Numbered from the stretch's first letter, positions 1-58,299 are shown. The stretch is 58,299 bases of DNA from a virus (IMGVR_UViG_3300021225_000305:1-58299), one strand, 5' to 3'. Numbers and translations: made by a program. The notes: generated by a model not told the origin, from the letters alone.

Positions 1-3000
1 TTGATGAAAAAAGAGAAGATGGTAAAAAAGAATCTGTAAATGAAATATGGGATAAATATAATAACGGGGAAATAACTTTAGAAGAAGCACAAAATCAAAT
101 ATTACAAGATGGAAAAGATCCAAACGTCACAGAATGGGCAGAGTTCACAGGAAAACTCTTGGACAGTGAACAAAGAGCATCAATCTTTTTACCAATACGT
201 CCAAGCGAACGGGCAAAAACTTCCACTGGAATGGGAGACGTCACAGGAACTGGTGGAGATGTATCCAGAGTGGGAGGAAGAGATAATGGAGAACGCACTT
301 CTACCAAATTAGCAAAAGGTTTACGCAAAGGAGCTGAAGCTGCTCGTAAGGGTAAGAGAGGCGGTCTTGCGATGAATCCTATTGATCCGTTCTTAGAGGT
401 TATTGCCAAGGCCCTTGAGGCAGGTGCATCTCTAACAGAGGCTATTGCAAAAGGTATTGAGGCATTCAAAAACTCAGACTTCTACAAGAACTTAACTGCT
501 CAAGAGAAGAGCAAGGCTGTAAACGATCTTAAGAAGGCAATGGACGAGCAAATTGCTCCGACTATTGCCAATCTTATCAACGAAGAAATGTTGAAAGGTA
601 AGGGAGTTTACACAGCTTCACAAAATGTGAAGAAAGCAATGATTAATGAAGGGGTTATCGATGAGGCAACCTTTGATCGAATTGTTGGGAAGGCTGAAAA
701 AATTGTTAAGGACGAGGCAGAGCAGATGATAGTAGACGCTACAGATAAAGCTGTGGAGGATGTTAGATCAGGCGCAGGTTTAGACAATGCGTTAAATGCT
801 CTCTCTGACTTTATTAATAATGAAGTAGGTTTCTATAAGTCTCAAGATAAGACTCTTAAGAAAGATTTAGCTGATAAGGCTAAAGCTAACGTGATGGATC
901 AATTAGCGTCTAAGATAGCAGGTGATGCTAAGTCTTACATGGATGTTGATAACATGAGTAAGGCAGATGCCATTGAGAAAGCTTTAGGTGATGCTACATC
1001 CGCAGGTATGGAGTTCTCTACGGTAGATCAATTGCGTGATTCTGTTAAGAACTCTCTTGATAAAATCAAATCTAAAGATGCAGCTGAGGCTAGAAAGAAA
1101 GAGCCGACAGTTACGACTACTGAGAAGCAGATTATGAAGGATAAGCTTAAGGCTATGGACGCTGCTCTTAAAGAGGCGGTAGCTAAAGCAAAGCAAGATA
1201 AGAAAGATGAGAAGGAGATGCGACAATTAGTTCGCAATTGGGTGAAAGAATACTTAAAGACTTCGGGTATCTCTGCTAAGATTTCTCCTGTTCAAATGAG
1301 AGCTATTGTATCAAGAGCAACAGGAGTTGTATCTGATATGACGGACACTAAGATGAAGGCACTCACAGACTACGTTGAAAAGGTTGTTGCCGATCAGGAG
1401 TACGCTCAAATGATTAACGATCTTGAAAAGAACAAGAAGGGAGCGAATAAGAAGAGACACAACCAGTACACAGAAGCGGTGAGAAGATATTTATCTCTCC
1501 CTCTTGTGAACTCGGATGGCACCCCTCTTATGAATGACCAGGAATTAAAGGCATACGCTGAATCTGTTGCTCGTTTAAATCAAAGCGTTCCTGACCATAG
1601 TCGTATGGACATGAATCTTGCTGATCGCGTGTTAAACGATTACAATCAAGTTAAAGAGGATGTAACTATATTAGATTACAATCAAGCTTTTACTGATGTA
1701 AAAACTTCAGACATTAATGATCTTGAAGAGTACAGAGAATTTGTTAGAAAAGTAAATAAAGCTAAACGGATTTTGGATTCTTTATATAATCAAGGTAAGA
1801 TTACTCAGGATGAATATAATTCCAAATTAGAAGATTTATATACTAAAGAAAATGGTCTAAGAGTTTACGAACAGCAACACCAAGATCAAATTGACGCTCT
1901 CAAAGAGGGAATGATTGATGATATCGTGGATATGTCTAAATATGTTGATAAGTCAGGATTCATTGGTCAACAAAACGAGGTGTACCGTAGACTGGAAGTA
2001 ATGCTTACAAAGCCTGAAATGTTAATGAGTCTTGATGTTAAAGATCTTGCTAAGTTGACAGAGGTGATGGATCGTATGGCTGATGGTTTTGTAGCTGAGA
2101 AAGAATTGCGTGAGATTGTAAACAGAGCTGAGACAAGAGGTCAGAAGAAAGGAGAGAGCATTGTTAATCAATTAGCTTCTATCTACAAATCTTTAAACAC
2201 TCCTGACTTGACTAAGTTGAGAAACTTGTTGAAGCTCACTGAGCCTGCTCAAATAGAGCGTGTCCTTGGGTTAGCTACAGGTCCTATTTACAATAATATT
2301 ATTCAACCAATCAACTCGGCATTTACTAAGATGCGTAAGAACAACGAGAGATTGATGGATCAGTATTACCAAGCCCGTCAAAACAATAAATTTAAGGGCG
2401 ATGTTGTTGTAAAGAGATCTGAGTATGACAAAGGAATCGGATCTAAGTTAAGCGGTAATATTACAGTGAAAGCTGATAAGTACTACTCTACTCGTGTTGC
2501 CATGTTGTCTAGCATATTCGACTACGCTAGCAAGGCTATGGAACAGAAGGCAGAGACAAAAGATTTCTGGGGTGAGAACTTAGAGAAGGCTGATGTTAAA
2601 AAGGCTTATCACAATGATGGCTCTCTTCACATTGTTAACGACATTTATTCTAAATTGAATAATGATCCTCGCTTCCAAACTAATGGCAAATTAGATTACA
2701 CGAAGATTTACGAGGCTTTCTTAAATGATCCTAAATCTGTAATGTCAGAGGCTGAATATAAGTTATATGAAGCTACTCAAAAGATTAATAAGGAAGAGAT
2801 TGGAGAAGCTCTTGTAAGTGCCAACGCTATACGTGGTATCAATGGAGAGATCAGTGCTGTACACTACCCAAGAAAGTCTTTAGGAAAGTCTTCTGCGGAA
2901 GACGCTGACCTAGTAGCTGGAACAGGAGGAAAGGTGGGAGGTCTACGTGCAGGATCTTCTTATTCTCGTGTGCTTGAGACTCCTAAGGACGCTATTGATT

Positions 3001-5249
3001 TGAATCTTGACAGAGTAATGGCAACTCAGATTTATGAAGCCTCTCGTGACTTGTATTTAAATGATGCCATCCAACAGACTAATGAGGTGTTTAGAAACGC
3101 GAAGGAGAATGCTAATCCTGACGAGAAGGCTATACTACAAGCCATTCAAGATTGGAATAGAAATCGTGTAGATTTTGAGTTAGAAAAGTCTTCTAAGAAT
3201 GTTATTACCAGAGCGTTTGGAGGTTTTGCTTCATACGCTTTGATCGGCAAGGTGAGAACTCCTGCTGAATTTGGAACAAACTTGTTTTCAGGTATATTTA
3301 ATCAACTAAGCAATGTTGCTAAGATTGGACCTAAGGCTCTTACGAATCCTATTAATCCTCTTCAAACGCAAGAGTCTAAAAAGATTATGGAGAAGTTTGA
3401 TAGTCCTGTTCAGTTTATGAGTTGGAATATGAAAACATATGCAACGTATGGTAAAGGAAAAGTGGATAAGAATTATAAATCCTCTTTCTACAACAATACG
3501 ATTAATATGTTAATGAATATTTCTGGCCCTCTTACTGTAGGTGAATGGAGATCTGACTTCGATGCTAAATTTAAGGAGTTAACAGGAGAGAAATACAACG
3601 AAGCAAAACACCTTGATAATGATGAATACTTTTATGCAATGCAAGAAGCTTCATCTTATGCTAACCAACAGATCGAAAGAATTAAAGGTGGAGCATTTAA
3701 AGGCCAAGGCAAACAATTCGTTGCGGTAAATCCTATTACGGATATCAAGAAAATATTCCCTGGTGTAAAAATCAAAGATGAAGAGGGAATGGTAAGTGCT
3801 AACGACACCTTTGCTCAAATGACTAATATGTTCAACAACTTTGTTGGTCGTGATGTCAAGAACTTTGTTTCAGGTGCTTGGCAAGCAGGAACAGGAAGAG
3901 ATGTATCAGGAGGAATTAAAGACATGATAGGTTCTTCATATCGTCTAGGTTCATACTACTTGATATACAACCTTATTGACGCTGCAATGAAGTCTGCTCT
4001 AGGAGATGACGAGGAGAAGAAGAAGGGAGAGAAAAAGATGGAGATGTTCACTACAGAAGAGGGTAGATGGGATACTGCATTTAATACTGTATTGAACTTT
4101 GTTACAACAGTTGCCACATCTAAATACGGTGCTAACGGGCGTGCCATTGCTGTGGGTTGTTTAAATTATTTATACAATAACACCAATAACGAAGAACAGA
4201 GGAAAATGGCTGCCGATGCTTTAGCTTCTATGTATTTCCAAGAGCCTGTAGAAATGGGGCAATATGGAGCAGCAGAGAAATTTATATATATGGCAACTAC
4301 AATGTATATTCCTCCTGCTGATGTTATTGCCAATCAAGCTCAAAAAGAATTTGATCGTTTATCAGGAAGCGATAAGTACAAGGGAGCTACTATTACAGAC
4401 TTCTTTGATCAGACAGGTAAATTCTTTAATGATCCTGAAGTTGTGGAGTATAGAAAATTCTTAGCTGGAGGATTTACTTTAGCCACTCAAATTGGTGTTG
4501 TTACAGGAGTAAGTTTCCCGTTTTTTAAAGATGTAGTTAAATTAATAGCAAAAGATGTTCAAGACAAGCAGAATATAGTTATTTTAAACAAGCGTGGAGA
4601 AAACATGGTTGAAGGGGTGCTTGATTTTGACATTGATGGTAATGGAATGGTCTCCGTAACTGTTGACATTCCAGGTATGCCTGCTGACCAGAAGAAAGTT
4701 ATTAATGAATCTCTTTCTAATGCTGCTAGTGATAAATTTAACAAACTGATTGGAAAAAATATAGAGACGATAAACGCAATGTCTGAGAAAGATGAAGTTG
4801 AGTCAGCTCATAAGTTTGCCTGGATTCAATATTATTATGATTTGGCCATACATCAAGCTAAAGTAGAAGCTAAACTTGCTAAACCAGAAGAAGCTCCACA
4901 ACCGCCAATTGAAAGTTCTAATTATATTGAAAGTGAAGAACAGAAGAAAAAATGGCTTGAAAACTATCAAAACGCACGTGCTACAGGCAAATTCTCATCA
5001 GCATCTAAATTGTCAACAACAAGAGATGTGCAGGAAGGTATCCAACAATTAATAGATAATAGTGAGTATAAAGACATTTATAACTCTCTTGATCCTAATA
5101 AAGTTGAGAATATTGGAGCTATAAAAGCTATGAATGCTTACTTCAATGACCTCTACCAATATAATGTAACACCTGTACCAGGGAAACAACCAAAGGCTAG
5201 CGATTATTTTTATAAAGATTATAACGGAAAAATAACTCCTGTTGAATAA
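1..5249 (+). CDS. Giant internal virion protein, C-terminal part (5' end cut by window edge)
   Basis: The reading frame is open from base 3 and ends at TAA 5249, giving 1748 residues here. It has no methionine start of its own because it continues a gene entering from the left; it joins in frame with the gene leaving the right edge at 57021, for about 2175 residues in total. The segment is largely helical and charged, with long Lys/Glu/Asp/Ala stretches. A Gly-rich patch followed by the motif MNPIDPF near codon 124 resembles very large podovirus proteins carried inside the capsid. A hydrophobic patch lies around 3940-4000. It follows two other internal-virion-like genes (54788, 55480) and precedes lysis genes, which fits an ejection protein. 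No catalytic motif was recognised. Bases 109-312 also read open in another frame. Confidence 0.8.
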   Translation, partial: DEKREDGKKESVNEIWDKYNNGEITLEEAQNQILQDGKDPNVTEWAEFTGKLLDSEQRASIFLPIRPSERAKTSTGMGDVTGTGGDVSRVGGRDNGERTSTKLAKGLRKGAEAARKGKRGGLAMNPIDPFLEVIAKALEAGASLTEAIAKGIEAFKNSDFYKNLTAQEKSKAVNDLKKAMDEQIAPTIANLINEEMLKGKGVYTASQNVKKAMINEGVIDEATFDRIVGKAEKIVKDEAEQMIVDATDKAVEDVRSGAGLDNALNALSDFINNEVGFYKSQDKTLKKDLADKAKANVMDQLASKIAGDAKSYMDVDNMSKADAIEKALGDATSAGMEFSTVDQLRDSVKNSLDKIKSKDAAEARKKEPTVTTTEKQIMKDKLKAMDAALKEAVAKAKQDKKDEKEMRQLVRNWVKEYLKTSGISAKISPVQMRAIVSRATGVVSDMTDTKMKALTDYVEKVVADQEYAQMINDLEKNKKGANKKRHNQYTEAVRRYLSLPLVNSDGTPLMNDQELKAYAESVARLNQSVPDHSRMDMNLADRVLNDYNQVKEDVTILDYNQAFTDVKTSDINDLEEYREFVRKVNKAKRILDSLYNQGKITQDEYNSKLEDLYTKENGLRVYEQQHQDQIDALKEGMIDDIVDMSKYVDKSGFIGQQNEVYRRLEVMLTKPEMLMSLDVKDLAKLTEVMDRMADGFVAEKELREIVNRAETRGQKKGESIVNQLASIYKSLNTPDLTKLRNLLKLTEPAQIERVLGLATGPIYNNIIQPINSAFTKMRKNNERLMDQYYQARQNNKFKGDVVVKRSEYDKGIGSKLSGNITVKADKYYSTRVAMLSSIFDYASKAMEQKAETKDFWGENLEKADVKKAYHNDGSLHIVNDIYSKLNNDPRFQTNGKLDYTKIYEAFLNDPKSVMSEAEYKLYEATQKINKEEIGEALVSANAIRGINGEISAVHYPRKSLGKSSAEDADLVAGTGGKVGGLRAGSSYSRVLETPKDAIDLNLDRVMATQIYEASRDLYLNDAIQQTNEVFRNAKENANPDEKAILQAIQDWNRNRVDFELEKSSKNVITRAFGGFASYALIGKVRTPAEFGTNLFSGIFNQLSNVAKIGPKALTNPINPLQTQESKKIMEKFDSPVQFMSWNMKTYATYGKGKVDKNYKSSFYNNTINMLMNISGPLTVGEWRSDFDAKFKELTGEKYNEAKHLDNDEYFYAMQEASSYANQQIERIKGGAFKGQGKQFVAVNPITDIKKIFPGVKIKDEEGMVSANDTFAQMTNMFNNFVGRDVKNFVSGAWQAGTGRDVSGGIKDMIGSSYRLGSYYLIYNLIDAAMKSALGDDEEKKKGEKKMEMFTTEEGRWDTAFNTVLNFVTTVATSKYGANGRAIAVGCLNYLYNNTNNEEQRKMAADALASMYFQEPVEMGQYGAAEKFIYMATTMYIPPADVIANQAQKEFDRLSGSDKYKGATITDFFDQTGKFFNDPEVVEYRKFLAGGFTLATQIGVVTGVSFPFFKDVVKLIAKDVQDKQNIVILNKRGENMVEGVLDFDIDGNGMVSVTVDIPGMPADQKKVINESLSNAASDKFNKLIGKNIETINAMSEKDEVESAHKFAWIQYYYDLAIHQAKVEAKLAKPEEAPQPPIESSNYIESEEQKKKWLENYQNARATGKFSSASKLSTTRDVQEGIQQLIDNSEYKDIYNSLDPNKVENIGAIKAMNAYFNDLYQYNVTPVPGKQPKASDYFYKDYNGKITPVE

Positions 5250-5270
5250 AAAAAGTGTAAATTTGTGACT

Positions 5271-5771
5271 ATGAAAAAACCAGTAAAATTATCTTCAGAG
5301 ATTGTAAACTTACTCCTCCCTCGTTTGAAGGATGAGTTTACAGCTGCTTACTTTTATCGTTCTGCATCTAACTGGTGTAATAATGTAGGATTTTTTAAGG
5401 CAGGTACTTTCTTTGCCAAGGAGTCTGAGGACGAATTTGGTCATGCTAAAGGGATCGAAGATTTCTTAGTAAATTGGAATGTGACTCCAGAGTTGCCTAC
5501 AATTGCAAAGCCTGTTCTTACTTTCTCTAATCTGTCTGACGTAATCTCTCAAGCTTATGAGATGGAGTATGCTCTATACGAAGCATATGAAGAGACAAGC
5601 ATGAAGATCTTTAAAACAGAGGATCTATGCGTATTTGATTTTTTACAAAAATACAGATCAATACAAACAGCATCTGTTGCTGAGTATAGCGATAAGATTA
5701 ATACTTTAGAAGGTGTTAATTTAGGTAGCAAGTTTGAAATGTTAATGTTAGAAGAAAACTTATTTGGATAA
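5271..5771 (+). CDS. Ferritin-like four-helix protein
   Basis: 166 residues from ATG 5271; a GTG two codons upstream is also in frame. The N-terminal half reads like a ferritin/Dps helix pair: a helix with a Glu followed by AAYFYRSASNW, then a second helix with FFAKESEDEFGHA, where the E-x-x-x-x-H spacing matches the ferritin iron ligands. A later helix carries several Glu and Tyr. The length matches bacterial ferritins (about 165). Iron storage or oxidation is inferred from the fold only. It sits between the giant virion gene and the lysis cassette, so it is probably expressed late. It could instead be a structural helical bundle that has lost the metal site. Confidence 0.6.
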   Translation: MKKPVKLSSEIVNLLLPRLKDEFTAAYFYRSASNWCNNVGFFKAGTFFAKESEDEFGHAKGIEDFLVNWNVTPELPTIAKPVLTFSNLSDVISQAYEMEYALYEAYEETSMKIFKTEDLCVFDFLQKYRSIQTASVAEYSDKINTLEGVNLGSKFEMLMLEENLFG

Positions 5772-6262
5772 TGACAGCATTAAGCAAATACGCTACATTA
5801 GAGGAGTGCAGTAAGTCAGTTACAGCCTCTCGTCTCGGCATCGATAATAACCCTCCAGTAGAGGTTAGAGACAATTTAAAAGAGGTTTGCACTAAGATAT
5901 TTGATCCATGTCGTGAATTTGTAGGTGGTCCTCTAGGGATTGCTTCAGGTTATAGAAGCCCTAAATTAAACAAGGCTGTAGGTGGATCAAAGACTTCTCA
6001 ACATATGACGGGTGAGGCTCTTGATATTGATTGTGACGTATTTAATCACGGAAACAATAAGGATCTTTTTTATTTTATAAAAGACAATCTTAATTTTGAT
6101 CAGATGATTGCAGAATTTAAGAACGGATCAAACCCAGAATGGGTTCACGTATCTTATTCTCGTCTTCACAATAGAAAACAGATATTAATCGCAACAAAGA
6201 GAAATGGCAAAACAGTTTATCTCCCATATTCTGATAAGTTGTTTAAAGAAATTTACGGTTAA
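5771..6262 (+). CDS. M15-family peptidase, probable endolysin
   Basis: 163 residues; the start overlaps the previous stop (TAATG). The zinc peptidase M15 (D-Ala-D-Ala carboxypeptidase-like) signature is present: SGYRS at residues 59-63, then SQHMTGEALDID at 77-87 with His78 and Asp85, and EWVHVSY with His126 as third zinc ligand. This family cuts peptide cross-links of peptidoglycan. There is no signal peptide, so it would need the adjacent holin-like proteins to reach the wall. The gene order ferritin-like, peptidase, coiled-coil/TM protein, holin supports a lysis cassette. Confidence 0.85.
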   Translation: MTALSKYATLEECSKSVTASRLGIDNNPPVEVRDNLKEVCTKIFDPCREFVGGPLGIASGYRSPKLNKAVGGSKTSQHMTGEALDIDCDVFNHGNNKDLFYFIKDNLNFDQMIAEFKNGSNPEWVHVSYSRLHNRKQILIATKRNGKTVYLPYSDKLFKEIYG

Positions 6263-6264
6263 TT

Positions 6265-6516
6265 ATGAACACTGAAAAAGAAATAGCATTGATACACGAA
6301 GAACTACAAGAACTTAACAAAAAGATTGACCGTATTTATAACGTGTTAATCGGAGACGAACAGATGAAGATTGAAGGGCTTGTAGATAAGGTTGCTCAAC
6401 ATGATCGTTTTATTCAAAAACAAAAAATCAGTCAGGCTCGTATAGCAGGTATTGCCACGGGTATGGGTATCGTAGGTGGTATCCTTGTCGAGATGATCAT
6501 GAAAATGTTTGTATGA
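6265..6516 (+). CDS. Small coiled-coil protein with C-terminal membrane segment
   Basis: 83 residues. The first two thirds are heptad-like and charged (HEELQELNKKIDRIYNVL), followed by one Gly/Ile/Val-rich hydrophobic segment at the C-terminus (about residues 60-83). This layout resembles XhlA-type or accessory lysis proteins. It lies between the M15 peptidase and a two-segment membrane protein, overlapping the latter by four bases. A role as holin partner is inferred from position; no specific family is certain. Confidence 0.6.
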   Translation: MNTEKEIALIHEELQELNKKIDRIYNVLIGDEQMKIEGLVDKVAQHDRFIQKQKISQARIAGIATGMGIVGGILVEMIMKMFV

Positions 6517-6758
6517 AATGGATAAAATCTCTTTTAAGTTCTGAGGGAGACGCTAGTTCCAAAAGAGTTAGTGCTATACTGTCTCTTCTTGTTTGCATAT
6601 CAATGGCGTATATAGCCACTTTTACAGAATATAAATGCCCTGAATATATGTTTGAGGGCCTTTTAGTTATTGCAGGAGGGGGTTTGGGACTTACGGTTAT
6701 TGAGAGTATCTTTACACGATATAAAAAAAAGGATGACACACCATCCGAAGAACAATAA
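6513..6758 (+). CDS. Probable holin
   Basis: 81 residues, ATG overlapping the preceding TGA. It has two hydrophobic segments, around residues 20-38 and 46-62, separated by a short loop (TEYKCPEY), and ends in a Lys-rich then acidic tail. Size, topology and position next to the M15 peptidase fit a class II-like holin that permeabilises the inner membrane at the end of infection. No sequence motif proves it; the assignment rests on topology and neighbours. Confidence 0.65.
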   Translation: MKWIKSLLSSEGDASSKRVSAILSLLVCISMAYIATFTEYKCPEYMFEGLLVIAGGGLGLTVIESIFTRYKKKDDTPSEEQ

Positions 6759-6769
6759 AAAACAAACGC

Positions 6770-7633
6770 ATGAGTTTTAAAATACCTTTCTCTCTATCTT
6801 CGGAGGAGAAGGCTCTGATGGATCTTTACACGATCTTAAATAGCCAATTAAATAGTCCGACATCTTCCTGGTCTCTAGTTAAAGAAGAAACGCTTACTCC
6901 TAAAAGTGCTAGAGTAAGTGGTTTTATCCGTGTTGTAGAGAATGGTGTAGAGAGATGCTCAGACTCATTTACAGCTATATGTGATGACGGAAGACCACGA
7001 GAGGTAATAACAGCCATAGCAACTGTAAAACTCCTTGTAATGTGCTGTACGGCACTCGGAATACCTGTGGAGTTTCAATTTGAGAAAAATAAAAAACCAA
7101 CAAAAAAACAAGAAGCAAAAACATGGAAAGAGTTGGCTGAAGATCATGCCTTGGATCCTATTATGGTTGCTAAGTGCGATACTATTAAGTCTCTTCGTAG
7201 GTATTGTAAGCCCCTTAATTTCCCTATTGGCCAGGCTCTTGAAGAAGTTCAGAAGAAGTTTGAGTCGGAAAGGGTAACAACAAAGCAGTTCTTTGAGTTC
7301 CTATACGGAGAATCAAATTACAATAAGATTAAGTCAAGCTTTAAAAAAAGAAAGGCCACTCGAATTGATGTACAAAATAACGTACAAGAAGAGAGTGATA
7401 GTAAGAAAGAGCCTGTAGTTATCAAAGCACCTTCCTTTGAACCAATTGCTAGTACAGCTAGATCTCATTCAGAGGCTAAGTATGTCATTGGCAAAATGAT
7501 AAGCCTTGGAATAAATAGTTCTACATTTGAAAAAATTAGTCAGGAGATGGCTGACAAATACGGTAATTTTCAGTACTTTTGTATTAACGCAACCGATGAA
7601 GAGATTGCGTCAGTACTAATGCTAGTAGATTAA
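6770..7633 (+). CDS. Unknown phage protein, 287 aa
   Basis: A soluble 287-residue protein, not recognised. The N-terminal 100 residues look globular with two Cys near residue 91 (VMCCTALG). A Lys-rich linker follows around residues 106-116, then helical segments and a C-terminal helical domain after an acidic/basic linker (about 200-230). It lies between the holin and the tail fibre and overlaps the fibre start (TAATG), so it is co-translated with the fibre. A fibre-assembly or adsorption accessory role is only a guess. Confidence 0.7.
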   Translation: MSFKIPFSLSSEEKALMDLYTILNSQLNSPTSSWSLVKEETLTPKSARVSGFIRVVENGVERCSDSFTAICDDGRPREVITAIATVKLLVMCCTALGIPVEFQFEKNKKPTKKQEAKTWKELAEDHALDPIMVAKCDTIKSLRRYCKPLNFPIGQALEEVQKKFESERVTTKQFFEFLYGESNYNKIKSSFKKRKATRIDVQNNVQEESDSKKEPVVIKAPSFEPIASTARSHSEAKYVIGKMISLGINSSTFEKISQEMADKYGNFQYFCINATDEEIASVLMLVD

Positions 7634-10245
7634 TGTCAAATAAAAATGTAACTAAGATTGAAAGACTGTCCTCAGGGATGGTAAAGCTATATAACAAATC
7701 AAATGTTATAGGAGCTTTCAGTGCATTAAACTCTATCTCTATAGGATATGAGAATAATAATGCTAGAACAATACAGTTTACAGATAATGGAAATACAATT
7801 TCATTTCAACTATTTAATTTGCAGGAGATCATTGGAAGCACGACAACTGTTACCTATACTCCAATAGATACAACTAGCACTGGACCTGATTATAATGCCA
7901 GAGTATTTGAAGTCTTTGATTTCCTCTCCTCTCAAGTGTTCCAAGGATTCTCTCCTGGGCCAACTTATGTAGGAGGAGTTGTTGCAGCTTATCCAAACTA
8001 CGCCTCTTTTCCTGTAACAGGAACTCAATCAGTTATTTATATAGATGAGGCTGATAATAGTGCTTACTATTGGGATGGATCAGCTTATCAATTACTCGTA
8101 TCAACAGGGGTAGAGCAGTATGCAAATTTTGCATCATTCCCAGTAACAGGATCGGCTAATGTCATTTATGTTGACATGAGTGTGCCAACGCCATATGTAT
8201 GGAATGGGACAGCCTATGAGTCTATTGGAAGTGCTGCTGTATGGGGTGGAATTACAGGAACTCTTTCTGCCCAAACAGATTTGCAAGCCGCCCTAGACGC
8301 AAAGTTTGATAATCCAACAGGGAAAAGTACAGACTATTTAGATGGTACAGGAACCCCTACTCCATTTCCTTCATTAACAGGTTATGTTCCATACATAGGA
8401 GCTACTGGAAACGTAGACTTAGGAGAATATGAATTAAAGGCAGGGCAGGTAGAGCTAGACCAATCACCTACAGGAGCCGCAGGAGTAGGTGTAATGCGTT
8501 GGAACAATACAGATGGAACAGCAGACCTTGGTTTAAAGGGAGGTAATGTAACTCTCCAATTAGGTCAAGAGATGGTTATTAGAGCCGTAAACAAGAGTGG
8601 CGGAGACCTACTTGAGGCTAACTATCAGGCAGTTCGATTGAGATTGGTTAGTGAGGGTGGAGCAGCAGGACAACGTCTAGCCGTTAAACTTGCATTAGCC
8701 GACAGCGACATCAACTCAGCTACCACAATAGGTCTTGTAACAGAGACGATAAATAACAATCAAGAGGGATTTATAACTACTATTGGTGTAGTTCGAGAGA
8801 TTAATACTACAGGATCTCTTCAAGGAGAAACATGGGTAGACGGTGATATCCTCTATCTCTCTCCAACAGTAGCTGGTCAGTTGACAAATATAAAACCTGT
8901 AGCACCTGATCATCTTGTAGTAGTTGGTTATGTAGAATATGCTCACGCTATTCATGGGAAAATATATGTTAAATGCGATAATGGGTATGAGCTTGATGAG
9001 CTTCACAATGTTTATATCAATGCCCCTACAACATGGCAGGTATTAAGATACGATGCTACAGCAGGGTATTGGACTAATAGTTCTTTGACGGCTTCCATAC
9101 TTCCTAGCGGAATTGACGCCTCTAAGATTGGAGCAGGAACAGTAGATAATACAGAGTTTGGGTATTTGAATGGAGTTACCTCTTCAATACAAACTCAATT
9201 AGACGGTAAGGTCCCAACAACGCGTTCAATTACGATCAACGGAACAACGCAAGACTTATCAGCAGATAGAACATTCACGATATCAACCAATCCAGGCACA
9301 GTTACAAGCGTGGCAGCATTGACGTTAGGCACAACAGGAACTGACTTGAGTTCAACCGTTGCAAATGGAACAAGCACTCCTGTAATAACGCTCAACGTTC
9401 CTACTGCCTCAGCAACGAATAGAGGTGCTTTGAGTTCAACGGATTGGTCAACTTTTAACGGCAAGTTCACGCTACCTTCTCTAACAAGTGGAAGCGTATT
9501 ATTCAGCAACGGCACAACGATAGCGCAGAGTAACTCGCAGCTATTTTGGGACAATGTAAATAATAGGCTGGGTATTGGTACGGCTTCGCCTGCAAATACT
9601 TTAGATGTTAACGGAACTTTGCGATTTGGAACTACGGGTAATTTAATTGTAACATCTACAACAACTGAAATAAATATAGTTAGACAGGGTGTTACAACTT
9701 TTATAACAAGTGGTAGTTCAGGTAATGCAGGTGTTGGAACTATAAGCAATGCAGCATTTACTTTCTTTACAAATAACGGAGCAAAAGCGCAAATAACTGC
9801 GGGTGGTAATTTCCTCATCGGCACAACAACAGACGCAGGGTACAAGCTCGATGTAAATGGGAGCGGAAGGATATTAAATGGCTCAGCTCAATTGCTTGTC
9901 AACAACGCTACTTATTCTGAATTGGCTTATGGAACAACTAATTATTTCAGGGCGAATGGAGCATCAGCAATAGTTAACGGACCAATTATTCAGTTTTTAA
10001 GGTCGGGTACGGAAGTAGCGAGATTTGCAACTACAACAGGTAATCTTCTTATAAATACAACTACCGATGTTGCATCTTCAATTTTAACCCTCGCATCAAT
10101 TACAAAAGGCTTCCTTCCTCCACGAATGACTACAACTCAAAAGAACGCTATTGCTACACCAGCAGCAGGGTTGGTAGTTTACGATACAACACTTAATAAG
10201 CTATGCGTTTATACAACAACGTGGGAAGTAGTAACATCAATTTAA
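7633..10245 (+). CDS. Tail fibre / receptor-binding protein
   Basis: 870 residues. The N-terminal part is followed by two tandem Tyr/Trp-rich modules (residues about 125-160 and 165-195) that resemble each other. A Gly/Ser/Thr-rich shaft follows and, from about residue 520, a region with the repeated style of Bacteroidota phage fibres (SLSADRTFTIS-like, GALSSTDWSTFNGK, GIGTASPANTLDVNG). The C-terminus has GFLPPRMTTTQKNA and ends in a short beta motif. Base use shifts near 9190 to Thr/Asn codons rich in ACA, ACG and AAC, and the opposite strand becomes open for 216 codons, suggesting a separately acquired tip. It would bind a surface receptor. Two small genes follow that may be fibre accessories. 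Confidence 0.8.
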   Translation: MSNKNVTKIERLSSGMVKLYNKSNVIGAFSALNSISIGYENNNARTIQFTDNGNTISFQLFNLQEIIGSTTTVTYTPIDTTSTGPDYNARVFEVFDFLSSQVFQGFSPGPTYVGGVVAAYPNYASFPVTGTQSVIYIDEADNSAYYWDGSAYQLLVSTGVEQYANFASFPVTGSANVIYVDMSVPTPYVWNGTAYESIGSAAVWGGITGTLSAQTDLQAALDAKFDNPTGKSTDYLDGTGTPTPFPSLTGYVPYIGATGNVDLGEYELKAGQVELDQSPTGAAGVGVMRWNNTDGTADLGLKGGNVTLQLGQEMVIRAVNKSGGDLLEANYQAVRLRLVSEGGAAGQRLAVKLALADSDINSATTIGLVTETINNNQEGFITTIGVVREINTTGSLQGETWVDGDILYLSPTVAGQLTNIKPVAPDHLVVVGYVEYAHAIHGKIYVKCDNGYELDELHNVYINAPTTWQVLRYDATAGYWTNSSLTASILPSGIDASKIGAGTVDNTEFGYLNGVTSSIQTQLDGKVPTTRSITINGTTQDLSADRTFTISTNPGTVTSVAALTLGTTGTDLSSTVANGTSTPVITLNVPTASATNRGALSSTDWSTFNGKFTLPSLTSGSVLFSNGTTIAQSNSQLFWDNVNNRLGIGTASPANTLDVNGTLRFGTTGNLIVTSTTTEINIVRQGVTTFITSGSSGNAGVGTISNAAFTFFTNNGAKAQITAGGNFLIGTTTDAGYKLDVNGSGRILNGSAQLLVNNATYSELAYGTTNYFRANGASAIVNGPIIQFLRSGTEVARFATTTGNLLINTTTDVASSILTLASITKGFLPPRMTTTQKNAIATPAAGLVVYDTTLNKLCVYTTTWEVVTSI

Positions 10246-10255
10246 ACTTATAACA

Positions 10256-10525
10256 ATGGCTAAAATACAACCTATCAAATTTCCTCTCAATCAGGGAACA
10301 GCAACAGAGATGAGCGTTCTCATTCTCAACTTCGAAACAAGCGCAACAACTTGCACTACTTACTATGAACTCAAGACTGAAGCAACTGAAGAAGTACCTT
10401 CAAAGGTTTTGAGCAATGGTAACTACACGTTGACAGAAGAGGAATTCGCAGCGTGGGGTAACGACAACACTTGGGTTGAAACGTGCGTGGCTAACGCGAT
10501 AGGAGTTGTGATTACAACCTTTTAA
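10256..10525 (+). CDS. Small protein downstream of the tail fibre
   Basis: 89 residues. The protein is neutral, beta-rich and contains Thr/Cys and Trp (AAWGNDNTWVETC). It starts 11 bases after the fibre stop, so it is probably co-transcribed with it. Similar short proteins are often found next to fibres in Bacteroidota phages, but no function is known to me. A fibre chaperone or tip protein is possible. Confidence 0.65.
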   Translation: MAKIQPIKFPLNQGTATEMSVLILNFETSATTCTTYYELKTEATEEVPSKVLSNGNYTLTEEEFAAWGNDNTWVETCVANAIGVVITTF

Positions 10526-10528
10526 TCG

Positions 10529-10536
10529 TATATTTG
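10529..10536 (+). promoter_or_regulatory. Promoter -7 box TATATTTG
   Basis: TATATTTG matches the Bacteroidota -7 consensus TAnnTTTG and lies 16 bases before the ATG of the 50-residue gene at 10553. It gives this small gene its own start site within the late region. Confidence 0.6.
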
Positions 10537-10552
10537 TCAAAACACAAATAAC

Positions 10553-10705
10553 ATGAAGGACATTGTAATTACCCCAGAACAGATGAAGCAACTCGATGCT
10601 TTTATCCAGGAGATGCCTGTTAAGTATGGCATCCCTCTCATCAACTTTTTCAACGAGATTGCTAAGGCGCAGGTAGGAGAAGAAGATGTGAAAATTAGTG
10701 AATAA
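10553..10705 (+). CDS. Small helical protein, 50 aa
   Basis: MKDIVITPEQMKQLDAF begins a 50-residue ORF ending at TAA 10705. It is amphipathic, with an acidic C-terminus (GEEDVKISE). It has its own promoter (10529) and is too short for usual gene cut-offs. Not recognised. Confidence 0.6.
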   Translation: MKDIVITPEQMKQLDAFIQEMPVKYGIPLINFFNEIAKAQVGEEDVKISE

Positions 10706-10734
10706 AATATTTGCAAATACAGAATTAAGTTTTG

Positions 10735-10742
10735 TATATTTG
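10735..10742 (+). promoter_or_regulatory. Promoter: TTTG (10710) and TATATTTG
   Basis: A -33-like TTTG at 10710-10713 and a -7 box TATATTTG at 10735-10742 are 21 bases apart, the usual Bacteroidota arrangement. It reads into the HNH-like gene at 10838 with a leader of about 90 nt. Confidence 0.6.
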
Positions 10743-10837
10743 TCATCATTGTTTTATCTTTCATAGATTTATTGATTATTGATTTAAGGGCAGGTAAGGA
10801 GGAGCAATCCTCCTTATTTGTTTTAAACACAACGCCA

Positions 10838-11257
10838 ATGAAGTGTCAAGCCGAGGAGTGTTTTTGTACGGATTTTAACCGTACATTCTGTAAGAACTAC
10901 AGAGAGGATGCGAAACCTAAGTCAAAAGGTCTCAAGAGAACTCAGTTCAAGAAAAAGTACAAGGCTACTGGCGAGATGGATCTCTTCAAACACCTATGGG
11001 AGACTCGTAAACATCGTTGTTACGTCACAGGAAGAGAGTTGGAGTTCTCTCCATCAATTTGCTTCCATATTCTCGGCAAGGGAGCGTTCCCTGCCTATCG
11101 CCTCAACCCATCCAACATCATTTTCGTCAATGCGGAGTATCACACAGATTGGCACACAATGTCGAGAGAAAAATTGCTCCAAAAGGATCGTAGGTGGGAG
11201 TACGTCTTCAAACTCTACGAGATGTTGAAGATTGCTTACTACAGCGAAGGTTTATAG
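10838..11257 (+). CDS. HNH/NinG-like nuclease-type protein
   Basis: 139 residues from ATG 10838; an upstream in-frame ATG at 10772 lies in a weak leader. The N-terminus is Cys-rich (four Cys in the first 18 residues), followed by a Lys/Arg-rich segment (KPKSKGLKRTQFKKKY). The C-terminal half has RKHRCYVTG, CFHILGKG and SNIIFVNAEYHTDWHTM, a His-Asn-His arrangement typical of HNH/NinG recombination proteins. NinG-type proteins act on recombination intermediates, and RusA, RecT and an exonuclease are encoded on the facing strand. Activity is inferred. Confidence 0.55.
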   Translation: MKCQAEECFCTDFNRTFCKNYREDAKPKSKGLKRTQFKKKYKATGEMDLFKHLWETRKHRCYVTGRELEFSPSICFHILGKGAFPAYRLNPSNIIFVNAEYHTDWHTMSREKLLQKDRRWEYVFKLYEMLKIAYYSEGL

Positions 11258-11435
11258 TATGGTTCTTGCACAACTTTATCTGATTAGAGTCGAAGTGTTT
11301 TATCTCTCCAGTCTCCTCCAAGGCAACCACCCACACAGTATTATTCTGCATTCCGTAGTCCATGAGGAATAGAGCAATTCCGTCACCTAACTCTGTCTCT
11401 ACCCAAAGTACCTGTTGTATTTCATGTATATTCAT
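11208..11435 (-). CDS. Small protein, 75 aa, convergent with the HNH-like gene
   Basis: The sequence (QQVLWVETELGDGIALFLMDYG, then VWVVALEETGEIKHF) reads like a small beta barrel. Its 3' end overlaps the 3' end of the plus-strand gene at 10838 by 50 bases. The start codon is only 5 bases after a -7 box TAAATTTG (11448-11441), so the message should be leaderless. Function unknown. Confidence 0.6.
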   Translation of the reverse strand: MNIHEIQQVLWVETELGDGIALFLMDYGMQNNTVWVVALEETGEIKHFDSNQIKLCKNHTINLRCSKQSSTSRRV

Positions 11436-11440
11436 TGTAA

Positions 11441-11460
11441 CAAATTTAGGTGTATATTTG
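11441..11460. promoter_or_regulatory. Back-to-back divergent leaderless promoters
   Basis: TAAATTTG on the minus strand (11448-11441) and TATATTTG on the plus strand (11453-11460) are 4 bases apart. The start codons lie 5 bases (minus, 11435) and 4 bases (plus, 11465) after the boxes, so both transcripts should begin at or next to the ATG. Confidence 0.6.
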
Positions 11461-11464
11461 TTAC

Positions 11465-11755
11465 ATGAGAAATTCTTTAGCAGGAACTAAAAAAGGCAAA
11501 TCAGAGAGTGCCAAATACTTTCAGTCTAATCCAAAGGCGAAGGCTAAGAAAGATGCGTATAACAAGGAGTATCATTCTACTCCCGAGAGACGGAAGTATC
11601 GTTCAGAATTGAACAAGGCTAACCGTAAGGCTGGCACAACTGGAAATAAGGACGGTAAGGACATGAGCCATACTAAAACAGGCAAAGTTGTTAAAGAGAG
11701 TCAATCGGCTAACCGTAGAAGGAATGGCAAAGGCGGCACTTCACGTTTGAAGTAA
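11465..11755 (+). CDS. Lys/Arg-rich small phage protein
   Basis: 96 residues from ATG 11465; a GTG at 11450 lies inside the promoter and is not used here. It is strongly basic, with KAKAKKDAYNKEY and KYRSELNKANRKAG, then GKDMSHTK and NRRRNGKGG near the end. Proteins of this style recur in phages of Bacteroidota but I know no function. Nucleic-acid binding or packaging in the virion is inferred from charge. A terminator hairpin begins inside its last codons. Confidence 0.65.
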   Translation: MRNSLAGTKKGKSESAKYFQSNPKAKAKKDAYNKEYHSTPERRKYRSELNKANRKAGTTGNKDGKDMSHTKTGKVVKESQSANRRRNGKGGTSRLK

Positions 11756-11770
11756 CCGCCTTCTTTTGTT
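11730..11770 (+). terminator. Rho-independent terminator after the 11465 gene
   Basis: AAGGCGG (11730-11736) pairs with CCGCCTT (11756-11762) and the inner ACTTCA pairs with TGAAGT, followed by a T-rich run. It overlaps the stop codon and separates this gene from the convergent leftward operon. Confidence 0.75.
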
Positions 11771-11788
11771 TAACTAAATACTTTTTTC

Positions 11789-12109
11789 TTAAATTGGTCT
11801 TGCGTCAAATTGCCAGAACTCCTCTCCCTTCTTTACTATCACCTTATAGACGTGTAACTCATATACATCTTTATCGTTAAAGGTGTATTTCTTTTGTAGT
11901 ATATCTAAGATCGGCTTAATAGAATTATCTATATCATTTGCCTTGTTAGAGTAACCTACGATCAGAGTTATAGAAACTGGCCCTTGAGGAAATTTAAACG
12001 GGCGTAGCTTTAACAGACATTCTTTTTCATATGCCTTGTACTTAGGTGATTTAAATCTTCTACCCTGAAACGCCTCGTTTATGGATAATGGTTTTACATT
12101 TACCTTCAT
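11789..12109 (-). CDS. rusA: RusA-like Holliday junction resolvase
   Basis: 106 residues. The RusA signature is visible: NKANDIDNSIKPILDIL (residues 55-71), with acidic residues Asp59, Asp61 and Asp69, then a downstream N-D-K-D motif (78-81). RusA dimers resolve four-way junctions formed by recombination or branched replication. It is the last gene of the leftward operon, overlaps the preceding gene by four bases (ATGA), and complements RecT and the YqaJ-type nuclease upstream. Length is slightly below the usual 115-120. Confidence 0.85.
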   Translation of the reverse strand: MKVNVKPLSINEAFQGRRFKSPKYKAYEKECLLKLRPFKFPQGPVSITLIVGYSNKANDIDNSIKPILDILQKKYTFNDKDVYELHVYKVIVKKGEEFWQFDARPI

Positions 12110-12426
12110 TCCTTCATCTTAAATATAATATCAATAACCCTCTGTCTATTTTCCTCATCGTCTATGAAGTACAACATCTCATTAAGGGATTCTGAGACGC
12201 TATCTGAATAAGTAAATTTAATAAAGGATGGATCAACAAGATGTATATCTCCATCCATTGATTCAATGATGCCTACAGACTCTCCACTTGAGAAACCCCA
12301 TGAGTGGAAGAAGCCTGTCCTGGCACCATCAAAATGAACCATATTGTTTTCGCCATCCCACTTAAAGCATGAGCCTTTTTCAATAGCGACACCAGTCCAA
12401 TACTTAACCCTTCTGTACGTCTTCAT
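12106..12426 (-). CDS. Unknown phage protein, 106 aa
   Basis: A soluble protein with an aromatic N-terminal half (KYWTGVAIEKGSCFKWDG) and an acidic helical C-terminus (DDEENRQRVIDIIFKMKE). It is embedded by overlaps between the GroES-like gene and rusA. The N-terminal half has the short beta-strand pattern of a small barrel. Not recognised. Confidence 0.65.
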   Translation of the reverse strand: MKTYRRVKYWTGVAIEKGSCFKWDGENNMVHFDGARTGFFHSWGFSSGESVGIIESMDGDIHLVDPSFIKFTYSDSVSESLNEMLYFIDDEENRQRVIDIIFKMKE

Positions 12427-12679
12427 CTTCTATTACAAGAAGGATATCTCCCTGAGCAATTAAACCGTACTTAACGTCATTCTCCATTACCCATGTCACT
12501 TTTTTATCAGTAAACTTAATGCGGTCATGCATCTTAACTTCTGTTACTTCTTCTCCCATAGAGATTACAATACCCTCATCAGGCACATTCTTAGAAGCAA
12601 AGTCAGTATGTAATACATCAGACTCGATATTTTTCTTTGTTACAAGTTTAAACTTAACTCGATCAAATAGTGGTTGCAT
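12404..12679 (-). CDS. GroES-like co-chaperonin
   Basis: 91 residues, the usual GroES length. It begins with PLFDRVKFKLV, matching the GroES start PLxDRVxVK. It then has GIVISMGEEV, KMHDRIKF and the C-terminal KYGLIAQGDILLVIED, which matches the GroES ending. A mobile loop (about residues 17-32) precedes the first Gly-rich strand. Phage co-chaperonins of this fold (T4 Gp31 type) team with host GroEL to fold capsid protein. A second GroES-like protein is encoded upstream of the terminase. Confidence 0.8.
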   Translation of the reverse strand: MQPLFDRVKFKLVTKKNIESDVLHTDFASKNVPDEGIVISMGEEVTEVKMHDRIKFTDKKVTWVMENDVKYGLIAQGDILLVIEDEDVQKG

Positions 12680-12686
12680 ATATTTT

Positions 12687-13136
12687 TTATTTTAATAGTT
12701 TAACGGTTAACAAAATACCCCCAGTAAAAGCTATAGGAACGCCAAGGATCGTAGCTGTCTTCCATCCCCATCTCTTACCATTCATCTTCCAATACTCATC
12801 CTCTAAAGAGATGTAATCCATGGCTTTCTGATCGTAAAGGAGATTGAGATTCTCGTATTGCTTTTCTTTTGCCTCAAGGGAGAGCATATACTGATTGGCA
12901 ATATCCTCAGCTAAGGACACCTGCTCATTTAGATTATCTATCTTCTCCATATTTGTTTTGTACATGGAGCGGTAGAATTTCTCAGAGGCAAATACTTTGT
13001 TGATTAGCTTTACATCATCTGTCTTAAGGCAAGTCAAAGTATCCTTCCCGATCAAGATTCTTGAGGGTTGATAGGTTAGTTGAGAGAAGATCTGATTGCT
13101 GACTAGGAGTAGCAAGATCAATATACCTTTTTTCAT
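12687..13136 (-). CDS. Spanin-like protein: signal peptide, coiled coil, membrane segment
   Basis: 149 residues. There is an N-terminal signal peptide (GILILLLLVSNQIFS), a mature region with one Cys, a long helical/coiled segment (about residues 55-115), and a C-terminal hydrophobic stretch (TILGVPIAFTGGILLTV). Its start lies inside the gene at 13024 in another frame. Nested envelope genes of this sort are typical of Rz/Rz1 spanins, which fuse inner and outer membranes at lysis. The C-terminal membrane segment is unusual for an outer-membrane lipoprotein, so the role is tentative. Confidence 0.55.
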   Translation of the reverse strand: MKKGILILLLLVSNQIFSQLTYQPSRILIGKDTLTCLKTDDVKLINKVFASEKFYRSMYKTNMEKIDNLNEQVSLAEDIANQYMLSLEAKEKQYENLNLLYDQKAMDYISLEDEYWKMNGKRWGWKTATILGVPIAFTGGILLTVKLLK

Positions 13137-13452
13137 CTTTGTATTTGTTTTTATTAGTTTGTTCCTTACTCTCTATGAAGATTACATCTCCCTTAAGTGT
13201 GGACATTCTGTTCTGGAGATCAACAATGTTCTGTTTGTGCCTGTCAATCTCCTCCTGTTTGTCTTGTATTTCTTTTTTAAGATTGTTCTCGTATAGAGTG
13301 TTGTCCTGTTTTCTTTTTACGCTACGTAAGTGCAAGAAGGCAAATAAGATTAGGAAGAAGAAGGCTATAGAAACTATAGCCAACTCCTCTTTATTTATCT
13401 TTATTATCCAATTCTTCCTTAATAGATTTAGCTTGTAGAAGAGCTTGTTCAT
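13024..13452 (-). CDS. Inner-membrane spanin-like (Rz-type) protein
   Basis: From ATG 13452 (142 residues); an upstream in-frame ATG at 13512 would add 20 residues. It has one N-terminal membrane anchor (AIVSIAFFFLILFAFLHL) followed by a long coiled coil (KKEIQDKQEEIDRHKQNIVD), the layout of Rz i-spanins. It overlaps both neighbours. The lysis genes on the other strand (5.8-6.8 kb) lack a spanin, which supports the assignment. Confidence 0.55.
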   Translation of the reverse strand: MNKLFYKLNLLRKNWIIKINKEELAIVSIAFFFLILFAFLHLRSVKRKQDNTLYENNLKKEIQDKQEEIDRHKQNIVDLQNRMSTLKGDVIFIESKEQTNKNKYKDEKRYIDLATPSQQSDLLSTNLSTLKNLDREGYFDLP

Positions 13453-13756
13453 GTTTGTAAGTTTTAATGATTTGCACAACATCGTGATAAGAGAACCACG
13501 GCAGAGTGGCAATCTCCTGGACTAATTCCTCGGCATCCTCTAAAGCCTTTAGGTAAAAGCCACCACCCTCTATATCAAACAGAGCAGATGCCAATACTTT
13601 GTACTTCTGTTCAGCCGCCTTGATGAATTGATTCCCCTTCATCTTAACCTCTTTCTCCCAAAAGGGAGGGCCAATATGGTCAGAGATATTAATGAAGGCA
13701 TTGGCATGAATAACAGATGCAATGATCTGGTGCTTTTTGTGATCGTCTAAAATCAT
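13391..13756 (-). CDS. Unknown phage protein, 121 aa
   Basis: A soluble, mostly helical protein with two Trp-containing motifs (PPFWEKEV, LPWFSYHDV) and a charged C-terminus (KSIKEELDNKDK). It follows the YqaJ-type exonuclease with a four-base overlap, so it belongs to the recombination operon. Not recognised. Confidence 0.65.
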   Translation of the reverse strand: MILDDHKKHQIIASVIHANAFINISDHIGPPFWEKEVKMKGNQFIKAAEQKYKVLASALFDIEGGGFYLKALEDAEELVQEIATLPWFSYHDVVQIIKTYKHEQALLQAKSIKEELDNKDK

Positions 13757-14436
13757 CTTTGTGTGAGTATTTTTATTAATTGTTTTTTATAAGCTATTGC
13801 CTTTTCAAGAACGGTATCAATAACTTCCTTTGTGTTGCTCTGCAAATGTACGGGAATTATTGCCATCTTGTTCTTCCCATCCATACGAGGATCGTAAGAT
13901 ATGAACATACCCTCTGTGTGACCAGAGATAAGCATATTCATTTGAAGTTGCCACCAATAAGCCTTTCTCTCCTTGAGTAGTTCAGCCTCATCCTTTATGA
14001 GTAGGTTCTGAACATGATTCTCAAAGTTATAAGGACATTTGATTTCAATAACACCGAAACGCGAGCAGATACCATCAGGTGAACCCCCTGCATGGTCTCC
14101 GTAAGAAATAAAACCTGTGGACTCAACACTAGACTCCATGAGTTCAGCGTATAGGTTACAAGCCTCAGCCTCGTGGTCGATACCCCAGTCTGTAGCGGCA
14201 GAGTTAGTAGTCTGCTCAATACCTGCCATTTCCTCGGCAACCTTAGACATAACGTAAGACTTAGCTGTCTCAGACATCTCTCCCTTCTCACGAGCCTCCT
14301 TTGATTGAGGGTTAGTTAAGAGTTTGTAAATCTCAGATGAGGTAAACTTACCCACACGAGCGTTGAACCAAGCCTGTGACCGCTGATCTGCGGCCATAGC
14401 TTGTTCCTTTAAGATTTCGTTTAATAGATTATTCAT
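13753..14436 (-). CDS. YqaJ/lambda-exonuclease-type recombinase nuclease
   Basis: 227 residues. It opens with QRSQAWFNARVGKFTSSEI, the YqaJ family N-terminal motif. It then has WGIDHEAEA with a catalytic Glu, GGSPDGI with the metal-binding Asp, and VIEIKCPY, the E-x-K of a PD-(D/E)XK nuclease. Such 5'-3' exonucleases resect double-stranded ends and load the annealing protein. The annealing partner RecT is encoded two genes upstream. The start overlaps the previous gene and carries a GGAGG ribosome site. Confidence 0.9.
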   Translation of the reverse strand: MNNLLNEILKEQAMAADQRSQAWFNARVGKFTSSEIYKLLTNPQSKEAREKGEMSETAKSYVMSKVAEEMAGIEQTTNSAATDWGIDHEAEACNLYAELMESSVESTGFISYGDHAGGSPDGICSRFGVIEIKCPYNFENHVQNLLIKDEAELLKERKAYWWQLQMNMLISGHTEGMFISYDPRMDGKNKMAIIPVHLQSNTKEVIDTVLEKAIAYKKQLIKILTQR

Positions 14437-14674
14437 TGTCCCCTCCTTTGATTTTCTCTGACAACTCCCCTATTGTTATGGATGCATCAGAGGTTTTCCA
14501 CCAATATTCCTGTCCAGCTCCCAATATTTGCTTTACTTGCTCTTCACGTTCTTTTTTGCTCATTGCTTTAGCTTGTTCAAAGATTTCTAACCATTCGTAT
14601 AATGATTTAGATTTTACCATTTGGTCTTCCGTAATACAATTAATTAACCAATCTACACTATTTTGCTTACTCAT
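14429..14674 (-). CDS. Small early protein, NSVDWLI family
   Basis: 81 residues. It begins MSKQNSVDWLINCI, with a middle EQAKAMSKKEREEQ. Two other genes in the window (25080, 26204) start with the same KQ(N/T)S(V/I)D pattern followed by an AKAM/MKEL...KEE helix, so this is a small paralogous family of unknown role. Its C-terminal Gly-Gly codons form the ribosome site (GGAGG) of the exonuclease gene. Confidence 0.7.
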   Translation of the reverse strand: MSKQNSVDWLINCITEDQMVKSKSLYEWLEIFEQAKAMSKKEREEQVKQILGAGQEYWWKTSDASITIGELSEKIKGGDNE

Positions 14675-15537
14675 TGTTCACCTCCTTTGCTATTCTTAGC
14701 CTTAGCCTTCTCAATAATCTCTTTCTTCTGCTCAGGATCGATCATCACTGACTCATCAGATAGTGCCGCCTCAAGTTCTACCACGTTGGTAGTCTTCTCA
14801 AGTAGACGTTCTATCTGCTCCTCGCTCATCTTAACGTACTCAACAGTCTTGTACTCCTCGTTGTCGATAGAGATAGCGGTGTTAACCTTCTCAATCTTAT
14901 CCAAGGCAAAGGATGATTTAGGTATAGACTTCCAACCTCTCTTCACAACGGTCTTACGAGCCATCTCTGCATAGTCAGTTGACCATGGACCAAGATCCTT
15001 ACGACCAGTCTCTGAACGGTTCTTGATAGCGTCAATCTGAGGCTTCCACATAATCTCGAATAGCTTCTCGTCATTGTGTAGCACAAAGATTGCATACACA
15101 GCTATAACATCGCTGTCCTTGAAGGTCTCTCCCTTCGGCTTGTGAATAATCTCAGGGTTTGTTCCCTGAACGAAGTCAAACTCATCCCCTCGGTACACCA
15201 CAGCTGAAGATACAGCCTTGATAATACCCGTGTCAGAGATAAGTTTAATCATGCCCTGATATCCTGGCATTAGTTTAGCATTACCCTTGAAAGGAACTAG
15301 ATAAGCCAAGTTCATCACAGGGTTCAGAGACAACTTGGTCAATGCACAATTGTACACAGCCATTGCAACTGATTGTGGGTTAGAATTTGCTAGAACAGAG
15401 TTGTTGTTAGCAGCTTGGATGGCGAAAGACATCTCTCTCATGAGGACTTCTTCTCCTCCCATCAGTTTAATCATTTCCTCTCTGCGAGGTTCGATAAACG
15501 GCATAACCGTCTTTGGTGAAATTGTTATGTTTGACAT
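14671..15537 (-). CDS. recT: RecT family single-strand annealing protein
   Basis: 288 residues, a normal RecT length. Family motifs are NPQSVAMAVYNCALTKLSLN, then AYLVPFKGNAKLMPGYQGMI and GPWSTDYAEMARKTVVKR. The protein anneals complementary single strands during phage recombination and works with the YqaJ-type exonuclease at 13753. The last codons contain GGAGGT, which is the ribosome site of the next gene, with an overlapping TGA/ATG. Confidence 0.92.
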   Translation of the reverse strand: MSNITISPKTVMPFIEPRREEMIKLMGGEEVLMREMSFAIQAANNNSVLANSNPQSVAMAVYNCALTKLSLNPVMNLAYLVPFKGNAKLMPGYQGMIKLISDTGIIKAVSSAVVYRGDEFDFVQGTNPEIIHKPKGETFKDSDVIAVYAIFVLHNDEKLFEIMWKPQIDAIKNRSETGRKDLGPWSTDYAEMARKTVVKRGWKSIPKSSFALDKIEKVNTAISIDNEEYKTVEYVKMSEEQIERLLEKTTNVVELEAALSDESVMIDPEQKKEIIEKAKAKNSKGGEQ

Positions 15538-15556
15538 TTTGTGTGTAATTTACTTA

Positions 15557-15745
15557 TTAATAATCGTCTCTATCGAAGTCTGCATCTTCTTCCTTAGTGC
15601 ATTCGTAGCACAGCCCTATCTCATCTTCGAATAGGTCTTGAACATCGCTATCGTCCCAGTCTTCGTAAACAATGCTTGTTCTTTTGATTTCAGCAATCCG
15701 TTCCTCTATTTGGTCCGAATCGCAATAACGGCAGTAGTCGCTCAT
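15557..15745 (-). CDS. Small acidic zinc-ribbon protein
   Basis: 62 residues with CRYC (residues 5-8) and CYEC (46-49), a two-knuckle zinc site. The rest is highly acidic. It has its own -7 box 26 bases upstream (15778-15771) and heads the RecT-exonuclease-RusA operon. It may bind protein or nucleic acid; no family recognised. Confidence 0.7.
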   Translation of the reverse strand: MSDYCRYCDSDQIEERIAEIKRTSIVYEDWDDSDVQDLFEDEIGLCYECTKEEDADFDRDDY

Positions 15746-15770
15746 ATGATTTATTTTTTATTGGTTTCTA

Positions 15771-15778
15771 CAAATATA
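15771..15778 (-). promoter_or_regulatory. Promoter -7 box TATATTTG (leftward)
   Basis: TATATTTG on the minus strand, 25 bases before the ATG at 15745. It is the apparent start of the recombination operon that runs to rusA at 11.8 kb. Confidence 0.6.
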
Positions 15779-15787
15779 CAAAAAGAA

Positions 15788-16075
15788 TTATAAACTTTTA
15801 CAATTCCTCTCGAAAAAAGTTTCTAACAATTCTATGTGTTGTTTATGTTCCTCCTTAATCTCCCTCCCGTCAGGGCTGAAAATCCTCTTGAGAATCTTCC
15901 TCCTCTGATCGATATCCATAGGGTAGAGAGCAAGGTCAAAGGCTAGGTAAGCCTTAGGATCATTTTTCATCCCCGTCTTATTCAGTATGGCAAGAACCCT
16001 TTTGTGAAGGTTGTCCAGCTCCATGTACTTCTCGGCACGGGTTCTATATGTCTTACTACGAGAAAAGTTTGCCAT
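15788..16075 (-). CDS. Unknown helical early protein, 95 aa
   Basis: A basic, helical protein (NFSRSKTYRTRAEKYMELD at the start). It overlaps the gene at 16056 by 20 bases and ends just before the 15771 promoter. Not recognised. Confidence 0.65.
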   Translation of the reverse strand: MANFSRSKTYRTRAEKYMELDNLHKRVLAILNKTGMKNDPKAYLAFDLALYPMDIDQRRKILKRIFSPDGREIKEEHKQHIELLETFFERNCKSL

Positions 16076-16295
16076 TGTTTCTATCTTCAGTTCGTTCTAT
16101 ACATTTCTTAATTGCTCTCCAATCTTCCACATCCTCCTCGTTAAATTTAGGTGTGCCGAAGAAGAGAGACATCATCCTACTTATATGCTTCTTGTCATAA
16201 TCTGGACGAAATACCAGGAGAGCCTTGCGAGGGTTTATATTCCTCTCGGCAAAATACAAGAACCATTTAGCCCTTTTTTTGTGTACTGATTTCAT
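16056..16295 (-). CDS. Unknown basic early protein, 79 aa
   Basis: 79 residues, rich in Lys/Arg with Trp residues (KRAKWFLYFAERNINPRKA). It overlaps both neighbours, so its translation is probably coupled. No family recognised. Confidence 0.6.
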   Translation of the reverse strand: MKSVHKKRAKWFLYFAERNINPRKALLVFRPDYDKKHISRMMSLFFGTPKFNEEDVEDWRAIKKCIERTEDRNNGKLFS

Positions 16296-16593
16296 CGATT
16301 ACCTTTTCAATTTTCTCACGAAGGGATTCCACCTCGTCACAATACTCGATCAACCCCTGTAGTAATACTTCGATCTTCTCCCTGTTCTTCAGGGGCTTCT
16401 TTCTACCTACAAGGTCGTTCATATACCTAGTCGAGAGACCTTTCTTCTTGCATATATAGTACATATTTATTACGTCTGCATGAGACCTACAAGACGAAAT
16501 AAGGTAGTCTAAAACGTGCTTGGGTATCTCTTGTTGCACTATCTTATTTTCTTCTTCGCCCCCCTTAGCATTATTCTCTCTTACTATCATCAT
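16267..16593 (-). CDS. Unknown early protein, possible DNA-binding helices
   Basis: 108 residues. It includes SHADVINMYYICKKKGLSTR, followed by a basic loop (DLVGRKKPLKNREKI) and a coiled-coil C-terminus. The spacing could be a helix-turn-helix but is not diagnostic. The start ATGATG overlaps the stop of the 42-residue gene upstream. Confidence 0.6.
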   Translation of the reverse strand: MMIVRENNAKGGEEENKIVQQEIPKHVLDYLISSCRSHADVINMYYICKKKGLSTRYMNDLVGRKKPLKNREKIEVLLQGLIEYCDEVESLREKIEKVIDEISTQKKG

Positions 16594-16718
16594 CGGCCCG
16601 TTTTTTTTCGGTTTGTGCGTCTGAACGCCAGACGTTTTCTGAAGTTATGCAGAAAGATACTTAACCTGATTCGTGTGTACATCAGGTCTAATTTCCTATC
16701 GGTTTCTTGCTTAATCAT
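16590..16718 (-). CDS. Small basic protein, 42 aa
   Basis: 42 residues beginning MIKQETDRKLDLMYTRIR, very Arg/Lys-rich at the C-terminus (RRTNRKKTGR). Its TGA overlaps the ATG of the next gene. It is the first gene after the promoter at 16767. Too short for routine calling, but the overlap and promoter support it. Confidence 0.55.
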   Translation of the reverse strand: MIKQETDRKLDLMYTRIRLSIFLHNFRKRLAFRRTNRKKTGR

Positions 16719-16766
16719 GTGCGTGTGTTTTTTAATTAGTGAAATAGTGTTTAATCTATTGTGTTA

Positions 16767-16774
16767 CAAATATA
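16767..16774 (-). promoter_or_regulatory. Promoter -7 box TATATTTG (leftward)
   Basis: TATATTTG on the minus strand, just past the terminator at 16785. It starts the group 16718-15788 with a leader of about 45 nt. Confidence 0.6.
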
Positions 16775-16784
16775 GTGAAAATAA

Positions 16785-16815
16785 AAAAAGGGAATAGGCA
16801 ATTAAGCCTACCCCC
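16785..16815 (-). terminator. Terminator of the hammerhead-containing operon
   Basis: On the minus strand GGGTAGGC, loop TTAATT, GCCTATTCCC, then seven T. It follows the stop of the gene at 16844 and ends the leftward small-gene operon that starts at 20.41 kb. Confidence 0.8.
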
Positions 16816-16843
16816 TCTTTCGTTAACCAATAAACACCACGAA

Positions 16844-17122
16844 CTAATTGTATTGTAAATGTTTCTCTAAGAAGATAATCTCGCTGTCATCGAACAAGCT
16901 CCAGTCTCCAACTGAATCTTCATCTGCCTCCATGTCGAAGGTATAGGAGCTGTTCTCAATTGTAACTTCTTCCTCGTCCATGTTGATGAACCCTTGAAGG
17001 TAAACCTGAACTTCTTTCTTACCTGAGTCTACAATGTGAACTGAGTCAAAGGCTAGTAATCTACCTGACGGATACACGTCAAGTTCTACTTGGTCTGCTA
17101 TGTCCTTTATAAAGTATTTCAT
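16844..17122 (-). CDS. Unknown acidic protein, 92 aa
   Basis: 92 residues, beta-rich and very acidic in the second half (EEEVTIENSSY, EADEDSVGDW). Last gene of the 20.4-16.8 kb operon, overlapping the upstream gene by four bases. Not recognised. Confidence 0.65.
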   Translation of the reverse strand: MKYFIKDIADQVELDVYPSGRLLAFDSVHIVDSGKKEVQVYLQGFINMDEEEVTIENSSYTFDMEADEDSVGDWSLFDDSEIIFLEKHLQYN

Positions 17123-17526
17123 TTGTTGCCCTCCAATTCGTTTATCTCGTTTGTTAATTGTATTAATGCTTGTTTCCTCTTCTCAAGAGCCTCTCTCTTG
17201 ATTCGAGCCATGTCATCCTGATACGTCTCATGCCATGCAGAGAGAGACTCCAATACGGCAGAGGTAAGAGAGTTAAGTACCTCTTCAATGTTTGTGGCGT
17301 AGTTAAACTCCAAGGTAACTCCTCGGTAGCTAGAGAAGTTAACCTTGAACTCAACCTCGCCATGATTGAAGTACACAGAGGTGAACTCTCTCTCCTTATC
17401 GGCATTCATTTGGTGTACCCGTACGTTAGGGGTGTGTCTCACTATCTCTCCAATGATAGAGTAATTCTCATGCATATCTGCAACATTGCGTGCAGTAGTA
17501 ATTAGCTTTTCAATTTGTGTCTTCAT
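17119..17526 (-). CDS. Unknown early protein, 135 aa
   Basis: A mixed alpha/beta protein ending in a long charged coiled-coil helix (RIKREALEKRKQALIQL). The start is preceded by AACACAC and no Shine-Dalgarno, like most genes of this operon. Not recognised. Confidence 0.65.
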   Translation of the reverse strand: MKTQIEKLITTARNVADMHENYSIIGEIVRHTPNVRVHQMNADKEREFTSVYFNHGEVEFKVNFSSYRGVTLEFNYATNIEEVLNSLTSAVLESLSAWHETYQDDMARIKREALEKRKQALIQLTNEINELEGNK

Positions 17527-17534
17527 GTGTGTTA

Positions 17535-17690
17535 TTAATTAAGTAAGTTTTTAATTGCAGAGGCAAGGGGTATGCTCATGAGCAACCCGATGCCGATTAG
17601 TGTTATGGTCATGGACTCCATGGATATTCCCGTGTATAAGATAATGATCAGGACAGCGGCAATTCCATACGCGATTCTCTCGTTACGCAT
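17535..17690 (-). CDS. Small membrane protein, 51 aa
   Basis: MRNERIAYGIAAVLIIILY begins a 51-residue protein with two hydrophobic segments (residues 6-22 and 28-45). It has a strong GGAGGTG ribosome site, and its ATG overlaps the TAA of the gene upstream (ATGCGTAA). A small two-pass inner-membrane protein of unknown role. Confidence 0.6.
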   Translation of the reverse strand: MRNERIAYGIAAVLIIILYTGISMESMTITLIGIGLLMSIPLASAIKNLLN

Positions 17691-17859
17691 CTGCACCTCC
17701 AGTCAAGAACTCAATCTTGTTATTCTCCGCAAGGAATTTCTTGCCGTCCCAAGTTGTTACTTCGTGCAAATAGATTTCAGGGTTTGAACGAGTCCCTATG
17801 TTCTCGCTTAAGTAGTCTTTAATCTCGTAAACTACTCCGTTAATTTTAGCTTTCATCAT
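17683..17859 (-). CDS. Small early protein, 58 aa
   Basis: 58 residues (MMKAKINGVVYEIKDYLSEN, then TTWDGKKFLAENNKIEFL). The C-terminal TGGADA codons include the GGAGGTG ribosome site of the next gene. It overlaps the upstream stop (ATGATG). Function unknown. Confidence 0.6.
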   Translation of the reverse strand: MMKAKINGVVYEIKDYLSENIGTRSNPEIYLHEVTTWDGKKFLAENNKIEFLTGGADA

Positions 17860-18035
17860 GGCATTATTAATTTAAATTGTTCTTGGTCTTGTTTCCAATT
17901 CTCGTATTGGCTAACGGCATCAGAGAATGACTCTATCTGCATACCCCTCTTTGAATAGAGAAGTTTCTTATTGTGGTACACCTCGAAGTTGTACTGCTCT
18001 CCAACTTTATTGAAGAAAAATATTGTCTCGTTCAT
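17856..18035 (-). CDS. Small early protein, 59 aa
   Basis: 59 residues starting MNETIFFFNKVGEQYNFEV. Four-base overlaps at both ends with 18032 and 17859. Its central part looks like a small beta sheet followed by a helix. Function unknown. Confidence 0.6.
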   Translation of the reverse strand: MNETIFFFNKVGEQYNFEVYHNKKLLYSKRGMQIESFSDAVSQYENWKQDQEQFKLIMP

Positions 18036-18259
18036 AGGTGTACATTAGTTAGTTCTAATTCCACTCGGTAGTCATGACCTCTCCCTCCTGCTTCGTAAGT
18101 CACAAGATTACCCTGATAGGTAATCTCAACCTCGGCATCCATCTCTTCAGCCATCTCGAAGAATCTAGAGAGAGCCTTGTCTCGTGTGTGAAAGATTATG
18201 TCTTGTGTGCCTCCGATATGTTGTTGCATCGGGCGTTTCTTAATTGTTAGTACGTTCAT
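18032..18259 (-). CDS. Small early protein, 75 aa
   Basis: 75 residues (MNVLTIKKRPMQQHIGG, later AEVEITYQGNLVTYEAGGRG). It reads as an alternating beta/alpha miniprotein. Coupled by overlap to the 59-residue gene. Not recognised. Confidence 0.6.
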   Translation of the reverse strand: MNVLTIKKRPMQQHIGGTQDIIFHTRDKALSRFFEMAEEMDAEVEITYQGNLVTYEAGGRGHDYRVELELTNVHL

Positions 18260-18265
18260 GGCATT

Positions 18266-18466
18266 TTATATTTTAGTTGATTCGATTAGTGTGTAATAGT
18301 TATCGTAGTACTCGTTGAATAAATCTTGTGCGTCTTCAGTATAAACTTGTACGCCATCGTACTCTTCCCAAATTACCATCCTGTTGTGCCATTGTCTTTC
18401 TAGATGTGCCGATGCAAGTTCTGAAGCAAGTTCTACAGCATTAATTGTCATTTCGTGTGTGTTCAT
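18266..18466 (-). CDS. Small early protein, paralogue of the 19908 gene
   Basis: 66 residues from ATG 18466, chosen over an upstream ATG at 18514 because it has the AACACAC-ATG style leader. Residues 6-66 align along their length with the gene at 19908: TINAxxLASELASxHLER, then VIWEE, then YTE(D/E)A, and a C-terminal LIES. A duplicated gene within one operon; the role is unknown. Confidence 0.7.
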   Translation of the reverse strand: MNTHEMTINAVELASELASAHLERQWHNRMVIWEEYDGVQVYTEDAQDLFNEYYDNYYTLIESTKI

Positions 18467-18480
18467 GGTGTTTATTTTTT

Positions 18481-18714
18481 TTATTTGTTTAATTTTATTA
18501 TAACTCCCGACCATAGCTTATCAAACTCAGGTCTCTCTTTACTCCTCACGACCTCCAGTCCTCTCGCTTTTGCAAATTTTGAAACGTGTTTCGAAGTTGT
18601 TGCAGAGTACTTTCCGTTCTCAATTAATTTGTCTCCCTCAATCGTTGCTACATGAGTAGTGAATGAAATGAACTTGTTCCCGTCTAAGAACATATTGTGT
18701 CCTACTTTTTCCAT
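18481..18714 (-). CDS. Small early protein, 77 aa
   Basis: 77 residues (MEKVGHNMFLDGNKFISF start), with a basic central helix (HVSKFAKARGLEVVRSKERP). The start is preceded by AAACACC and no Shine-Dalgarno. Not recognised. Confidence 0.6.
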   Translation of the reverse strand: MEKVGHNMFLDGNKFISFTTHVATIEGDKLIENGKYSATTSKHVSKFAKARGLEVVRSKERPEFDKLWSGVIIKLNK

Positions 18715-18730
18715 GGTGTTTTTTTATTTA

Positions 18731-18940
18731 TTAATTAATTTTCTCAATTGTTAGTACGTCCATCATCTTGCGGTACATTAGCTTCGTGTAGTTCATAACG
18801 TGTTCCTCGTTGTTGAAGTTCACCTCACTCACTACCACTCTCCCGTAGACTTGAACCCGTAGTTCTACTTTAGCCTTGCATGGGAAGGTTATTGCTCCCT
18901 TTAACATCGGCAATTTCATATTGTGGTAACTCAGTTTCAT
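18731..18940 (-). CDS. Small early protein, 69 aa
   Basis: 69 residues. The N-terminal part is beta-rich (VELRVQVYGRVVVSEV) and the C-terminal part a helix with several Met/Lys. It overlaps the gene at 18937 by four bases. Not recognised. Confidence 0.6.
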   Translation of the reverse strand: MKLSYHNMKLPMLKGAITFPCKAKVELRVQVYGRVVVSEVNFNNEEHVMNYTKLMYRKMMDVLTIEKIN

Positions 18941-19131
18941 AAGTTGTGTTTTTTATGGTTCAGGAAGTTTACTATGCAGTCGTATTCAGGAAGTTTCCCG
19001 TCATTGAAATGAGACGTCTCGTATTCCTTATGCAGGTCTACCAATAGTTCGAACATTAGGTCGTATTCGATTTCAGCACCAATTATAGCATCGTATAACT
19101 TGGTGAATAAATAGAAGTGGTAATCTTTCAT
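18937..19131 (-). CDS. Small early protein, 64 aa
   Basis: A helical, acidic 64-residue protein (HFYLFTKLYDAIIGAEIEYD). It sits between the genes at 18731 and 19140 in the same operon. Not recognised. Confidence 0.6.
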   Translation of the reverse strand: MKDYHFYLFTKLYDAIIGAEIEYDLMFELLVDLHKEYETSHFNDGKLPEYDCIVNFLNHKKHNL

Positions 19132-19139
19132 GGTATTTA

Positions 19140-19421
19140 TTATTTTACGTTTATTGAATTAAGTACATTTTTGAATCCCTTGTACACAGCCCTCTTATAA
19201 GCCTCACTCTCGTGGTCTAACACGTTCGCCAACATCAAGCTAGTCATCGAGGCATAACGGAAGACAATCTCTTTGTAGACGTGTTCGAATGTCTCGCCTC
19301 TCATCAGAGACTGGCGAATCTCCTCCTCCGAATTTACCACGGGGTTACTGAATGAACCCTCTCGGTTTGCTCTCATGTGAGCATCAGCAATTTGCTTCTG
19401 AAGTTTAGTAATACGTTCCAT
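19140..19421 (-). CDS. Small early protein directly after hammerhead 1
   Basis: 93 residues, helical (RITKLQKQIADAHMRANREG). Cleavage of the hammerhead at 19439-19496 would leave its message with a 23-nt leader (bases 19444-19422) and a 5' hydroxyl. The leader is A/U-rich with CACAC just before ATG and no Shine-Dalgarno. Function unknown. Confidence 0.65.
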   Translation of the reverse strand: MERITKLQKQIADAHMRANREGSFSNPVVNSEEEIRQSLMRGETFEHVYKEIVFRYASMTSLMLANVLDHESEAYKRAVYKGFKNVLNSINVK

Positions 19422-19438
19422 GTGTGATTTATTTATTT

Positions 19439-19496
19439 GGTTAATACGAGAGGTTCACACCCCTCGTTTCGTCCAATCAGGACTCGTCAGTTAACC
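19439..19496 (-). ncRNA. Type I hammerhead ribozyme 1
   Basis: Reading the minus strand: stem I GGTTAA (19496-19491); core CTGACGA (19490-19484); stem II GTCC / loop TGATT / GGAC; GAAA (19470-19467); stem III CGAGGGG / loop TGTGAA / CCTCTCG; then T-A and stem I TTAACC (19444-19439). All conserved hammerhead positions are present, including the A15.1-U16.1 pair and A at the cleavage position. Predicted cleavage is between 19445 and 19444. The 5' end shares its first base with the TAG stop of the gene at 19496. Stem I is the open stem, so type I. Confidence 0.93.
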
Positions 19497-19837
19497 TAGA
19501 ACTCGATAAAGTACTCAGGGTTGAAGGTGTATTGCTCCCCTTTGAACTCAGGGTTGTACACTAGCGTTCCCTCCTCGTTAAGCTTCATCCCTATGCACTC
19601 CTGAGTGAACTTCATGCACATGGCACCCACTAGAATCCTTGCACTCTCTTTGTCCATGGCAGTGATAATCTTAGCTACCAAGGTTGGTTCAGGACTTTCG
19701 ATATACTCGCCCATGTCTTCTCTTGTAGCGACTATCTCTCCCTCGAAGGCGTGTACCAAGGCGTTAGTAATTGTCTCGAAGGTGTACGGGTTATTGTTAA
19801 GCCCGATGTTTAATTGAAATACGTTCATGTTTTCCAT
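19496..19837 (-). CDS. Early protein between two hammerheads, 113 aa
   Basis: 113 residues (MENMNVFQLNIGLNNNPY). Mixed fold, acidic, with Cys residues near the middle. A second in-frame ATG lies at 19828. Its coding region is bracketed by hammerhead 2 upstream and hammerhead 1 starting at its stop codon, so self-cleavage of both would release it as a single-gene RNA. Function unknown. Confidence 0.65.
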   Translation of the reverse strand: MENMNVFQLNIGLNNNPYTFETITNALVHAFEGEIVATREDMGEYIESPEPTLVAKIITAMDKESARILVGAMCMKFTQECIGMKLNEEGTLVYNPEFKGEQYTFNPEYFIEF

Positions 19838-19855
19838 GTGTTTAAAAAATTAATT

Positions 19856-19907
19856 GGTTTATACGGGGCGAACCCCGTTTCGAGTACTCAACTCTCATCA
19901 GTAAACC
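19856..19907 (-). ncRNA. Type I hammerhead ribozyme 2
   Basis: Reading the minus strand: stem I GGTTTA (19907-19902); core CTGATGA; stem II GAGT / loop TGAGT / ACTC; GAAA (19881-19878); stem III CGGGG / loop TTCG / CCCCG; then T-A and stem I TAAACC (19861-19856). Every helix is perfectly paired. Predicted cleavage is between 19862 and 19861. It begins immediately after the TAA of the gene at 19908 and leaves a 24-nt leader on the next gene (19837). Confidence 0.95.
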
Positions 19908-20096
19908 TTATATTACCTTAGATTCAATTAGGTTGAAATAGTCCATGTAAAGGTTGTGAAATATCTCATTAGCCTCTTCTGTGTAATACTTTCCGTCCTC
20001 TTCCCAAATTACTATTTTATCCGTATACACTCTCTCAAGGTGTAAGGAAGCTAATTCAGAGGCAAGGTCTTGTGCGTTGATTGTTCTAGTAAACAT
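19908..20096 (-). CDS. Small early protein, paralogue of the 18266 gene
   Basis: 62 residues, first gene of the operon. TINAQDLASELASLHLER and the C-terminal LIES match the gene at 18266. It is preceded by a leader of about 310 nt with a tRNA-like fold and followed at once by hammerhead 2. Function unknown. Confidence 0.7.
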   Translation of the reverse strand: MFTRTINAQDLASELASLHLERVYTDKIVIWEEDGKYYTEEANEIFHNLYMDYFNLIESKVI

Positions 20097-20406
20097 AGTT
20101 GTGTGTGTTAATTGGTTAGCGAAACGTAGGGACTCGAACCCCTAGGTCTCTCTCACGAGCAAACCTCTCCGAGCGTTTCAGTGTTTCCGATATGTCAAAG
20201 AACTGCGGTCTTTATAGTCTTTTCCGTGTATGACTAGTAATCTCTCCGTGTAACGGCTGTAGCATAGGTGATTACAATCTCTATCTAACTAAACTCTCTC
20301 TCCTTAACTACCTCTATTCGAAGAACACTCTTGTGTATATCTGATATCTCATCAGTGCGGGTAGTAATCAGTAAGTAAGCTTTCGTTGTTGTTCCGTTGA
20401 ACACTG
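20097..20406 (-). other. Long structured leader of the hammerhead operon
   Basis: About 310 nt with no plausible ORF between the promoter at 20414 and the first ATG at 20096. Besides the tRNA-like element it contains small hairpins on the minus strand, such as CTGAT/ATCAG around 20341-20355, TAGTC/GACTA around 20216-20237, and an outer ACTACC/GGTAGT pairing. It could be a regulatory leader. Confidence 0.45.
20120..20180 (-). ncRNA. tRNA-like element lacking a normal anticodon arm
   Basis: On the minus strand TGAAACG (20180-20174) can pair with CGTTTCG (20126-20120) as a 7-bp acceptor helix (one G-U). It encloses a D-arm-like stretch (CGGAGAGG...) and a T arm TAGGG/CCCTA containing GGGTTCGAGTCCC, the classic tRNA motif. 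Only 11 nt lie between the D-arm and T-arm regions, so there is no room for an anticodon arm. It ends 23 bases before the ATG of the first operon gene. A decayed tRNA or a tRNA mimic used for processing is possible. Confidence 0.45.
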
Positions 20407-20414
20407 CAAATGTA
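20407..20414 (-). promoter_or_regulatory. Promoter TTTG / TACATTTG (leftward)
   Basis: The minus strand has TTTG, 21 bases, then TACATTTG (20414-20407), the Bacteroidota promoter layout. It would drive the leader, both hammerheads and the small genes down to the terminator at 16785. Confidence 0.65.
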
Positions 20415-21361
20415 TGGTAATTAAAAAGTTTATTCCAAATTTATTTTCAAAGATGTTCTAAAACACTGATTAGTTCGTCACGAAGAAATGCGGCTTACAG
20501 AGCGTCATGACATCTCAAAACATCAGTAAAATAAGGGAAAATAAAAATAAATGAAAAAAAAACGAAAATATTTTTGATTGTAGGAATGATAAGGGTTTGA
20601 GGTATGACATGGAGAAAAATGTGAGGATTGGCGTGACTTGTAGAAGGTCACAAAAGACTGGAGATTGCGGTTTTTTCGTGCCTGTTTTGAGTGCTTGTTG
20701 TTCACCTGAGGCTGTTTTTCGGGTTCGTCTCAGGTATTTTTATATGGCAAAATGTGTATTGAATTGTGCCGATAATTGGGGGCGAAATGTTGGCGTGTTT
20801 GTGTGTGAATTTCAGGTAGTGTTTCTAGGGTTATTTGGTGCCGTGTTTGAATGTCATTTATCGGCATGGATGAGACGTTATGTTTTGGGGTTCATTGGAG
20901 GGTTATAAGAGAGGTTCATGCATGAGATAATATGTAGGCATGGGAGAGAGTAATACGCCACGTTTACGGGCTTGTTTCGAGGTCATGCTTTTGCCGAGGT
21001 GTGAGCTTCGGGATCCCAATATTGATGCGGGCTGTAGCGATTTATGGTGCCGAGAGATTGAGGCTTGGCTTGGGCTTTTCTCAGTGTTGACGGGCGATGC
21101 AGAGCTTTGGGGCTTGGCTTTTGGCTTCAATTGACCACAGACGGGGGTGGGTTCGCAAACACGCATTTCCTGGAGGCGAGCGGGGTGGCCTGGTGTGTGG
21201 GAAACCCCTCTCTTTAAACAGCTTGCCCTCTCCCTAAACATCTCGCCCCTTTCCCCTTTCGATCTGGGTTTTCGTTCCCCTTGATTCCCTTTTCGTGGCC
21301 ATTTATTTACCTCTGAGTAAAACTTTTCCCGTATTTTGTTAACTGGGACGTAAAAAAGGTG
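20415..21361. other. Non-coding block, G-rich on the plus strand
   Basis: About 950 bases without a convincing gene. From about 20.58 kb the plus strand becomes G/T-rich, unlike the flanks, and it then has a pyrimidine-rich tract (about 21206-21300). That tract includes a near-repeat of about 20 bases (CTCTxxxTAAACAxCTxGCC twice, 21211-21250). ORFs at 20597-20908 and 20903-21469 have implausible composition. It may be a remnant or the leader region of the adjacent PP-loop gene island. Confidence 0.5.
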
Positions 21362-21369
21362 TATATTTG
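21362..21369 (+). promoter_or_regulatory. Promoter -7 box TATATTTG
   Basis: TATATTTG, 26 bases before the ATG of the PP-loop gene at 21396. It starts the rightward two-gene island inside the leftward early region. Confidence 0.65.
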
Positions 21370-21395
21370 CGGAACACATTATAAAAAATAGGATT

Positions 21396-22187
21396 ATGTA
21401 CATTGGATGGTTTAGTTGTGGTGTTACTTCGGCTGTAGCGTGTCGCATGGCTGTAGAGATGTATGGCAAGGAGAATGTCCGTTTGTTTTACATGGAGATT
21501 GACTCTGCGCATAGGGATAATGAGCGTTTCATTGTTGAGTGTGAGCGTTGGATTGGTGTCCCTGTGGAGCGTAGGCGTAGTGGGAAGTATGTAGACCAGT
21601 TTGACGTGATTAAGCGTACTGGGTATGTAAACGGTGCTGGTGGTGCGAGGTGTACTAAGGAGTTGAAGAAGGATGTTCGTAAGTCTATAGAGAAGGAGTT
21701 TGAGTATGACGGTCAGGTCTTTGGCTTTGAGTTTTCACAGAAGGAGGTTAATCGTGCTATACGTTTTGCACAGCAGTACCCTGACAGCAAGCCTGTCTAT
21801 CCTTTGATTGACCAGAAAATGACTAAAAGTATGTGTGCTGAGCTTCTATTGAGGAATGGGATCCGTTTACCTGCTATGTATGAGTTGGGTTTTCACAATA
21901 ATAACTGTATTGGCTGTGTAAAAGGGGGTAAGGGTTATTGGAATCATGTGAGAAAACATTTCCCTGATCAGTATGAGCGTATGGCTGTTCTAGAGAGGGA
22001 GGTTGGACACTCGTGTATTAAGGGACGTTTCTTGGATGAGATGACTGAGAGTGAGGGGAGACATGATCCGCCTATTGTCCCTGACTGTGGAACTTTCTGT
22101 GAGATTGAGTTTGCCGATATTATCGATCCGAATGTTCAGCCCATTATGGATGGTGTTAAGAGTATGGGCCAATTAAAGTTATTCTGA
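21396..22187 (+). CDS. PP-loop ATPase, PAPS reductase / DndC-like family
   Basis: 263 residues. The N-terminal PP-loop is FSCGVTS (residues 6-12), which binds ATP or adenylyl sulfate in this superfamily. RCTKELK follows with Cys86, then NCIGCVKGG (Cys171, Cys174), YWNHVRKHFPDQYERM, and PDCGTFC (Cys231, Cys235) near the C-terminus. The paired Cys could hold an iron-sulfur cluster or support sulfur transfer, as in DndC and thio-modifying enzymes. Plausible roles are nucleic-acid modification or sulfur metabolism; the sequence alone does not decide. It is on the plus strand against its surroundings and is followed two bases later by an XRE regulator gene, hinting at horizontal gain. Confidence 0.75.
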   Translation: MYIGWFSCGVTSAVACRMAVEMYGKENVRLFYMEIDSAHRDNERFIVECERWIGVPVERRRSGKYVDQFDVIKRTGYVNGAGGARCTKELKKDVRKSIEKEFEYDGQVFGFEFSQKEVNRAIRFAQQYPDSKPVYPLIDQKMTKSMCAELLLRNGIRLPAMYELGFHNNNCIGCVKGGKGYWNHVRKHFPDQYERMAVLEREVGHSCIKGRFLDEMTESEGRHDPPIVPDCGTFCEIEFADIIDPNVQPIMDGVKSMGQLKLF

Positions 22188-22188
22188 T

Positions 22189-22377
22189 ATGCTGACGCAG
22201 GATTTGAGACGTTTACGTAAGTTACATGGTGTGAGCTTATGTTCCCTAGCTGGTGTGGTTGGGAAGAGTGGTGCGTGGTTGAGTCGTGTTGAGCGGGGCT
22301 TGATTGACGTGTCCTTTGGGGATATGTGTTCCATGATCTCCCACTTGGGCTATCGGATTAATGTGGTACTGGGGTAG
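22189..22377 (+). CDS. Small XRE-type helix-turn-helix protein
   Basis: 62 residues, essentially only the DNA-binding domain: LRRLRKLHGVSLCSLAGVVG, then KSGAWLSRVERG as recognition helix, and a final strand (GYRINVVLG). It starts one base after the PP-loop gene stop. Palindromic sites lie in the non-coding region just downstream and are candidate targets. Confidence 0.75.
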   Translation: MLTQDLRRLRKLHGVSLCSLAGVVGKSGAWLSRVERGLIDVSFGDMCSMISHLGYRINVVLG

Positions 22378-22479
22378 GGGGTGGTATCGCAAAATGCGTT
22401 TCTTGCATAGTGCTAAACCTATCGATATCGAGTGGCTTAAAAAAATTTTTTCTCTGGAGTGTCGACTGCGTGTCTACAG
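22378..22479. other. Start of the 22.4-22.96 kb non-coding control region
   Basis: No gene is visible from 22378 to 22959. This first part has a G-rich run after the XRE stop, short near-repeats of CGCAAAATGCG, and an AAAAAATTTTTT tract (22439-22451). The repeated elements further on are listed separately. Confidence 0.5.
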
Positions 22480-22564
22480 TTGGGTAGTTTTGCTAACCAA
22501 CCTGTGATAAACTGTCACGCTTTGGGTAGTGGTACTAACCAGTTGGTTACAATTACTAACCATC
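22480..22564. repeat. Three spaced palindromic operator/iteron sites
   Basis: TTGGGTAG-N5-CTAACCAA (22480-22500), TTGGGTAG-N5-CTAACCAG (22522-22542) and TTGGTTA-N7-TAACCAT (about 22543-22563) share the dyad TTGGkTA...TAACCA. Their centres are about 42 and 22 bp apart, near whole helical turns, so a bound protein would sit on one face. Likely sites for the adjacent XRE protein or a replication initiator. Confidence 0.65.
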
Positions 22565-22609
22565 TGGATGGTGTCAACTAAATGGTGCAGGAAACTTGAC
22601 ATTTCATCC

Positions 22610-22632
22610 CTGATGTTCATTTTTTAACATCA
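22610..22632. repeat. Hairpin TGATGTT / AACATCA
   Basis: A perfect 7-bp inverted repeat with a T-rich loop inside the control region. It could be a weak terminator or an extruding hairpin. Confidence 0.45.
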
Positions 22633-22726
22633 AAGCTATTTGTCTATCACATTTCACTTAATTTGACACTCTATATGTAGATGCGTGTAATATTTGGAAA
22701 AATTCATGCAGTAATTCGGCAGGATT

Positions 22727-22760
22727 CCGAGTTTGGCCATGTTTTGTTACCGAGTTTGGC
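22727..22760 (+). repeat. Direct repeat CCGAGTTTGGC
   Basis: An exact 11-base repeat at 22727-22737 and 22750-22760, 23 bp apart, between the palindromes and the DnaA-box-like sites. Confidence 0.6.
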
Positions 22761-22790
22761 ATTTTGCGCCTACTTTTCACGCTATGCGCC

Positions 22791-22840
22791 TGTGGATTAT
22801 TTTCCACTAAGAGCCTGATTCTGGTGATTATTTTCCACAA
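22791..22840. repeat. Repeated GATTATTTTCCAC with DnaA-box-like sequence
   Basis: GATTATTTTCCAC occurs at 22795-22807 and 22826-22838, 31 bp (three helical turns) apart. Each contains TTTTCCAC(T/A), one base from the DnaA box TTATCCACA in the second copy. The opposite-strand TGTGGATTA (22791-22799) is also one mismatch from a DnaA box. The phage encodes a DnaA domain IV-like protein at 30926, so this is a candidate origin. Confidence 0.5.
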
Positions 22841-22844
22841 TATC

Positions 22845-22873
22845 TGTCGCAAATAAATACTATACTTGCGACA
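22845..22873. promoter_or_regulatory. Perfect inverted repeat around a promoter-like box
   Basis: TGTCGCAA (22845-22852) and TTGCGACA (22866-22873) form an 8-bp perfect inverted repeat with a 13-base spacer. TATACTTG (22861-22868), close to the TAnnTTTG box, overlaps the right arm. A repressor bound here would block transcription. TGTCCG/CGGACA (22915-22933) and TGTTAT/ATAACA palindromes follow before the stop of the 22960 gene. Confidence 0.6.
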
Positions 22874-22959
22874 AACATTTGCCAGTAAACCGCTTCTACT
22901 GTCCTTTGTTGGTTGTCCGTTTATATCGGACAGGTGTTATTTATAACATCTAGCTCATA

Positions 22960-23526
22960 TTAATCCTTTTTATTCCTGACTCTTTGACCAGCAACTTTTG
23001 TTTTTATTTCTTCTGCTTTAAGAGCTAGTACACATTTTATTAAAACATGAAGTCCAACACCTGATCCATTTTCAAGTTGTATTAATGTAGATCTTGCTAC
23101 TCCCATTCTTTTTGCCATATCCTCTTGGGTTATTTTTCTATATAACCTTTCAGTTTTAACTATATGGGGTATATTACTTACTATTCTATATAGTTCCTCA
23201 AAGTCTCTACCATCTTGGTCGGACCTTGTTTGAACTAATTCATTAGGGAGGAACTGCACATTTAAAAGATTTGGGTTAATGTCGTGGTAGTATGCTATCC
23301 AGTATTTTTCTCTAATTGCTAGGTCATCAAGATTCTCTACCTCTTCTATGATATCTATTTTAGGGTATAGCCAATTCTCCTCCAGCATTTTCACCCATTC
23401 ATTTACATGAGTAGAGTGTGAGTTGGTTAAATGTTGCAGAGGTCTTTTCTCACCTACTGTGCTTTTACCTATATACTGGTAGACATCGTTTCTTGGATCT
23501 CGTAGTCCGTAAATTATGTTCTTCAT
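22960..23526 (-). CDS. GIY-YIG nuclease domain fused to XRE helix-turn-helix
   Basis: 188 residues from ATG 23526; the longer ORF start at 23580 lies upstream of the promoter. The N-terminus NIIYGLRDPRNDVYQYIGKST is a GIY-YIG motif (IYG...YIG). A catalytic-type Glu lies in IREKYWIAYY and Asn in NPNLLN. The C-terminal third holds an XRE HTH (ITQEDMAKRMGVARSTLIQL), ending in a basic tail. Fusing a strand-cutting domain to a regulator-type DNA reader suggests a self-regulated homing-type or defence nuclease. A palindrome overlaps its promoter. Confidence 0.8.
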   Translation of the reverse strand: MKNIIYGLRDPRNDVYQYIGKSTVGEKRPLQHLTNSHSTHVNEWVKMLEENWLYPKIDIIEEVENLDDLAIREKYWIAYYHDINPNLLNVQFLPNELVQTRSDQDGRDFEELYRIVSNIPHIVKTERLYRKITQEDMAKRMGVARSTLIQLENGSGVGLHVLIKCVLALKAEEIKTKVAGQRVRNKKD

Positions 23527-23549
23527 TATCAAATGTATTAAATATAATA

Positions 23550-23570
23550 CAAAGGTATGAAATGTCATAC
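23550..23570 (-). promoter_or_regulatory. Promoter TACCTTTG with overlapping palindromic operator
   Basis: TACCTTTG (23557-23550, minus strand) is the -7 box 23 bases before the ATG at 23526. GTATGA-AATG-TCATAC (23555-23570) is a perfect 6-bp inverted repeat overlapping the box, an ideal autoregulatory site for the HTH half of the encoded protein. Confidence 0.65.
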
Positions 23571-23723
23571 AAATAAACAAGTGGATTCACACTATAATGT
23601 GATTTAGCTCGTAACATTTTTACATGTGTTTTTGTTACGAAAAGTCATGGAATTCTTGGACAAAAAAAATCCAGAGGTAAAACTATGTCTTGACAATTTT
23701 TGAAGTCGTGATTATTTGTCACG

Positions 23724-23924
23724 CTATCCCTTGACGATCTCCTTGAGTTGTGTGAGGATGTCTGTTTGTGTCTGTCCCCAAAACATATCGCAGGTTCCGT
23801 CCTCCTTGATTGGAGGATCTACAAAATAGCTTTGAGCGTATTCATTAGCAGGTGCTGTAAATCGGAAGCACTTCTCCTTATGAGGGCAAGACTCCCCTGG
23901 ATCGCATTTAGTTATATCACTCAT
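23724..23924 (-). CDS. Small Cys-rich protein, 66 aa
   Basis: 66 residues from ATG 23924, which has the ribosome site GGAGGTG and overlaps the previous TGA. Cys at residues 7, 13, 19 and 45 (KCDPGESCPHKEKC...GTCDMFW) could bind zinc or an iron-sulfur cluster. Last gene of the 25.3-23.7 kb group. About 140 non-coding bases separate it from the GIY-YIG gene promoter. Confidence 0.65.
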   Translation of the reverse strand: MSDITKCDPGESCPHKEKCFRFTAPANEYAQSYFVDPPIKEDGTCDMFWGQTQTDILTQLKEIVKG

Positions 23925-24138
23925 CTGCACCTCCTGTTTGATATTGGTTACCTTTTTGCTCGATAGCATCTAATACTCTAAACAATGGAACTAAGATTGT
24001 CCCATTTGTGTACACCTCTTTGCTATCCTTGAAGTTGTAGTCCATGATAAAGTCTATGATCTTAAGCTGCTCTTCATCAGTAATGTATTTGAGTCTACTT
24101 TTGATAGATATATCTTCTTTGATCTCTTCTTTACTCAT
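23917..24138 (-). CDS. Small early protein, 73 aa
   Basis: 73 residues from ATG 24138, preceded by GGAGGTGG. Charged and helical (MSKEEIKEDISIKSRLKYI). It ends in TGGADE, whose codons form the ribosome site of the next gene. Not recognised. Confidence 0.65.
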   Translation of the reverse strand: MSKEEIKEDISIKSRLKYITDEEQLKIIDFIMDYNFKDSKEVYTNGTILVPLFRVLDAIEQKGNQYQTGGADE

Positions 24139-24247
24139 CTCCACCTCCTTTAGACCTCTCATCAAGATAGTCTTGAACTCTTGTCACTAATAGGTACATT
24201 ATTGGTATGGATAGACAAAGCGTTGTAGCATCTATAAGTAGTTTCAT
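24131..24247 (-). CDS. Very small membrane protein, 38 aa
   Basis: MKLLIDATTLCLSIPIMYLL starts a 38-residue protein with one membrane segment and a charged tail ending SKGGGDE. It has a GGAGGTGGAG ribosome site and overlaps both neighbours by stop/start fusion. Its reality is supported by the exact coupling. Confidence 0.6.
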   Translation of the reverse strand: MKLLIDATTLCLSIPIMYLLVTRVQDYLDERSKGGGDE

Positions 24248-24495
24248 TCTCCACCTCCTTTGATTTTATCTCTCATCCATTTAGCACCACTTCTGAAACT
24301 ATTTGAAGAACCATTCTCAATGTAGTGAGTTGCTTCATCATCTATCTCCTCCTCCGTTGGTAGTTCTATTGGGGTTACTAATTCAAGTATATCATCTGCA
24401 GCATCGTCAGTGGAGTATCCATAATACATTGTAAGTAGATTTAAGATAATGCAGATTTCTTCTCTTAACTCTTTTTTTGTATATAACTTACTCAT
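24244..24495 (-). CDS. Small early protein, 83 aa
   Basis: 83 residues from ATG 24495. The C-terminus is SGAKWMRDKIKGGGE, a pattern common in phage early proteins that end in a W-hRDKI helix. Acidic middle. The ribosome site GGAGGT lies in the 3' end of the HNH gene. Function unknown. Confidence 0.65.
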   Translation of the reverse strand: MSKLYTKKELREEICIILNLLTMYYGYSTDDAADDILELVTPIELPTEEEIDDEATHYIENGSSNSFRSGAKWMRDKIKGGGE

Positions 24496-25090
24496 TGTTA
24501 CCTCCAAATGTTTCGTTAAACTTATTATATTTTTTTAAATTATCTGTTGCCCACATAGGTTGAAAGTTTGTGTAATGATTTAAAGAAATTACTTCAGATT
24601 CATTATTAGCTAAAGATATTGGTTTTATATGATCTAAGTGCCATTCTCCATGATTTTCCCAACTCATACCTTCTTTAAATTTACTAGATATATATTTTAT
24701 AAAAAAATCATAGTCGCAACCAAGTATATCAAATGCTTTAGATTTTTTTGAGTAACCTTGTTTAGTTATTGAGATTCTAATCAATGTTCTTAGTCTATTT
24801 TTAAATCTAAAAAAATCATCTGACTTGAGCCTTTCTTGCTGGTACTTTTTGCCATAACCTGTTTTAACATTCCACTCTTTAGATTTCTTATTATAATAAT
24901 CTCTATTGTTAGAACGATATTTTTTTTGATACTCAAGTATTTTCCCTCTATTTTCAAGATGATGTTTTTTAGACCTTTGTTTTATACAATCTTTGCATCC
25001 TGAACTAAAGCCATCACTATTTTTCTTATCTAAATAGAAGAAACTTGTCTCCTTAACTAAGGTGCATATATGACACTTTTTATTGTTCAT
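24488..25090 (-). CDS. HNH homing-type endonuclease
   Basis: 200 residues from ATG 25090 (another ATG at 25099); the longer ORF start overlaps the upstream gene. The N-terminus has a zinc knuckle pair, CHIC (residues 5-8) and CKDC, then a Lys/Arg/Tyr-rich DNA-binding middle. The C-terminal HNH core is EWHLDHIKPISLA ... HYTNFQPMWATDNLKK. It is more AT-rich than its neighbours. It begins at the 3' end of a small gene of the NSVDWLI family and ends with codons that supply the ribosome site of the next gene, as expected for a mobile nuclease gene settled in a coupled operon. Confidence 0.85.
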   Translation of the reverse strand: MNNKKCHICTLVKETSFFYLDKKNSDGFSSGCKDCIKQRSKKHHLENRGKILEYQKKYRSNNRDYYNKKSKEWNVKTGYGKKYQQERLKSDDFFRFKNRLRTLIRISITKQGYSKKSKAFDILGCDYDFFIKYISSKFKEGMSWENHGEWHLDHIKPISLANNESEVISLNHYTNFQPMWATDNLKKYNKFNETFGGNNE

Positions 25091-25325
25091 AATGTTCATA
25101 ATGTTCGTTATAGTATTGTTCTGCATTTCTGTGGTAAAATGTTTCCTTTGATTGTTGGTCGCTCCTGCCTTCTCGATAAGATTCTTGAACCTCCTCCTTG
25201 TGCATTGCTTTGGCTTGTTTAACAATTGAATTATATTTTTTTACACCAACTACCATAGCAATTCTATTGTTTTCTCCCTCTAATTGCTCTATAAGATAAT
25301 CTATACTATTTTGTTTCTTTTCCAT
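25080..25325 (-). CDS. Small early protein, NSVDWLI family
   Basis: 81 residues. The start KKQNSIDYLIEQL and the middle KQAKAMHKEEVQES match the genes at 14429 and 26204. The C-terminus (YYNEHYEHYEQ) lacks the KGGxxE ending of the 14429 copy. The HNH gene begins within its last codons, so its 3' end may have been replaced by the HNH insertion. Confidence 0.7.
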   Translation of the reverse strand: MEKKQNSIDYLIEQLEGENNRIAMVVGVKKYNSIVKQAKAMHKEEVQESYREGRSDQQSKETFYHRNAEQYYNEHYEHYEQ

Positions 25326-25330
25326 AATTT

Positions 25331-25483
25331 TTATTTTTTAGTTAAGTACACGTAAGTAACAATCACAAGTGCAATTAGTGATATTACCGTTGAAAGTTGA
25401 GGGTAAACAATCATCATTGATGACAAGAATAGTATTGCAATTGCAAATGCTACCGATAATAAAAACGCTTTAATTTTGTTCAT
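25331..25483 (-). CDS. Small two-segment membrane protein, 50 aa
   Basis: MNKIKAFLLSVAFAIAILFL starts a 50-residue protein with two hydrophobic helices (about 5-27 and 30-47) ending YLTKK. It has a promoter box at 25519. Function unknown. Confidence 0.6.
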   Translation of the reverse strand: MNKIKAFLLSVAFAIAILFLSSMMIVYPQLSTVISLIALVIVTYVYLTKK

Positions 25484-25518
25484 AGATTATTTATTTGATT
25501 TAGTTATTGTGTGTTTTG

Positions 25519-25526
25519 CAAATATA
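25519..25526 (-). promoter_or_regulatory. Promoter -7 box TATATTTG (leftward)
   Basis: TATATTTG on the minus strand, 35 bases before the ATG at 25483. It is the start of the group running down to 23724. Confidence 0.55.
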
Positions 25527-25592
25527 TTAACATTTTTGGAATTATTGCAATACGTATTTCTACGTATTAATCTGCCCATACCCAGTATCCGA

Positions 25593-25835
25593 TCATTCTA
25601 TTGTTAAATTATCTTCTTGCAACATCTCTCTAAGGACCTCTCTTAAACGATAGCACACATCCATTTCAGCTTCTGTTGCCTCTCCATTACCTTGTAGTGC
25701 AGCTCCGTGTTTATGCACGCTGCGGAGTTTCTGGTCGAGTTCCCAGAGGAGCATCTTGTACTTATGTCCATCGAGGGCTGTACGCAGTTCTTCTGCCTCC
25801 TCTACTCGGTCAAATTCTATTGTTACCTTGCTCAT
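25593..25835 (-). CDS. Small early protein, 80 aa
   Basis: 80 residues from ATG 25835; an upstream in-frame ATG at 25883 lies inside the previous gene. Helical and charged (EFDRVEEAEELRTALDGHKY), ending with an acidic helix. This style is common in phage early regions, but the role is unknown. Confidence 0.65.
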   Translation of the reverse strand: MSKVTIEFDRVEEAEELRTALDGHKYKMLLWELDQKLRSVHKHGAALQGNGEATEAEMDVCYRLREVLREMLQEDNLTIE

Positions 25836-26022
25836 AGCTTTTAGTTTTAATAACATAATGGAGATAGTGAGGCTCGTGTGCATGAGGCCTGTCGTGATAA
25901 GTCACCCAAAAGCCGATTATCTCAATATCTTTTTCATTGCAATCCTTTATAAACTGTTCATGCTCTGCTGTGCCTTGAGTTCCAGTATGGAATTTAACAT
26001 GCTCTATTTTTGTTTCTTTCAT
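25810..26022 (-). CDS. Small early protein, 70 aa
   Basis: 70 residues. His-rich centre and end (HVKFHTG, YHDRPHAHEPHYLHYV) that could bind a metal. Overlaps both neighbours. Not recognised. Confidence 0.6.
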   Translation of the reverse strand: MKETKIEHVKFHTGTQGTAEHEQFIKDCNEKDIEIIGFWVTYHDRPHAHEPHYLHYVIKTKSYEQGNNRI

Positions 26023-26201
26023 AGCTTTTCTATTTCTTGTTTAACTTCTTCCCAGTATATAAACTGATTTTCTGCTGCTGTCAAATCAAATATAACTATT
26101 GAATTTATTATCTCGTCTACTGCAATTAAGGCGCATTGCTTTGCATCTAGATAGATCCAATACTTGTCGACTAGTTCCTTTGCCTTTAATTTAGGTGTCA
26201 T
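26019..26201 (-). CDS. Small conserved-style phage protein, 60 aa
   Basis: 60 residues (KAKELVDKYWIYLDAKQCAL...YWEEVKQEIEKL). The KELVDKY and AKQCALIAVDEII elements recur in small proteins of Bacteroidota phages. It overlaps 26022 by four bases. Function unknown. Confidence 0.7.
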   Translation of the reverse strand: MTPKLKAKELVDKYWIYLDAKQCALIAVDEIINSIVIFDLTAAENQFIYWEEVKQEIEKL

Positions 26202-26203
26202 GA

Positions 26204-26422
26204 TTACTCAAATGTGTTTGTGTAGTATTCCTCAAATTGCTTTTCGAAGATCTTTTTTAGGCGAGGGACTTTAGTCACATGAGCGAGGTATAGGTCCTTC
26301 ATCTCCTGCTTATGCAACTCCTTCATCTCCTTGAGTACGGCATTCCACTCCCACTTATCCTTTGGAGTTTCCCATAGTATTTCGAAGAGGGCATCTACCG
26401 AGGTTTGCTTCTTGTTACTCAT
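26204..26422 (-). CDS. Small early protein, NSVDWLI family
   Basis: 72 residues. KKQTSVDALFEIL plus a central MKELHKQEMKD helix places it with 14429 and 25080. The gene begins 16 bases after the tRNA-like element at 26438-26573. Function unknown. Confidence 0.65.
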   Translation of the reverse strand: MSNKKQTSVDALFEILWETPKDKWEWNAVLKEMKELHKQEMKDLYLAHVTKVPRLKKIFEKQFEEYYTNTFE

Positions 26423-26437
26423 GCTTTTTATTTTAGC

Positions 26438-26573
26438 AAGGGAGACAGGTTATAACCCTGCACGATAACACTCACTGGAAAGGCTATAACAGGTGGTCCT
26501 GCTTATACCTTAGGTAATCCTATTATGTGTTATCTATCTTACCTCCTTAGCGTCTTTATTCCGCCACTCCCCT
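26438..26573 (-). ncRNA. Structured RNA with tRNA-Leu-like ends
   Basis: On the minus strand AGGGGAG (26573-26567) pairs with CTCCCTT (26444-26438) as a 7-bp acceptor-like helix. TGGCGGAATAAAGACGC resembles the D arm of tRNA-Leu, and GCAGG-GTTATAA-CCTGT forms a 5-bp T-arm-like hairpin. Between them lies about 75 nt with AGGTAA/TTACCT and CAGG-ACCA-CCTG hairpins, where a tRNA would have the anticodon and variable arms. Total 136 nt. It could be a tRNA with an insertion, a decayed tRNA, or a mimic. Confidence 0.35.
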
Positions 26574-26687
26574 ATGTGCCTTTTTAAACGACATCGAGAA
26601 GGCTAACTCTATCTCCTATACGATGAGAACAGTTACTTTAGCTTGTGTCAGAGGCTTACTGTGTTTTACGATCCACCGCGCTTGTGG
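26574..26687 (-). other. Non-coding segment upstream of the tRNA-Leu-like element
   Basis: No ORF is visible. On the minus strand GCTAA/TTAGC encloses TCTC/GAGA, suggesting another hairpin. Together with 26438-26573 this gives a 265-nt structured spacer between two small genes. Confidence 0.4.
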
Positions 26688-26789
26688 CTATTTCAGTTTC
26701 TCTTTCTTATTCATTTGAGAGAGTACCCACGTCAAAACTTCTAACTTAATCTCATCGGATAGATCCTCGCTAAAGGTCTTGCGGAGCAT
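26688..26789 (-). CDS. Very small early protein, 33 aa
   Basis: MLRKTFSEDLSDEIKLEVLT starts a 33-residue helical ORF ending NKKEKLK. It begins four bases after the stop of the 26794 gene. Weak but plausible. Confidence 0.4.
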   Translation of the reverse strand: MLRKTFSEDLSDEIKLEVLTWVLSQMNKKEKLK

Positions 26790-26793
26790 TTTC

Positions 26794-27069
26794 TCATACA
26801 CCAGCTGCTTCACTATCTTCATCTATATCCTTTTGTTCTAGTGAGGCACGGAATAATCTTGCGTAATTTTGAAAATCAGGATTGTCTCTCAGTTCTGTTA
26901 AATGAGGATAAATTGCAGAGTCCGATAATTGGCCTGTTAGATTTTTTACAGACTCAATAATTTCTTCATTGCTTGATTCTATATTGAGAGCTAATAGTTC
27001 AACTATCAATTTTTCAAATGATTCAGCAAAGGCTTCTACACCACCGCTTGTTAAATTTAATTGTTTCAT
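26794..27069 (-). CDS. Unknown acidic helical protein, 91 aa
   Basis: 91 residues, acidic and helical (GGVEAFAESFEKLIVELLAL), ending DEDSEAAGV. It has its own promoter (27085). Not recognised. Confidence 0.65.
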   Translation of the reverse strand: MKQLNLTSGGVEAFAESFEKLIVELLALNIESSNEEIIESVKNLTGQLSDSAIYPHLTELRDNPDFQNYARLFRASLEQKDIDEDSEAAGV

Positions 27070-27084
27070 TTTGTATTATTTTCA

Positions 27085-27092
27085 CAAATGTA
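27085..27092 (-). promoter_or_regulatory. Promoter -7 box TACATTTG (leftward)
   Basis: TACATTTG on the minus strand, 15 bases before the ATG at 27069. Confidence 0.6.
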
Positions 27093-27134
27093 CGAAATAC
27101 GTAAAACAATATACAAATTAAGTTATTAACAATT

Positions 27135-27296
27135 TTAAATATTATTGGGAAGTTTGTATTCCTCTCCTGAGTCGAGACTAGACTTATAATCTTTGATTAT
27201 GTCGCATAGGAGTGGCTTTTTACCGATCTGAGAGCAGCCCAATTGGTGAGCGTTATAGTACCCACATTCAGGGCATTTGCTTTTTTGCTTTTTCAT
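27135..27296 (-). CDS. Small zinc-knuckle protein, 53 aa
   Basis: 53 residues (MKKQKSKCPECGYYNAHQLG, then CSQIG and LLCDIIKDY). Four Cys (CPEC, later two single Cys) suggest a zinc site. Below usual length cut-offs, but composition and position support it. The plus-strand promoter of the 27351 gene lies just beyond its start. Confidence 0.6.
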   Translation of the reverse strand: MKKQKSKCPECGYYNAHQLGCSQIGKKPLLCDIIKDYKSSLDSGEEYKLPNNI

Positions 27297-27321
27297 GGCT
27301 GCAATTTACATTTTTTTCTTA

Positions 27322-27329
27322 TATCTTTG
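27322..27329 (+). promoter_or_regulatory. Promoter -7 box TATCTTTG
   Basis: TATCTTTG, 21 bases before ATG 27351. It heads the rightward cluster of lysine-rich small genes. Confidence 0.65.
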
Positions 27330-27350
27330 TTTGTATAAATAAAAAATAAA

Positions 27351-27773
27351 ATGGACAAGCCTCGTAATGGAAGAGAGAGTGTAAAAAGCCCTCTTAAGTA
27401 CAACAAACAAACTGGAGTTCTTACAAAGGGTAAGACTACCTTAGACACTAATACAGGTGAGCAGGTAAAGAAAAGTTTATCTGTTACCATGCCTTGGAAG
27501 AAGGGAACAGGTAAGGATCGTTTCTACAGTATGAAAGAGGTTAGCTCTTTAGCTGGAGGGGAGAAGAAAGTTCTTAAGTCGAGAGAAGTTAAAGTAGATA
27601 ATAAAGGAAAAAAGATCAAGACTAAGGTTGATGGTAATGTAACTATGGTTAAGACAAAGACTCCTGGAGCAAAAACTCGTATCTCTATTACTGACTCTGC
27701 TACAGGAAGAAAATACTCAGCTAAGAATGCAATAGCTGCCAATAGAAAGGCTAATAAATTAAAGAGATCATAA
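27351..27773 (+). CDS. Lysine-rich protein, 140 aa
   Basis: About one residue in four is Lys or Arg, spread through the chain (KKVLKSREVKVDNKGKKIK), with a C-terminal NRKANKLKRS. Low hydrophobicity, no membrane segment. First of four tightly packed basic genes on the plus strand inside the leftward region. Binding of DNA or packaging into the virion is inferred from charge. Confidence 0.65.
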   Translation: MDKPRNGRESVKSPLKYNKQTGVLTKGKTTLDTNTGEQVKKSLSVTMPWKKGTGKDRFYSMKEVSSLAGGEKKVLKSREVKVDNKGKKIKTKVDGNVTMVKTKTPGAKTRISITDSATGRKYSAKNAIAANRKANKLKRS

Positions 27774-27776
27774 GAC

Positions 27777-27911
27777 ATGGCAAAGGTTCAGGCTGCTACT
27801 AATTTTAAAAAGAAGCCGAAGGTTAAAAGACCTGGCGTACACGCTAAGACAAAAATGTCTAGCTGCAAGACTTCTAAGAATTATGTTAAACCATATAGAT
27901 CACAAGGATAA
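27777..27911 (+). CDS. Lysine-rich small protein, 44 aa
   Basis: MAKVQAATNFKKKPKVKRPG starts a 44-residue ORF ending at TAA 27911, whose last A begins the next ATG. Strongly basic. Part of the basic gene cluster. Confidence 0.6.
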   Translation: MAKVQAATNFKKKPKVKRPGVHAKTKMSSCKTSKNYVKPYRSQG

Positions 27912-28216
27912 TGAAAGACTCAAGATTAATACGAGCAGGGGTTGCTGGTTTTAACAAACCAAAGAGGACTCCAGGACATCCTAAGAAGAGTCATATTGTT
28001 GTAGCAAAAGAGGGAGAGACTATTAAGACTATTCGCTTTGGACAACAAGGTGTGAAGACTAATCAAACTGCTGGACAGAGAGAGGCGTTTAAATCACGTC
28101 ACGCTAAGAATATATCTAAAGGCAAATTGAGTGCCGCTTACTGGGCCGATAAAGTGAAATGGAGTCCAAGTAAGACAGCTCAACCTAAAAATAAAAAATG
28201 GGTAAAAGGATCATGA
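27911..28216 (+). CDS. Lysine/arginine-rich protein, 101 aa
   Basis: A basic protein with GFNKPKRTPGHPKKSH, then IRFGQQGVKTNQTAG and a C-terminal WADKVKWSPSK. The Gly-Gln-Gln-Gly and Trp-rich end are distinctive. Some Bacteroidota phage genomes carry similar DUF-level proteins; no function known to me. It overlaps its neighbours. Confidence 0.65.
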   Translation: MKDSRLIRAGVAGFNKPKRTPGHPKKSHIVVAKEGETIKTIRFGQQGVKTNQTAGQREAFKSRHAKNISKGKLSAAYWADKVKWSPSKTAQPKNKKWVKGS

Positions 28217-28368
28217 AAAAAGTAAATAAGTTGGGAGTTGAGAACTCCCTATGGAACAATATCCGTAAAAAGGCAGAGATAAATAAAAAGACTGGAGCTA
28301 AACCAAAGGCTCCTACTGCCGCTATGATAAAACAGGAAAAAAAGATTAAGAGTAAAAAGAAAAAGTAA
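28213..28368 (+). CDS. Lysine-rich small protein, 51 aa
   Basis: MKKVNKLGVENSLWNNIRKK starts a 51-residue ORF ending in a Lys tail (KIKSKKKK). The ATG overlaps the preceding TGA. Last of the four basic genes. Confidence 0.6.
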   Translation: MKKVNKLGVENSLWNNIRKKAEINKKTGAKPKAPTAAMIKQEKKIKSKKKK

Positions 28369-28376
28369 TATCTTTG
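28369..28376 (+). promoter_or_regulatory. Promoter -7 box TATCTTTG
   Basis: TATCTTTG begins directly after the previous stop and lies 17 bases before ATG 28394, giving that gene its own transcript. Confidence 0.6.
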
Positions 28377-28393
28377 TTTAAACATTTTATACC

Positions 28394-28729
28394 ATGAACG
28401 CATTCGATTTAAATAGAAAGGAATATATCCGAGTTAATAATAATAATGAAGATGCATTACCATCATTCAATAAATTACAGTTTTTAACTTCTTTTGTAAT
28501 TACTGCTGATGTAGGAAAACCATTACCAACGGTATTTGATTCTAGCACAGTTATTTCTTCTAACGGCAATTTAATTGGTAATGCTGAAATAATGTGTTCT
28601 GATAATTACTATGCAGGTGCTGGTTACGCTTGTTATATTTCTGAAATGGGAGTTATTAATTCAGGAGTAAACGTAAATTTACCATACGCAAAAGTAAATG
28701 TGTATGCAATGGATGGAGCTGTTCTTTAA
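28394..28729 (+). CDS. Unknown protein, 111 aa
   Basis: A beta-rich protein with a Gly/Tyr-rich stretch (DNYYAGAGYACYISEMG). It has its own promoter and meets the leftward gene at 28726 tail to tail. The composition resembles small virion or decoration proteins, but nothing specific is recognised. Confidence 0.6.
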   Translation: MNAFDLNRKEYIRVNNNNEDALPSFNKLQFLTSFVITADVGKPLPTVFDSSTVISSNGNLIGNAEIMCSDNYYAGAGYACYISEMGVINSGVNVNLPYAKVNVYAMDGAVL

Positions 28730-28980
28730 ATAGAGTCTCGGTTCATAAAGATAGACTTAATTGATTCGTAAGAAGTTTTGAATAGGCGTGGGTTTCCCAT
28801 GCCTATTTCTATTACAACATAGTCTGTAATCAACTCGTCAACCTGGCGTATAGACATTACATCTCGGATATCAAACATAGTGGTAACTAATTGTTCTGAT
28901 GGAGTGAGGTCAAAGAAGTCTATTCCTCCCGTATTGGTAAGGACCTCCATAGCCTCGATATAATAGCCTTTAATCAACAT
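28726..28980 (-). CDS. Unknown early protein, 84 aa
   Basis: 84 residues, acidic (DFFDLTPSEQLVTTMFDIRD). Last gene of the leftward run from 30.1 kb; overlaps 28970. Not recognised. Confidence 0.6.
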   Translation of the reverse strand: MLIKGYYIEAMEVLTNTGGIDFFDLTPSEQLVTTMFDIRDVMSIRQVDELITDYVVIEIGMGNPRLFKTSYESIKSIFMNRDSI

Positions 28981-29173
28981 TTGGACGTAGGATATACCTG
29001 ATCAATCTTCGTAGGTTCTTTGCGTCTCTATAGGATAGAGGGATTAATTGCCTTCCTGTCTCGTCAGTAATGGCAATATCTACTCCAGCTCCGTTAGCCC
29101 ACTCAGTGACTTCGAGCATTTTATTCTCTTCCTTATCGTGGAAGTAGGAAACCTTAGTTTTTTTTGTGTGCAT
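28970..29173 (-). CDS. Unknown early protein, 67 aa
   Basis: 67 residues with an amphipathic C-terminal helix (SYRDAKNLRRLIRYIL). Overlaps both neighbours. Not recognised. Confidence 0.6.
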   Translation of the reverse strand: MHTKKTKVSYFHDKEENKMLEVTEWANGAGVDIAITDETGRQLIPLSYRDAKNLRRLIRYILRPNVD

Positions 29174-29642
29174 TTTCTTTGAATCTTAATAGTTGATGTT
29201 GATCGAGAACATACGAGTTACCTGTACCAAGGTTTCGAATATTCTCCTCTAATTTAATATCCTGAGATCTAGCCCATCCTGCAAAGCGAACAGTGTAGTC
29301 ATCTTCAACAATAGCGAGAACATACATATCCATTGGGCGAGAGTTTAATTTAACAACCAAACGTCCATTCTTTAGACGAGTGCTTTTGATATCTATTGTC
29401 AAATTTTTATAGATGCAATCTGGCTTGCCTGCGGTATCATCAGCAAAAGATAGATCGAAGTGTACGTTGTGCCATTTGCAAAAAGCATATTCAGAGAGGC
29501 ATCCATCAAAGTCTATTTCAAAACCTGATTTATCTGTAGCAAACTTCTGATCGACCACATTATTTTTTCTACTGAAGAAAGATCTTGTAGAGGCAAGTGT
29601 TCTTAAAAAGTGGACCTCAGATTCGTGGAGTTTAATTATCAT
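29154..29642 (-). CDS. PD-(D/E)XK nuclease-like protein
   Basis: 162 residues. The layout fits the restriction-endonuclease fold: GCLSEYAFCKW with a Glu in helix 1, GKPDCIYKNL with the metal-binding Asp, then TIDIKST, the D-x-K. Predicted metal-dependent nuclease; target unknown. It stands in the early region with MazG-like and DnaA-like genes, so host DNA breakdown or phage DNA processing are options. Confidence 0.6.
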   Translation of the reverse strand: MIIKLHESEVHFLRTLASTRSFFSRKNNVVDQKFATDKSGFEIDFDGCLSEYAFCKWHNVHFDLSFADDTAGKPDCIYKNLTIDIKSTRLKNGRLVVKLNSRPMDMYVLAIVEDDYTVRFAGWARSQDIKLEENIRNLGTGNSYVLDQHQLLRFKENAHKKN

Positions 29643-29740
29643 GATGAGAAGCCTGTTTTATTGTTACTATTGTCATCTAAATATGATGCTACAGCAATAA
29701 CACCAGCTATTGCTAAAGCTAAAATAAACCAGTCGCTCAT
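29639..29740 (-). CDS. Very small membrane protein, 33 aa
   Basis: MSDWFILALAIAGVIAVASY begins a 33-residue single-pass protein. Stop/start overlaps at both ends (ATGA at 29642 and 29740) support real, coupled translation. Confidence 0.6.
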   Translation of the reverse strand: MSDWFILALAIAGVIAVASYLDDNSNNKTGFSS

Positions 29741-30111
29741 AATAAGAATTTTATATTAGGTGGTGAATATGATGAGGATTTAATTACTTTTCCGTATTCG
29801 TTGTACAGAGGTTTTCCGTCTTCTAATTTTGACATATTAGATCTATGTATCTCGTTGAATATATCCTCTAGCTTGTCTTGAATACCATGTCGTATAGCTG
29901 TGCCAATTAATACATACAGCATATCACCAATAGCATCAGCTACCTCTACTAAGTTTCCATCAGCAGCAGCATCTGCATACTCTTCTAACTCCTCTAATAA
30001 CAATCTGTACTGGAGTACGATTTCATTGCGGTCTAAATTAGTAGACTCTTTTCTTATTGGTAGATTGAAGGCTGTGTTAAACTCCTCTACCTTTTTAATT
30101 ATGTTTTTCAT
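29737..30111 (-). CDS. MazG-like NTP pyrophosphohydrolase
   Basis: 124 residues, helical. The core LLLEELEEYADAAADG followed by LVEVADAIGDMLYVLIG gives the E-x-x-E ... E-x-x-D metal site of all-alpha NTP pyrophosphatases, followed by FNEIHRSNMSKL. These enzymes hydrolyse non-standard or signalling nucleotides; phage forms may lower (p)ppGpp or clean nucleotide pools. Head gene of the run down to 28726, with its own promoter at 30190. Confidence 0.8.
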   Translation of the reverse strand: MKNIIKKVEEFNTAFNLPIRKESTNLDRNEIVLQYRLLLEELEEYADAAADGNLVEVADAIGDMLYVLIGTAIRHGIQDKLEDIFNEIHRSNMSKLEDGKPLYNEYGKVIKSSSYSPPNIKFLL

Positions 30112-30130
30112 GTGTGTTTAATTTTACACC

Positions 30131-30165
30131 CTAACCTGGCATATGTAAATTTTAGCCAGGATTAG
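30131..30165 (-). promoter_or_regulatory. Hairpin in the leader of the MazG-like gene
   Basis: CCTGGC (30135-30140) pairs with GCCAGG (30155-30160), extended by CTAA/TTAG. It lies between the promoter at 30190 and the ATG at 30111. There is no T run on the minus strand, so it is probably a leader hairpin rather than a terminator. Confidence 0.5.
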
Positions 30166-30189
30166 AGCGTAATAGTTTAATGTTCTTTA

Positions 30190-30197
30190 CAAAGATA
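30190..30197 (-). promoter_or_regulatory. Promoter -7 box TATCTTTG (leftward)
   Basis: TATCTTTG on the minus strand, about 80 bases before the MazG-like ATG. Confidence 0.6.
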
Positions 30198-30243
30198 GCA
30201 AAGAATTTTATAAAGTCAATTAAAAGATATTAACAATGCGGTG

Positions 30244-30387
30244 TTATGATCCGCAGTATAAGCATCCCTCCTCTTCTTCTTCGGAGGAGTTAGAAACGCG
30301 AATGGCTTCTATTTCAACTTGAGCATCCGTCCAATCAGGGTGCATATTCTTAATTAAGTGTTTTAAAAACGGCAAATTATTTTCCAT
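30244..30387 (-). CDS. Small acidic protein, 47 aa
   Basis: MENNLPFLKHLIKNMHPDWT starts a 47-residue ORF that ends with a Glu run and CLYCGS. A single CxxC could bind metal as a dimer. It overlaps the 30377 gene by an ATGGAAAATAA junction. Confidence 0.55.
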   Translation of the reverse strand: MENNLPFLKHLIKNMHPDWTDAQVEIEAIRVSNSSEEEEEGCLYCGS

Positions 30388-30469
30388 ATGTTTTATCTTC
30401 TTCGTATTCGTAATCCATTAATGTTACAATCACAGGTGTGTATGTATCTGTTTCTTCATTGTATGTCAT
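30377..30469 (-). CDS. Very small protein, 30 aa
   Basis: MTYNEETDTYTPVIVTLMDY begins a 30-residue ORF. Its start lies inside the 3' end of the 30456 gene and its stop overlaps the 30387 start. Weak evidence beyond the exact coupling. Confidence 0.4.
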   Translation of the reverse strand: MTYNEETDTYTPVIVTLMDYEYEEDKTYGK

Positions 30470-30695
30470 CCATAGCTCTTCGTAGGTAGACGGCAAGGTC
30501 GAGTGCTTCTTCATAGGCTTCTTTTATCCAGTCTTTCAAAATTAAGTCTTTTCGATCAACTGTGGTCCCATATTCTTTCAAACCTTTTTCCTCTCTTTTA
30601 CGAAGATCTGCAATTACACTTTCAAGAGTATTTGAACTTTTTTCATCCTTGTAATTATACTTGATTTTGCTTATAGTTGTCTTACTCTGCTCCAT
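30456..30695 (-). CDS. Conserved-style early phage protein
   Basis: 79 residues from ATG 30695 (the ORF extends to 30704). KREEKGLKEYGTTVDRKDL and EAYEEALDLAVYLRRA form a motif pair seen in many phage early proteins; the E-x-x-x-x-D/E helix is reminiscent of the MazG fold. A nucleotide-related role is a guess. Confidence 0.65.
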   Translation of the reverse strand: MEQSKTTISKIKYNYKDEKSSNTLESVIADLRKREEKGLKEYGTTVDRKDLILKDWIKEAYEEALDLAVYLRRAMDDIQ

Positions 30696-30918
30696 AGGTC
30701 TCATAGTGTTTAAGGATAATATCTTCTACAAATCTCTTTTTAAGCTCATCCCAACCTCCCCAGTTAGTTTCACTTGATGATGGGTGAGCAGAGACAGAAT
30801 ACATTGTCCCTAGATTATTCACTTTCTTTATTAAAGTATATTCATACTTCATGTCTAAGATAACTTCTCCATGAAAGTGGTACTCTGTTTCGTGTGGTTT
30901 TTGAATTGTGATCTCCAT
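30682..30918 (-). CDS. Small early protein, 78 aa
   Basis: 78 residues. The sequence alternates strands and a helix and includes SVSAHPSSSETNWGGWDELK, a style common in small phage proteins. It overlaps 30695. Not recognised. Confidence 0.65.
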   Translation of the reverse strand: MEITIQKPHETEYHFHGEVILDMKYEYTLIKKVNNLGTMYSVSAHPSSSETNWGGWDELKKRFVEDIILKHYETYGAE

Positions 30919-30925
30919 AATTTTT

Positions 30926-31438
30926 TTAGTCTTGAATTTTTAATTTGTAAAGTAGTTCTCTGTACGCAACTCGTGGTTGTGAGTATCCATGTTCCTCCAT
31001 TTTCTCAACAAAGTATTGGACTAACATTCTGTCTTTCCACGATGTTTCAACGCAGTCTTGAAACTCATTAATTCCATATAATACTGTAGCGTAATGTTTG
31101 TTATCGAACTCTTCACCTACTCCAGATAGTGTAATTGGAAGAGTTTTGTACATCATCCACATCACCATTTGACGATAGGCAACATTCTCTCTCTTTCTAT
31201 TCTTTTCACCTGTGGCATTGAACACCTTCATGGCTAAATCTTTCATAAGATCGATATAGTTTCTCATATTAGTACCTATAGCTACATTATGAATTACATG
31301 CTGAAATTTATCAGCCTCTTCCTTTAGGTGAGGTAAATAAAGAACTAGATCTTTGATGAATCTTTCTTTTCTCTCATTTGGCACATATTCTAAGATGTCT
31401 CCAAAGTGAATTGCTTTTTTTTCTTTCTCTGTTGTCAT
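30926..31438 (-). CDS. DnaA domain IV-like DNA-binding protein
   Basis: 170 residues. Residues about 80-128 match the DnaA C-terminal DNA-binding domain: RKRENVAYRQMVMWMMYKT, then TLSGVGEEF, then HYATVLYGI, against the DnaA pattern R-x-R...A-R-Q...M-Y-L, L-x-x-I-G-x-x-F and H-x-T-V-L. There is no AAA+ ATPase domain; the N-terminal 80 and C-terminal 40 residues are helical. It sits next to the primase-helicase, so it could bind DnaA boxes at the phage origin, load the helicase, or block host DnaA. Confidence 0.7.
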   Translation of the reverse strand: MTTEKEKKAIHFGDILEYVPNERKERFIKDLVLYLPHLKEEADKFQHVIHNVAIGTNMRNYIDLMKDLAMKVFNATGEKNRKRENVAYRQMVMWMMYKTLPITLSGVGEEFDNKHYATVLYGINEFQDCVETSWKDRMLVQYFVEKMEEHGYSQPRVAYRELLYKLKIQD

Positions 31439-31443
31439 TTTTT

Positions 31444-31872
31444 TTATTTGATTTGATTGAACATTTCCTTAACTTGATCTATTGTGTGACTTTGAATAAA
31501 ATTCCAGTAGACGAATTTGTATAAATTATGTAGATATTTTTCCTGGTACTTTTTTGAACCATTTGGCTTTCCGAGACCAAGCTCCTTGCAAGTTCTAATA
31601 CTTGCGTTTTTCTTGATGTTTTCATTTACTTCTTTGTTTATTAAATTATTCTTTCGCAAATATCTAACATTTTTCTCACAAAATGCAAATAAAACTTCAA
31701 TTATTTCTACATATTTTTTATTAACACAGATATAAACAGCCTCGATATTTTCGTAAAAGTCTTGTTTTGAACCAGTTAACTCTCCGTCTTTATATTTAGT
31801 GATTGCCAATTGTCTGAGTCCGTATTGGAATGATGGATCAGAATGGTATATCTTCGTTTCCATAGATGTCAT
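31444..31872 (-). CDS. Unknown early protein, about 142 aa
   Basis: Start taken at ATG 31872; in-frame ATGs also at 31893 and 31863, all inside the 3' end of the primase-helicase gene. A helical, Lys-rich protein ending FIQSHTIDQVKEMFNQIK. It lies between the primase-helicase and DnaA-like genes, so a replication accessory role is possible. Confidence 0.65.
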   Translation of the reverse strand: MTSMETKIYHSDPSFQYGLRQLAITKYKDGELTGSKQDFYENIEAVYICVNKKYVEIIEVLFAFCEKNVRYLRKNNLINKEVNENIKKNASIRTCKELGLGKPNGSKKYQEKYLHNLYKFVYWNFIQSHTIDQVKEMFNQIK

Positions 31873-33586
31873 CATTTTTTTGTTCGTAATCATTTATTGG
31901 GCTGAAACGCTCCTCACTTCCAATCTCAGTAAAACGCTTGCACTTTACATCGTATAGGAATCGCACCTCTCCAACTCTTCCCACAAAAGACCACCTAATC
32001 TTCTGAATGTGGACCTGTGTCTCTCCAGTTGCGTAATCTCTATAGACCACAAAACCATTGTCACATTTGTTGAAGAAATGTGCTGAACCTGCGATGTCGT
32101 AGAGAGTAGGGACAACATAGGCTCCATTCTCTTTTCTAATTTTTGTCGGGTGTGCGACAAGGAAAACATGTACTCCATAACGGTCTTTAAATCTTTTTAC
32201 TTTTGTTAATGCTTCTGATATATATTGTGTTTCGCTCATCCCCTTTGGGACTTGATGTTCTACATAGTTCCAAGGATCTATTACAAGGCAATTGATTCCA
32301 TTTCTCTTTACAAGCTCCGCTGCTTTGTCAAGGATGCCATCAATGGTAACATCCATTTCATCAATCTTCATGAAGAAAAACATGTCCTCTACAAACTCAC
32401 GGGCAACATCTACTTCCTTTTCGGTCATTTTTAATATAGGATTGTAAGAGAAAAATGACTTACCTATAAATAATTCGGCTAACTCAGTAAATAATATTTC
32501 AGTAGGTTGTTTTTCTGGAGAAAACATTGCTATCTTCCAAGAGTGCTTTGCAGCGAGTCTAACTATGATATTACTCAGGAATGTAGATTTACCAGCGTTG
32601 GGAGTACCTGTAATTATTGTAAACTCTGAACCTCTAAAAGAAATATGTTCATCAAGCATTGGATAACCAGCCTTAAGCCCCGTTGGAAAACCGTTAAGAT
32701 ATATGTCATTTATCTTATCTCTAACATCATTTACTTTCTCTATTCCTTCTATCGGTATCTGATAAGCCTCAGCTATTATTTTTTGTAGCATGTCTGGGCC
32801 GTAGGAGAGAAGTATTTCGTTGGCATCCTTACACCCGTCAATAGAATTTACATACCATATTCTTTCTCTTCCAAGTCTTCTTGTCAACTCATCGCGTAGA
32901 GAAAGTCCTGCTGAATCATTATCTGTAAAAATGATAATTTTATCCTTGTCCGCGAAGTCATCGATACAGTTATCAAGATACTTTAAATTCTGATTACCTT
33001 TAGAAGCTCCGTTTGGAACGCTTACAACTGGGTATATTCCACTTTCGTGCATTGAGAGGCAGTCCATTTCACCCTCAACGATTACACACCATTTATAGCC
33101 CTCTAATGAGTTTAAGTTGTACATGATCAACTCAGCTCCAGAAACCATACGAAAATTCTTCTCAGCGTCTCTGTATTTTACGTTGACAAGAATATCATTT
33201 TTAAAGTAATTAAAGCATATAGCGTTTCTTTTCTTTTGAACCTGAGGAAAGAACTGTTCCTCCTCTGTTATTTTAAATTGAAGAAGTGTATTGTTTGATA
33301 TTCCTCTTGACTCAAACCAAGAAACAACCTTATCGCTTACCTTTTGAAGTCGAGAGACAGGCATTACATATTCAACTTTCTTCTCATTTACATTGACACT
33401 CTTGCCGTCTGATGCCGAACAGGCTGGGTAGTGACATTTGTACACTCCCATCTCCACGTTAACAGATAGACTCTTGTCCTTCTTGTTCGATCTCCCATCC
33501 ACACAGAAGGGGCAATTAACCTTCTGCTGTCCTGGGATGTCCTTGCACTTAATTCCTAGTGCTGTTATTTTTTGGTAGTTGCTCAT
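31838..33586 (-). CDS. T7 gp4-type primase-helicase
   Basis: 582 residues. N-terminal zinc ribbon (Cys25, Cys28, Cys51, Cys56: CPFC ... CHYPAC). TOPRIM primase domain with VEGEMD (170-175) and FTDNDSAG (220-227). C-terminal RecA-fold helicase with Walker A GTPNAGKST (327-335), Walker B CLVIDPWN (433-440), and VAHPTK (478-482) as sensor. It would prime the lagging strand and unwind the fork. Genes on both sides are replication-related. No DNA polymerase gene is present, so it must work with the host polymerase. Confidence 0.92.
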   Translation of the reverse strand: MSNYQKITALGIKCKDIPGQQKVNCPFCVDGRSNKKDKSLSVNVEMGVYKCHYPACSASDGKSVNVNEKKVEYVMPVSRLQKVSDKVVSWFESRGISNNTLLQFKITEEEQFFPQVQKKRNAICFNYFKNDILVNVKYRDAEKNFRMVSGAELIMYNLNSLEGYKWCVIVEGEMDCLSMHESGIYPVVSVPNGASKGNQNLKYLDNCIDDFADKDKIIIFTDNDSAGLSLRDELTRRLGRERIWYVNSIDGCKDANEILLSYGPDMLQKIIAEAYQIPIEGIEKVNDVRDKINDIYLNGFPTGLKAGYPMLDEHISFRGSEFTIITGTPNAGKSTFLSNIIVRLAAKHSWKIAMFSPEKQPTEILFTELAELFIGKSFFSYNPILKMTEKEVDVAREFVEDMFFFMKIDEMDVTIDGILDKAAELVKRNGINCLVIDPWNYVEHQVPKGMSETQYISEALTKVKRFKDRYGVHVFLVAHPTKIRKENGAYVVPTLYDIAGSAHFFNKCDNGFVVYRDYATGETQVHIQKIRWSFVGRVGEVRFLYDVKCKRFTEIGSEERFSPINDYEQKNDDIYGNEDIPF

Positions 33587-34317
33587 ATTTTCTTAAAGTA
33601 TCCTGGTTCTGCTCTATCGATTTCTTGTTGTGTTTTATAATGTACGCTTCCGAAAAAATCTCTTACTTTTATTTTTTCTTCTTGAATTTTGGCACTGTCC
33701 TTAAACCATACGTGCATTTTCAACCTCCAATTTTTTACAGGAGAGTCGTTTTTATCTCTCCAATCATTAGATGAGTAATATTCAAATGCCTTTATTGCTA
33801 CACTCTCCTGGTATCCTTTTTCTTTAAAATACAATTTCACTTCTTCTAAACTAGGTGGCATCGAATTTGATTTTGATTTTTTTGCCATAGTATTAGTAGT
33901 AGTATTTGTATTACTGTATATTCTTAGTGTATCTGGTATTGCTTTGACCTCAGGGGCTACTCGATTGCCCGACTGGGCAGATGGGTTTTCTGTCGAGTCA
34001 TATGGTTTAATGAACTTCTTTTCGTCAACAAATGCATACCATAAAGTCTTATCAATAGCAAGTTTATTGTAGTTCCCTTTCATTAATACACCATCGGCAA
34101 CTAAATGATCAATAGCAGTTCTTACCTGTTTTTCTGAAAGGTATTCAAAGTTTTTGGCAAGTTCTTTTAATGATATGTAAGTCCAAGTTCTTCCGTCCTT
34201 AAAATTATACTTCTGATCGATATTATGTTCAATCCAAAACTTAAAGTTCTTGATTAAAACAGCTTCTGCTAAACCGTACTCTTTAGCGTGTTGAACTTCA
34301 AATGAATGTAAACTCAT
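33583..34317 (-). CDS. Winged-helix replication protein (DnaD/O-protein-like)
   Basis: 244 residues. The N-terminus resembles a replication-initiator winged helix: EYGLAEAVLIKNFKFWIEHN, then RTWTYISLKELAKNFEYLSE and KQVRTAIDHLVADGVL. A Ser/Thr/Asn linker (about 110-155) leads to a C-terminal helical domain (EEVKLYFKEKGYQ ... DWRDKNDSPVKNWRLKMHVW), as in DnaD-like helicase loaders. It overlaps the primase-helicase gene directly, supporting a loader role. Confidence 0.8.
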   Translation of the reverse strand: MSLHSFEVQHAKEYGLAEAVLIKNFKFWIEHNIDQKYNFKDGRTWTYISLKELAKNFEYLSEKQVRTAIDHLVADGVLMKGNYNKLAIDKTLWYAFVDEKKFIKPYDSTENPSAQSGNRVAPEVKAIPDTLRIYSNTNTTTNTMAKKSKSNSMPPSLEEVKLYFKEKGYQESVAIKAFEYYSSNDWRDKNDSPVKNWRLKMHVWFKDSAKIQEEKIKVRDFFGSVHYKTQQEIDRAEPGYFKKI

Positions 34318-34835
34318 AATAAACCTCCTATTTTTTTTAATAACATTAAATCAGTATTTGTTAAATCAAACCACTCACCTCTAATCCATTTGTCTTTAAA
34401 AATTTCATGTAACATCCTCTCTTGATTTACTGTTCCTTGGAAAAAAAACAAGAGTTCTATTGATGATTTTTGACTAAGCAAAGTAGCTTCTCTTTTTGTA
34501 GGGCTATCACTTCTTCCAATTTTATAATGACCAGTATGGTGATCTATCATTACATACAAATTAGTTAATCTACTTTTTTTCTTTTTGTTCATTAAATTAT
34601 AAGTAGCAATATCTAATTCTCTCTCAGCTTCTTGTTTCATTTCCTGTTCGTGCTGCTCTATAGATTTTTTATACTTCAAATAAAGTTCTTTTGTTCTTAT
34701 TAAGACTTCAATAATTGCATCAATTTCTTTATCCGTGTAGCATAATCTTCCATTAGGGACATACGTTTGAGTTTCTTCATTGTAAATAAGTAATTCATGT
34801 CTTCCTATGGCTCTAATAACCTGGATTGTATTCAT
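34314..34835 (-). CDS. GIY-YIG (T5orf172/MUG113-type) protein
   Basis: 173 residues from ATG 34835; the ORF extends to 34946 but that start would lie upstream of a terminator and in the promoter. A helical N-terminal half (coiled coil about 50-90), then LYVMIDHHTGHYKIGRSDSP, the GIY-YIG variant with YKIGRS, and EWFDL at the end of the domain. Some such domains are DNA-damaging or homing nucleases; others are inactive. It overlaps the next gene by four bases. Confidence 0.7.
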   Translation of the reverse strand: MNTIQVIRAIGRHELLIYNEETQTYVPNGRLCYTDKEIDAIIEVLIRTKELYLKYKKSIEQHEQEMKQEAERELDIATYNLMNKKKKSRLTNLYVMIDHHTGHYKIGRSDSPTKREATLLSQKSSIELLFFFQGTVNQERMLHEIFKDKWIRGEWFDLTNTDLMLLKKIGGLL

Positions 34836-34847
34836 AATTTTTTGAGA

Positions 34848-34939
34848 AAAAAATGCCCCGAAGAATGGGGAGGTCGCAGTCTCACACCATTCAACAGGGC
34901 TAATGTTTTTATGTTTTTGATCCGCTGCGACTCGAATCG
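34848..34939 (-). ncRNA. Candidate small RNA with own promoter and terminator
   Basis: Downstream of the -7 box at 34951-34944, the minus strand has GTCGCAG (34931-34925) that pairs with CTGCGAC (34879-34873) over a 45-nt loop. A terminator follows: CCCC-ATTCTTC-GGGG, then a T run (34870-34847). This gives an RNA of about 90 nt before the 34835 gene. It may act as an attenuating leader or a free small RNA. Confidence 0.55.
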
Positions 34940-34943
34940 TAAA

Positions 34944-34951
34944 CAAAGATA
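34944..34951 (-). promoter_or_regulatory. Promoter TTTG / TATCTTTG (leftward)
   Basis: TTTG, 20 bases, then TATCTTTG on the minus strand; it overlaps the 3' end of the 34959 gene. Confidence 0.65.
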
Positions 34952-34958
34952 ATACGTT

Positions 34959-35177
34959 TTACGCTGCTCTCCAAATACGAACCCCGCCATCCATAGTTCT
35001 CGCGGTAAGCTCGTAGTTTCTTTTCTTCTTTTGGTAGAACAATTTAGCGAGATACTTTGATGTTTCTCCTTTAACGAAGAATGAATCTCCAACTTCTAAT
35101 TCAGGCAAGATATACTCAGTCTTGCGTCCTCTTCCACTACTATCTGGGATCGGGATGTTTTTATCAATATTCAACAT
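34959..35177 (-). CDS. Small protein, DUF7303-like
   Basis: 72 residues. The start MLNIDKNIPIPDSSGRGRK, followed by VGDSFFVKG, and a C-terminal Arg/Trp strand (GGVRIWRAA) match a small-protein type often found in phages (annotated as DUF7303). First leftward gene next to the divergent promoter region. Role unknown. Confidence 0.65.
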   Translation of the reverse strand: MLNIDKNIPIPDSSGRGRKTEYILPELEVGDSFFVKGETSKYLAKLFYQKKKRNYELTARTMDGGVRIWRAA

Positions 35178-35344
35178 GGTTTTTTTATTATGTGTGTTTT
35201 TACTTTTGCAAATGTAATGACATTCTTACAAATATTCCAAATAAATTTTAATAACAAGTTAACGACTGTTTGTTGAAAACTATTAAAACCATTCCTTTAC
35301 ATTCCAAACTTTATTGTTAAATTTGCAAAACAAAATTACACAAA
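35178..35344. promoter_or_regulatory. Divergent promoter region between leftward and rightward genes
   Basis: TACATTTG on the minus strand (35216-35209) drives the leftward genes and TAAATTTG on the plus strand (35318-35325) drives the SSB gene, 20 bases before its ATG. Between them is AT-rich DNA with A/T tracts. The region is also a possible origin, though I see no repeats comparable to 22.5 kb. Confidence 0.6.
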
Positions 35345-35689
35345 ATGAATATTAAAGGAAAAATCAAATCGGTAGGCAACACCGAACAGAAGAGTGCCAA
35401 ATTTGCAATCAGAACATTTGTTGTTGAAATTGAGGGTAAGTACCCAGAGTTGATAGAGTTTCAGCTTGTAAACAACAACACATTTATTATCGATCCTTTT
35501 AAGACAGGGGATGAAGTTGATGTTTACTTTAACCTTAAAGGAAGAGAGTATAACGGAAGAGTTTATAATTCTCTTCAGGCATGGAAGATTGAGGGAGAAC
35601 CAAAATCAAACACACATGAAACAACAACACAAGAAAACGCCCCCCAGACCACAACCGAAACAAAAGAAGACGGAGACCTCCCATTCTAA
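35345..35689 (+). CDS. Single-stranded DNA-binding protein (DUF3127-like)
   Basis: 114 residues. An OB-fold-like N-terminus (MNIKGKIKSVGNTEQKSAKF ... RTFVVEI, FNLKGREYNGRVYNSLQAWK) is followed by a Thr/Gln/Asn-rich linker and the acidic tip GDLPF. That ending copies the SSB tail that docks host partners. Likely coats phage ssDNA. It is followed by a terminator, so it is transcribed alone. Confidence 0.8.
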   Translation: MNIKGKIKSVGNTEQKSAKFAIRTFVVEIEGKYPELIEFQLVNNNTFIIDPFKTGDEVDVYFNLKGREYNGRVYNSLQAWKIEGEPKSNTHETTTQENAPQTTTETKEDGDLPF

Positions 35690-35703
35690 TGTTAAAAGAA
35701 AGT

Positions 35704-35727
35704 CCCCCTTGTTTAGGGGGATTTTTG
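35704..35727 (+). terminator. Terminator after the SSB gene
   Basis: CCCCC (35704-35708) and GGGGG (35716-35720) with a 7-base loop, then five T. It separates SSB from the next promoter. Confidence 0.8.
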
Positions 35728-35735
35728 TATTTTTG
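35728..35735 (+). promoter_or_regulatory. Promoter -7 box TATTTTTG
   Basis: TATTTTTG immediately follows the SSB terminator and is 15 bases before ATG 35751. Confidence 0.55.
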
Positions 35736-35750
35736 GATAAAATTAAATCT

Positions 35751-36095
35751 ATGTTCTTCAAATCAAAAAAGAAAAAAGAGGAGGAGTCAACTCCATTACC
35801 TGTTTTGTGTAGCACATACTGCGTAGTATGGAACAGCGAAGAAGAGATTGAAAACAATCCTGGTCAGGGTTTATATACAGACTTTGTGCCTATCATTTTT
35901 GACGTCACAAAAGTGTCTGCAATCCAAGCCGATGTTGAGTTTAGAAATGATGGTACGGCATCAGTTGGATCACGAACATTAATATATCTATTGGGTTCTG
36001 ATGAGCCTCTTATAATAGATTGTCCATATAAAACTTTTGTTGAGACGTTCACACTTTTAAAATCAAACGAAGCTTATAATAATGCAAACCACTAA
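35751..36095 (+). CDS. Unknown protein, 114 aa
   Basis: Start taken at ATG 35751, after the promoter; the longer frame starts inside the SSB gene. A Lys-rich N-terminus (MFFKSKKKKEEE) is followed by a beta-rich domain with one Cys pair early (CSTYC). It overlaps the metallophosphoesterase start. Not recognised. Confidence 0.65.
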   Translation: MFFKSKKKKEEESTPLPVLCSTYCVVWNSEEEIENNPGQGLYTDFVPIIFDVTKVSAIQADVEFRNDGTASVGSRTLIYLLGSDEPLIIDCPYKTFVETFTLLKSNEAYNNANH

Positions 36096-36960
36096 GTACG
36101 GTAAAAACATCCTTATTACTGAATGCAGTACGGAGGATAAATTTCTTATGATTTCTGATGTCCATTGGGACAACCCTAAATGCAAAAGAGATACATTAAA
36201 AAAACATTTAGACGATGCCGTTAAAGACGGAGCTTGGATTGTTATTAATGGAGATTTCTTCTGTCTAATGCAGGGTAAATATGATCCTCGTAGAAATAAA
36301 AAAGATATTCTTCCTGAGCATAATGTACACAACTATCTTGATGCTGTAATTGAAGACGCTGTTGATTGGTGGTCACCTTATGCAAAATATATCTTGTGGA
36401 TTGGATACGGAAATCACGAGACTGCAATTATCAAAAATACAGAGACTGATCCTCTTCAACGCTTTGTTGACTTATTAAATTATAAGAATAAAACTAGCGT
36501 TCAAGTTGGAGGTTATGGTGGTTGGTGGAAGCTGCAAGTTCAACATAAAAAACACGCTACATTTGCCTTCAATGTAAAATATTATCACGGCACTGGTGGA
36601 GGTGGAGCTGTTACAAAAGGTGTAATTCAAAACAACCGTATGGGAGTTATGATTGCTGGAGCAGATTGTATTTGGATGGGCCACGTTCATGAATTGTATC
36701 ATGTTATTGATGGGCAAGAATCATTGGAACATCACTCAAAAAGAGGATATTTCATTAAGCATAAGTATGTTCACCACATCAGAACAGCGGCATATAAAGA
36801 AGAATACGGAGCAGGAGACTTTGGGTATCACGTTGAAAAGGGAAGACCTCCTAAACCAATTGGAGGTTACATTCTGTCATTTGACACTGCCTATGAGACA
36901 GGAAATGGTAGAGAGGCAATATTGTTGCTCCCTACGTTTACACAAGTAAGAGATCACTAA
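36082..36960 (+). CDS. Calcineurin-like metallophosphoesterase
   Basis: 292 residues. All family motifs are in order: SDVHWD (Asp26, His28), INGDFF (Asp58), GYGNHE (Asn111, His112), a His at YYHGTG (about 169) and GHVHEL (His201, His203). These bind a two-metal centre that hydrolyses phosphoesters in nucleic acids or nucleotides; phage members are often placed with repair or host-takeover genes. Transcribed just before the head genes and closed by a hairpin. Confidence 0.88.
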   Translation: MQTTKYGKNILITECSTEDKFLMISDVHWDNPKCKRDTLKKHLDDAVKDGAWIVINGDFFCLMQGKYDPRRNKKDILPEHNVHNYLDAVIEDAVDWWSPYAKYILWIGYGNHETAIIKNTETDPLQRFVDLLNYKNKTSVQVGGYGGWWKLQVQHKKHATFAFNVKYYHGTGGGGAVTKGVIQNNRMGVMIAGADCIWMGHVHELYHVIDGQESLEHHSKRGYFIKHKYVHHIRTAAYKEEYGAGDFGYHVEKGRPPKPIGGYILSFDTAYETGNGREAILLLPTFTQVRDH

Positions 36961-36967
36961 CAAAAAA

Positions 36968-36990
36968 TGGGGACCTTTGTCCCCACTTTC
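36968..36990 (+). terminator. Terminator after the metallophosphoesterase gene
   Basis: TGGGGAC-CTTT-GTCCCCA (36968-36985), a perfect 7-bp hairpin followed by a short CTTTC. Confidence 0.65.
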
Positions 36991-37014
36991 TGCACACAAA
37001 TAAAAAACACACAT

Positions 37015-37037
37015 TATAGGACCAGAACAGTCCTATA
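37015..37037. repeat. Perfect inverted repeat TATAGGAC / GTCCTATA
   Basis: Arms at 37015-37022 and 37030-37037 with a 7-base spacer, located 38 bases before ATG 37076. Lacking a T run, it looks more like an operator or leader hairpin than a terminator. It is the last element before the packaging and head genes. Confidence 0.55.
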
Positions 37038-37075
37038 CAAAAGTATTTCAATTTCACACACGAAAAAAACATTAT

Positions 37076-37705
37076 ATGAAGTATTTGAATTATTTGCCTG
37101 TTATTTTAAATGATGGAAATCATTTAGTTACGGGTTTAAATGTTGGAGATGTTAGAATACATATGTCACTTCATCAAAATGGTCAGGATGCAGAGTATTG
37201 GACGAATATTGATTGCACAGTACACTCGGATTATTTAAGCTGGAAAAAGGGAGATAGCGTATTTATTAAATACAATGAGATACGTGAAGTATGTGGTGTT
37301 TATGGTGTATCTAATAGAATCATATTTGATGGAGATTCTAAAGTTCATCTTATTAATCCCGAATATGTTTATCTTACAATTCGTGATGGAGAAATTATTG
37401 TTCCTAACGGTTTTTCTTTAGTACTTCCTGTTATAGAAAATAAACCTAAGAGTGAAAGTATTATAACTATTGATAAGGATGAAGAAGATACTTACGAGAA
37501 GGATGTATGGAGAGTTGTTAAAGTAGGTGGTCCAAGTCCACTAAAAGAGCTTACCTTTGGTACTGATGCCATACCTCAAGAGGGTTGGTATATTAAAGTA
37601 AAGAAAGGAAGAGGTGTTCCTTTAGAGGCACACTTAAATAAAAAGTTGAAAGAAAGGTATTATTTAGTTAGGCATAATGAAGTGATGGCGTATGAAGTTC
37701 GATAG
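37076..37705 (+). CDS. GroES-like domain protein upstream of terminase
   Basis: 209 residues with two parts. The N-terminal half is a small beta domain. The C-terminal half (about 110-209) has the GroES-like order: VPNGFSLVLPVI, a gap, WRVVKVGG, GWYIKVKKGRGVPLE, and YYLVRHNEVMAY. Phage GroES homologues assist GroEL folding of capsid protein; placement at the head of the morphogenesis genes suits this. The similarity is weaker than for the 12404 gene. Confidence 0.5.
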   Translation: MKYLNYLPVILNDGNHLVTGLNVGDVRIHMSLHQNGQDAEYWTNIDCTVHSDYLSWKKGDSVFIKYNEIREVCGVYGVSNRIIFDGDSKVHLINPEYVYLTIRDGEIIVPNGFSLVLPVIENKPKSESIITIDKDEEDTYEKDVWRVVKVGGPSPLKELTFGTDAIPQEGWYIKVKKGRGVPLEAHLNKKLKERYYLVRHNEVMAYEVR

Positions 37706-38357
37706 TGCAGAATTTGAAAAATTAAAATATCCGATCCATAAAATACCTATGGATCAACCTGTGTTGTTTGAGTTTTCAGATTTATCTAAGTTCTCAATAA
37801 TATTCTCGGCAAATGATTTACCTAAGCAATTAGATCCAGATCTTGTTCTTAGATATTTAATTCTAATGTATGACTTAGGATCTCCAGGTCAAGGTATTCC
37901 CGATTTAAAGAGAAGAAAGACATGGGCTATGCAATGTCTGAATGTTGAGCCTCCATATCCGAAGCATATTACAGATATGCTATCGTGGAAGATTAAAGGA
38001 GTAAACAGAAGAGCAATATATTTCTTACTACTTATGGGTGGTGAGCAGTACATGGTTTGGAAGTCAGCAGAAGAAGCTCTCTTGCGTTATACTGAATTAG
38101 AGATTAAATTAGAGGCAGAAGATGAAGCGGCTCAAGCTAAGATAGTTCAAGCGGAAAAGACGCGAAGAGAAATTATTAATATGACGATGAGTCAAATTAC
38201 TGCTTCTAAAAATGAATTTTTACAAGGAGAAAAAAGTAAGGATCTTGATGACGAGTTGACGGAGTTTACTTTGCTCGACTCGCTCGGAATCAGACCTGAA
38301 GAATATATTCGAGAGTTTCAAGATAAAGGTGATGTATTTCCAGAGATAGATGCGTGA
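37692..38357 (+). CDS. Unknown protein preceding terminase, candidate small terminase
   Basis: 221 residues: globular N-terminal half (VLRYLILMYDLGSPGQGI) and a long charged helical C-terminus (RYTELEIKLEAEDEAAQ...). Overlaps the large terminase gene by 8 bases. Position and the helical C-terminus fit a small terminase subunit or a packaging adaptor, but no HTH motif is clear. Confidence 0.5.
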   Translation: MKFDSAEFEKLKYPIHKIPMDQPVLFEFSDLSKFSIIFSANDLPKQLDPDLVLRYLILMYDLGSPGQGIPDLKRRKTWAMQCLNVEPPYPKHITDMLSWKIKGVNRRAIYFLLLMGGEQYMVWKSAEEALLRYTELEIKLEAEDEAAQAKIVQAEKTRREIINMTMSQITASKNEFLQGEKSKDLDDELTEFTLLDSLGIRPEEYIREFQDKGDVFPEIDA

Positions 38358-40758
38358 TAGTAAGTACCCATATCAGAAGGCAGATCGTTCTGTATTTTTA
38401 AATACGGATGATGAGGACTTGTTTCAAATTGAAATCAATGTCCCTACGCCTGATGAGTATTACAATCTCCCATACGAAGAGGCAATAAAAAAAATAGACG
38501 GCTACGGAAATCCTCCTGAAAAACAAAAGTTTGAATATCAGGAGATGCCCTCTAAATTAAAAGACATTGAGGCTGTTATCAGAAAGAAAAAACAAATTAA
38601 GCCAAAGGATGTAGTCCGTCTTGAAGATATAGATGAGGAGCTGTTTAACAACGCTGCTTATTATTCGAAGGAGATTGTTTGGATTAAGAAACAAATAAGA
38701 AGGCATTACAAGGGTTATTTCTTTTTCAATAACGGTAAACCTACATATGTTCCAGGATGTATGTACACATATTTAAATTTCTGGCCAATAGGTAATCCTA
38801 AGAATAAGAACGGCTTACCTGAGTATAGAGATAGAGATAGAAGGTGGTTTGTAGGTGTAATGTATTCGTACACAACACGAGATGGCGTATTTAAATATAA
38901 GGTAGTTTATACCGATGGCAGCGACTCGTTTGTTAGATACTTTAATAACAAGAAAAGTGTAGATGAGTTTAAGGAGATTAATCCACAATGCTATGTTGAG
39001 GAGGGCAACTTTATAGTTGACACGGGAGAAAGGACAATGTATGGAGTTATCTATCCAAAGCACCGAAGAGAAGGGGCCACATCTCGCGCAGGATTCCTTA
39101 ATTGGTACGTTACGGCAACTCTAGGAATACAGCGTTTTGGCGGTATACAGTCAATGTCAGATTACCACTCCACTCAAGTATTTGTGGATCATATTGCAAA
39201 GCGTCTACGCAGAATGCCATTCTTCTTTAAGTTGATGACCGAAGGATCTTCTGTTCCAAAGGAGGCAATACAATTTACTGCCCCTGCAAATAGGACGGCA
39301 GGTGGTGTTGGGACAACTTCTCTGCCTCCACACGAGGGTTGGATAAACCACCGTCCATCAGGAGAGAGAGCGTACGATATGGAGAAGCTCCACTTTATTC
39401 ATCATGATGAGGTGGGTAAGGTTGATCCTAAAAATGGTATTAATGTTAATATCATCGATAGGTGGAGGGTTGTTATGAAGTGTCTTGCTCAAGGTCCTTA
39501 TATCCATGGGCTTGGGTTATTAACATCCACATTAGGTGAGATGGAGAAGGGAGGTGGTGATCAAATGAAGAGACTTATTCTTGCTTCTAAATTTGAATCT
39601 CGAAATGATAACGGACAAACAGCTTCAGGGTTGTTTACAATATTCTTTCCAGCTTACGATGGACTTGACGGTTTCATCGATGAATTTGGAAACTCTATTA
39701 TTGAAGATCCAAAGAGGCCTGTTAAAAATAGTGATGGCCGTTTAGTTTCAATTGGAGCTAAAACATATTTGCAAAATAAAAGAAAGTCATTTGAGGCAGG
39801 CGATGATCAGACTGGTTTGATTGAGGAAATGCAAAACTTTCCATTTACATTGAAAGAATGTTTCATGTCGGCATCAAAAGACTCATCTTTCCCTGTATTG
39901 AAAATTAGGAGAAGAATTAGTGAGTTGACATTCCAGCCTCATCTTACAAGAAGATACAATTTCGAGTGGGAGTCAGGCAGAGGATCTCGTGTTATTCTTA
40001 AAGAATCAGATGAGGGCAAGTTTATTATCTCTCACCTTCCTCCTCATGGATTAAGGAATCTAAAGGAATGGGATCCTGAAACAGAATCGTGGAGACCATC
40101 TTGGAATGTAATGAATAGGTATGTATTAGGAGCCGATCCAGCGAAATACGAAACGCATGAAGTAAGCGGAAAGAAGAAGTCTTATCACGCAGGAGCTATG
40201 TTCTATAAAAGAGATATGTCTATCGATGGTGATAATGGTAGTGAAATAAAATTGCGTAGTCAATGGAATAGTGATAAATTTGTACTCACTTACAAACAAA
40301 GAGATGTAAGCAGAGAGGAGTATGCTGACGATATGGCAAAGGCTTGTGTATTTTACGGGGCTATGTTGTATCCTGAGATGAACATCACTCACCTCTATGA
40401 ACATTTCTTAGAGTGGAAGCTTAGTGGGTACTTACTGTATGATATGAATGAGCAGGGGGAAAAGAAGCCATTGCCTGGTAGAATTACCACAGATGGATCT
40501 AACAACTCAGCAAAACAGGATATCTTTGACACGTGGGAACAGTACTTGAAAGATGGATGTGAGTATGAGAATCATATTGAAATTTTAGAAGAAACGGCAA
40601 ATATTGATGGGAGAGCAGAGATGACAAAGTACGATTTATTTACAGCAGGAGGCTATGCACTTTTGGGAAGTAAGTCATTATACCCTAAATTTGTAGAAAT
40701 GAATGAAGAAGCTTCTAAAATTGATGGTGAATTATTTGGTACTTTTGATTACTTTTGA
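38350..40758 (+). CDS. terL: Terminase large subunit
   Basis: 802 residues, long for a terminase. A leading region (1-225) precedes the ATPase: a Walker-A-like KHRREGATS (237-245) and a Walker B KLHFIHHDEVGK with Asp-Glu. The nuclease half starts at RYVLGADPAKYE (catalytic Asp), with YKQRDVSREEYADDM and a late TKYDLFTAGGYAL. It cuts and pumps DNA into proheads with the portal encoded next. The diverged Walker A is typical of TerL proteins of this phage group. Confidence 0.88.
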   Translation: MRDSKYPYQKADRSVFLNTDDEDLFQIEINVPTPDEYYNLPYEEAIKKIDGYGNPPEKQKFEYQEMPSKLKDIEAVIRKKKQIKPKDVVRLEDIDEELFNNAAYYSKEIVWIKKQIRRHYKGYFFFNNGKPTYVPGCMYTYLNFWPIGNPKNKNGLPEYRDRDRRWFVGVMYSYTTRDGVFKYKVVYTDGSDSFVRYFNNKKSVDEFKEINPQCYVEEGNFIVDTGERTMYGVIYPKHRREGATSRAGFLNWYVTATLGIQRFGGIQSMSDYHSTQVFVDHIAKRLRRMPFFFKLMTEGSSVPKEAIQFTAPANRTAGGVGTTSLPPHEGWINHRPSGERAYDMEKLHFIHHDEVGKVDPKNGINVNIIDRWRVVMKCLAQGPYIHGLGLLTSTLGEMEKGGGDQMKRLILASKFESRNDNGQTASGLFTIFFPAYDGLDGFIDEFGNSIIEDPKRPVKNSDGRLVSIGAKTYLQNKRKSFEAGDDQTGLIEEMQNFPFTLKECFMSASKDSSFPVLKIRRRISELTFQPHLTRRYNFEWESGRGSRVILKESDEGKFIISHLPPHGLRNLKEWDPETESWRPSWNVMNRYVLGADPAKYETHEVSGKKKSYHAGAMFYKRDMSIDGDNGSEIKLRSQWNSDKFVLTYKQRDVSREEYADDMAKACVFYGAMLYPEMNITHLYEHFLEWKLSGYLLYDMNEQGEKKPLPGRITTDGSNNSAKQDIFDTWEQYLKDGCEYENHIEILEETANIDGRAEMTKYDLFTAGGYALLGSKSLYPKFVEMNEEASKIDGELFGTFDYF

Positions 40759-40768
40759 TTATTAAAAT

Positions 40769-43099
40769 ATGAACGAATATACTGTACTGTGGCCTAAGGA
40801 TGATATCGATCCTAAAAAAAAGAATAACAACTGGTTATCTCAAGTTGGCCGTGCCATTTTTTATCGTTATGAAAATAACAAAACGTACTACAGTCGTAAT
40901 GACCTTGCTCGTTTATTTGAAATAAGAAACTACTCTGAAGGAAGACAAAGCCCTCAGAAGTATATCGATATGTGGGCTACTCGTGGAGATGAGAAATCTA
41001 AGGGTAACTCTAATTTTAATAACGCTAATGCACGAAGCAGACGTAAAGGATATGCAAATATTGACTTTACTCCATTCTCTATGGCTCCTGAGATCAAGAG
41101 AATTATCATGTCTGTGTTAGGTACAGAGAATCAAAGAATACAAGTAGACTCTATTAATCCTGATGCTCGCAATCAAAGAGCATTGAAGAAGTATCAATTA
41201 TATATTAAGAGTAAGTTAGATCCAATCTTAAGAAAAATAGGTAAGCCTCAAATCTCTGAAAATGAATTTGTTCCTGAAAACATTACAGAATTAGAGTTAT
41301 ATGAAACTCTTGGTGGTTTTAAATTGAACTTTGAGATCGGCATTGAGAAGCTTGCTGAGTTTGGATTTAAAAATAGTGACTGGACAAAGATTGAGCGTCA
41401 GCTTAAGGATGATGCTATGAACTACGGTTTTGTAGTTGTTAAAGATTATACTGATCCTGACACAGGAATGGCAAAGGTTAAGTATATTGATGTCACTAAA
41501 TTTGTTTGCGCTTGGACAGATGAGAGCCAAGGGGACAACAGTCCGTTTGCAGGTCACTTCCAAAAATACAGTTTGCCAGAGGTACGTAAAATTCTTCTTC
41601 AAAACGGATACTCAGATGACGAGACCGAAGGTCTTGTTTCAAAGATTGCTAAATGGTCCTACGACACTGTTTACGCTAATGATAGATACGGTTGGTCTTG
41701 GTATGCTCAACGTGACACTATTACAGACCGTATGCGTTATGATGACTTCTTTGTAGACGTTCTTGAGTTTGAATACATCTCTAAGGACAGTAATTACTTC
41801 AAGAAGAGAAATAGAGATGGAAGCGTGCAGTTCTATAAGGATATGTTTGGTGATGTTGTAAACACAGAGAAAAAGAAAACGGTAGTCATTGACGGTCATT
41901 TTATATATGAAGGATACTTCTTGCCAGGTGCGAATATTACTGTAGGTGGTAAGCAGAAGAACATGAAGAGAGTTAATAAGCAAAAGCCACAACTCTCTTA
42001 CCGTTTCCTAAGAATCCCTGGCAAGTCTATCACAGAGACTGCAATGCCTATTTATGACTCAATGCAAATCAATCACCTTAAGTTACAGGCCGCTAAATTA
42101 GCAGCTGCTCCTAAAGGTATTGCAATTGATATTGGAGCATTAAATATTAATAGTATTGCAGGTACTATGTACACTCCATTTGACCTTGTTCAAGTTTACT
42201 CACAGACGGGTAACTTCTTTTACAAGTCTTCAATACTTGGAGGTAAGGTAAATACTTCTCGTTCATTTGAAGAGTTGGAAGGTGGAATAGGTAAGCAGTT
42301 AGCTGAATGGATTACAGCGTATCAACACGATGTTGAAAAGTTATTGCAGATTACGGGTATTACTCCAACTATGGCTGGATCTCCTGCTAAAGGTGATAAG
42401 CTTGTTGGTATTGCAGAACTAGAAGTTGAGGCTACTAACAATGCGCTATGGCCATTGCAACAAGCTATTGAGCAAATTAAAATTAAAGCAGCTGAGAATA
42501 TTATCCTACGTGCTTTAACTACAATGAGGTATGATAAGGCTACTAGAGATTATTATAGCGGTGTATTTGGAGCTGCGTCTGTAGATGCTATGTTGACTGG
42601 AGCTGAAATGACTCTAGATGAATTAGGTCTTTCTCTCTCAAACAAAGTTTCCCAAACTCAAAAATATAAAATCATGGAAGCGGCAGAGACTGCTCTTAAA
42701 GTAGGCCGTAATGGTATGCCTGAGATTGAGCTTGCTGATTACACCATGATCATTGAGATGTTAGAGAAGGGTAGAATTAAAGAGGCTACATGGTACTTGA
42801 ATTACAAGTCAGCAAAGAAGAGAAAGTATAATGATGAAATGGCTGCTCAAAACCAACAGGCACAATCTCAATCATTGATTGATTTAGAAAAAGCTAAATT
42901 GGATGCAGAAATTGCTAAGATCGAAGCTAAGAAAAATGCTACTATTGAACAAGAGACTGTACTCTCTCAATTAAGAATACAAGAAGCTCAAGCTTTACAG
43001 GCTGCTAAGACAGAAGGTAATATTGCTGAAATTAAGACAGAGGCATATCTTCAAGAACAGACTGGAGCAGAGATTACAGGATCGATGAGAAAAAAGTAA
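40769..43099 (+). CDS. Portal protein
   Basis: 776 residues, directly after terminase. It has an N-terminal arm, a long stem/wing with alternating helices (QLKDDAMNYGFVVVKDYTDP), a core with GGIGKQLAEWITAYQHDVEK, and a C-terminal Ala/Gln/Lys coiled coil (LEKAKLDAEIAKIEAKKNAT) suited to a barrel inside the head. Portals form the dodecameric vertex for DNA entry and exit. Assigned by position, size and this layout. Confidence 0.82.
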   Translation: MNEYTVLWPKDDIDPKKKNNNWLSQVGRAIFYRYENNKTYYSRNDLARLFEIRNYSEGRQSPQKYIDMWATRGDEKSKGNSNFNNANARSRRKGYANIDFTPFSMAPEIKRIIMSVLGTENQRIQVDSINPDARNQRALKKYQLYIKSKLDPILRKIGKPQISENEFVPENITELELYETLGGFKLNFEIGIEKLAEFGFKNSDWTKIERQLKDDAMNYGFVVVKDYTDPDTGMAKVKYIDVTKFVCAWTDESQGDNSPFAGHFQKYSLPEVRKILLQNGYSDDETEGLVSKIAKWSYDTVYANDRYGWSWYAQRDTITDRMRYDDFFVDVLEFEYISKDSNYFKKRNRDGSVQFYKDMFGDVVNTEKKKTVVIDGHFIYEGYFLPGANITVGGKQKNMKRVNKQKPQLSYRFLRIPGKSITETAMPIYDSMQINHLKLQAAKLAAAPKGIAIDIGALNINSIAGTMYTPFDLVQVYSQTGNFFYKSSILGGKVNTSRSFEELEGGIGKQLAEWITAYQHDVEKLLQITGITPTMAGSPAKGDKLVGIAELEVEATNNALWPLQQAIEQIKIKAAENIILRALTTMRYDKATRDYYSGVFGAASVDAMLTGAEMTLDELGLSLSNKVSQTQKYKIMEAAETALKVGRNGMPEIELADYTMIIEMLEKGRIKEATWYLNYKSAKKRKYNDEMAAQNQQAQSQSLIDLEKAKLDAEIAKIEAKKNATIEQETVLSQLRIQEAQALQAAKTEGNIAEIKTEAYLQEQTGAEITGSMRKK

Positions 43100-43128
43100 A
43101 ATAAAAAACACACACAAATAATACACGT

Positions 43129-44214
43129 ATGGAAAATGAAGTAAAAGCAACAAGCATCTTTGATGCATTGGGGTTATCTCCTGAACAAAGTAATGTACAG
43201 GAAAATGCTCCTGTAGTAAATAATACTACAGATAATAATGAAGCTCAAAACAATGAGCCTGCTGATAACACGCCTATTGAAGAGCCTACGTTTAAGGCAT
43301 CTGACCTTAAGGCAATCTTTGGTGATTTTGAGTCTATCGATTCTATCAAAGAGAAGTACATGACTATTGAAGAGCGTGCTAAAAAGTTTGAGGAGTTTGA
43401 GCCTTATATTGCAGAGAGAGAAACTCTTGTTAGTCAATTAGAATCTCCTTTTGCAAATGAGAAGTTAGCGAACTTAAATGCCTTTATTAAAGGAACTGGA
43501 ATCAACGACTTAGAAGTTGCCAATAAATTTGTTGGAAAAACAGCCTCTGATATGCGTGAAACTCCTATCCAAACTATGGCACTTGCTGAGGTAATCAAAG
43601 ATCCTTCTTTATTAGAAGATTTGACTTTTGAAGAGATTTGCGAGACTATTGCAGAAGAGAATAACACCTATGTTAATGCCTCTAGTGAAGATATCCCAAA
43701 GACAATGAAAATGAAATTGGGAAAAAATATCTCTATAGTAGAAGAAAAATTAAAAAACATTGGTGAAAATAAAGATTTTATTGCATCTTTGCGTGAACAA
43801 ATTAACACTCAAAAAGAAAGTGTTAATAAGTTAGTTAGTGATTGGAAGCCGATTGTAACAGAGGCATCAAAGATTAACGAACTTGACATTGAGATTGATG
43901 GTTTAAAAGTAAAGACTTCGGTGTCGGAGGAGACTAGAAACCAAATTAATCAAGAGGTCATGGGAATTATTTCTTCGAACCCTTTACCTGCTACCGAACA
44001 AAATATGGATGCTATAAATATGTACATCCGCACCCGTGCCGAGGCTTTGGAGGCGAAGAATGTATATAAAGCTCTAATAACCGCTGTGAGAGGGGAGGCC
44101 CAAGAAGCAGCTCTTAGAGAGTTCCATAACGGATCGGAAGTAGTTAAACACGAGAAGCCTGACGGTAAGTCTGAGAAGTCTCAACTACAGAGGTACTTTG
44201 AATCACAACAATAA
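43129..44214 (+). CDS. Scaffold-like head protein
   Basis: 361 residues, acidic and helical. An Asn/Glu/Pro-rich disordered N-terminus is followed by long charged helices and ends in KSEKSQLQRYFES. It lies exactly between portal and capsid, the scaffold position in tailed phages. No protease gene is visible, so processing is unknown. Confidence 0.65.
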   Translation: MENEVKATSIFDALGLSPEQSNVQENAPVVNNTTDNNEAQNNEPADNTPIEEPTFKASDLKAIFGDFESIDSIKEKYMTIEERAKKFEEFEPYIAERETLVSQLESPFANEKLANLNAFIKGTGINDLEVANKFVGKTASDMRETPIQTMALAEVIKDPSLLEDLTFEEICETIAEENNTYVNASSEDIPKTMKMKLGKNISIVEEKLKNIGENKDFIASLREQINTQKESVNKLVSDWKPIVTEASKINELDIEIDGLKVKTSVSEETRNQINQEVMGIISSNPLPATEQNMDAINMYIRTRAEALEAKNVYKALITAVRGEAQEAALREFHNGSEVVKHEKPDGKSEKSQLQRYFESQQ

Positions 44215-44245
44215 AAATGATTCATAACTTTTAAACTTAAGAAAA

Positions 44246-45667
44246 ATGGCAAATACATTTGCTCCTGTTTCGGGTGAAGGTTTAAATGGCGGTCTATTAT
44301 CGTTATTTGACGCTTCATACACAAGTGGACTCTTGGTTCCACATTACTTACGTACCTTGAAAAATAAGTACGGTGACAACGGTCTTTCTGACTTCCAACT
44401 TTTGATGGGATTAGGAATGAAGCGTGGTGTTCAAAACATCACTGGATGGCACTGGGAAAAAGGTTTCTACGATGCTCCAATCAACGGTACTGTTGATGCA
44501 ACTGGTGCTAGCCAAATCACTGTAGAAGTTACTGCTGAGACTGTAGGTTCTACTAACATTGATTTGATCTATGCTAAAGTTGGTCAAGTAGTTATGATTG
44601 CTAGCGAAGCAACTCTTCCTTTGGCTCGTGTATCTGCTGTATCTGCTCCTGTATCTAACGTATACACTGTAACTCTTGATGCTGTTCAAACAGGATCTCT
44701 TACTGGAGTTTCTGGTGATGTTACTTTGATCGTTGTAGGTTCTGCTTGGGCTGAAGGTTCAGACCAACCAACTTCATCTCAGTCTTTCTGGACTAAGTAC
44801 AACTGGCAAACTCAAATCTTCAAAGAAACTTATGAGTTGACTGGTACTCAAAAAACCAACGCTCCTCAATTCATGGAAGTTGAGTATGGTGATGGTCGTA
44901 CTAAGAAGATGAACGGTTTCTTCTACGAAGGTCAAGACGAAGCTGAATATCGTTTGATCAAGCAAATCGCTTTGTCAATGATCTTCGGTCAAGCTCAAAC
45001 TAATGCTGCTGTTCCACAAACTTTCTCTGGTCTTGACGCTGAGATTGGTTCTCGTGGATACACTGCTGAGATTGGTGCTGCTACTGGATCTTTCGGTGTT
45101 GATGATTTGCGTACTATTGCTACTGAAATGTCTAAGCGTTACTCTAGCAATTTGTTCTTGACTTGGTTAACTCAAGAGTTGTACTCTGAAATCAACCAAG
45201 ATGCTAACTCAACTAACTACTTTGGAAATGCTAACGTAAACGCATTGAACTCTGCTGTTGCTGATGTATTCTTTGGTGGAAACATGAGTGATGTTGAGTC
45301 TTTGACTGGTACTCTTTCATTCCAAGGTTTGATTGTTGACGGATTTAACTTCATGTTGAAGCAAGCTCGTTTCATGCAAGATCCAACTACTTTGGCTGCT
45401 GTTAATAACGATGCTTTACGCCGCCGTGGATGGGTTATTCCATTGAACAAGATGGCTGATGCTGAAGGTGTTCTTCGCAACCGTATCGAGTTGGTTTACA
45501 AGGAAATGAACGGATATAGCCGCTTCATGGAAATCACTGACGATGGACGTGCTTCTGCTCGTAAGATCGGACCAAGTGACGTTGCTAAACTTTACTTGTC
45601 TTCAGACTTAGGATTTGACTTCTTCGTATTGGAGCAGTTCTCTAAACTTGTTCCAACTGGGGAATAA
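44246..45667 (+). CDS. Major capsid protein
   Basis: 473 residues. It uses favoured codons (many CTT, GCT, ATC, GGT), as expected of the most highly expressed gene. The N-terminal arm (MANTFAPVSGEGLNGGLLSL), a beta-rich insertion with three successive Val/Thr strands (about 85-165), and a large alpha/beta core with MEVEYGDGRTKKMNGFFYEG fit the HK97-type fold of podoviral capsids. Next to the scaffold gene and followed by a strong terminator. Confidence 0.88.
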   Translation: MANTFAPVSGEGLNGGLLSLFDASYTSGLLVPHYLRTLKNKYGDNGLSDFQLLMGLGMKRGVQNITGWHWEKGFYDAPINGTVDATGASQITVEVTAETVGSTNIDLIYAKVGQVVMIASEATLPLARVSAVSAPVSNVYTVTLDAVQTGSLTGVSGDVTLIVVGSAWAEGSDQPTSSQSFWTKYNWQTQIFKETYELTGTQKTNAPQFMEVEYGDGRTKKMNGFFYEGQDEAEYRLIKQIALSMIFGQAQTNAAVPQTFSGLDAEIGSRGYTAEIGAATGSFGVDDLRTIATEMSKRYSSNLFLTWLTQELYSEINQDANSTNYFGNANVNALNSAVADVFFGGNMSDVESLTGTLSFQGLIVDGFNFMLKQARFMQDPTTLAAVNNDALRRRGWVIPLNKMADAEGVLRNRIELVYKEMNGYSRFMEITDDGRASARKIGPSDVAKLYLSSDLGFDFFVLEQFSKLVPTGE

Positions 45668-45683
45668 TCTTTAGATTAAATAT

Positions 45684-45720
45684 AAAAAGGGGAGGTGAGT
45701 TTCTCCCTCCCTTTTTTTTC
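45684..45720 (+). terminator. Terminator after the capsid gene
   Basis: A hairpin GGGAGG/CCTCCC around a 10-base loop, followed by eight T. Confidence 0.8.
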
Positions 45721-45758
45721 TTTTAACACACAAAAACACAAAATAAAAATATACACAT

Positions 45759-46622
45759 ATGCTATTTATAGATGGTGAAAAGTTCTCATTAGATACTGAA
45801 GAACTAAATCAACTTAAGTCAGTATTCCCTGACTTTATGTTAAAAAACAAATCTGTACGTCTTACACATAATGGTGATGTTGCAAGAAAATTGCAAACAA
45901 ATAATCCCTTAGTGCCTTTCGTTTTTTCTAAACCAAAATATGGAATGCTATTGTTCCATAATTATATCGATCCTGTAACAGGAGAGCAAAGAGAGATTCG
46001 CTATAGCGATGGTCCTGCTCAATTTAGAAGTGATGGACGTAAAGTTTTTTCTCAAAAATCTATGCCAATAGATTCTAATTTTGTTTTCGATCCTCGTAAG
46101 CATAAGGAATTATTGTGGTTTGTATATAACTTTAGTGGATTATTTCGCAATGGATTAAAGGGAAAGTCTAACTCTCCTTATAAATTCATGATGCCAGAGA
46201 AAGAAGCTACAGAACTTGCAAACTCTCAAATGGCAGAAGCTCGTGCTAAAGTAGCAGTTGCAAACTTGACTAAGGAGCAATTGATTGCATTTGCTAAGAG
46301 TAATGTAGGTGTAAATGCAGATGACACAAAAGAAGTTATTGTTGCACGTATCTACAATGCAATGGATAAGAAAGCTGAGTACCGTGAATATGTAATTGAC
46401 ACTCTAACTCCACCTCAAAATAATGACATCTTAGATATCATTGAGAAAGCGTGGAATTTAGATCGTTTAGTTCCAAGTATGGATGGAACGCAGACAATTC
46501 TTATTTCAAATGGCAAAGAGGTAACTCTTGCAGATCTTCCTGTAGATGACAAGCAAGGACTGGCAGACTTCCTTTCTAAGGACAAAAAAGCCTTAAACCT
46601 TGTTAAGAAGGCTATTAGCTAA
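45759..46622 (+). CDS. Head protein with SAP-like segment
   Basis: 287 residues. The N-terminal half is globular; the middle has LTKEQLIAFAKSNVGVNADD followed by TKEVIVARI, a helix-loop-helix resembling SAP/HeH DNA-binding repeats. Position after the capsid suggests a head-completion, decoration or inner-head role. Assignment by context only. Confidence 0.6.
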   Translation: MLFIDGEKFSLDTEELNQLKSVFPDFMLKNKSVRLTHNGDVARKLQTNNPLVPFVFSKPKYGMLLFHNYIDPVTGEQREIRYSDGPAQFRSDGRKVFSQKSMPIDSNFVFDPRKHKELLWFVYNFSGLFRNGLKGKSNSPYKFMMPEKEATELANSQMAEARAKVAVANLTKEQLIAFAKSNVGVNADDTKEVIVARIYNAMDKKAEYREYVIDTLTPPQNNDILDIIEKAWNLDRLVPSMDGTQTILISNGKEVTLADLPVDDKQGLADFLSKDKKALNLVKKAIS

Positions 46623-46647
46623 GAATATTTTATAAAAATCTGAAATG

Positions 46648-46675
46648 GGGTACAGTTTGTACCCTATTTTTTTTT
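46648..46675 (+). terminator. Terminator before the fibre-like gene
   Basis: GGGTACA-GTT-TGTACCC followed by nine T. It lies upstream of a promoter, TATCTTCG (46675-46682), for the next gene. Confidence 0.8.
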
Positions 46676-46682
46676 ATCTTCG
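46675..46682 (+). promoter_or_regulatory. Promoter -7 box TATCTTCG
   Basis: Close to TAnnTTTG, directly after the terminator and 22 bases before ATG 46705. Confidence 0.5.
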
Positions 46683-46704
46683 TGGTATAATTCGTAATAA
46701 AAAA

Positions 46705-48204
46705 ATGGCTACTACATTACACTTTAACATAACCACTAAAAAGGTAAAGGTTGATCAGGACGTTTCTCAAAATCTGTATGGTATTATCACAGGGCCATCA
46801 GGTGTTGCTTTCGTTACAAAAAATTCAATAGGAAATGAATTGATTGATGATGATACGCAGTCGATTTATTTTAATTTACCTCTTGATACGTCAAGCAATA
46901 TTGTATATGGAACATATACTTTAAAATACGGAACTGAGGTTATTAATCCTAATGATCCTGAGACTTACACATCTGTATCTTTCACTTATTTAGGTGCTGA
47001 TACTTTAACCTCTTGTTTTGCAGTAGAGCATAATTGCGATTATTATCCAACAGGATTAATTACAGCTACAGATAGCACCTATTACGGAGATAATTCAGGA
47101 ACAGCAAAAAGTCCTGAGATCCTTTCTCGTACAATATCTTTATATTATCCAGATGGTTTAGTTAATCCAACACCTGCTGTTAATCCTGTTCAGGTAGAAC
47201 AAGATCCTATTACTACAGGAAGCTATGCATTAACTGTAGACACTCTCGCTACAGGAATGTGGACAGCTATCATGGATGTTCAATTGTTGTATACTCAAGA
47301 AGATAATTTAGTTATTGAATATCAATTAAAGAAAACATTAAATCACAATGTAGCTTGTGTAGGTCAATTATGTTCAATTAATGGATGTATTGACGGCATG
47401 ACTCAAGCATTTAATTCTGATGTTGCTTGTGGTGTTGCTACTCCTCGTTATGCGAAGCAATTGACTTTGATTAATGCCTACTACTCTCAATATCAAATGG
47501 AGAGAGCTTGTGGTAACACAGCTAAGGCTAATGAGTATTTAAACTTAATGAATGAGCTAGTTAGTGGCACATCTACTTGTAGTTGTTCTTCTGGATCTTG
47601 CTCAGGTTCTTGCGGATCTTCTTGCTCATGTGATTCATGCGGAGATGATAACACTCCACGTTGGATTAATACTCCTGGATCTACAACACAGTCTGTACTA
47701 GAGCAAATTCAAAGTGATATAACTAATATTAAACAGGATATAACTCAGTTGCAGGATGAAGATACTGATATCTGGAATGCAATTGAAGATATTCAAGGTG
47801 ATGTAACAATTATACAAAATAATATTACTACTATACAAGGTAATATTGATACTTTACAAGAAGATGTTGAAGCACTTCAACCTACATATAAAGTTTATAC
47901 TGCTTTGCTTTCAACTGTTGCTAATAATGCTCCTACTGCTGAAATACTTGAAAACAATATAGGATCTATTGTATGGACAAGAGTGGCTGAAGGATTTTAC
48001 CAAGCGACTTTATCAAATGCTTTTACATTAAATAAAACTTTTGTTTTAGTTGGTCCTTATGATATAAATAATGGAAATGTTTGGTTCGTTAAATATTCTT
48101 TACAATCCGTTAACTCTATTCTATTGTACTCTCTTGATGAAGGCGGTAATTTAGTTGATGGGTTGGGCAGCAATATTCCAATTGAAATTAGAGTTTATAA
48201 CTAA
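46705..48204 (+). CDS. Head-fibre-like protein with Cys-rich belt and trimeric coiled coil
   Basis: 499 residues from ATG 46705; the 20-residue N-terminal extension of the longer ORF spans the terminator and is rejected. Residues about 1-290 are beta-rich. A Cys/Ser-rich belt follows (CSCSSGSCSGSCGSSCSCDS core), and then a heptad coiled coil (VLEQIQSDITNIKQDITQLQ...). The C-terminal 100 residues form a beta tip. Layout fits a trimeric fibre on the head, as in several Bacteroidota podoviruses. The Cys belt could be disulfide-locked or metal-bound. Confidence 0.65.
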   Translation: MATTLHFNITTKKVKVDQDVSQNLYGIITGPSGVAFVTKNSIGNELIDDDTQSIYFNLPLDTSSNIVYGTYTLKYGTEVINPNDPETYTSVSFTYLGADTLTSCFAVEHNCDYYPTGLITATDSTYYGDNSGTAKSPEILSRTISLYYPDGLVNPTPAVNPVQVEQDPITTGSYALTVDTLATGMWTAIMDVQLLYTQEDNLVIEYQLKKTLNHNVACVGQLCSINGCIDGMTQAFNSDVACGVATPRYAKQLTLINAYYSQYQMERACGNTAKANEYLNLMNELVSGTSTCSCSSGSCSGSCGSSCSCDSCGDDNTPRWINTPGSTTQSVLEQIQSDITNIKQDITQLQDEDTDIWNAIEDIQGDVTIIQNNITTIQGNIDTLQEDVEALQPTYKVYTALLSTVANNAPTAEILENNIGSIVWTRVAEGFYQATLSNAFTLNKTFVLVGPYDINNGNVWFVKYSLQSVNSILLYSLDEGGNLVDGLGSNIPIEIRVYN

Positions 48205-48210
48205 TAAAAT

Positions 48211-48957
48211 ATGACACTAGACGTAATATACGAACAACTTTATTTAAAGCTTGGTAAGGATGCCTATGGAAACGTAGTTACTCCTGATAGCTTTAATAAA
48301 GCTTTAAGTTATTCTAATATAGAAAAGCTTAATGATTTTCTTTCTGTTTTAGAACAAGATGAGGAAATGATTGATAACCTACGTCCTTTTGTTGTTACTC
48401 TTGGGGATAGCAACTCATCACCAATTTATTTAGATGAATATGGCTATGCAGTTCTTCCTTCAGATTATGTAAGATATGTTCAGAGTAGTCGTATGGATTA
48501 CACTAATAATGTAACAGGATCTACGGAAGTTTACAGGCATATTGAGATGTTAAGTAACAAAGAGTTCTCATATCGTCTTAGCACTTCTCTTTACTCTCCA
48601 ACATTAAGTAGACCAATTGCTACAATCCAAAACGAAAAATTGTTAGTTAGACCTAAAGGAATTAATGATATTAGTTTTACTTACATTAGAATGCCATTAA
48701 CTCCTAATTACGATTACGATTTTAGCGATACAACATTTCTTCCTGTATATCTTCCTCCAGGAACTGATCACGGATCTATTCCAGGGACAACAGTAAGACC
48801 TGGTTTTACTGCTGGAGATCCAAGTGAGAGTGTTGAATTAGAATGGACAGAAGATGTTCATCCTGATTTTATCAATGTAATGTATAAATTCTTTGCTATT
48901 AATCTTAAAGATTTAACTAGCTTACAGACTATAGAAATTGAAAAAGGTAAACCATAA
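48211..48957 (+). CDS. Neck/ring-like protein 1
   Basis: 248 residues. N-terminal helical region, then beta strands (NEKLLVRPKGINDISFTYIR), and a helical C-terminus. Located between the fibre-like gene and two more neck-size genes that end just before the 1484-residue stump gene; overlaps the next start by one base. A ring or connector role is inferred from position. Confidence 0.55.
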   Translation: MTLDVIYEQLYLKLGKDAYGNVVTPDSFNKALSYSNIEKLNDFLSVLEQDEEMIDNLRPFVVTLGDSNSSPIYLDEYGYAVLPSDYVRYVQSSRMDYTNNVTGSTEVYRHIEMLSNKEFSYRLSTSLYSPTLSRPIATIQNEKLLVRPKGINDISFTYIRMPLTPNYDYDFSDTTFLPVYLPPGTDHGSIPGTTVRPGFTAGDPSESVELEWTEDVHPDFINVMYKFFAINLKDLTSLQTIEIEKGKP

Positions 48958-49550
48958 TGACTAAGAGAGACCTGATAGATTTAATACAAGAGCGTTTAGC
49001 TAGTGGTGATGTTCCTAATGATATTATGGGGCGTTACAAGTATCAGACAGTGTCTGCTCTTGTTGCCATTGTATATCAAGAGGCTGCAACAGCTGACAAC
49101 TCAGTACTCGGCACAATGGTATTGCCATACGATTTAGCTGTAACGTGTGAGAACGGGAAGTATATTAGTATGCTTACTGCAGCTCCTGCATACGGTCCAA
49201 TGAGCGTTAAGTATGCTACAGATTCTTGCGGTAATACTTATTACTCTCGTCAAAGTGATGACCAAAATTTATTCTTAAGTAGAATTAAGAATATGTCGAA
49301 GCCTGAGTTCTATGTTCGGGGCAAAAAATTGATCTGGACGTGCAACCCAAACTTTGATACAACTACAGTTTACATGGTTCCTAACTTTTTGGACATGGAT
49401 GATAACGAGGAGGCAGTAATGCCTAGTTCTATCTCTGCTATTTTAACTCGTGTTATTGAATTAGTAAGAGCTACTGATACTCGCCCTGAAGAAGTTATCA
49501 ATAACTCAAGTGAAGACAATACTCCTAAACAAACTAATTACGCTCAATAA
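48957..49550 (+). CDS. Neck/ring-like protein 2
   Basis: 197 residues, starting MTKRDLIDLIQERLASGDVP and including QTVSALVAIVYQEAATADNS. Stop/start overlaps on both sides tie it to the neck genes. No recognisable family. Confidence 0.55.
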   Translation: MTKRDLIDLIQERLASGDVPNDIMGRYKYQTVSALVAIVYQEAATADNSVLGTMVLPYDLAVTCENGKYISMLTAAPAYGPMSVKYATDSCGNTYYSRQSDDQNLFLSRIKNMSKPEFYVRGKKLIWTCNPNFDTTTVYMVPNFLDMDDNEEAVMPSSISAILTRVIELVRATDTRPEEVINNSSEDNTPKQTNYAQ

Positions 49551-50293
49551 TGGAAGGTACTCCTGTAAAAAATATAGAATACGTAATTCAATCAGCTCTT
49601 AACCGTGTGAAGGGACAAACTACTGAGATCCCTCGTTTAGAGCAGATCGGTATAGAATGGATGAGTGAAGTTGTTAGAGGAACTACAGCGTTCCCTTGCC
49701 TTAAGGTTGCACACTTAGATATTAACTCGGTTAATCAAGTTGCCCTTCCTCCTGACATCATGCGATACACAAAGATCGCTCTTGATTACGGTGGGCGTTT
49801 GTGGACATTGGGATTGGATCCAAATATGTCTCTCCCTACAGATATGCAGGCTTGCGATAGTATTCCTCAAGCGAGTGCTACAGATATTCAAACAGGGGTG
49901 TACTTTATTGACCACTCATGGAACGGGGTTTACTTCCCAGCTCTTTTTGCAGCAGGTGGTGGTTTTAACCAAGCTTACTACAGAGTAGATCCAACAAATA
50001 CTTTTATACAATTAAGTAATGATATCCGAGGTGGTAAGATTGTTTTAGAGTATTTAAGCACAGGTGCTGATATTAACTCTCAGACTCTTGTCCCTCACTA
50101 CTATATTGAGCCAATGAGAAATTATATCATTTGGCAATTAGCAGAGTTTGAGCCACAGAAATATCCTGTGAATGCTCAGAACAGAGAGAGAATTTATACT
50201 GAATCCATGGCAGATGCAGCGATGTCTCAAGGTAATACTATTGATGAATTACTTGACGCATACTACTCAGCTCCTGGATTAAAACTACGATAA
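49550..50293 (+). CDS. Tail-tube/gatekeeper-like neck protein
   Basis: 247 residues. Layout resembles the T7 gp11-type gatekeeper proteins of podoviruses: an N-terminal helix, a beta domain (GGRLWTLGLDPNMSL, GGKIVLEYLSTGAD), and C-terminal helices (YIIWQLAEFEPQ). It immediately precedes the large stump gene. Confidence 0.6.
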   Translation: MEGTPVKNIEYVIQSALNRVKGQTTEIPRLEQIGIEWMSEVVRGTTAFPCLKVAHLDINSVNQVALPPDIMRYTKIALDYGGRLWTLGLDPNMSLPTDMQACDSIPQASATDIQTGVYFIDHSWNGVYFPALFAAGGGFNQAYYRVDPTNTFIQLSNDIRGGKIVLEYLSTGADINSQTLVPHYYIEPMRNYIIWQLAEFEPQKYPVNAQNRERIYTESMADAAMSQGNTIDELLDAYYSAPGLKLR

Positions 50294-50296
50294 AAT

Positions 50297-53200
50297 ATGT
50301 ACTCACAGTCAAACTTTTTTTACGGAGGTATAAACACCGATGATGAGGATCGCTTAATCCCAAATACAGATTTTAGAGATGCTTTATACTCTAGAAACTA
50401 TGGGATTAATACCTCTGATGAGGGGGCTTTACAGTCAATGACAGGAAACCTATTAAGAACCAATAGCAATCTGCCAAGTGGTATTAATATCGTTATTGGA
50501 GCTTGTGAAGATACTGAGGGGAAAGAGGCAAGTACAAGTGGTAACTTGATTTTATTTGTGTGGAATGATTTTAATAATCACACAATTTGGAGATACAGCA
50601 CTCAAGATTTAACTTACACAAAAATACTTGAGAGTTCTGTTCTTAATTTCAAATTAGATTATCCTATTTATCATGCAGCAGTTGTTAATAACTTGCTGTA
50701 TTGGACAGATAATTATTTCAACTCTTATGAGGATAACGATTTTAATCCTCCGCGTAAGATAAACATTGAGAAGGCTATTCTTTATACTGAGTCAGGTGGG
50801 ACAGATCCTAATGGATATTCAGAAATAACATTTGATAATTTAGACTGGATTAAACATCCTCCTTTATTCTCTCCTGATCCTGTATACTTTACAGACACTA
50901 CAGAGACTGCCAATAACTTAAAGAATAAGTTGTTTCAATTCCGTTATCAATATATTTACGATGATAATGAGGAGTCCGCATGGTCTCCGATATCAATCAT
51001 GGCACTGCCTCCAAGTGGAGAGTATATCTCTCAAACGGTAAATATTGATCCATCCGTAGATAACAGCATTAACGTGTCTTTGAATACGGGATCATCTATA
51101 GCTCGCCTTATTCGAGTGGCGTATCGTATTGGGAATACAGGCGAGTTTTTCTTATACAAAGAGTACGATAAATTAGAAGAAGGGTGGGCTGATAATACCA
51201 CGGAAACCATTACATTTAAAAACGAGACGTCAGGACCTGCAATAAGCAACTTTGAAAGAAACTACGACCTAATACCTCAAGTTGCAAAAGCAATTGAATA
51301 TTTGCCATCTAATCAGTTTGCAATAGCTAATTATGTTGAAGGTTATGATAAGATAGAAGTAACTAATAGCGATTTCCAATTTACCATTGACAGATATGAA
51401 ATTGATAATACGGCATTTACAGCTCCATTAGCTGATTTTATGAATGTGTTTATATCAGTTGGATATAGATCTCAAGTTATCAGCTTGTGTAATTATGGAG
51501 GAGATGAATTTGTTAAATATAGATTTGAACCTGGCGATACAATTATTATTCAGTTAAAAGATTTAGATTCTACATTAAATAATACAGTTATCCCTGATAC
51601 GGCTTTGACATTTGTAGTCCCTGAAATTGATGGAACAATTTACACTACAGACTTACTCAAAATAGCTAGGTTGAATGAATTGTTAATTGAATTTTTAGGA
51701 GAAAATGGAGTAAATGCTTTAACAGTCCCTGCTGGAACAATAACTATTGGAAGTAATATTATTTCATGGGACACTCTTCAGATGACTTCAAAAACATGGT
51801 TCAATCAAACAGAACAACAATTAGACACATCTAATACTAACTCTTACTTTTCAAAAATAACTGTATTACGTAATAATAAAGCCGTAAGGACATTTAAAAC
51901 TGGGGCCACTCATGAGTTTGCTATTCAATATTACGACAGGGCAAATAGAGACGGAACTGCTATATTGATACCTGCTGGAGAAGTTTATAATCCTTTTAAT
52001 ACAGATCTTTCAAATAACAATCTAAATAATAATTTAGGGTTTAATAGACAGCCTTATTATACTAAAATGTTATTGGAAATTGCTAGCGATTTTCAACCGC
52101 CAGTATGGGCAACAAATTATCAAATATTATATAAGCCTTCAACTAATATTGCTAATTTTCAACAAAGATCTGTAAAATCAATCATATACAATCCTGATAA
52201 TACAATTTCTTTAACTTTAGAAGATTATTACAAATCTGATTCAGGAAGTCAGTATATAGGTGCCACAATAAATCAAACGCCATCAAAAGGCGATTTAGTA
52301 AGATTTGTTAGAAAAAGAGCTTTATTTGAAGAAGAGAATAAAGATGTTCTTCGAACAATTGGAAATAATGAAATTACAACTAGTCTATACACTTCTTCCT
52401 CATACAATTTTGATTTAGCTACTTATCTTACTGAAGTATTTGATCCTGGATCTGACTTTAATCCAACAACAGGTGTTTATACAGTTCCGTCAACAGGGTT
52501 ATATAATATGAGTGTTTTAGGAGATATACGACTATCTTGGGAAGATGGATTTGCGGATCCTAATTCGGTTGATTTAATTGTTCGTTATACTATAAATGGA
52601 GGATCTTTTAATAACATAGGATATCCTAATGGATTTGGATTCCCAAATTCTCCATTAACATTTTCATTGAATAATTATTCAAATAGTATATTATTAAATG
52701 CAGGAGATCAAATTCAATTTTATATTTTCGTTTCATTATTACCTTCAGGTCCAACATATTCACCAACGGCAACAGTTGACATAACAGGTTTGCAAATTAA
52801 TGTATTAAATGGATTTGTTGATTATAGTGACTACAATTATTATCCTGAATATGTTACGGATAATATTAATAAAATACAAGAATTAAACGTAATGCTTTAC
52901 GATCCAGCAGGAGGTCCTAATGGAGAAGAAATGATTACGGTAAATTATTTTGATTCTAATTTGTTAGGAAATTATTTACAGTACACTGGCACTAATCCAA
53001 ATAGATCTTTAGTAAGTGGAGGTTTTCAAATAGAAATATACACTCCTAAAAAACAAAGTGAAAATGATCCTTGGTTTGAAACAGGAATAGAGTTCCCTGT
53101 GTTAAATCCTCACAAAGCAAATCGTGTACATGGTGGTAATATAAACCAAGTATTAAATATAACTAATGCTGAGTTGAATCTTGATTGCGGAGATGTTTAT

Positions 53201-54751
53201 ATTCGTCAAAGAATCATGTCAACAGGTTATGCTTATACTGGTGATTTAGATAATATAGGAGATGCTAATGATAATTTAGGAGCTTGGTTTTGCGAAGATC
53301 CTCACTACTCTGACTACTATATTTCCAATTGGAATAACAAAGGTCGCATAGCGTTATACTCTCCATTTGCCAAGAGACAATTGTTAAAATCGTCTGTATA
53401 CCACACTAATGCCTTTATTGATAACACTCAGGTTAATGGATTAAGCCGCGTTGAGTTCTTTAATAACGTAGCCTTAAAAGAGGAGCATGGAGGCATTAAT
53501 AAATTGATTCAGTTAGGAGATGTATTAAAAGCTTTCCAAGACAGAAAGATCACCTCAATATATGTTCAAAAGGCATTTGCTCTTAATGGAGACGGAACTA
53601 ATAATGTCATTCTTTCTGATAAGACATTTGCAGGTGTACGTCCTCATGATGATGACTATGGATCTATACACTCAGGTTCTATTTCTCGTGTAGAGAATAC
53701 AGTGTTCTTCTACGACTATTACAATTCAGCATTTGGAGTTGTTACTACAGGCGGTATTGTAAATATTTGTGAGCAAGATAAGAAATTCTCTAAAGGAGTT
53801 CGTGACCTTACGGCAAGAGTGAATAATGTTTATGGAGGATATAATAATGCCAACATTTGGTCTCATATTAATCGTAATAATAATGAGTACACTTTTTATG
53901 TAAGTGATAAGGTGTCTAGTAATATACCAGATAGAAACGAAATACCTATTGCTCGTTTTGCTGCTCCAAATCTTATTTTCATAACAGGTAATTACACAGG
54001 AACTTTTGCGCCAGGAATGCAAATATTTATTGAAGGTTCACCTAATGAGGAGAATAACGGTTCTTTTATAACAGGTAGTGATAGATATTTATCGGGATCA
54101 AATGAAACTGAAATACAAATACCTATAGTGCCAGGTTTTGTTACGGAAAATTGTAAAGATGTATTTTTGTATTATTACGATTCTTTTGTTGAAAGCGCAG
54201 GAGAAGGGCTATCATACTCATATGAAAGAAACAGATGGATTACTCGTCTTAATCATGGTGTTTCATTTGCAACTCAACTAGGTAGCAGAGCTTATTCTAC
54301 AGGTGGTGGAAATATATTTGATTTTGGAGAGTTGTTTGAAGAAAATTACGGTGGAGAATTAACATTCTTAGGCACTCCGAGGACACAACAATTATATTTT
54401 GTTTTCAACGATAACCCTACAGTTGTTAAAAGATTTTACACTCATTTACAACAAGCTAATTATCCGTTCTATGTTGAGGTATCTGTTCCAGGAAATCAAA
54501 CTTATCCTAATGGAATGGTGAGTGATATTCCTCAGGCGGTTCTAAAAAACCAAGAAGGATATTATGTCTCTCGTTATTTTAGAGACTTACAAGATCCTGC
54601 ATTTACCTCTCCATTAGAAGCGAGAATGAATGGTAGAGAGCTTAGAGGTTATGTCTTGAAACACGTTTTAACAAACTCCGATACGTCTGTAAAGAAGATA
54701 CTTATGAATGTAGGTGTTAACTTCGCAGCATCAGAACCAATAATACAGTAA
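50297..54751 (+). CDS. Tail stump (muzzle/stabilisation-like) protein, 1484 aa
   Basis: The N-terminus MYSQSNFFYGGINTDDEDRL followed by RDALYSRNYG recalls the large tail-stabilisation proteins of crAss-like phages. The chain is almost entirely beta strands with aromatic residues, in propeller-like repeats over the first 300 residues, and includes several Asn/Tyr-rich modules. It probably forms the short-tail tube or its muzzle. Exact family membership is not proven here. Confidence 0.72.
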   Translation: MYSQSNFFYGGINTDDEDRLIPNTDFRDALYSRNYGINTSDEGALQSMTGNLLRTNSNLPSGINIVIGACEDTEGKEASTSGNLILFVWNDFNNHTIWRYSTQDLTYTKILESSVLNFKLDYPIYHAAVVNNLLYWTDNYFNSYEDNDFNPPRKINIEKAILYTESGGTDPNGYSEITFDNLDWIKHPPLFSPDPVYFTDTTETANNLKNKLFQFRYQYIYDDNEESAWSPISIMALPPSGEYISQTVNIDPSVDNSINVSLNTGSSIARLIRVAYRIGNTGEFFLYKEYDKLEEGWADNTTETITFKNETSGPAISNFERNYDLIPQVAKAIEYLPSNQFAIANYVEGYDKIEVTNSDFQFTIDRYEIDNTAFTAPLADFMNVFISVGYRSQVISLCNYGGDEFVKYRFEPGDTIIIQLKDLDSTLNNTVIPDTALTFVVPEIDGTIYTTDLLKIARLNELLIEFLGENGVNALTVPAGTITIGSNIISWDTLQMTSKTWFNQTEQQLDTSNTNSYFSKITVLRNNKAVRTFKTGATHEFAIQYYDRANRDGTAILIPAGEVYNPFNTDLSNNNLNNNLGFNRQPYYTKMLLEIASDFQPPVWATNYQILYKPSTNIANFQQRSVKSIIYNPDNTISLTLEDYYKSDSGSQYIGATINQTPSKGDLVRFVRKRALFEEENKDVLRTIGNNEITTSLYTSSSYNFDLATYLTEVFDPGSDFNPTTGVYTVPSTGLYNMSVLGDIRLSWEDGFADPNSVDLIVRYTINGGSFNNIGYPNGFGFPNSPLTFSLNNYSNSILLNAGDQIQFYIFVSLLPSGPTYSPTATVDITGLQINVLNGFVDYSDYNYYPEYVTDNINKIQELNVMLYDPAGGPNGEEMITVNYFDSNLLGNYLQYTGTNPNRSLVSGGFQIEIYTPKKQSENDPWFETGIEFPVLNPHKANRVHGGNINQVLNITNAELNLDCGDVYIRQRIMSTGYAYTGDLDNIGDANDNLGAWFCEDPHYSDYYISNWNNKGRIALYSPFAKRQLLKSSVYHTNAFIDNTQVNGLSRVEFFNNVALKEEHGGINKLIQLGDVLKAFQDRKITSIYVQKAFALNGDGTNNVILSDKTFAGVRPHDDDYGSIHSGSISRVENTVFFYDYYNSAFGVVTTGGIVNICEQDKKFSKGVRDLTARVNNVYGGYNNANIWSHINRNNNEYTFYVSDKVSSNIPDRNEIPIARFAAPNLIFITGNYTGTFAPGMQIFIEGSPNEENNGSFITGSDRYLSGSNETEIQIPIVPGFVTENCKDVFLYYYDSFVESAGEGLSYSYERNRWITRLNHGVSFATQLGSRAYSTGGGNIFDFGELFEENYGGELTFLGTPRTQQLYFVFNDNPTVVKRFYTHLQQANYPFYVEVSVPGNQTYPNGMVSDIPQAVLKNQEGYYVSRYFRDLQDPAFTSPLEARMNGRELRGYVLKHVLTNSDTSVKKILMNVGVNFAASEPIIQ

Positions 54752-54759
54752 TTTTTTTG

Positions 54760-54767
54760 TATATTTG
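54760..54767 (+). promoter_or_regulatory. Promoter -7 box TATATTTG
   Basis: TATATTTG, 20 bases before ATG 54788. It starts the internal virion gene group. Confidence 0.6.
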
Positions 54768-54787
54768 AACTTTAAATTTATATTGAC

Positions 54788-55477
54788 ATGATCAGTTTAG
54801 CAGCATTAGGAGCAATACAAGCGGCAGGCCAGATAGGCTATGGTCTATATCAACAAAAGCAAGCTAAGGATCTTCAGAAGAAACTTGGTCCTCAGCCTAC
54901 GTATGATTTTGACTACGCTAAAAGAGGAGTTGCAGGACAGTTAAACCTTGCTCAAGGCGAGATGCCTGGTGTTACTCAACAGTTACAGGGCGTTAATCAG
55001 AACGTGGCAAACACTACTCAAAACATTCAGAACATGGCCCCTTCAGGTGCGGCAGGTCTTGGTGCTTTAGTTGGTGTTAATGCTAACGCTAATCAATCAT
55101 ACGCAGATATTATTGGTCAGGGTGCTATGATGAAGCAAGGTCTTCTCCAAAACTATTTGCAGGGTGTTGGTGGGCTTCAGGGATACGCAGATAAGGCTTA
55201 TGAAACAAATAAACTATCTCCATATCTTCAACAAAGAGAACAAATACTACAACTACAAGGAGCAGGAACTCAAAACATCGGAGGTGGTATAGCCTCAGGT
55301 TTTGATACTATTGGATCTTCTATTGCCGCTAATTCTGTAGGTGACTTGACCTCACAGGCAGTAAGTCTTAGAAGTTTAAATCTTAGTGCAGATGCTGTTA
55401 AGGCCGCTGTAGCTGGATTATCTCCAGATGATGCAACATACAAATTATATAAAACATCTTACCCTCAATATTTCTAA
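54788..55477 (+). CDS. Internal virion / ejection protein 1
   Basis: 229 residues, rich in Ala/Gly/Gln with one hydrophobic N-terminal helix (MISLAALGAIQAAGQIGYGL) and Gln/Asn-rich middle. This mirrors the small ejection proteins of podoviruses (T7 gp14 type), which insert in the outer membrane during DNA delivery. Followed by two larger internal proteins. Confidence 0.65.
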   Translation: MISLAALGAIQAAGQIGYGLYQQKQAKDLQKKLGPQPTYDFDYAKRGVAGQLNLAQGEMPGVTQQLQGVNQNVANTTQNIQNMAPSGAAGLGALVGVNANANQSYADIIGQGAMMKQGLLQNYLQGVGGLQGYADKAYETNKLSPYLQQREQILQLQGAGTQNIGGGIASGFDTIGSSIAANSVGDLTSQAVSLRSLNLSADAVKAAVAGLSPDDATYKLYKTSYPQYF

Positions 55478-55479
55478 TA

Positions 55480-56961
55480 ATGGCTTTAGAAACAAACGCT
55501 AGAATACCGAGTCCCTACGTATATCAACCTGTTGACTTTGGTGGTAAAATAGACGCTGAGGCTGCTAACAAAGCTGCTGCTTTAAAGGCAGGCATACAGG
55601 CTAAAAAGGATTTAAAGACAAAGAATGATGCTGCTCTCGCTGTAAAACCAACATGGACTGAAGAAACTGTTTTAAACAACACTATTGAGAATAAAGCAAA
55701 TCAAATCCGTGATACATATAGTAAGATGGCCGCAGCAGGTATTCCAATTTGGGATGCGACTACCCCAGAGGGATCGGCATTTGCTGAAGAGATTGCTGGC
55801 CTCAATAAATTCTCTAACGAGATGCAGGGTTATGAGCAGGATATGAGAGAAATAAAATCTATTAAAGGTGCTGACAATGATGCTTATAATTTCTATGTTA
55901 AACAAATAGGTGAAGCTAAAGTACCTGAAGATGTAGCCAAGGTTGTTACTTCTTACAGAGAGAATAAAGATCTTCTCGCTAAAGCTCCTGATAATAGAAA
56001 AGCAGTGGCTACTGTAGTTAATAGTGTTCCGTTAGATACAGAAATAACGGCAATAAAAACTGCTGCTTTAAATATGAAGCAGATCGATTTGAAAAAAGAA
56101 ATTCCAGATGATAAGTTGGAGCCTATTCTTCAAACAATAAAAAGCTCTCAAGAGGCTCAATTAGAAGAGAAATTGTTTGACTTTAAAAAAGAAAATGGGA
56201 TAGATGATCCCGAGTTTGCTAATTACAGCACATACGATGAATATCTTGCGGATAAGATAAGAACTCAAGTTGCTTTACGTGCTAATGTTGGTGTTCAAGC
56301 TAAAGGAAGCATGGTAATTAATGTTAATAATGCGGCAGGTGCTAATCAAACAAATACGGGTAACACAGCTATTTCAGGTCCTGGTAATGTTGGTTATCAA
56401 TTTAACAAAATAGGAGTTCCTGAAAATGTGGGTGGGGTAATAATGATGCCAATAGATGTTAGTGATGATGCTATTGCAAAGACTGGAGCTACAGTAGAAA
56501 ACCGTGCTGGGCAGAACTATGTTAAACTTGAAGACCTTTGGAGATTTGAAGATAAGGATAATCCGCACTCTAAAATTCAATTAGATTGGGTTTGGACAGA
56601 TAAGCAATCAAGAGATAAAACTTGGAAACCAGACCAAGGTAAATATTACACTGTAGATAACAAAGAGGTTGTTGGTAGACCAAGTAATATTATATGGGAC
56701 CAAGATGGAAACGGATGGGCAGCCATTGATCCAGGATCAGGTTCTACTGTAAAGGTTTTGATATATCCTAAATCTAAAGATGCTTATGGTAGTCAAACTG
56801 ACGTAACAAACAACTCTAAGCAAAACGCTAAACAGTTGTTAATTACTTTTGACGAAGCTACTCCAAAAGGCACATTAGGATCTGCTGCTATGAGTGATCC
56901 TTGGACTTCAGTAAATAATATATTTAATAGAAAAACTGGTTTGGTTACAGATTTTCCATAA
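55480..56961 (+). CDS. Internal virion / ejection protein 2
   Basis: 493 residues: Ala/Lys-rich helical N-terminal half (AEAANKAAALKAGIQAKKDL), then a beta-rich C-terminal part with Trp-rich segments (WVWTDKQSRDKTW). Located between ejection protein 1 and the giant protein. No catalytic motif seen. Confidence 0.62.
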   Translation: MALETNARIPSPYVYQPVDFGGKIDAEAANKAAALKAGIQAKKDLKTKNDAALAVKPTWTEETVLNNTIENKANQIRDTYSKMAAAGIPIWDATTPEGSAFAEEIAGLNKFSNEMQGYEQDMREIKSIKGADNDAYNFYVKQIGEAKVPEDVAKVVTSYRENKDLLAKAPDNRKAVATVVNSVPLDTEITAIKTAALNMKQIDLKKEIPDDKLEPILQTIKSSQEAQLEEKLFDFKKENGIDDPEFANYSTYDEYLADKIRTQVALRANVGVQAKGSMVINVNNAAGANQTNTGNTAISGPGNVGYQFNKIGVPENVGGVIMMPIDVSDDAIAKTGATVENRAGQNYVKLEDLWRFEDKDNPHSKIQLDWVWTDKQSRDKTWKPDQGKYYTVDNKEVVGRPSNIIWDQDGNGWAAIDPGSGSTVKVLIYPKSKDAYGSQTDVTNNSKQNAKQLLITFDEATPKGTLGSAAMSDPWTSVNNIFNRKTGLVTDFP

Positions 56962-56986
56962 GCTGTAAAACATAGAGTTTTCTTAT

Positions 56987-56994
56987 TATCTTTG
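56987..56994 (+). promoter_or_regulatory. Promoter -7 box TATCTTTG
   Basis: TATCTTTG, 26 bases before the ATG of the giant virion gene. Confidence 0.6.
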
Positions 56995-57020
56995 TTGAAC
57001 TATAAAAAATATTCCTAATA

Positions 57021-58299
57021 ATGGCTAGCACAAAAGATCTATACGATGAGTTAAAAGGTAATCCTTTTGTTAATATTAAAGACGACTATGAAACCTTTAA
57101 TTTAAAACTAAAAGATCCTAATTTCTTAAACCGTTTAGATGAGGTCATGACCAAGTTTGGAAAAGACATCAACGCCTACGATATTCCTAAAAAAAAAAAG
57201 GATGGCGAGGACGAATCATCTCAGCCTACAGAGCAGCCATCAGCGACTACAGAGCCAACAGAGACGGGTGGTGTTAATGTAGATCCAGAGACAGGTCGTG
57301 AATTAGGCGCTGATGAGGCATTTATCAAGCAAGGATATGAGGATCGTGGGACGCATTGGTTCAATAAGACTACTGGTCAGATTATATATAAGAAAAGAAA
57401 AGAGGTAAATCAGAAGCCTGATATGCCTGTTGTTGATTTACAGGCTCCTCCTGAGGCTCCTGAAATGCCTGAGACTCCAGAGCTTGTTGCTCCTGAGAAA
57501 CCAATTGAAGAGCAGGTATTAGAAACACAGGCAGCTCAAACTCCAAATGCGGATGTTAACAACTTAGATAAAACTACTGTAGTAGGTAGTGTTATTTCTG
57601 AGCAAGAGCCAGATGCGAACAAAGTAAGTAAGATTGTATCAGATGCTAATACTGTTGCAGGTACAGCTCTCAAGAAGAAGAAGAGAGGAACAGATGCTAA
57701 TAAAGCTATTATAACCTATTCTCCAAGTTCTGCAAGTGATGTTGTCTACGTGTCTGATGGAGATAGGGTTGTCTCTATGGACAAGAGAAGTGATAAGTAC
57801 TCAGAGATCATTGCGACTAACCCATACACTGTTCAGCTAAAAAATTCAGAGGCGTTTAAGGACCTTATTCAACTTCAAAAAGAAGGAAATAAACAAGGTT
57901 TTCAAAACTATTTAGAGACGGCAGGTAATCCAGCTGCACAAGAGGTTGCTGACCGTGCTTTTGGTGGTTTTACAACTGAGCCTCTTATAGAGTCTACTAT
58001 CATCAGTGGAGATAATCAAGAGAGACCAACTCGTATCTCTAATAGCCCGTTAAACAAATTAAAACTTGACAACCTCTTTGGAGCTGCTGAGAACCTATGG
58101 AATAATATTATCAATAAAAATGTAGACAGACCTTGGCAAACAGAACAGCAGTATGATGCAGAGGATTTTATTAACAATGTTGATCCTAGTTTAAGTGAGG
58201 AGGAGAAGCAATCTCAACAAGCATTTGATTCAGCTTTTCAAACAGGAACAGAGCAACCAGATGTTAAAGAGCATAAAAAATTAAAAAAGCCAATGTATG
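57021..58299 (+). CDS. Giant internal virion protein, N-terminal part (cut by window edge)
   Basis: ATG 57021 opens a frame running to the last base with 426 complete codons plus one base. N-terminus MASTKDLYDELKGNPFVNIK, a Pro/Glu/Thr-rich linker (about 75-180), and then helical segments. The leftover base plus the first two bases of the window make GTT (Val), and the following frame is the open frame at base 3. The full protein would be about 2175 residues and would be the largest of the three internal virion proteins. Confidence 0.75.
   Translation, partial: MASTKDLYDELKGNPFVNIKDDYETFNLKLKDPNFLNRLDEVMTKFGKDINAYDIPKKKKDGEDESSQPTEQPSATTEPTETGGVNVDPETGRELGADEAFIKQGYEDRGTHWFNKTTGQIIYKKRKEVNQKPDMPVVDLQAPPEAPEMPETPELVAPEKPIEEQVLETQAAQTPNADVNNLDKTTVVGSVISEQEPDANKVSKIVSDANTVAGTALKKKKRGTDANKAIITYSPSSASDVVYVSDGDRVVSMDKRSDKYSEIIATNPYTVQLKNSEAFKDLIQLQKEGNKQGFQNYLETAGNPAAQEVADRAFGGFTTEPLIESTIISGDNQERPTRISNSPLNKLKLDNLFGAAENLWNNIINKNVDRPWQTEQQYDAEDFINNVDPSLSEEEKQSQQAFDSAFQTGTEQPDVKEHKKLKKPMY

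Follow-up and report, generated by a model that had tools for sequence, protein, structure and literature searches.

The operon described here lies in a virus record of IMG/VR, a window of 58,299 bases whose coordinates are used throughout, and comprises 13 small genes on the minus strand between positions 20439 and 16783 (Table 1). Along the direction of transcription we found a promoter, a leader of approximately 300 nt, a gene, a type I hammerhead ribozyme (HHR), a second gene, a second HHR, 11 further genes and a terminator. This order is the one read by the initial annotation, which had placed a single promoter near 20414, a leader of about 310 nt, some ten genes behind the second hammerhead and a terminator near 16785.

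Table 1. Features of the hammerhead-punctuated operon, in the coordinates of the whole window
Feature	Positions	Strand	Basis or remark
Promoter, Bacteroidota-type TTTG-N21-TACATTTG	20407..20439	-	Single full consensus match in the operon
Untranslated leader, ~300 nt	20097..20400	-	From ~7 nt past the -7 box up to the gene 1 ATG (20096)
boxA-like element TTCTTTGACATATCGG	20187..20202	-	Motif location; related 20-mer in rRNA operons
tRNA-like element	20120..20180	-	Covariation in 7 variants; no call by ARAGORN
Gene 1, 62 aa, family I	19908..20096	-	ORF; homologues in L122-L125
HHR1, type I hammerhead	19856..19907	-	Descriptor and covariance model; identical 52-nt copy in L199
Gene 2, 113 aa, family O	19496..19837	-	ORF; weak match to PHROG 11722, function unknown
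HHR2, type I hammerhead	19439..19496	-	Descriptor and covariance model; fold z -3.6
Gene 3, 93 aa, family G	19140..19421	-	ORF; conserved in 8/10 contigs compared
Genes 4-13, families AA, A, Q, I, B, C, J, R, D, E	16844..19131	-	ORFs
Intrinsic terminator, 16-bp hairpin and U-run	16783..16820	-	Fold energy against shuffles

The operon was scanned with the Bacteroidota promoter consensus TTTG-N18-22-TAnnTTTG. The promoter takes the form TTTG-N21-TAnnTTTG, which is retained in the contig L123; promoters inside the operon were rejected, since the consensus found no match between its genes. At the other end, the terminator region (16780-16850) folds at -24.4 kcal/mol (z -4.6), a stability equalled by none of 200 shuffles. 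Genes 3 to 13 have no hammerheads between them, and stop and start codons overlap at five of their ten junctions, resembling an ordinary coupled operon. Gene 1 matched nothing in Pfam or PHROG; for the punctuated genes together no Pfam match was convincing, and all PHROG matches were to families of unknown function. A blastn comparison of the operon with cultured phages gave no match. The terminase and portal of the window have distant relatives in phages of Flavobacteriia (elemoviruses and phages of Cellulophaga, Tenacibaculum and Maribacter) and in one uncultured podovirus, and the virus is therefore most likely a Bacteroidota phage.

Both hammerheads have every core base (CUGANGA ... GAAA ... 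UH, where H is not G) and all three helices intact, with helix I open and helices of 6/4/7 bp and 6/4/9 bp in HHR1 and HHR2, respectively. The descriptor for core and helices, run over both strands of the window, matched these two elements alone, against a chance expectation of 0.05 per window in first-order Markov shuffles. Their covariance-model scores were 63.7 and 59.0 bits, from a model that had the two elements themselves in its training set. In core and helices they are type I hammerheads, predicted to self-cleave, and their presence in the window is confirmed. The predicted cut of HHR1 (19862/19861) falls 24 nt ahead of the gene 2 ATG, and that of HHR2 (19445/19444) 23 nt ahead of the gene 3 ATG. 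On their upstream sides, the last base of the gene 1 stop codon immediately precedes helix I of HHR1, and the gene 2 stop codon shares one base with HHR2. Both stay below the gathering thresholds of Rfam (29.4, 22.7 and 18.3 bits against thresholds of 56.3 and 34), the best scores being 29.4 against 56.3 for RAGATH-1 and 18.3 against 34 for Hammerhead_1. A gathering score is a database threshold and no chemical criterion, and the curated models do not cover this group.

The initial annotation had proposed a search of phage genomes for hammerheads lying between a stop codon and the next ATG, and this layout proved to be common. Using a pattern of hammerhead core and spacing alone, with no gene context required, we matched at least 120 stretches of IMG/VR; the full fold was present in 41 of 124 pattern matches, among the matches listed, as compared to 0.16% when the bases around the fixed pattern letters were shuffled. 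A structural scan of the collected loci recognised 94 distinct type I HHRs, spread over 68 viral loci. Two to five lie on the same strand in 23 stretches, and multiple hammerheads flanking single genes or short blocks are found here in phages. Beyond the core they have in common a 6-bp helix I, a 4-bp helix II and a UNANU pentaloop. An alignment (A2) has compensating changes at 12 of 15 pairs, although its rows were selected by pairing and the fold test against the shuffled null is the fairer one. None of the HHRs in 14 further loci was recognised by Rfam at gathering level; as Rfam missed the group at every locus examined, it appears to be largely unannotated. Among 395 Bacteroidota genomes no host chromosome carried an HHR of this type, a count that strict filters and the few candidates scored per genome make weak evidence.

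The position of these ribozymes relative to their neighbouring genes is strict. In 81% of the 94 HHRs the stop codon of an upstream ORF falls between -12 and +15 nt relative to the ribozyme (5% at random positions and 3% on the opposite strand), a statistic partly forced by the core, in which CUGA itself holds a stop; 12 stops end directly ahead of helix I and 12 others overlap it by one base. Downstream, an ORF begins with ATG 10-45 nt past the cut in 70% (random 14%, opposite strand 11%), with a mode of 19-27 nt. With few exceptions the stop codons abut or overlap helix I or the core, within the footprint of a terminating ribosome. This placement would also suit a translation-coupled switch, in which the 5′ strand of the ribozyme is masked by the ribosome that terminates at the upstream stop, cleavage occurs only if the upstream gene is poorly translated, and the hammerhead is a sensor of translation instead of constant punctuation. 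Simple compaction, however, would yield the same stop placement, and we consider such a switch unlikely. We favour constant punctuation.

Ahead of gene 1, two conserved modules recur in seven variants of the leader, a boxA-like and a tRNA-like element. The latter had been described in the initial annotation as a tRNA-like fold, and this was borne out: it consists of a 7-bp acceptor-like helix, a GG linker, a hairpin and a T-arm with a UUCGAGU loop (UUCGANU across the variants). Acceptor and T-arm helices are conserved and the loop is of the UUCRANU type. Acceptor-like helix, hairpin and T-arm covary, with six pairs changed on both sides and a score that none of 500 shuffles reached; one T-arm pair is unpaired in four of the seven variants. 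Yet ARAGORN called no tRNA in the leader and Rfam gave no tRNA match at E values up to 10, and a true tRNA was rejected accordingly; the element has neither a D-arm nor a recognisable anticodon arm. A third, degenerate hammerhead was likewise rejected, as the GGTTTGC/GCTAACC pairing that it would need is lost in L123, whereas compensating changes preserve the tRNA-like pairing.

The boxA element sits just upstream of the tRNA-like element and was absent from the initial annotation. A 20-mer close to it, GTTCTTTGACATATTGGTAA, with TGG where the window has CGG, lies between 16S-tRNA and 23S in five of 21 genome matches, all in Bacteroidota contigs (L155, L158, L160, L162 and L170). This is a boxA position in rRNA operons (PMC10250234), and by this shared motif TTCTTTGACATATCGG would qualify as a Bacteroidota boxA. 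Similar elements occur in the leaders of two other phages (L007 and MW202828). Of 29 matched viral stretches, 24 also have the motif within phage tRNA arrays, a count biased by a search pattern that demanded a T-arm.

In each of the seven variants the acceptor helix ends 22-24 nt ahead of the gene 1 ATG. The spacing past the HHRs is the same, and the leader sequences behind the two kinds of element match (CUAACCAAUUAA, UAAACCAAUUAA and UUAACCAAAUAA). Genes of family AF have a near-identical leader behind the tRNA-like element (L195) and behind an HHR (L197 and L198). By analogy with the hammerheads and genes 2 and 3, we infer that the 5′ end of the gene 1 mRNA is made by tRNA-type 3′ processing. 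An encoded CCA is absent from 178 of the 207 phage tRNAs in the matched loci, which fits the RNase Z route. The site of a putative RNase Z cut on the tRNA-like element, at or near 20119/20118, is deduced from its geometry. The boxA found ahead of real tRNA arrays in the same stretches (with the T-arm required) makes a tRNA origin of the element likely, and it might then be a decayed phage tRNA that brought along the boxA of a tRNA array and plays no part in forming the gene 1 end. A relic would drift, whereas here compensating changes preserve the fold in seven variants and the distance to four different first genes is constant; this makes decay a somewhat improbable account, and processing of the element remains our preferred one.

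Further contigs of the same phage group were reached via the operon proteins, nine of them distinct (L190 and L193-L200). The initial annotation had named the absence of hammerheads from all relatives as one finding that would speak against it; all nine contigs retain one to three HHRs, with intact cores and good scores. These are only promoter-proximal and without exception precede the conserved block of later genes. With a slash for an HHR between families, the order I/O/G of the window becomes I/V/O/G in L193, I AB AK/O/u/u G in L190, AK/V AQ/AS O/G in L199, AR/AF AS O/AG G in L197, AR/AF/AG G in L198, AF u u V AQ/O AG G in L195, u/V/AC AD/A in L196, AC AD/G in L200 and AC AD/AA in L194. 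Gene content among related phages thus switches at the HHRs. The HHR between I and O in the window is identical over 52 nt to that between AK and V in L199, and the 180 nt flanking it on each side are unrelated; other pairs of contigs have the upstream gene and HHR in common and differ in the downstream gene, or the reverse. On account of this one-sided sharing, gene, ribozyme and leader behave as cassettes with the HHR as their seam, and the sequences indicate that such seams are places of gene exchange between related phages.

The same 52-nt identity between unrelated flanks, and the pairs that share one side only, could mean that hammerheads are kept mainly as short homologous exchange seams, or as passengers of the cassettes, with cleavage barely affecting expression. 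Homology alone, however, would not keep a core, very different paired helices and a fixed distance to the ATG across unrelated phages, and L190 and L199 have different HHRs behind an upstream gene that is 96% alike; we regard this reading as distinctly unlikely. Our preference is for cleaving ribozymes that also form the seams. As to what they confer, the initial annotation had suggested different stability or dosage of the first products; swappable cassettes appear to be favoured by the comparative data at least as much.

Cultured phages carry the same kind of element. Type I HHRs scoring 48-49 bits occur in elemoviruses A, B and C, where a TAG upstream overlaps the ribozyme or immediately precedes it; the intact copy of elemovirus A spans 27498-27441 of MT497114. 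Cellulophaga phage phi19:3 has an HHR at 21817-21769, inside which the gp051 stop codon lies (in the depositors' own annotation), with gp050 starting roughly 30-35 nt past the predicted cut. In elemoviruses D, E and F the site occupied in A, B and C scores 37 bits and its helix II pairing is broken, at least in E (MT497078, 27152-27095); elemovirus E further carries a type III hammerhead, which lies in the leader of the first of its small genes. The broken helix II speaks for decay in distant relatives, and might lead one to take the hammerhead-like sequences for chance matches or dead relics altogether. Given the low chance expectation per window and the well-scoring copies with intact cores in nine of nine close relatives, this is scarcely credible. 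We conclude that hammerhead punctuation is real and conserved, and infer from these sequences that cleavage probably takes place during infection. The broken helix II in elemoviruses D, E and F also counts against a general need for the ribozyme: cleavage is therefore not indispensable everywhere.

Taken together, we consider it probable that the type I hammerheads serve as mRNA punctuation, that the tRNA-like element serves likewise for gene 1 in a leader with a boxA, and that cassettes are exchanged at the ribozymes. Each HHR, starting at or inside the upstream stop, would cut 23-24 nt ahead of the next ATG. Because of the type I topology, the upstream message would carry the folded ribozyme body at its 3′ end, leaving the downstream message with six bases of helix I and a short, unstructured, A/U-rich leader with a 5′-hydroxyl. 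Genes 1 and 2 would each be freed as a single-gene RNA, and the last 11 would stay together on one message. This division, with the first genes freed and the later ones joined, had already been put forward in the initial annotation; it fits the anatomy of the operon, and its cleavage step in the infected cell is predicted from sequence. Most likely, an RNase Z-like cut after the discriminator position of the tRNA-like element would leave nearly the same leader for gene 1, and RNA polymerase probably stays processive across the untranslated leader by virtue of the boxA. In evolution, this would result in self-contained cassettes of leader, gene and ribozyme, swapped at the ribozymes with their neighbours undisturbed, which may benefit the phage.

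A bolder version of this proposal, which we put forward tentatively and rate somewhat below an even chance, is a punctuation code of two types, in which a host-processed tRNA-like element and self-cutting hammerheads are interchangeable makers of 5′ ends. If true, every promoter-proximal gene would have the same leader of approximately 23 nt (NUAACCAAWUAA...), the stop codon of one gene would be built into the ribozyme that starts the next, and plug-in cassettes would allow fast gene exchange under a boxA-antiterminated transcript. The purpose of phage hammerheads is a long-standing question. That stop, ribozyme, leader and ATG follow one another so strictly in dozens of viral loci argues that many hammerheads produce messages of gene length with defined ends; what a phage would gain from such messages is suggested by the cassette seams. 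Intact copies in cultured elemoviruses A, B and C and in Cellulophaga phage phi19:3, together with elemovirus E, which has the broken helix II on the same host, Flavobacterium sp. BAL314, make the question directly testable.

The tandem intercistronic arrangement had been thought new in the initial annotation; it is not, as arrays of this kind were already described in phages (Perreault et al. 2011; PMC3088659). According to that work, multiple HHRs flank single genes or short blocks in prophages and single-gene mRNAs were suggested, for arrays of Clostridium scindens, Azorhizobium caulinodans and Agrobacterium tumefaciens (the ardA array); three arrays were found to cleave in vitro and one, that of A. 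tumefaciens, in E. coli (PMC3088659). As described there, the tandem HHRs around single genes or short blocks and the proposed mRNAs of single-gene length are as in our operon, whereas those arrays lie in prophages and include types I-III. The main text of PMC3088659 is silent on overlapping stop codons, leaders of constant length, cassette seams, boxA and a tRNA-like start. In the open-access literature, with subscription journals and preprints mostly outside it, we found no paper on intercistronic phage HHRs beyond PMC3088659, nor any that mentions this placement of stop codons, cassette seams formed by HHRs, or a leader with boxA and tRNA-like element. HHphage of the haloviruses HF1 and HF2 is similar in preceding a start codon by 13 nt in a lytic virus, and differs in being a single variant HHR with a changed core, in an archaeal host and outside any tandem array (PMC3088659). 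RAGATH-1-hammerhead (RF03152) and Hammerhead_1 (RF00163), the best relatives in Rfam, have the same core and topology, with the scores below gathering given above.

The start of the operon recalls two other systems. In tRNA punctuation, as in mitochondria, mRNAs are released by tRNA processing. Here, too, a tRNA-like element stands right before a coding sequence and its 3′ processing would make an mRNA 5′ end; unlike in tRNA punctuation, the element has no D-arm or recognisable anticodon arm, is combined with ribozymes, and its processing is putative. With the boxA of rRNA operons (PMC10250234) and lambda-type nut antitermination the leader has in common a boxA-type sequence in an untranslated region, the related motif standing ahead of 23S in Bacteroidota rRNA operons, whereas neither a boxB nor an N-like protein was identified here and boxA activity is putative. 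Thus, although the kind of arrangement is already known, new are the stop codon in the ribozyme, the fixed leader, the start with boxA and tRNA-like element, and the exchangeable cassettes.

Three close relatives of the window carry hammerhead variants with a far longer helix III (start GAAAGGATTAAATG or GAAAGCGATTAAACG) that contains an extra hairpin, possibly a ligand or protein site. In two other viral loci the hammerheads form arrays, five in L040 and four in L090, with a helix I of 4–5 bp and loop II mostly of other types; these arrays are a second structural subclass, found in GC-richer phages. Within the window operon, small protein family I has two paralogues, one preceding the first hammerhead and the other lying deep inside the unpunctuated block of genes 3–13.

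In large viral contigs, of as much as 256 kb, an rRNA-type boxA (TTCTTTGACATATTGGTAAA) stands immediately upstream of tRNA genes that belong to tRNA arrays, a position which suggests that phage tRNA operons are antiterminated. Bacteroides chromosomes carry a recurrent, strongly conserved non-rRNA boxA site with a common upstream flank (ttgaagggagactgggaacaacagagaaga).

Location of the features
Feature	Location	Strand
Long-helix-III hammerheads	L190:2082-2191; L195:2646-2718; L196:500-577	
Hammerhead array	L040:544-2939	minus
Hammerhead array	L090:11645-13185	
Family I paralogue, before first hammerhead	window 20096-19908	
Family I paralogue, unpunctuated block	window 18466-18266	
boxA before tRNA genes	L128:4336; L137:9574; L139:3378; L148:8551; about 20 others	L128: reverse complement
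Non-rRNA boxA site, Bacteroides genomes	L161, L164, L167, L173, L174	
Natural variant pair, elemovirus E	MT497078 27095-27152	minus
Natural variant pair, elemovirus A	MT497114 27441-27498	minus
Type III hammerhead, elemovirus E	MT497078 28941	minus

Among cultured phages, elemoviruses A to F, all of which have Flavobacterium sp. BAL314 as host, include a natural variant pair: helix II is intact in the hammerhead of elemoviruses A, B and C (GGTT/AACC), whereas it is unpaired in that of elemovirus E (GACT/AACC), whose score the D and F hammerheads equal. The elemovirus E operon also has a lone type III hammerhead in the leader of its first small gene, just 5′ of the ATG.
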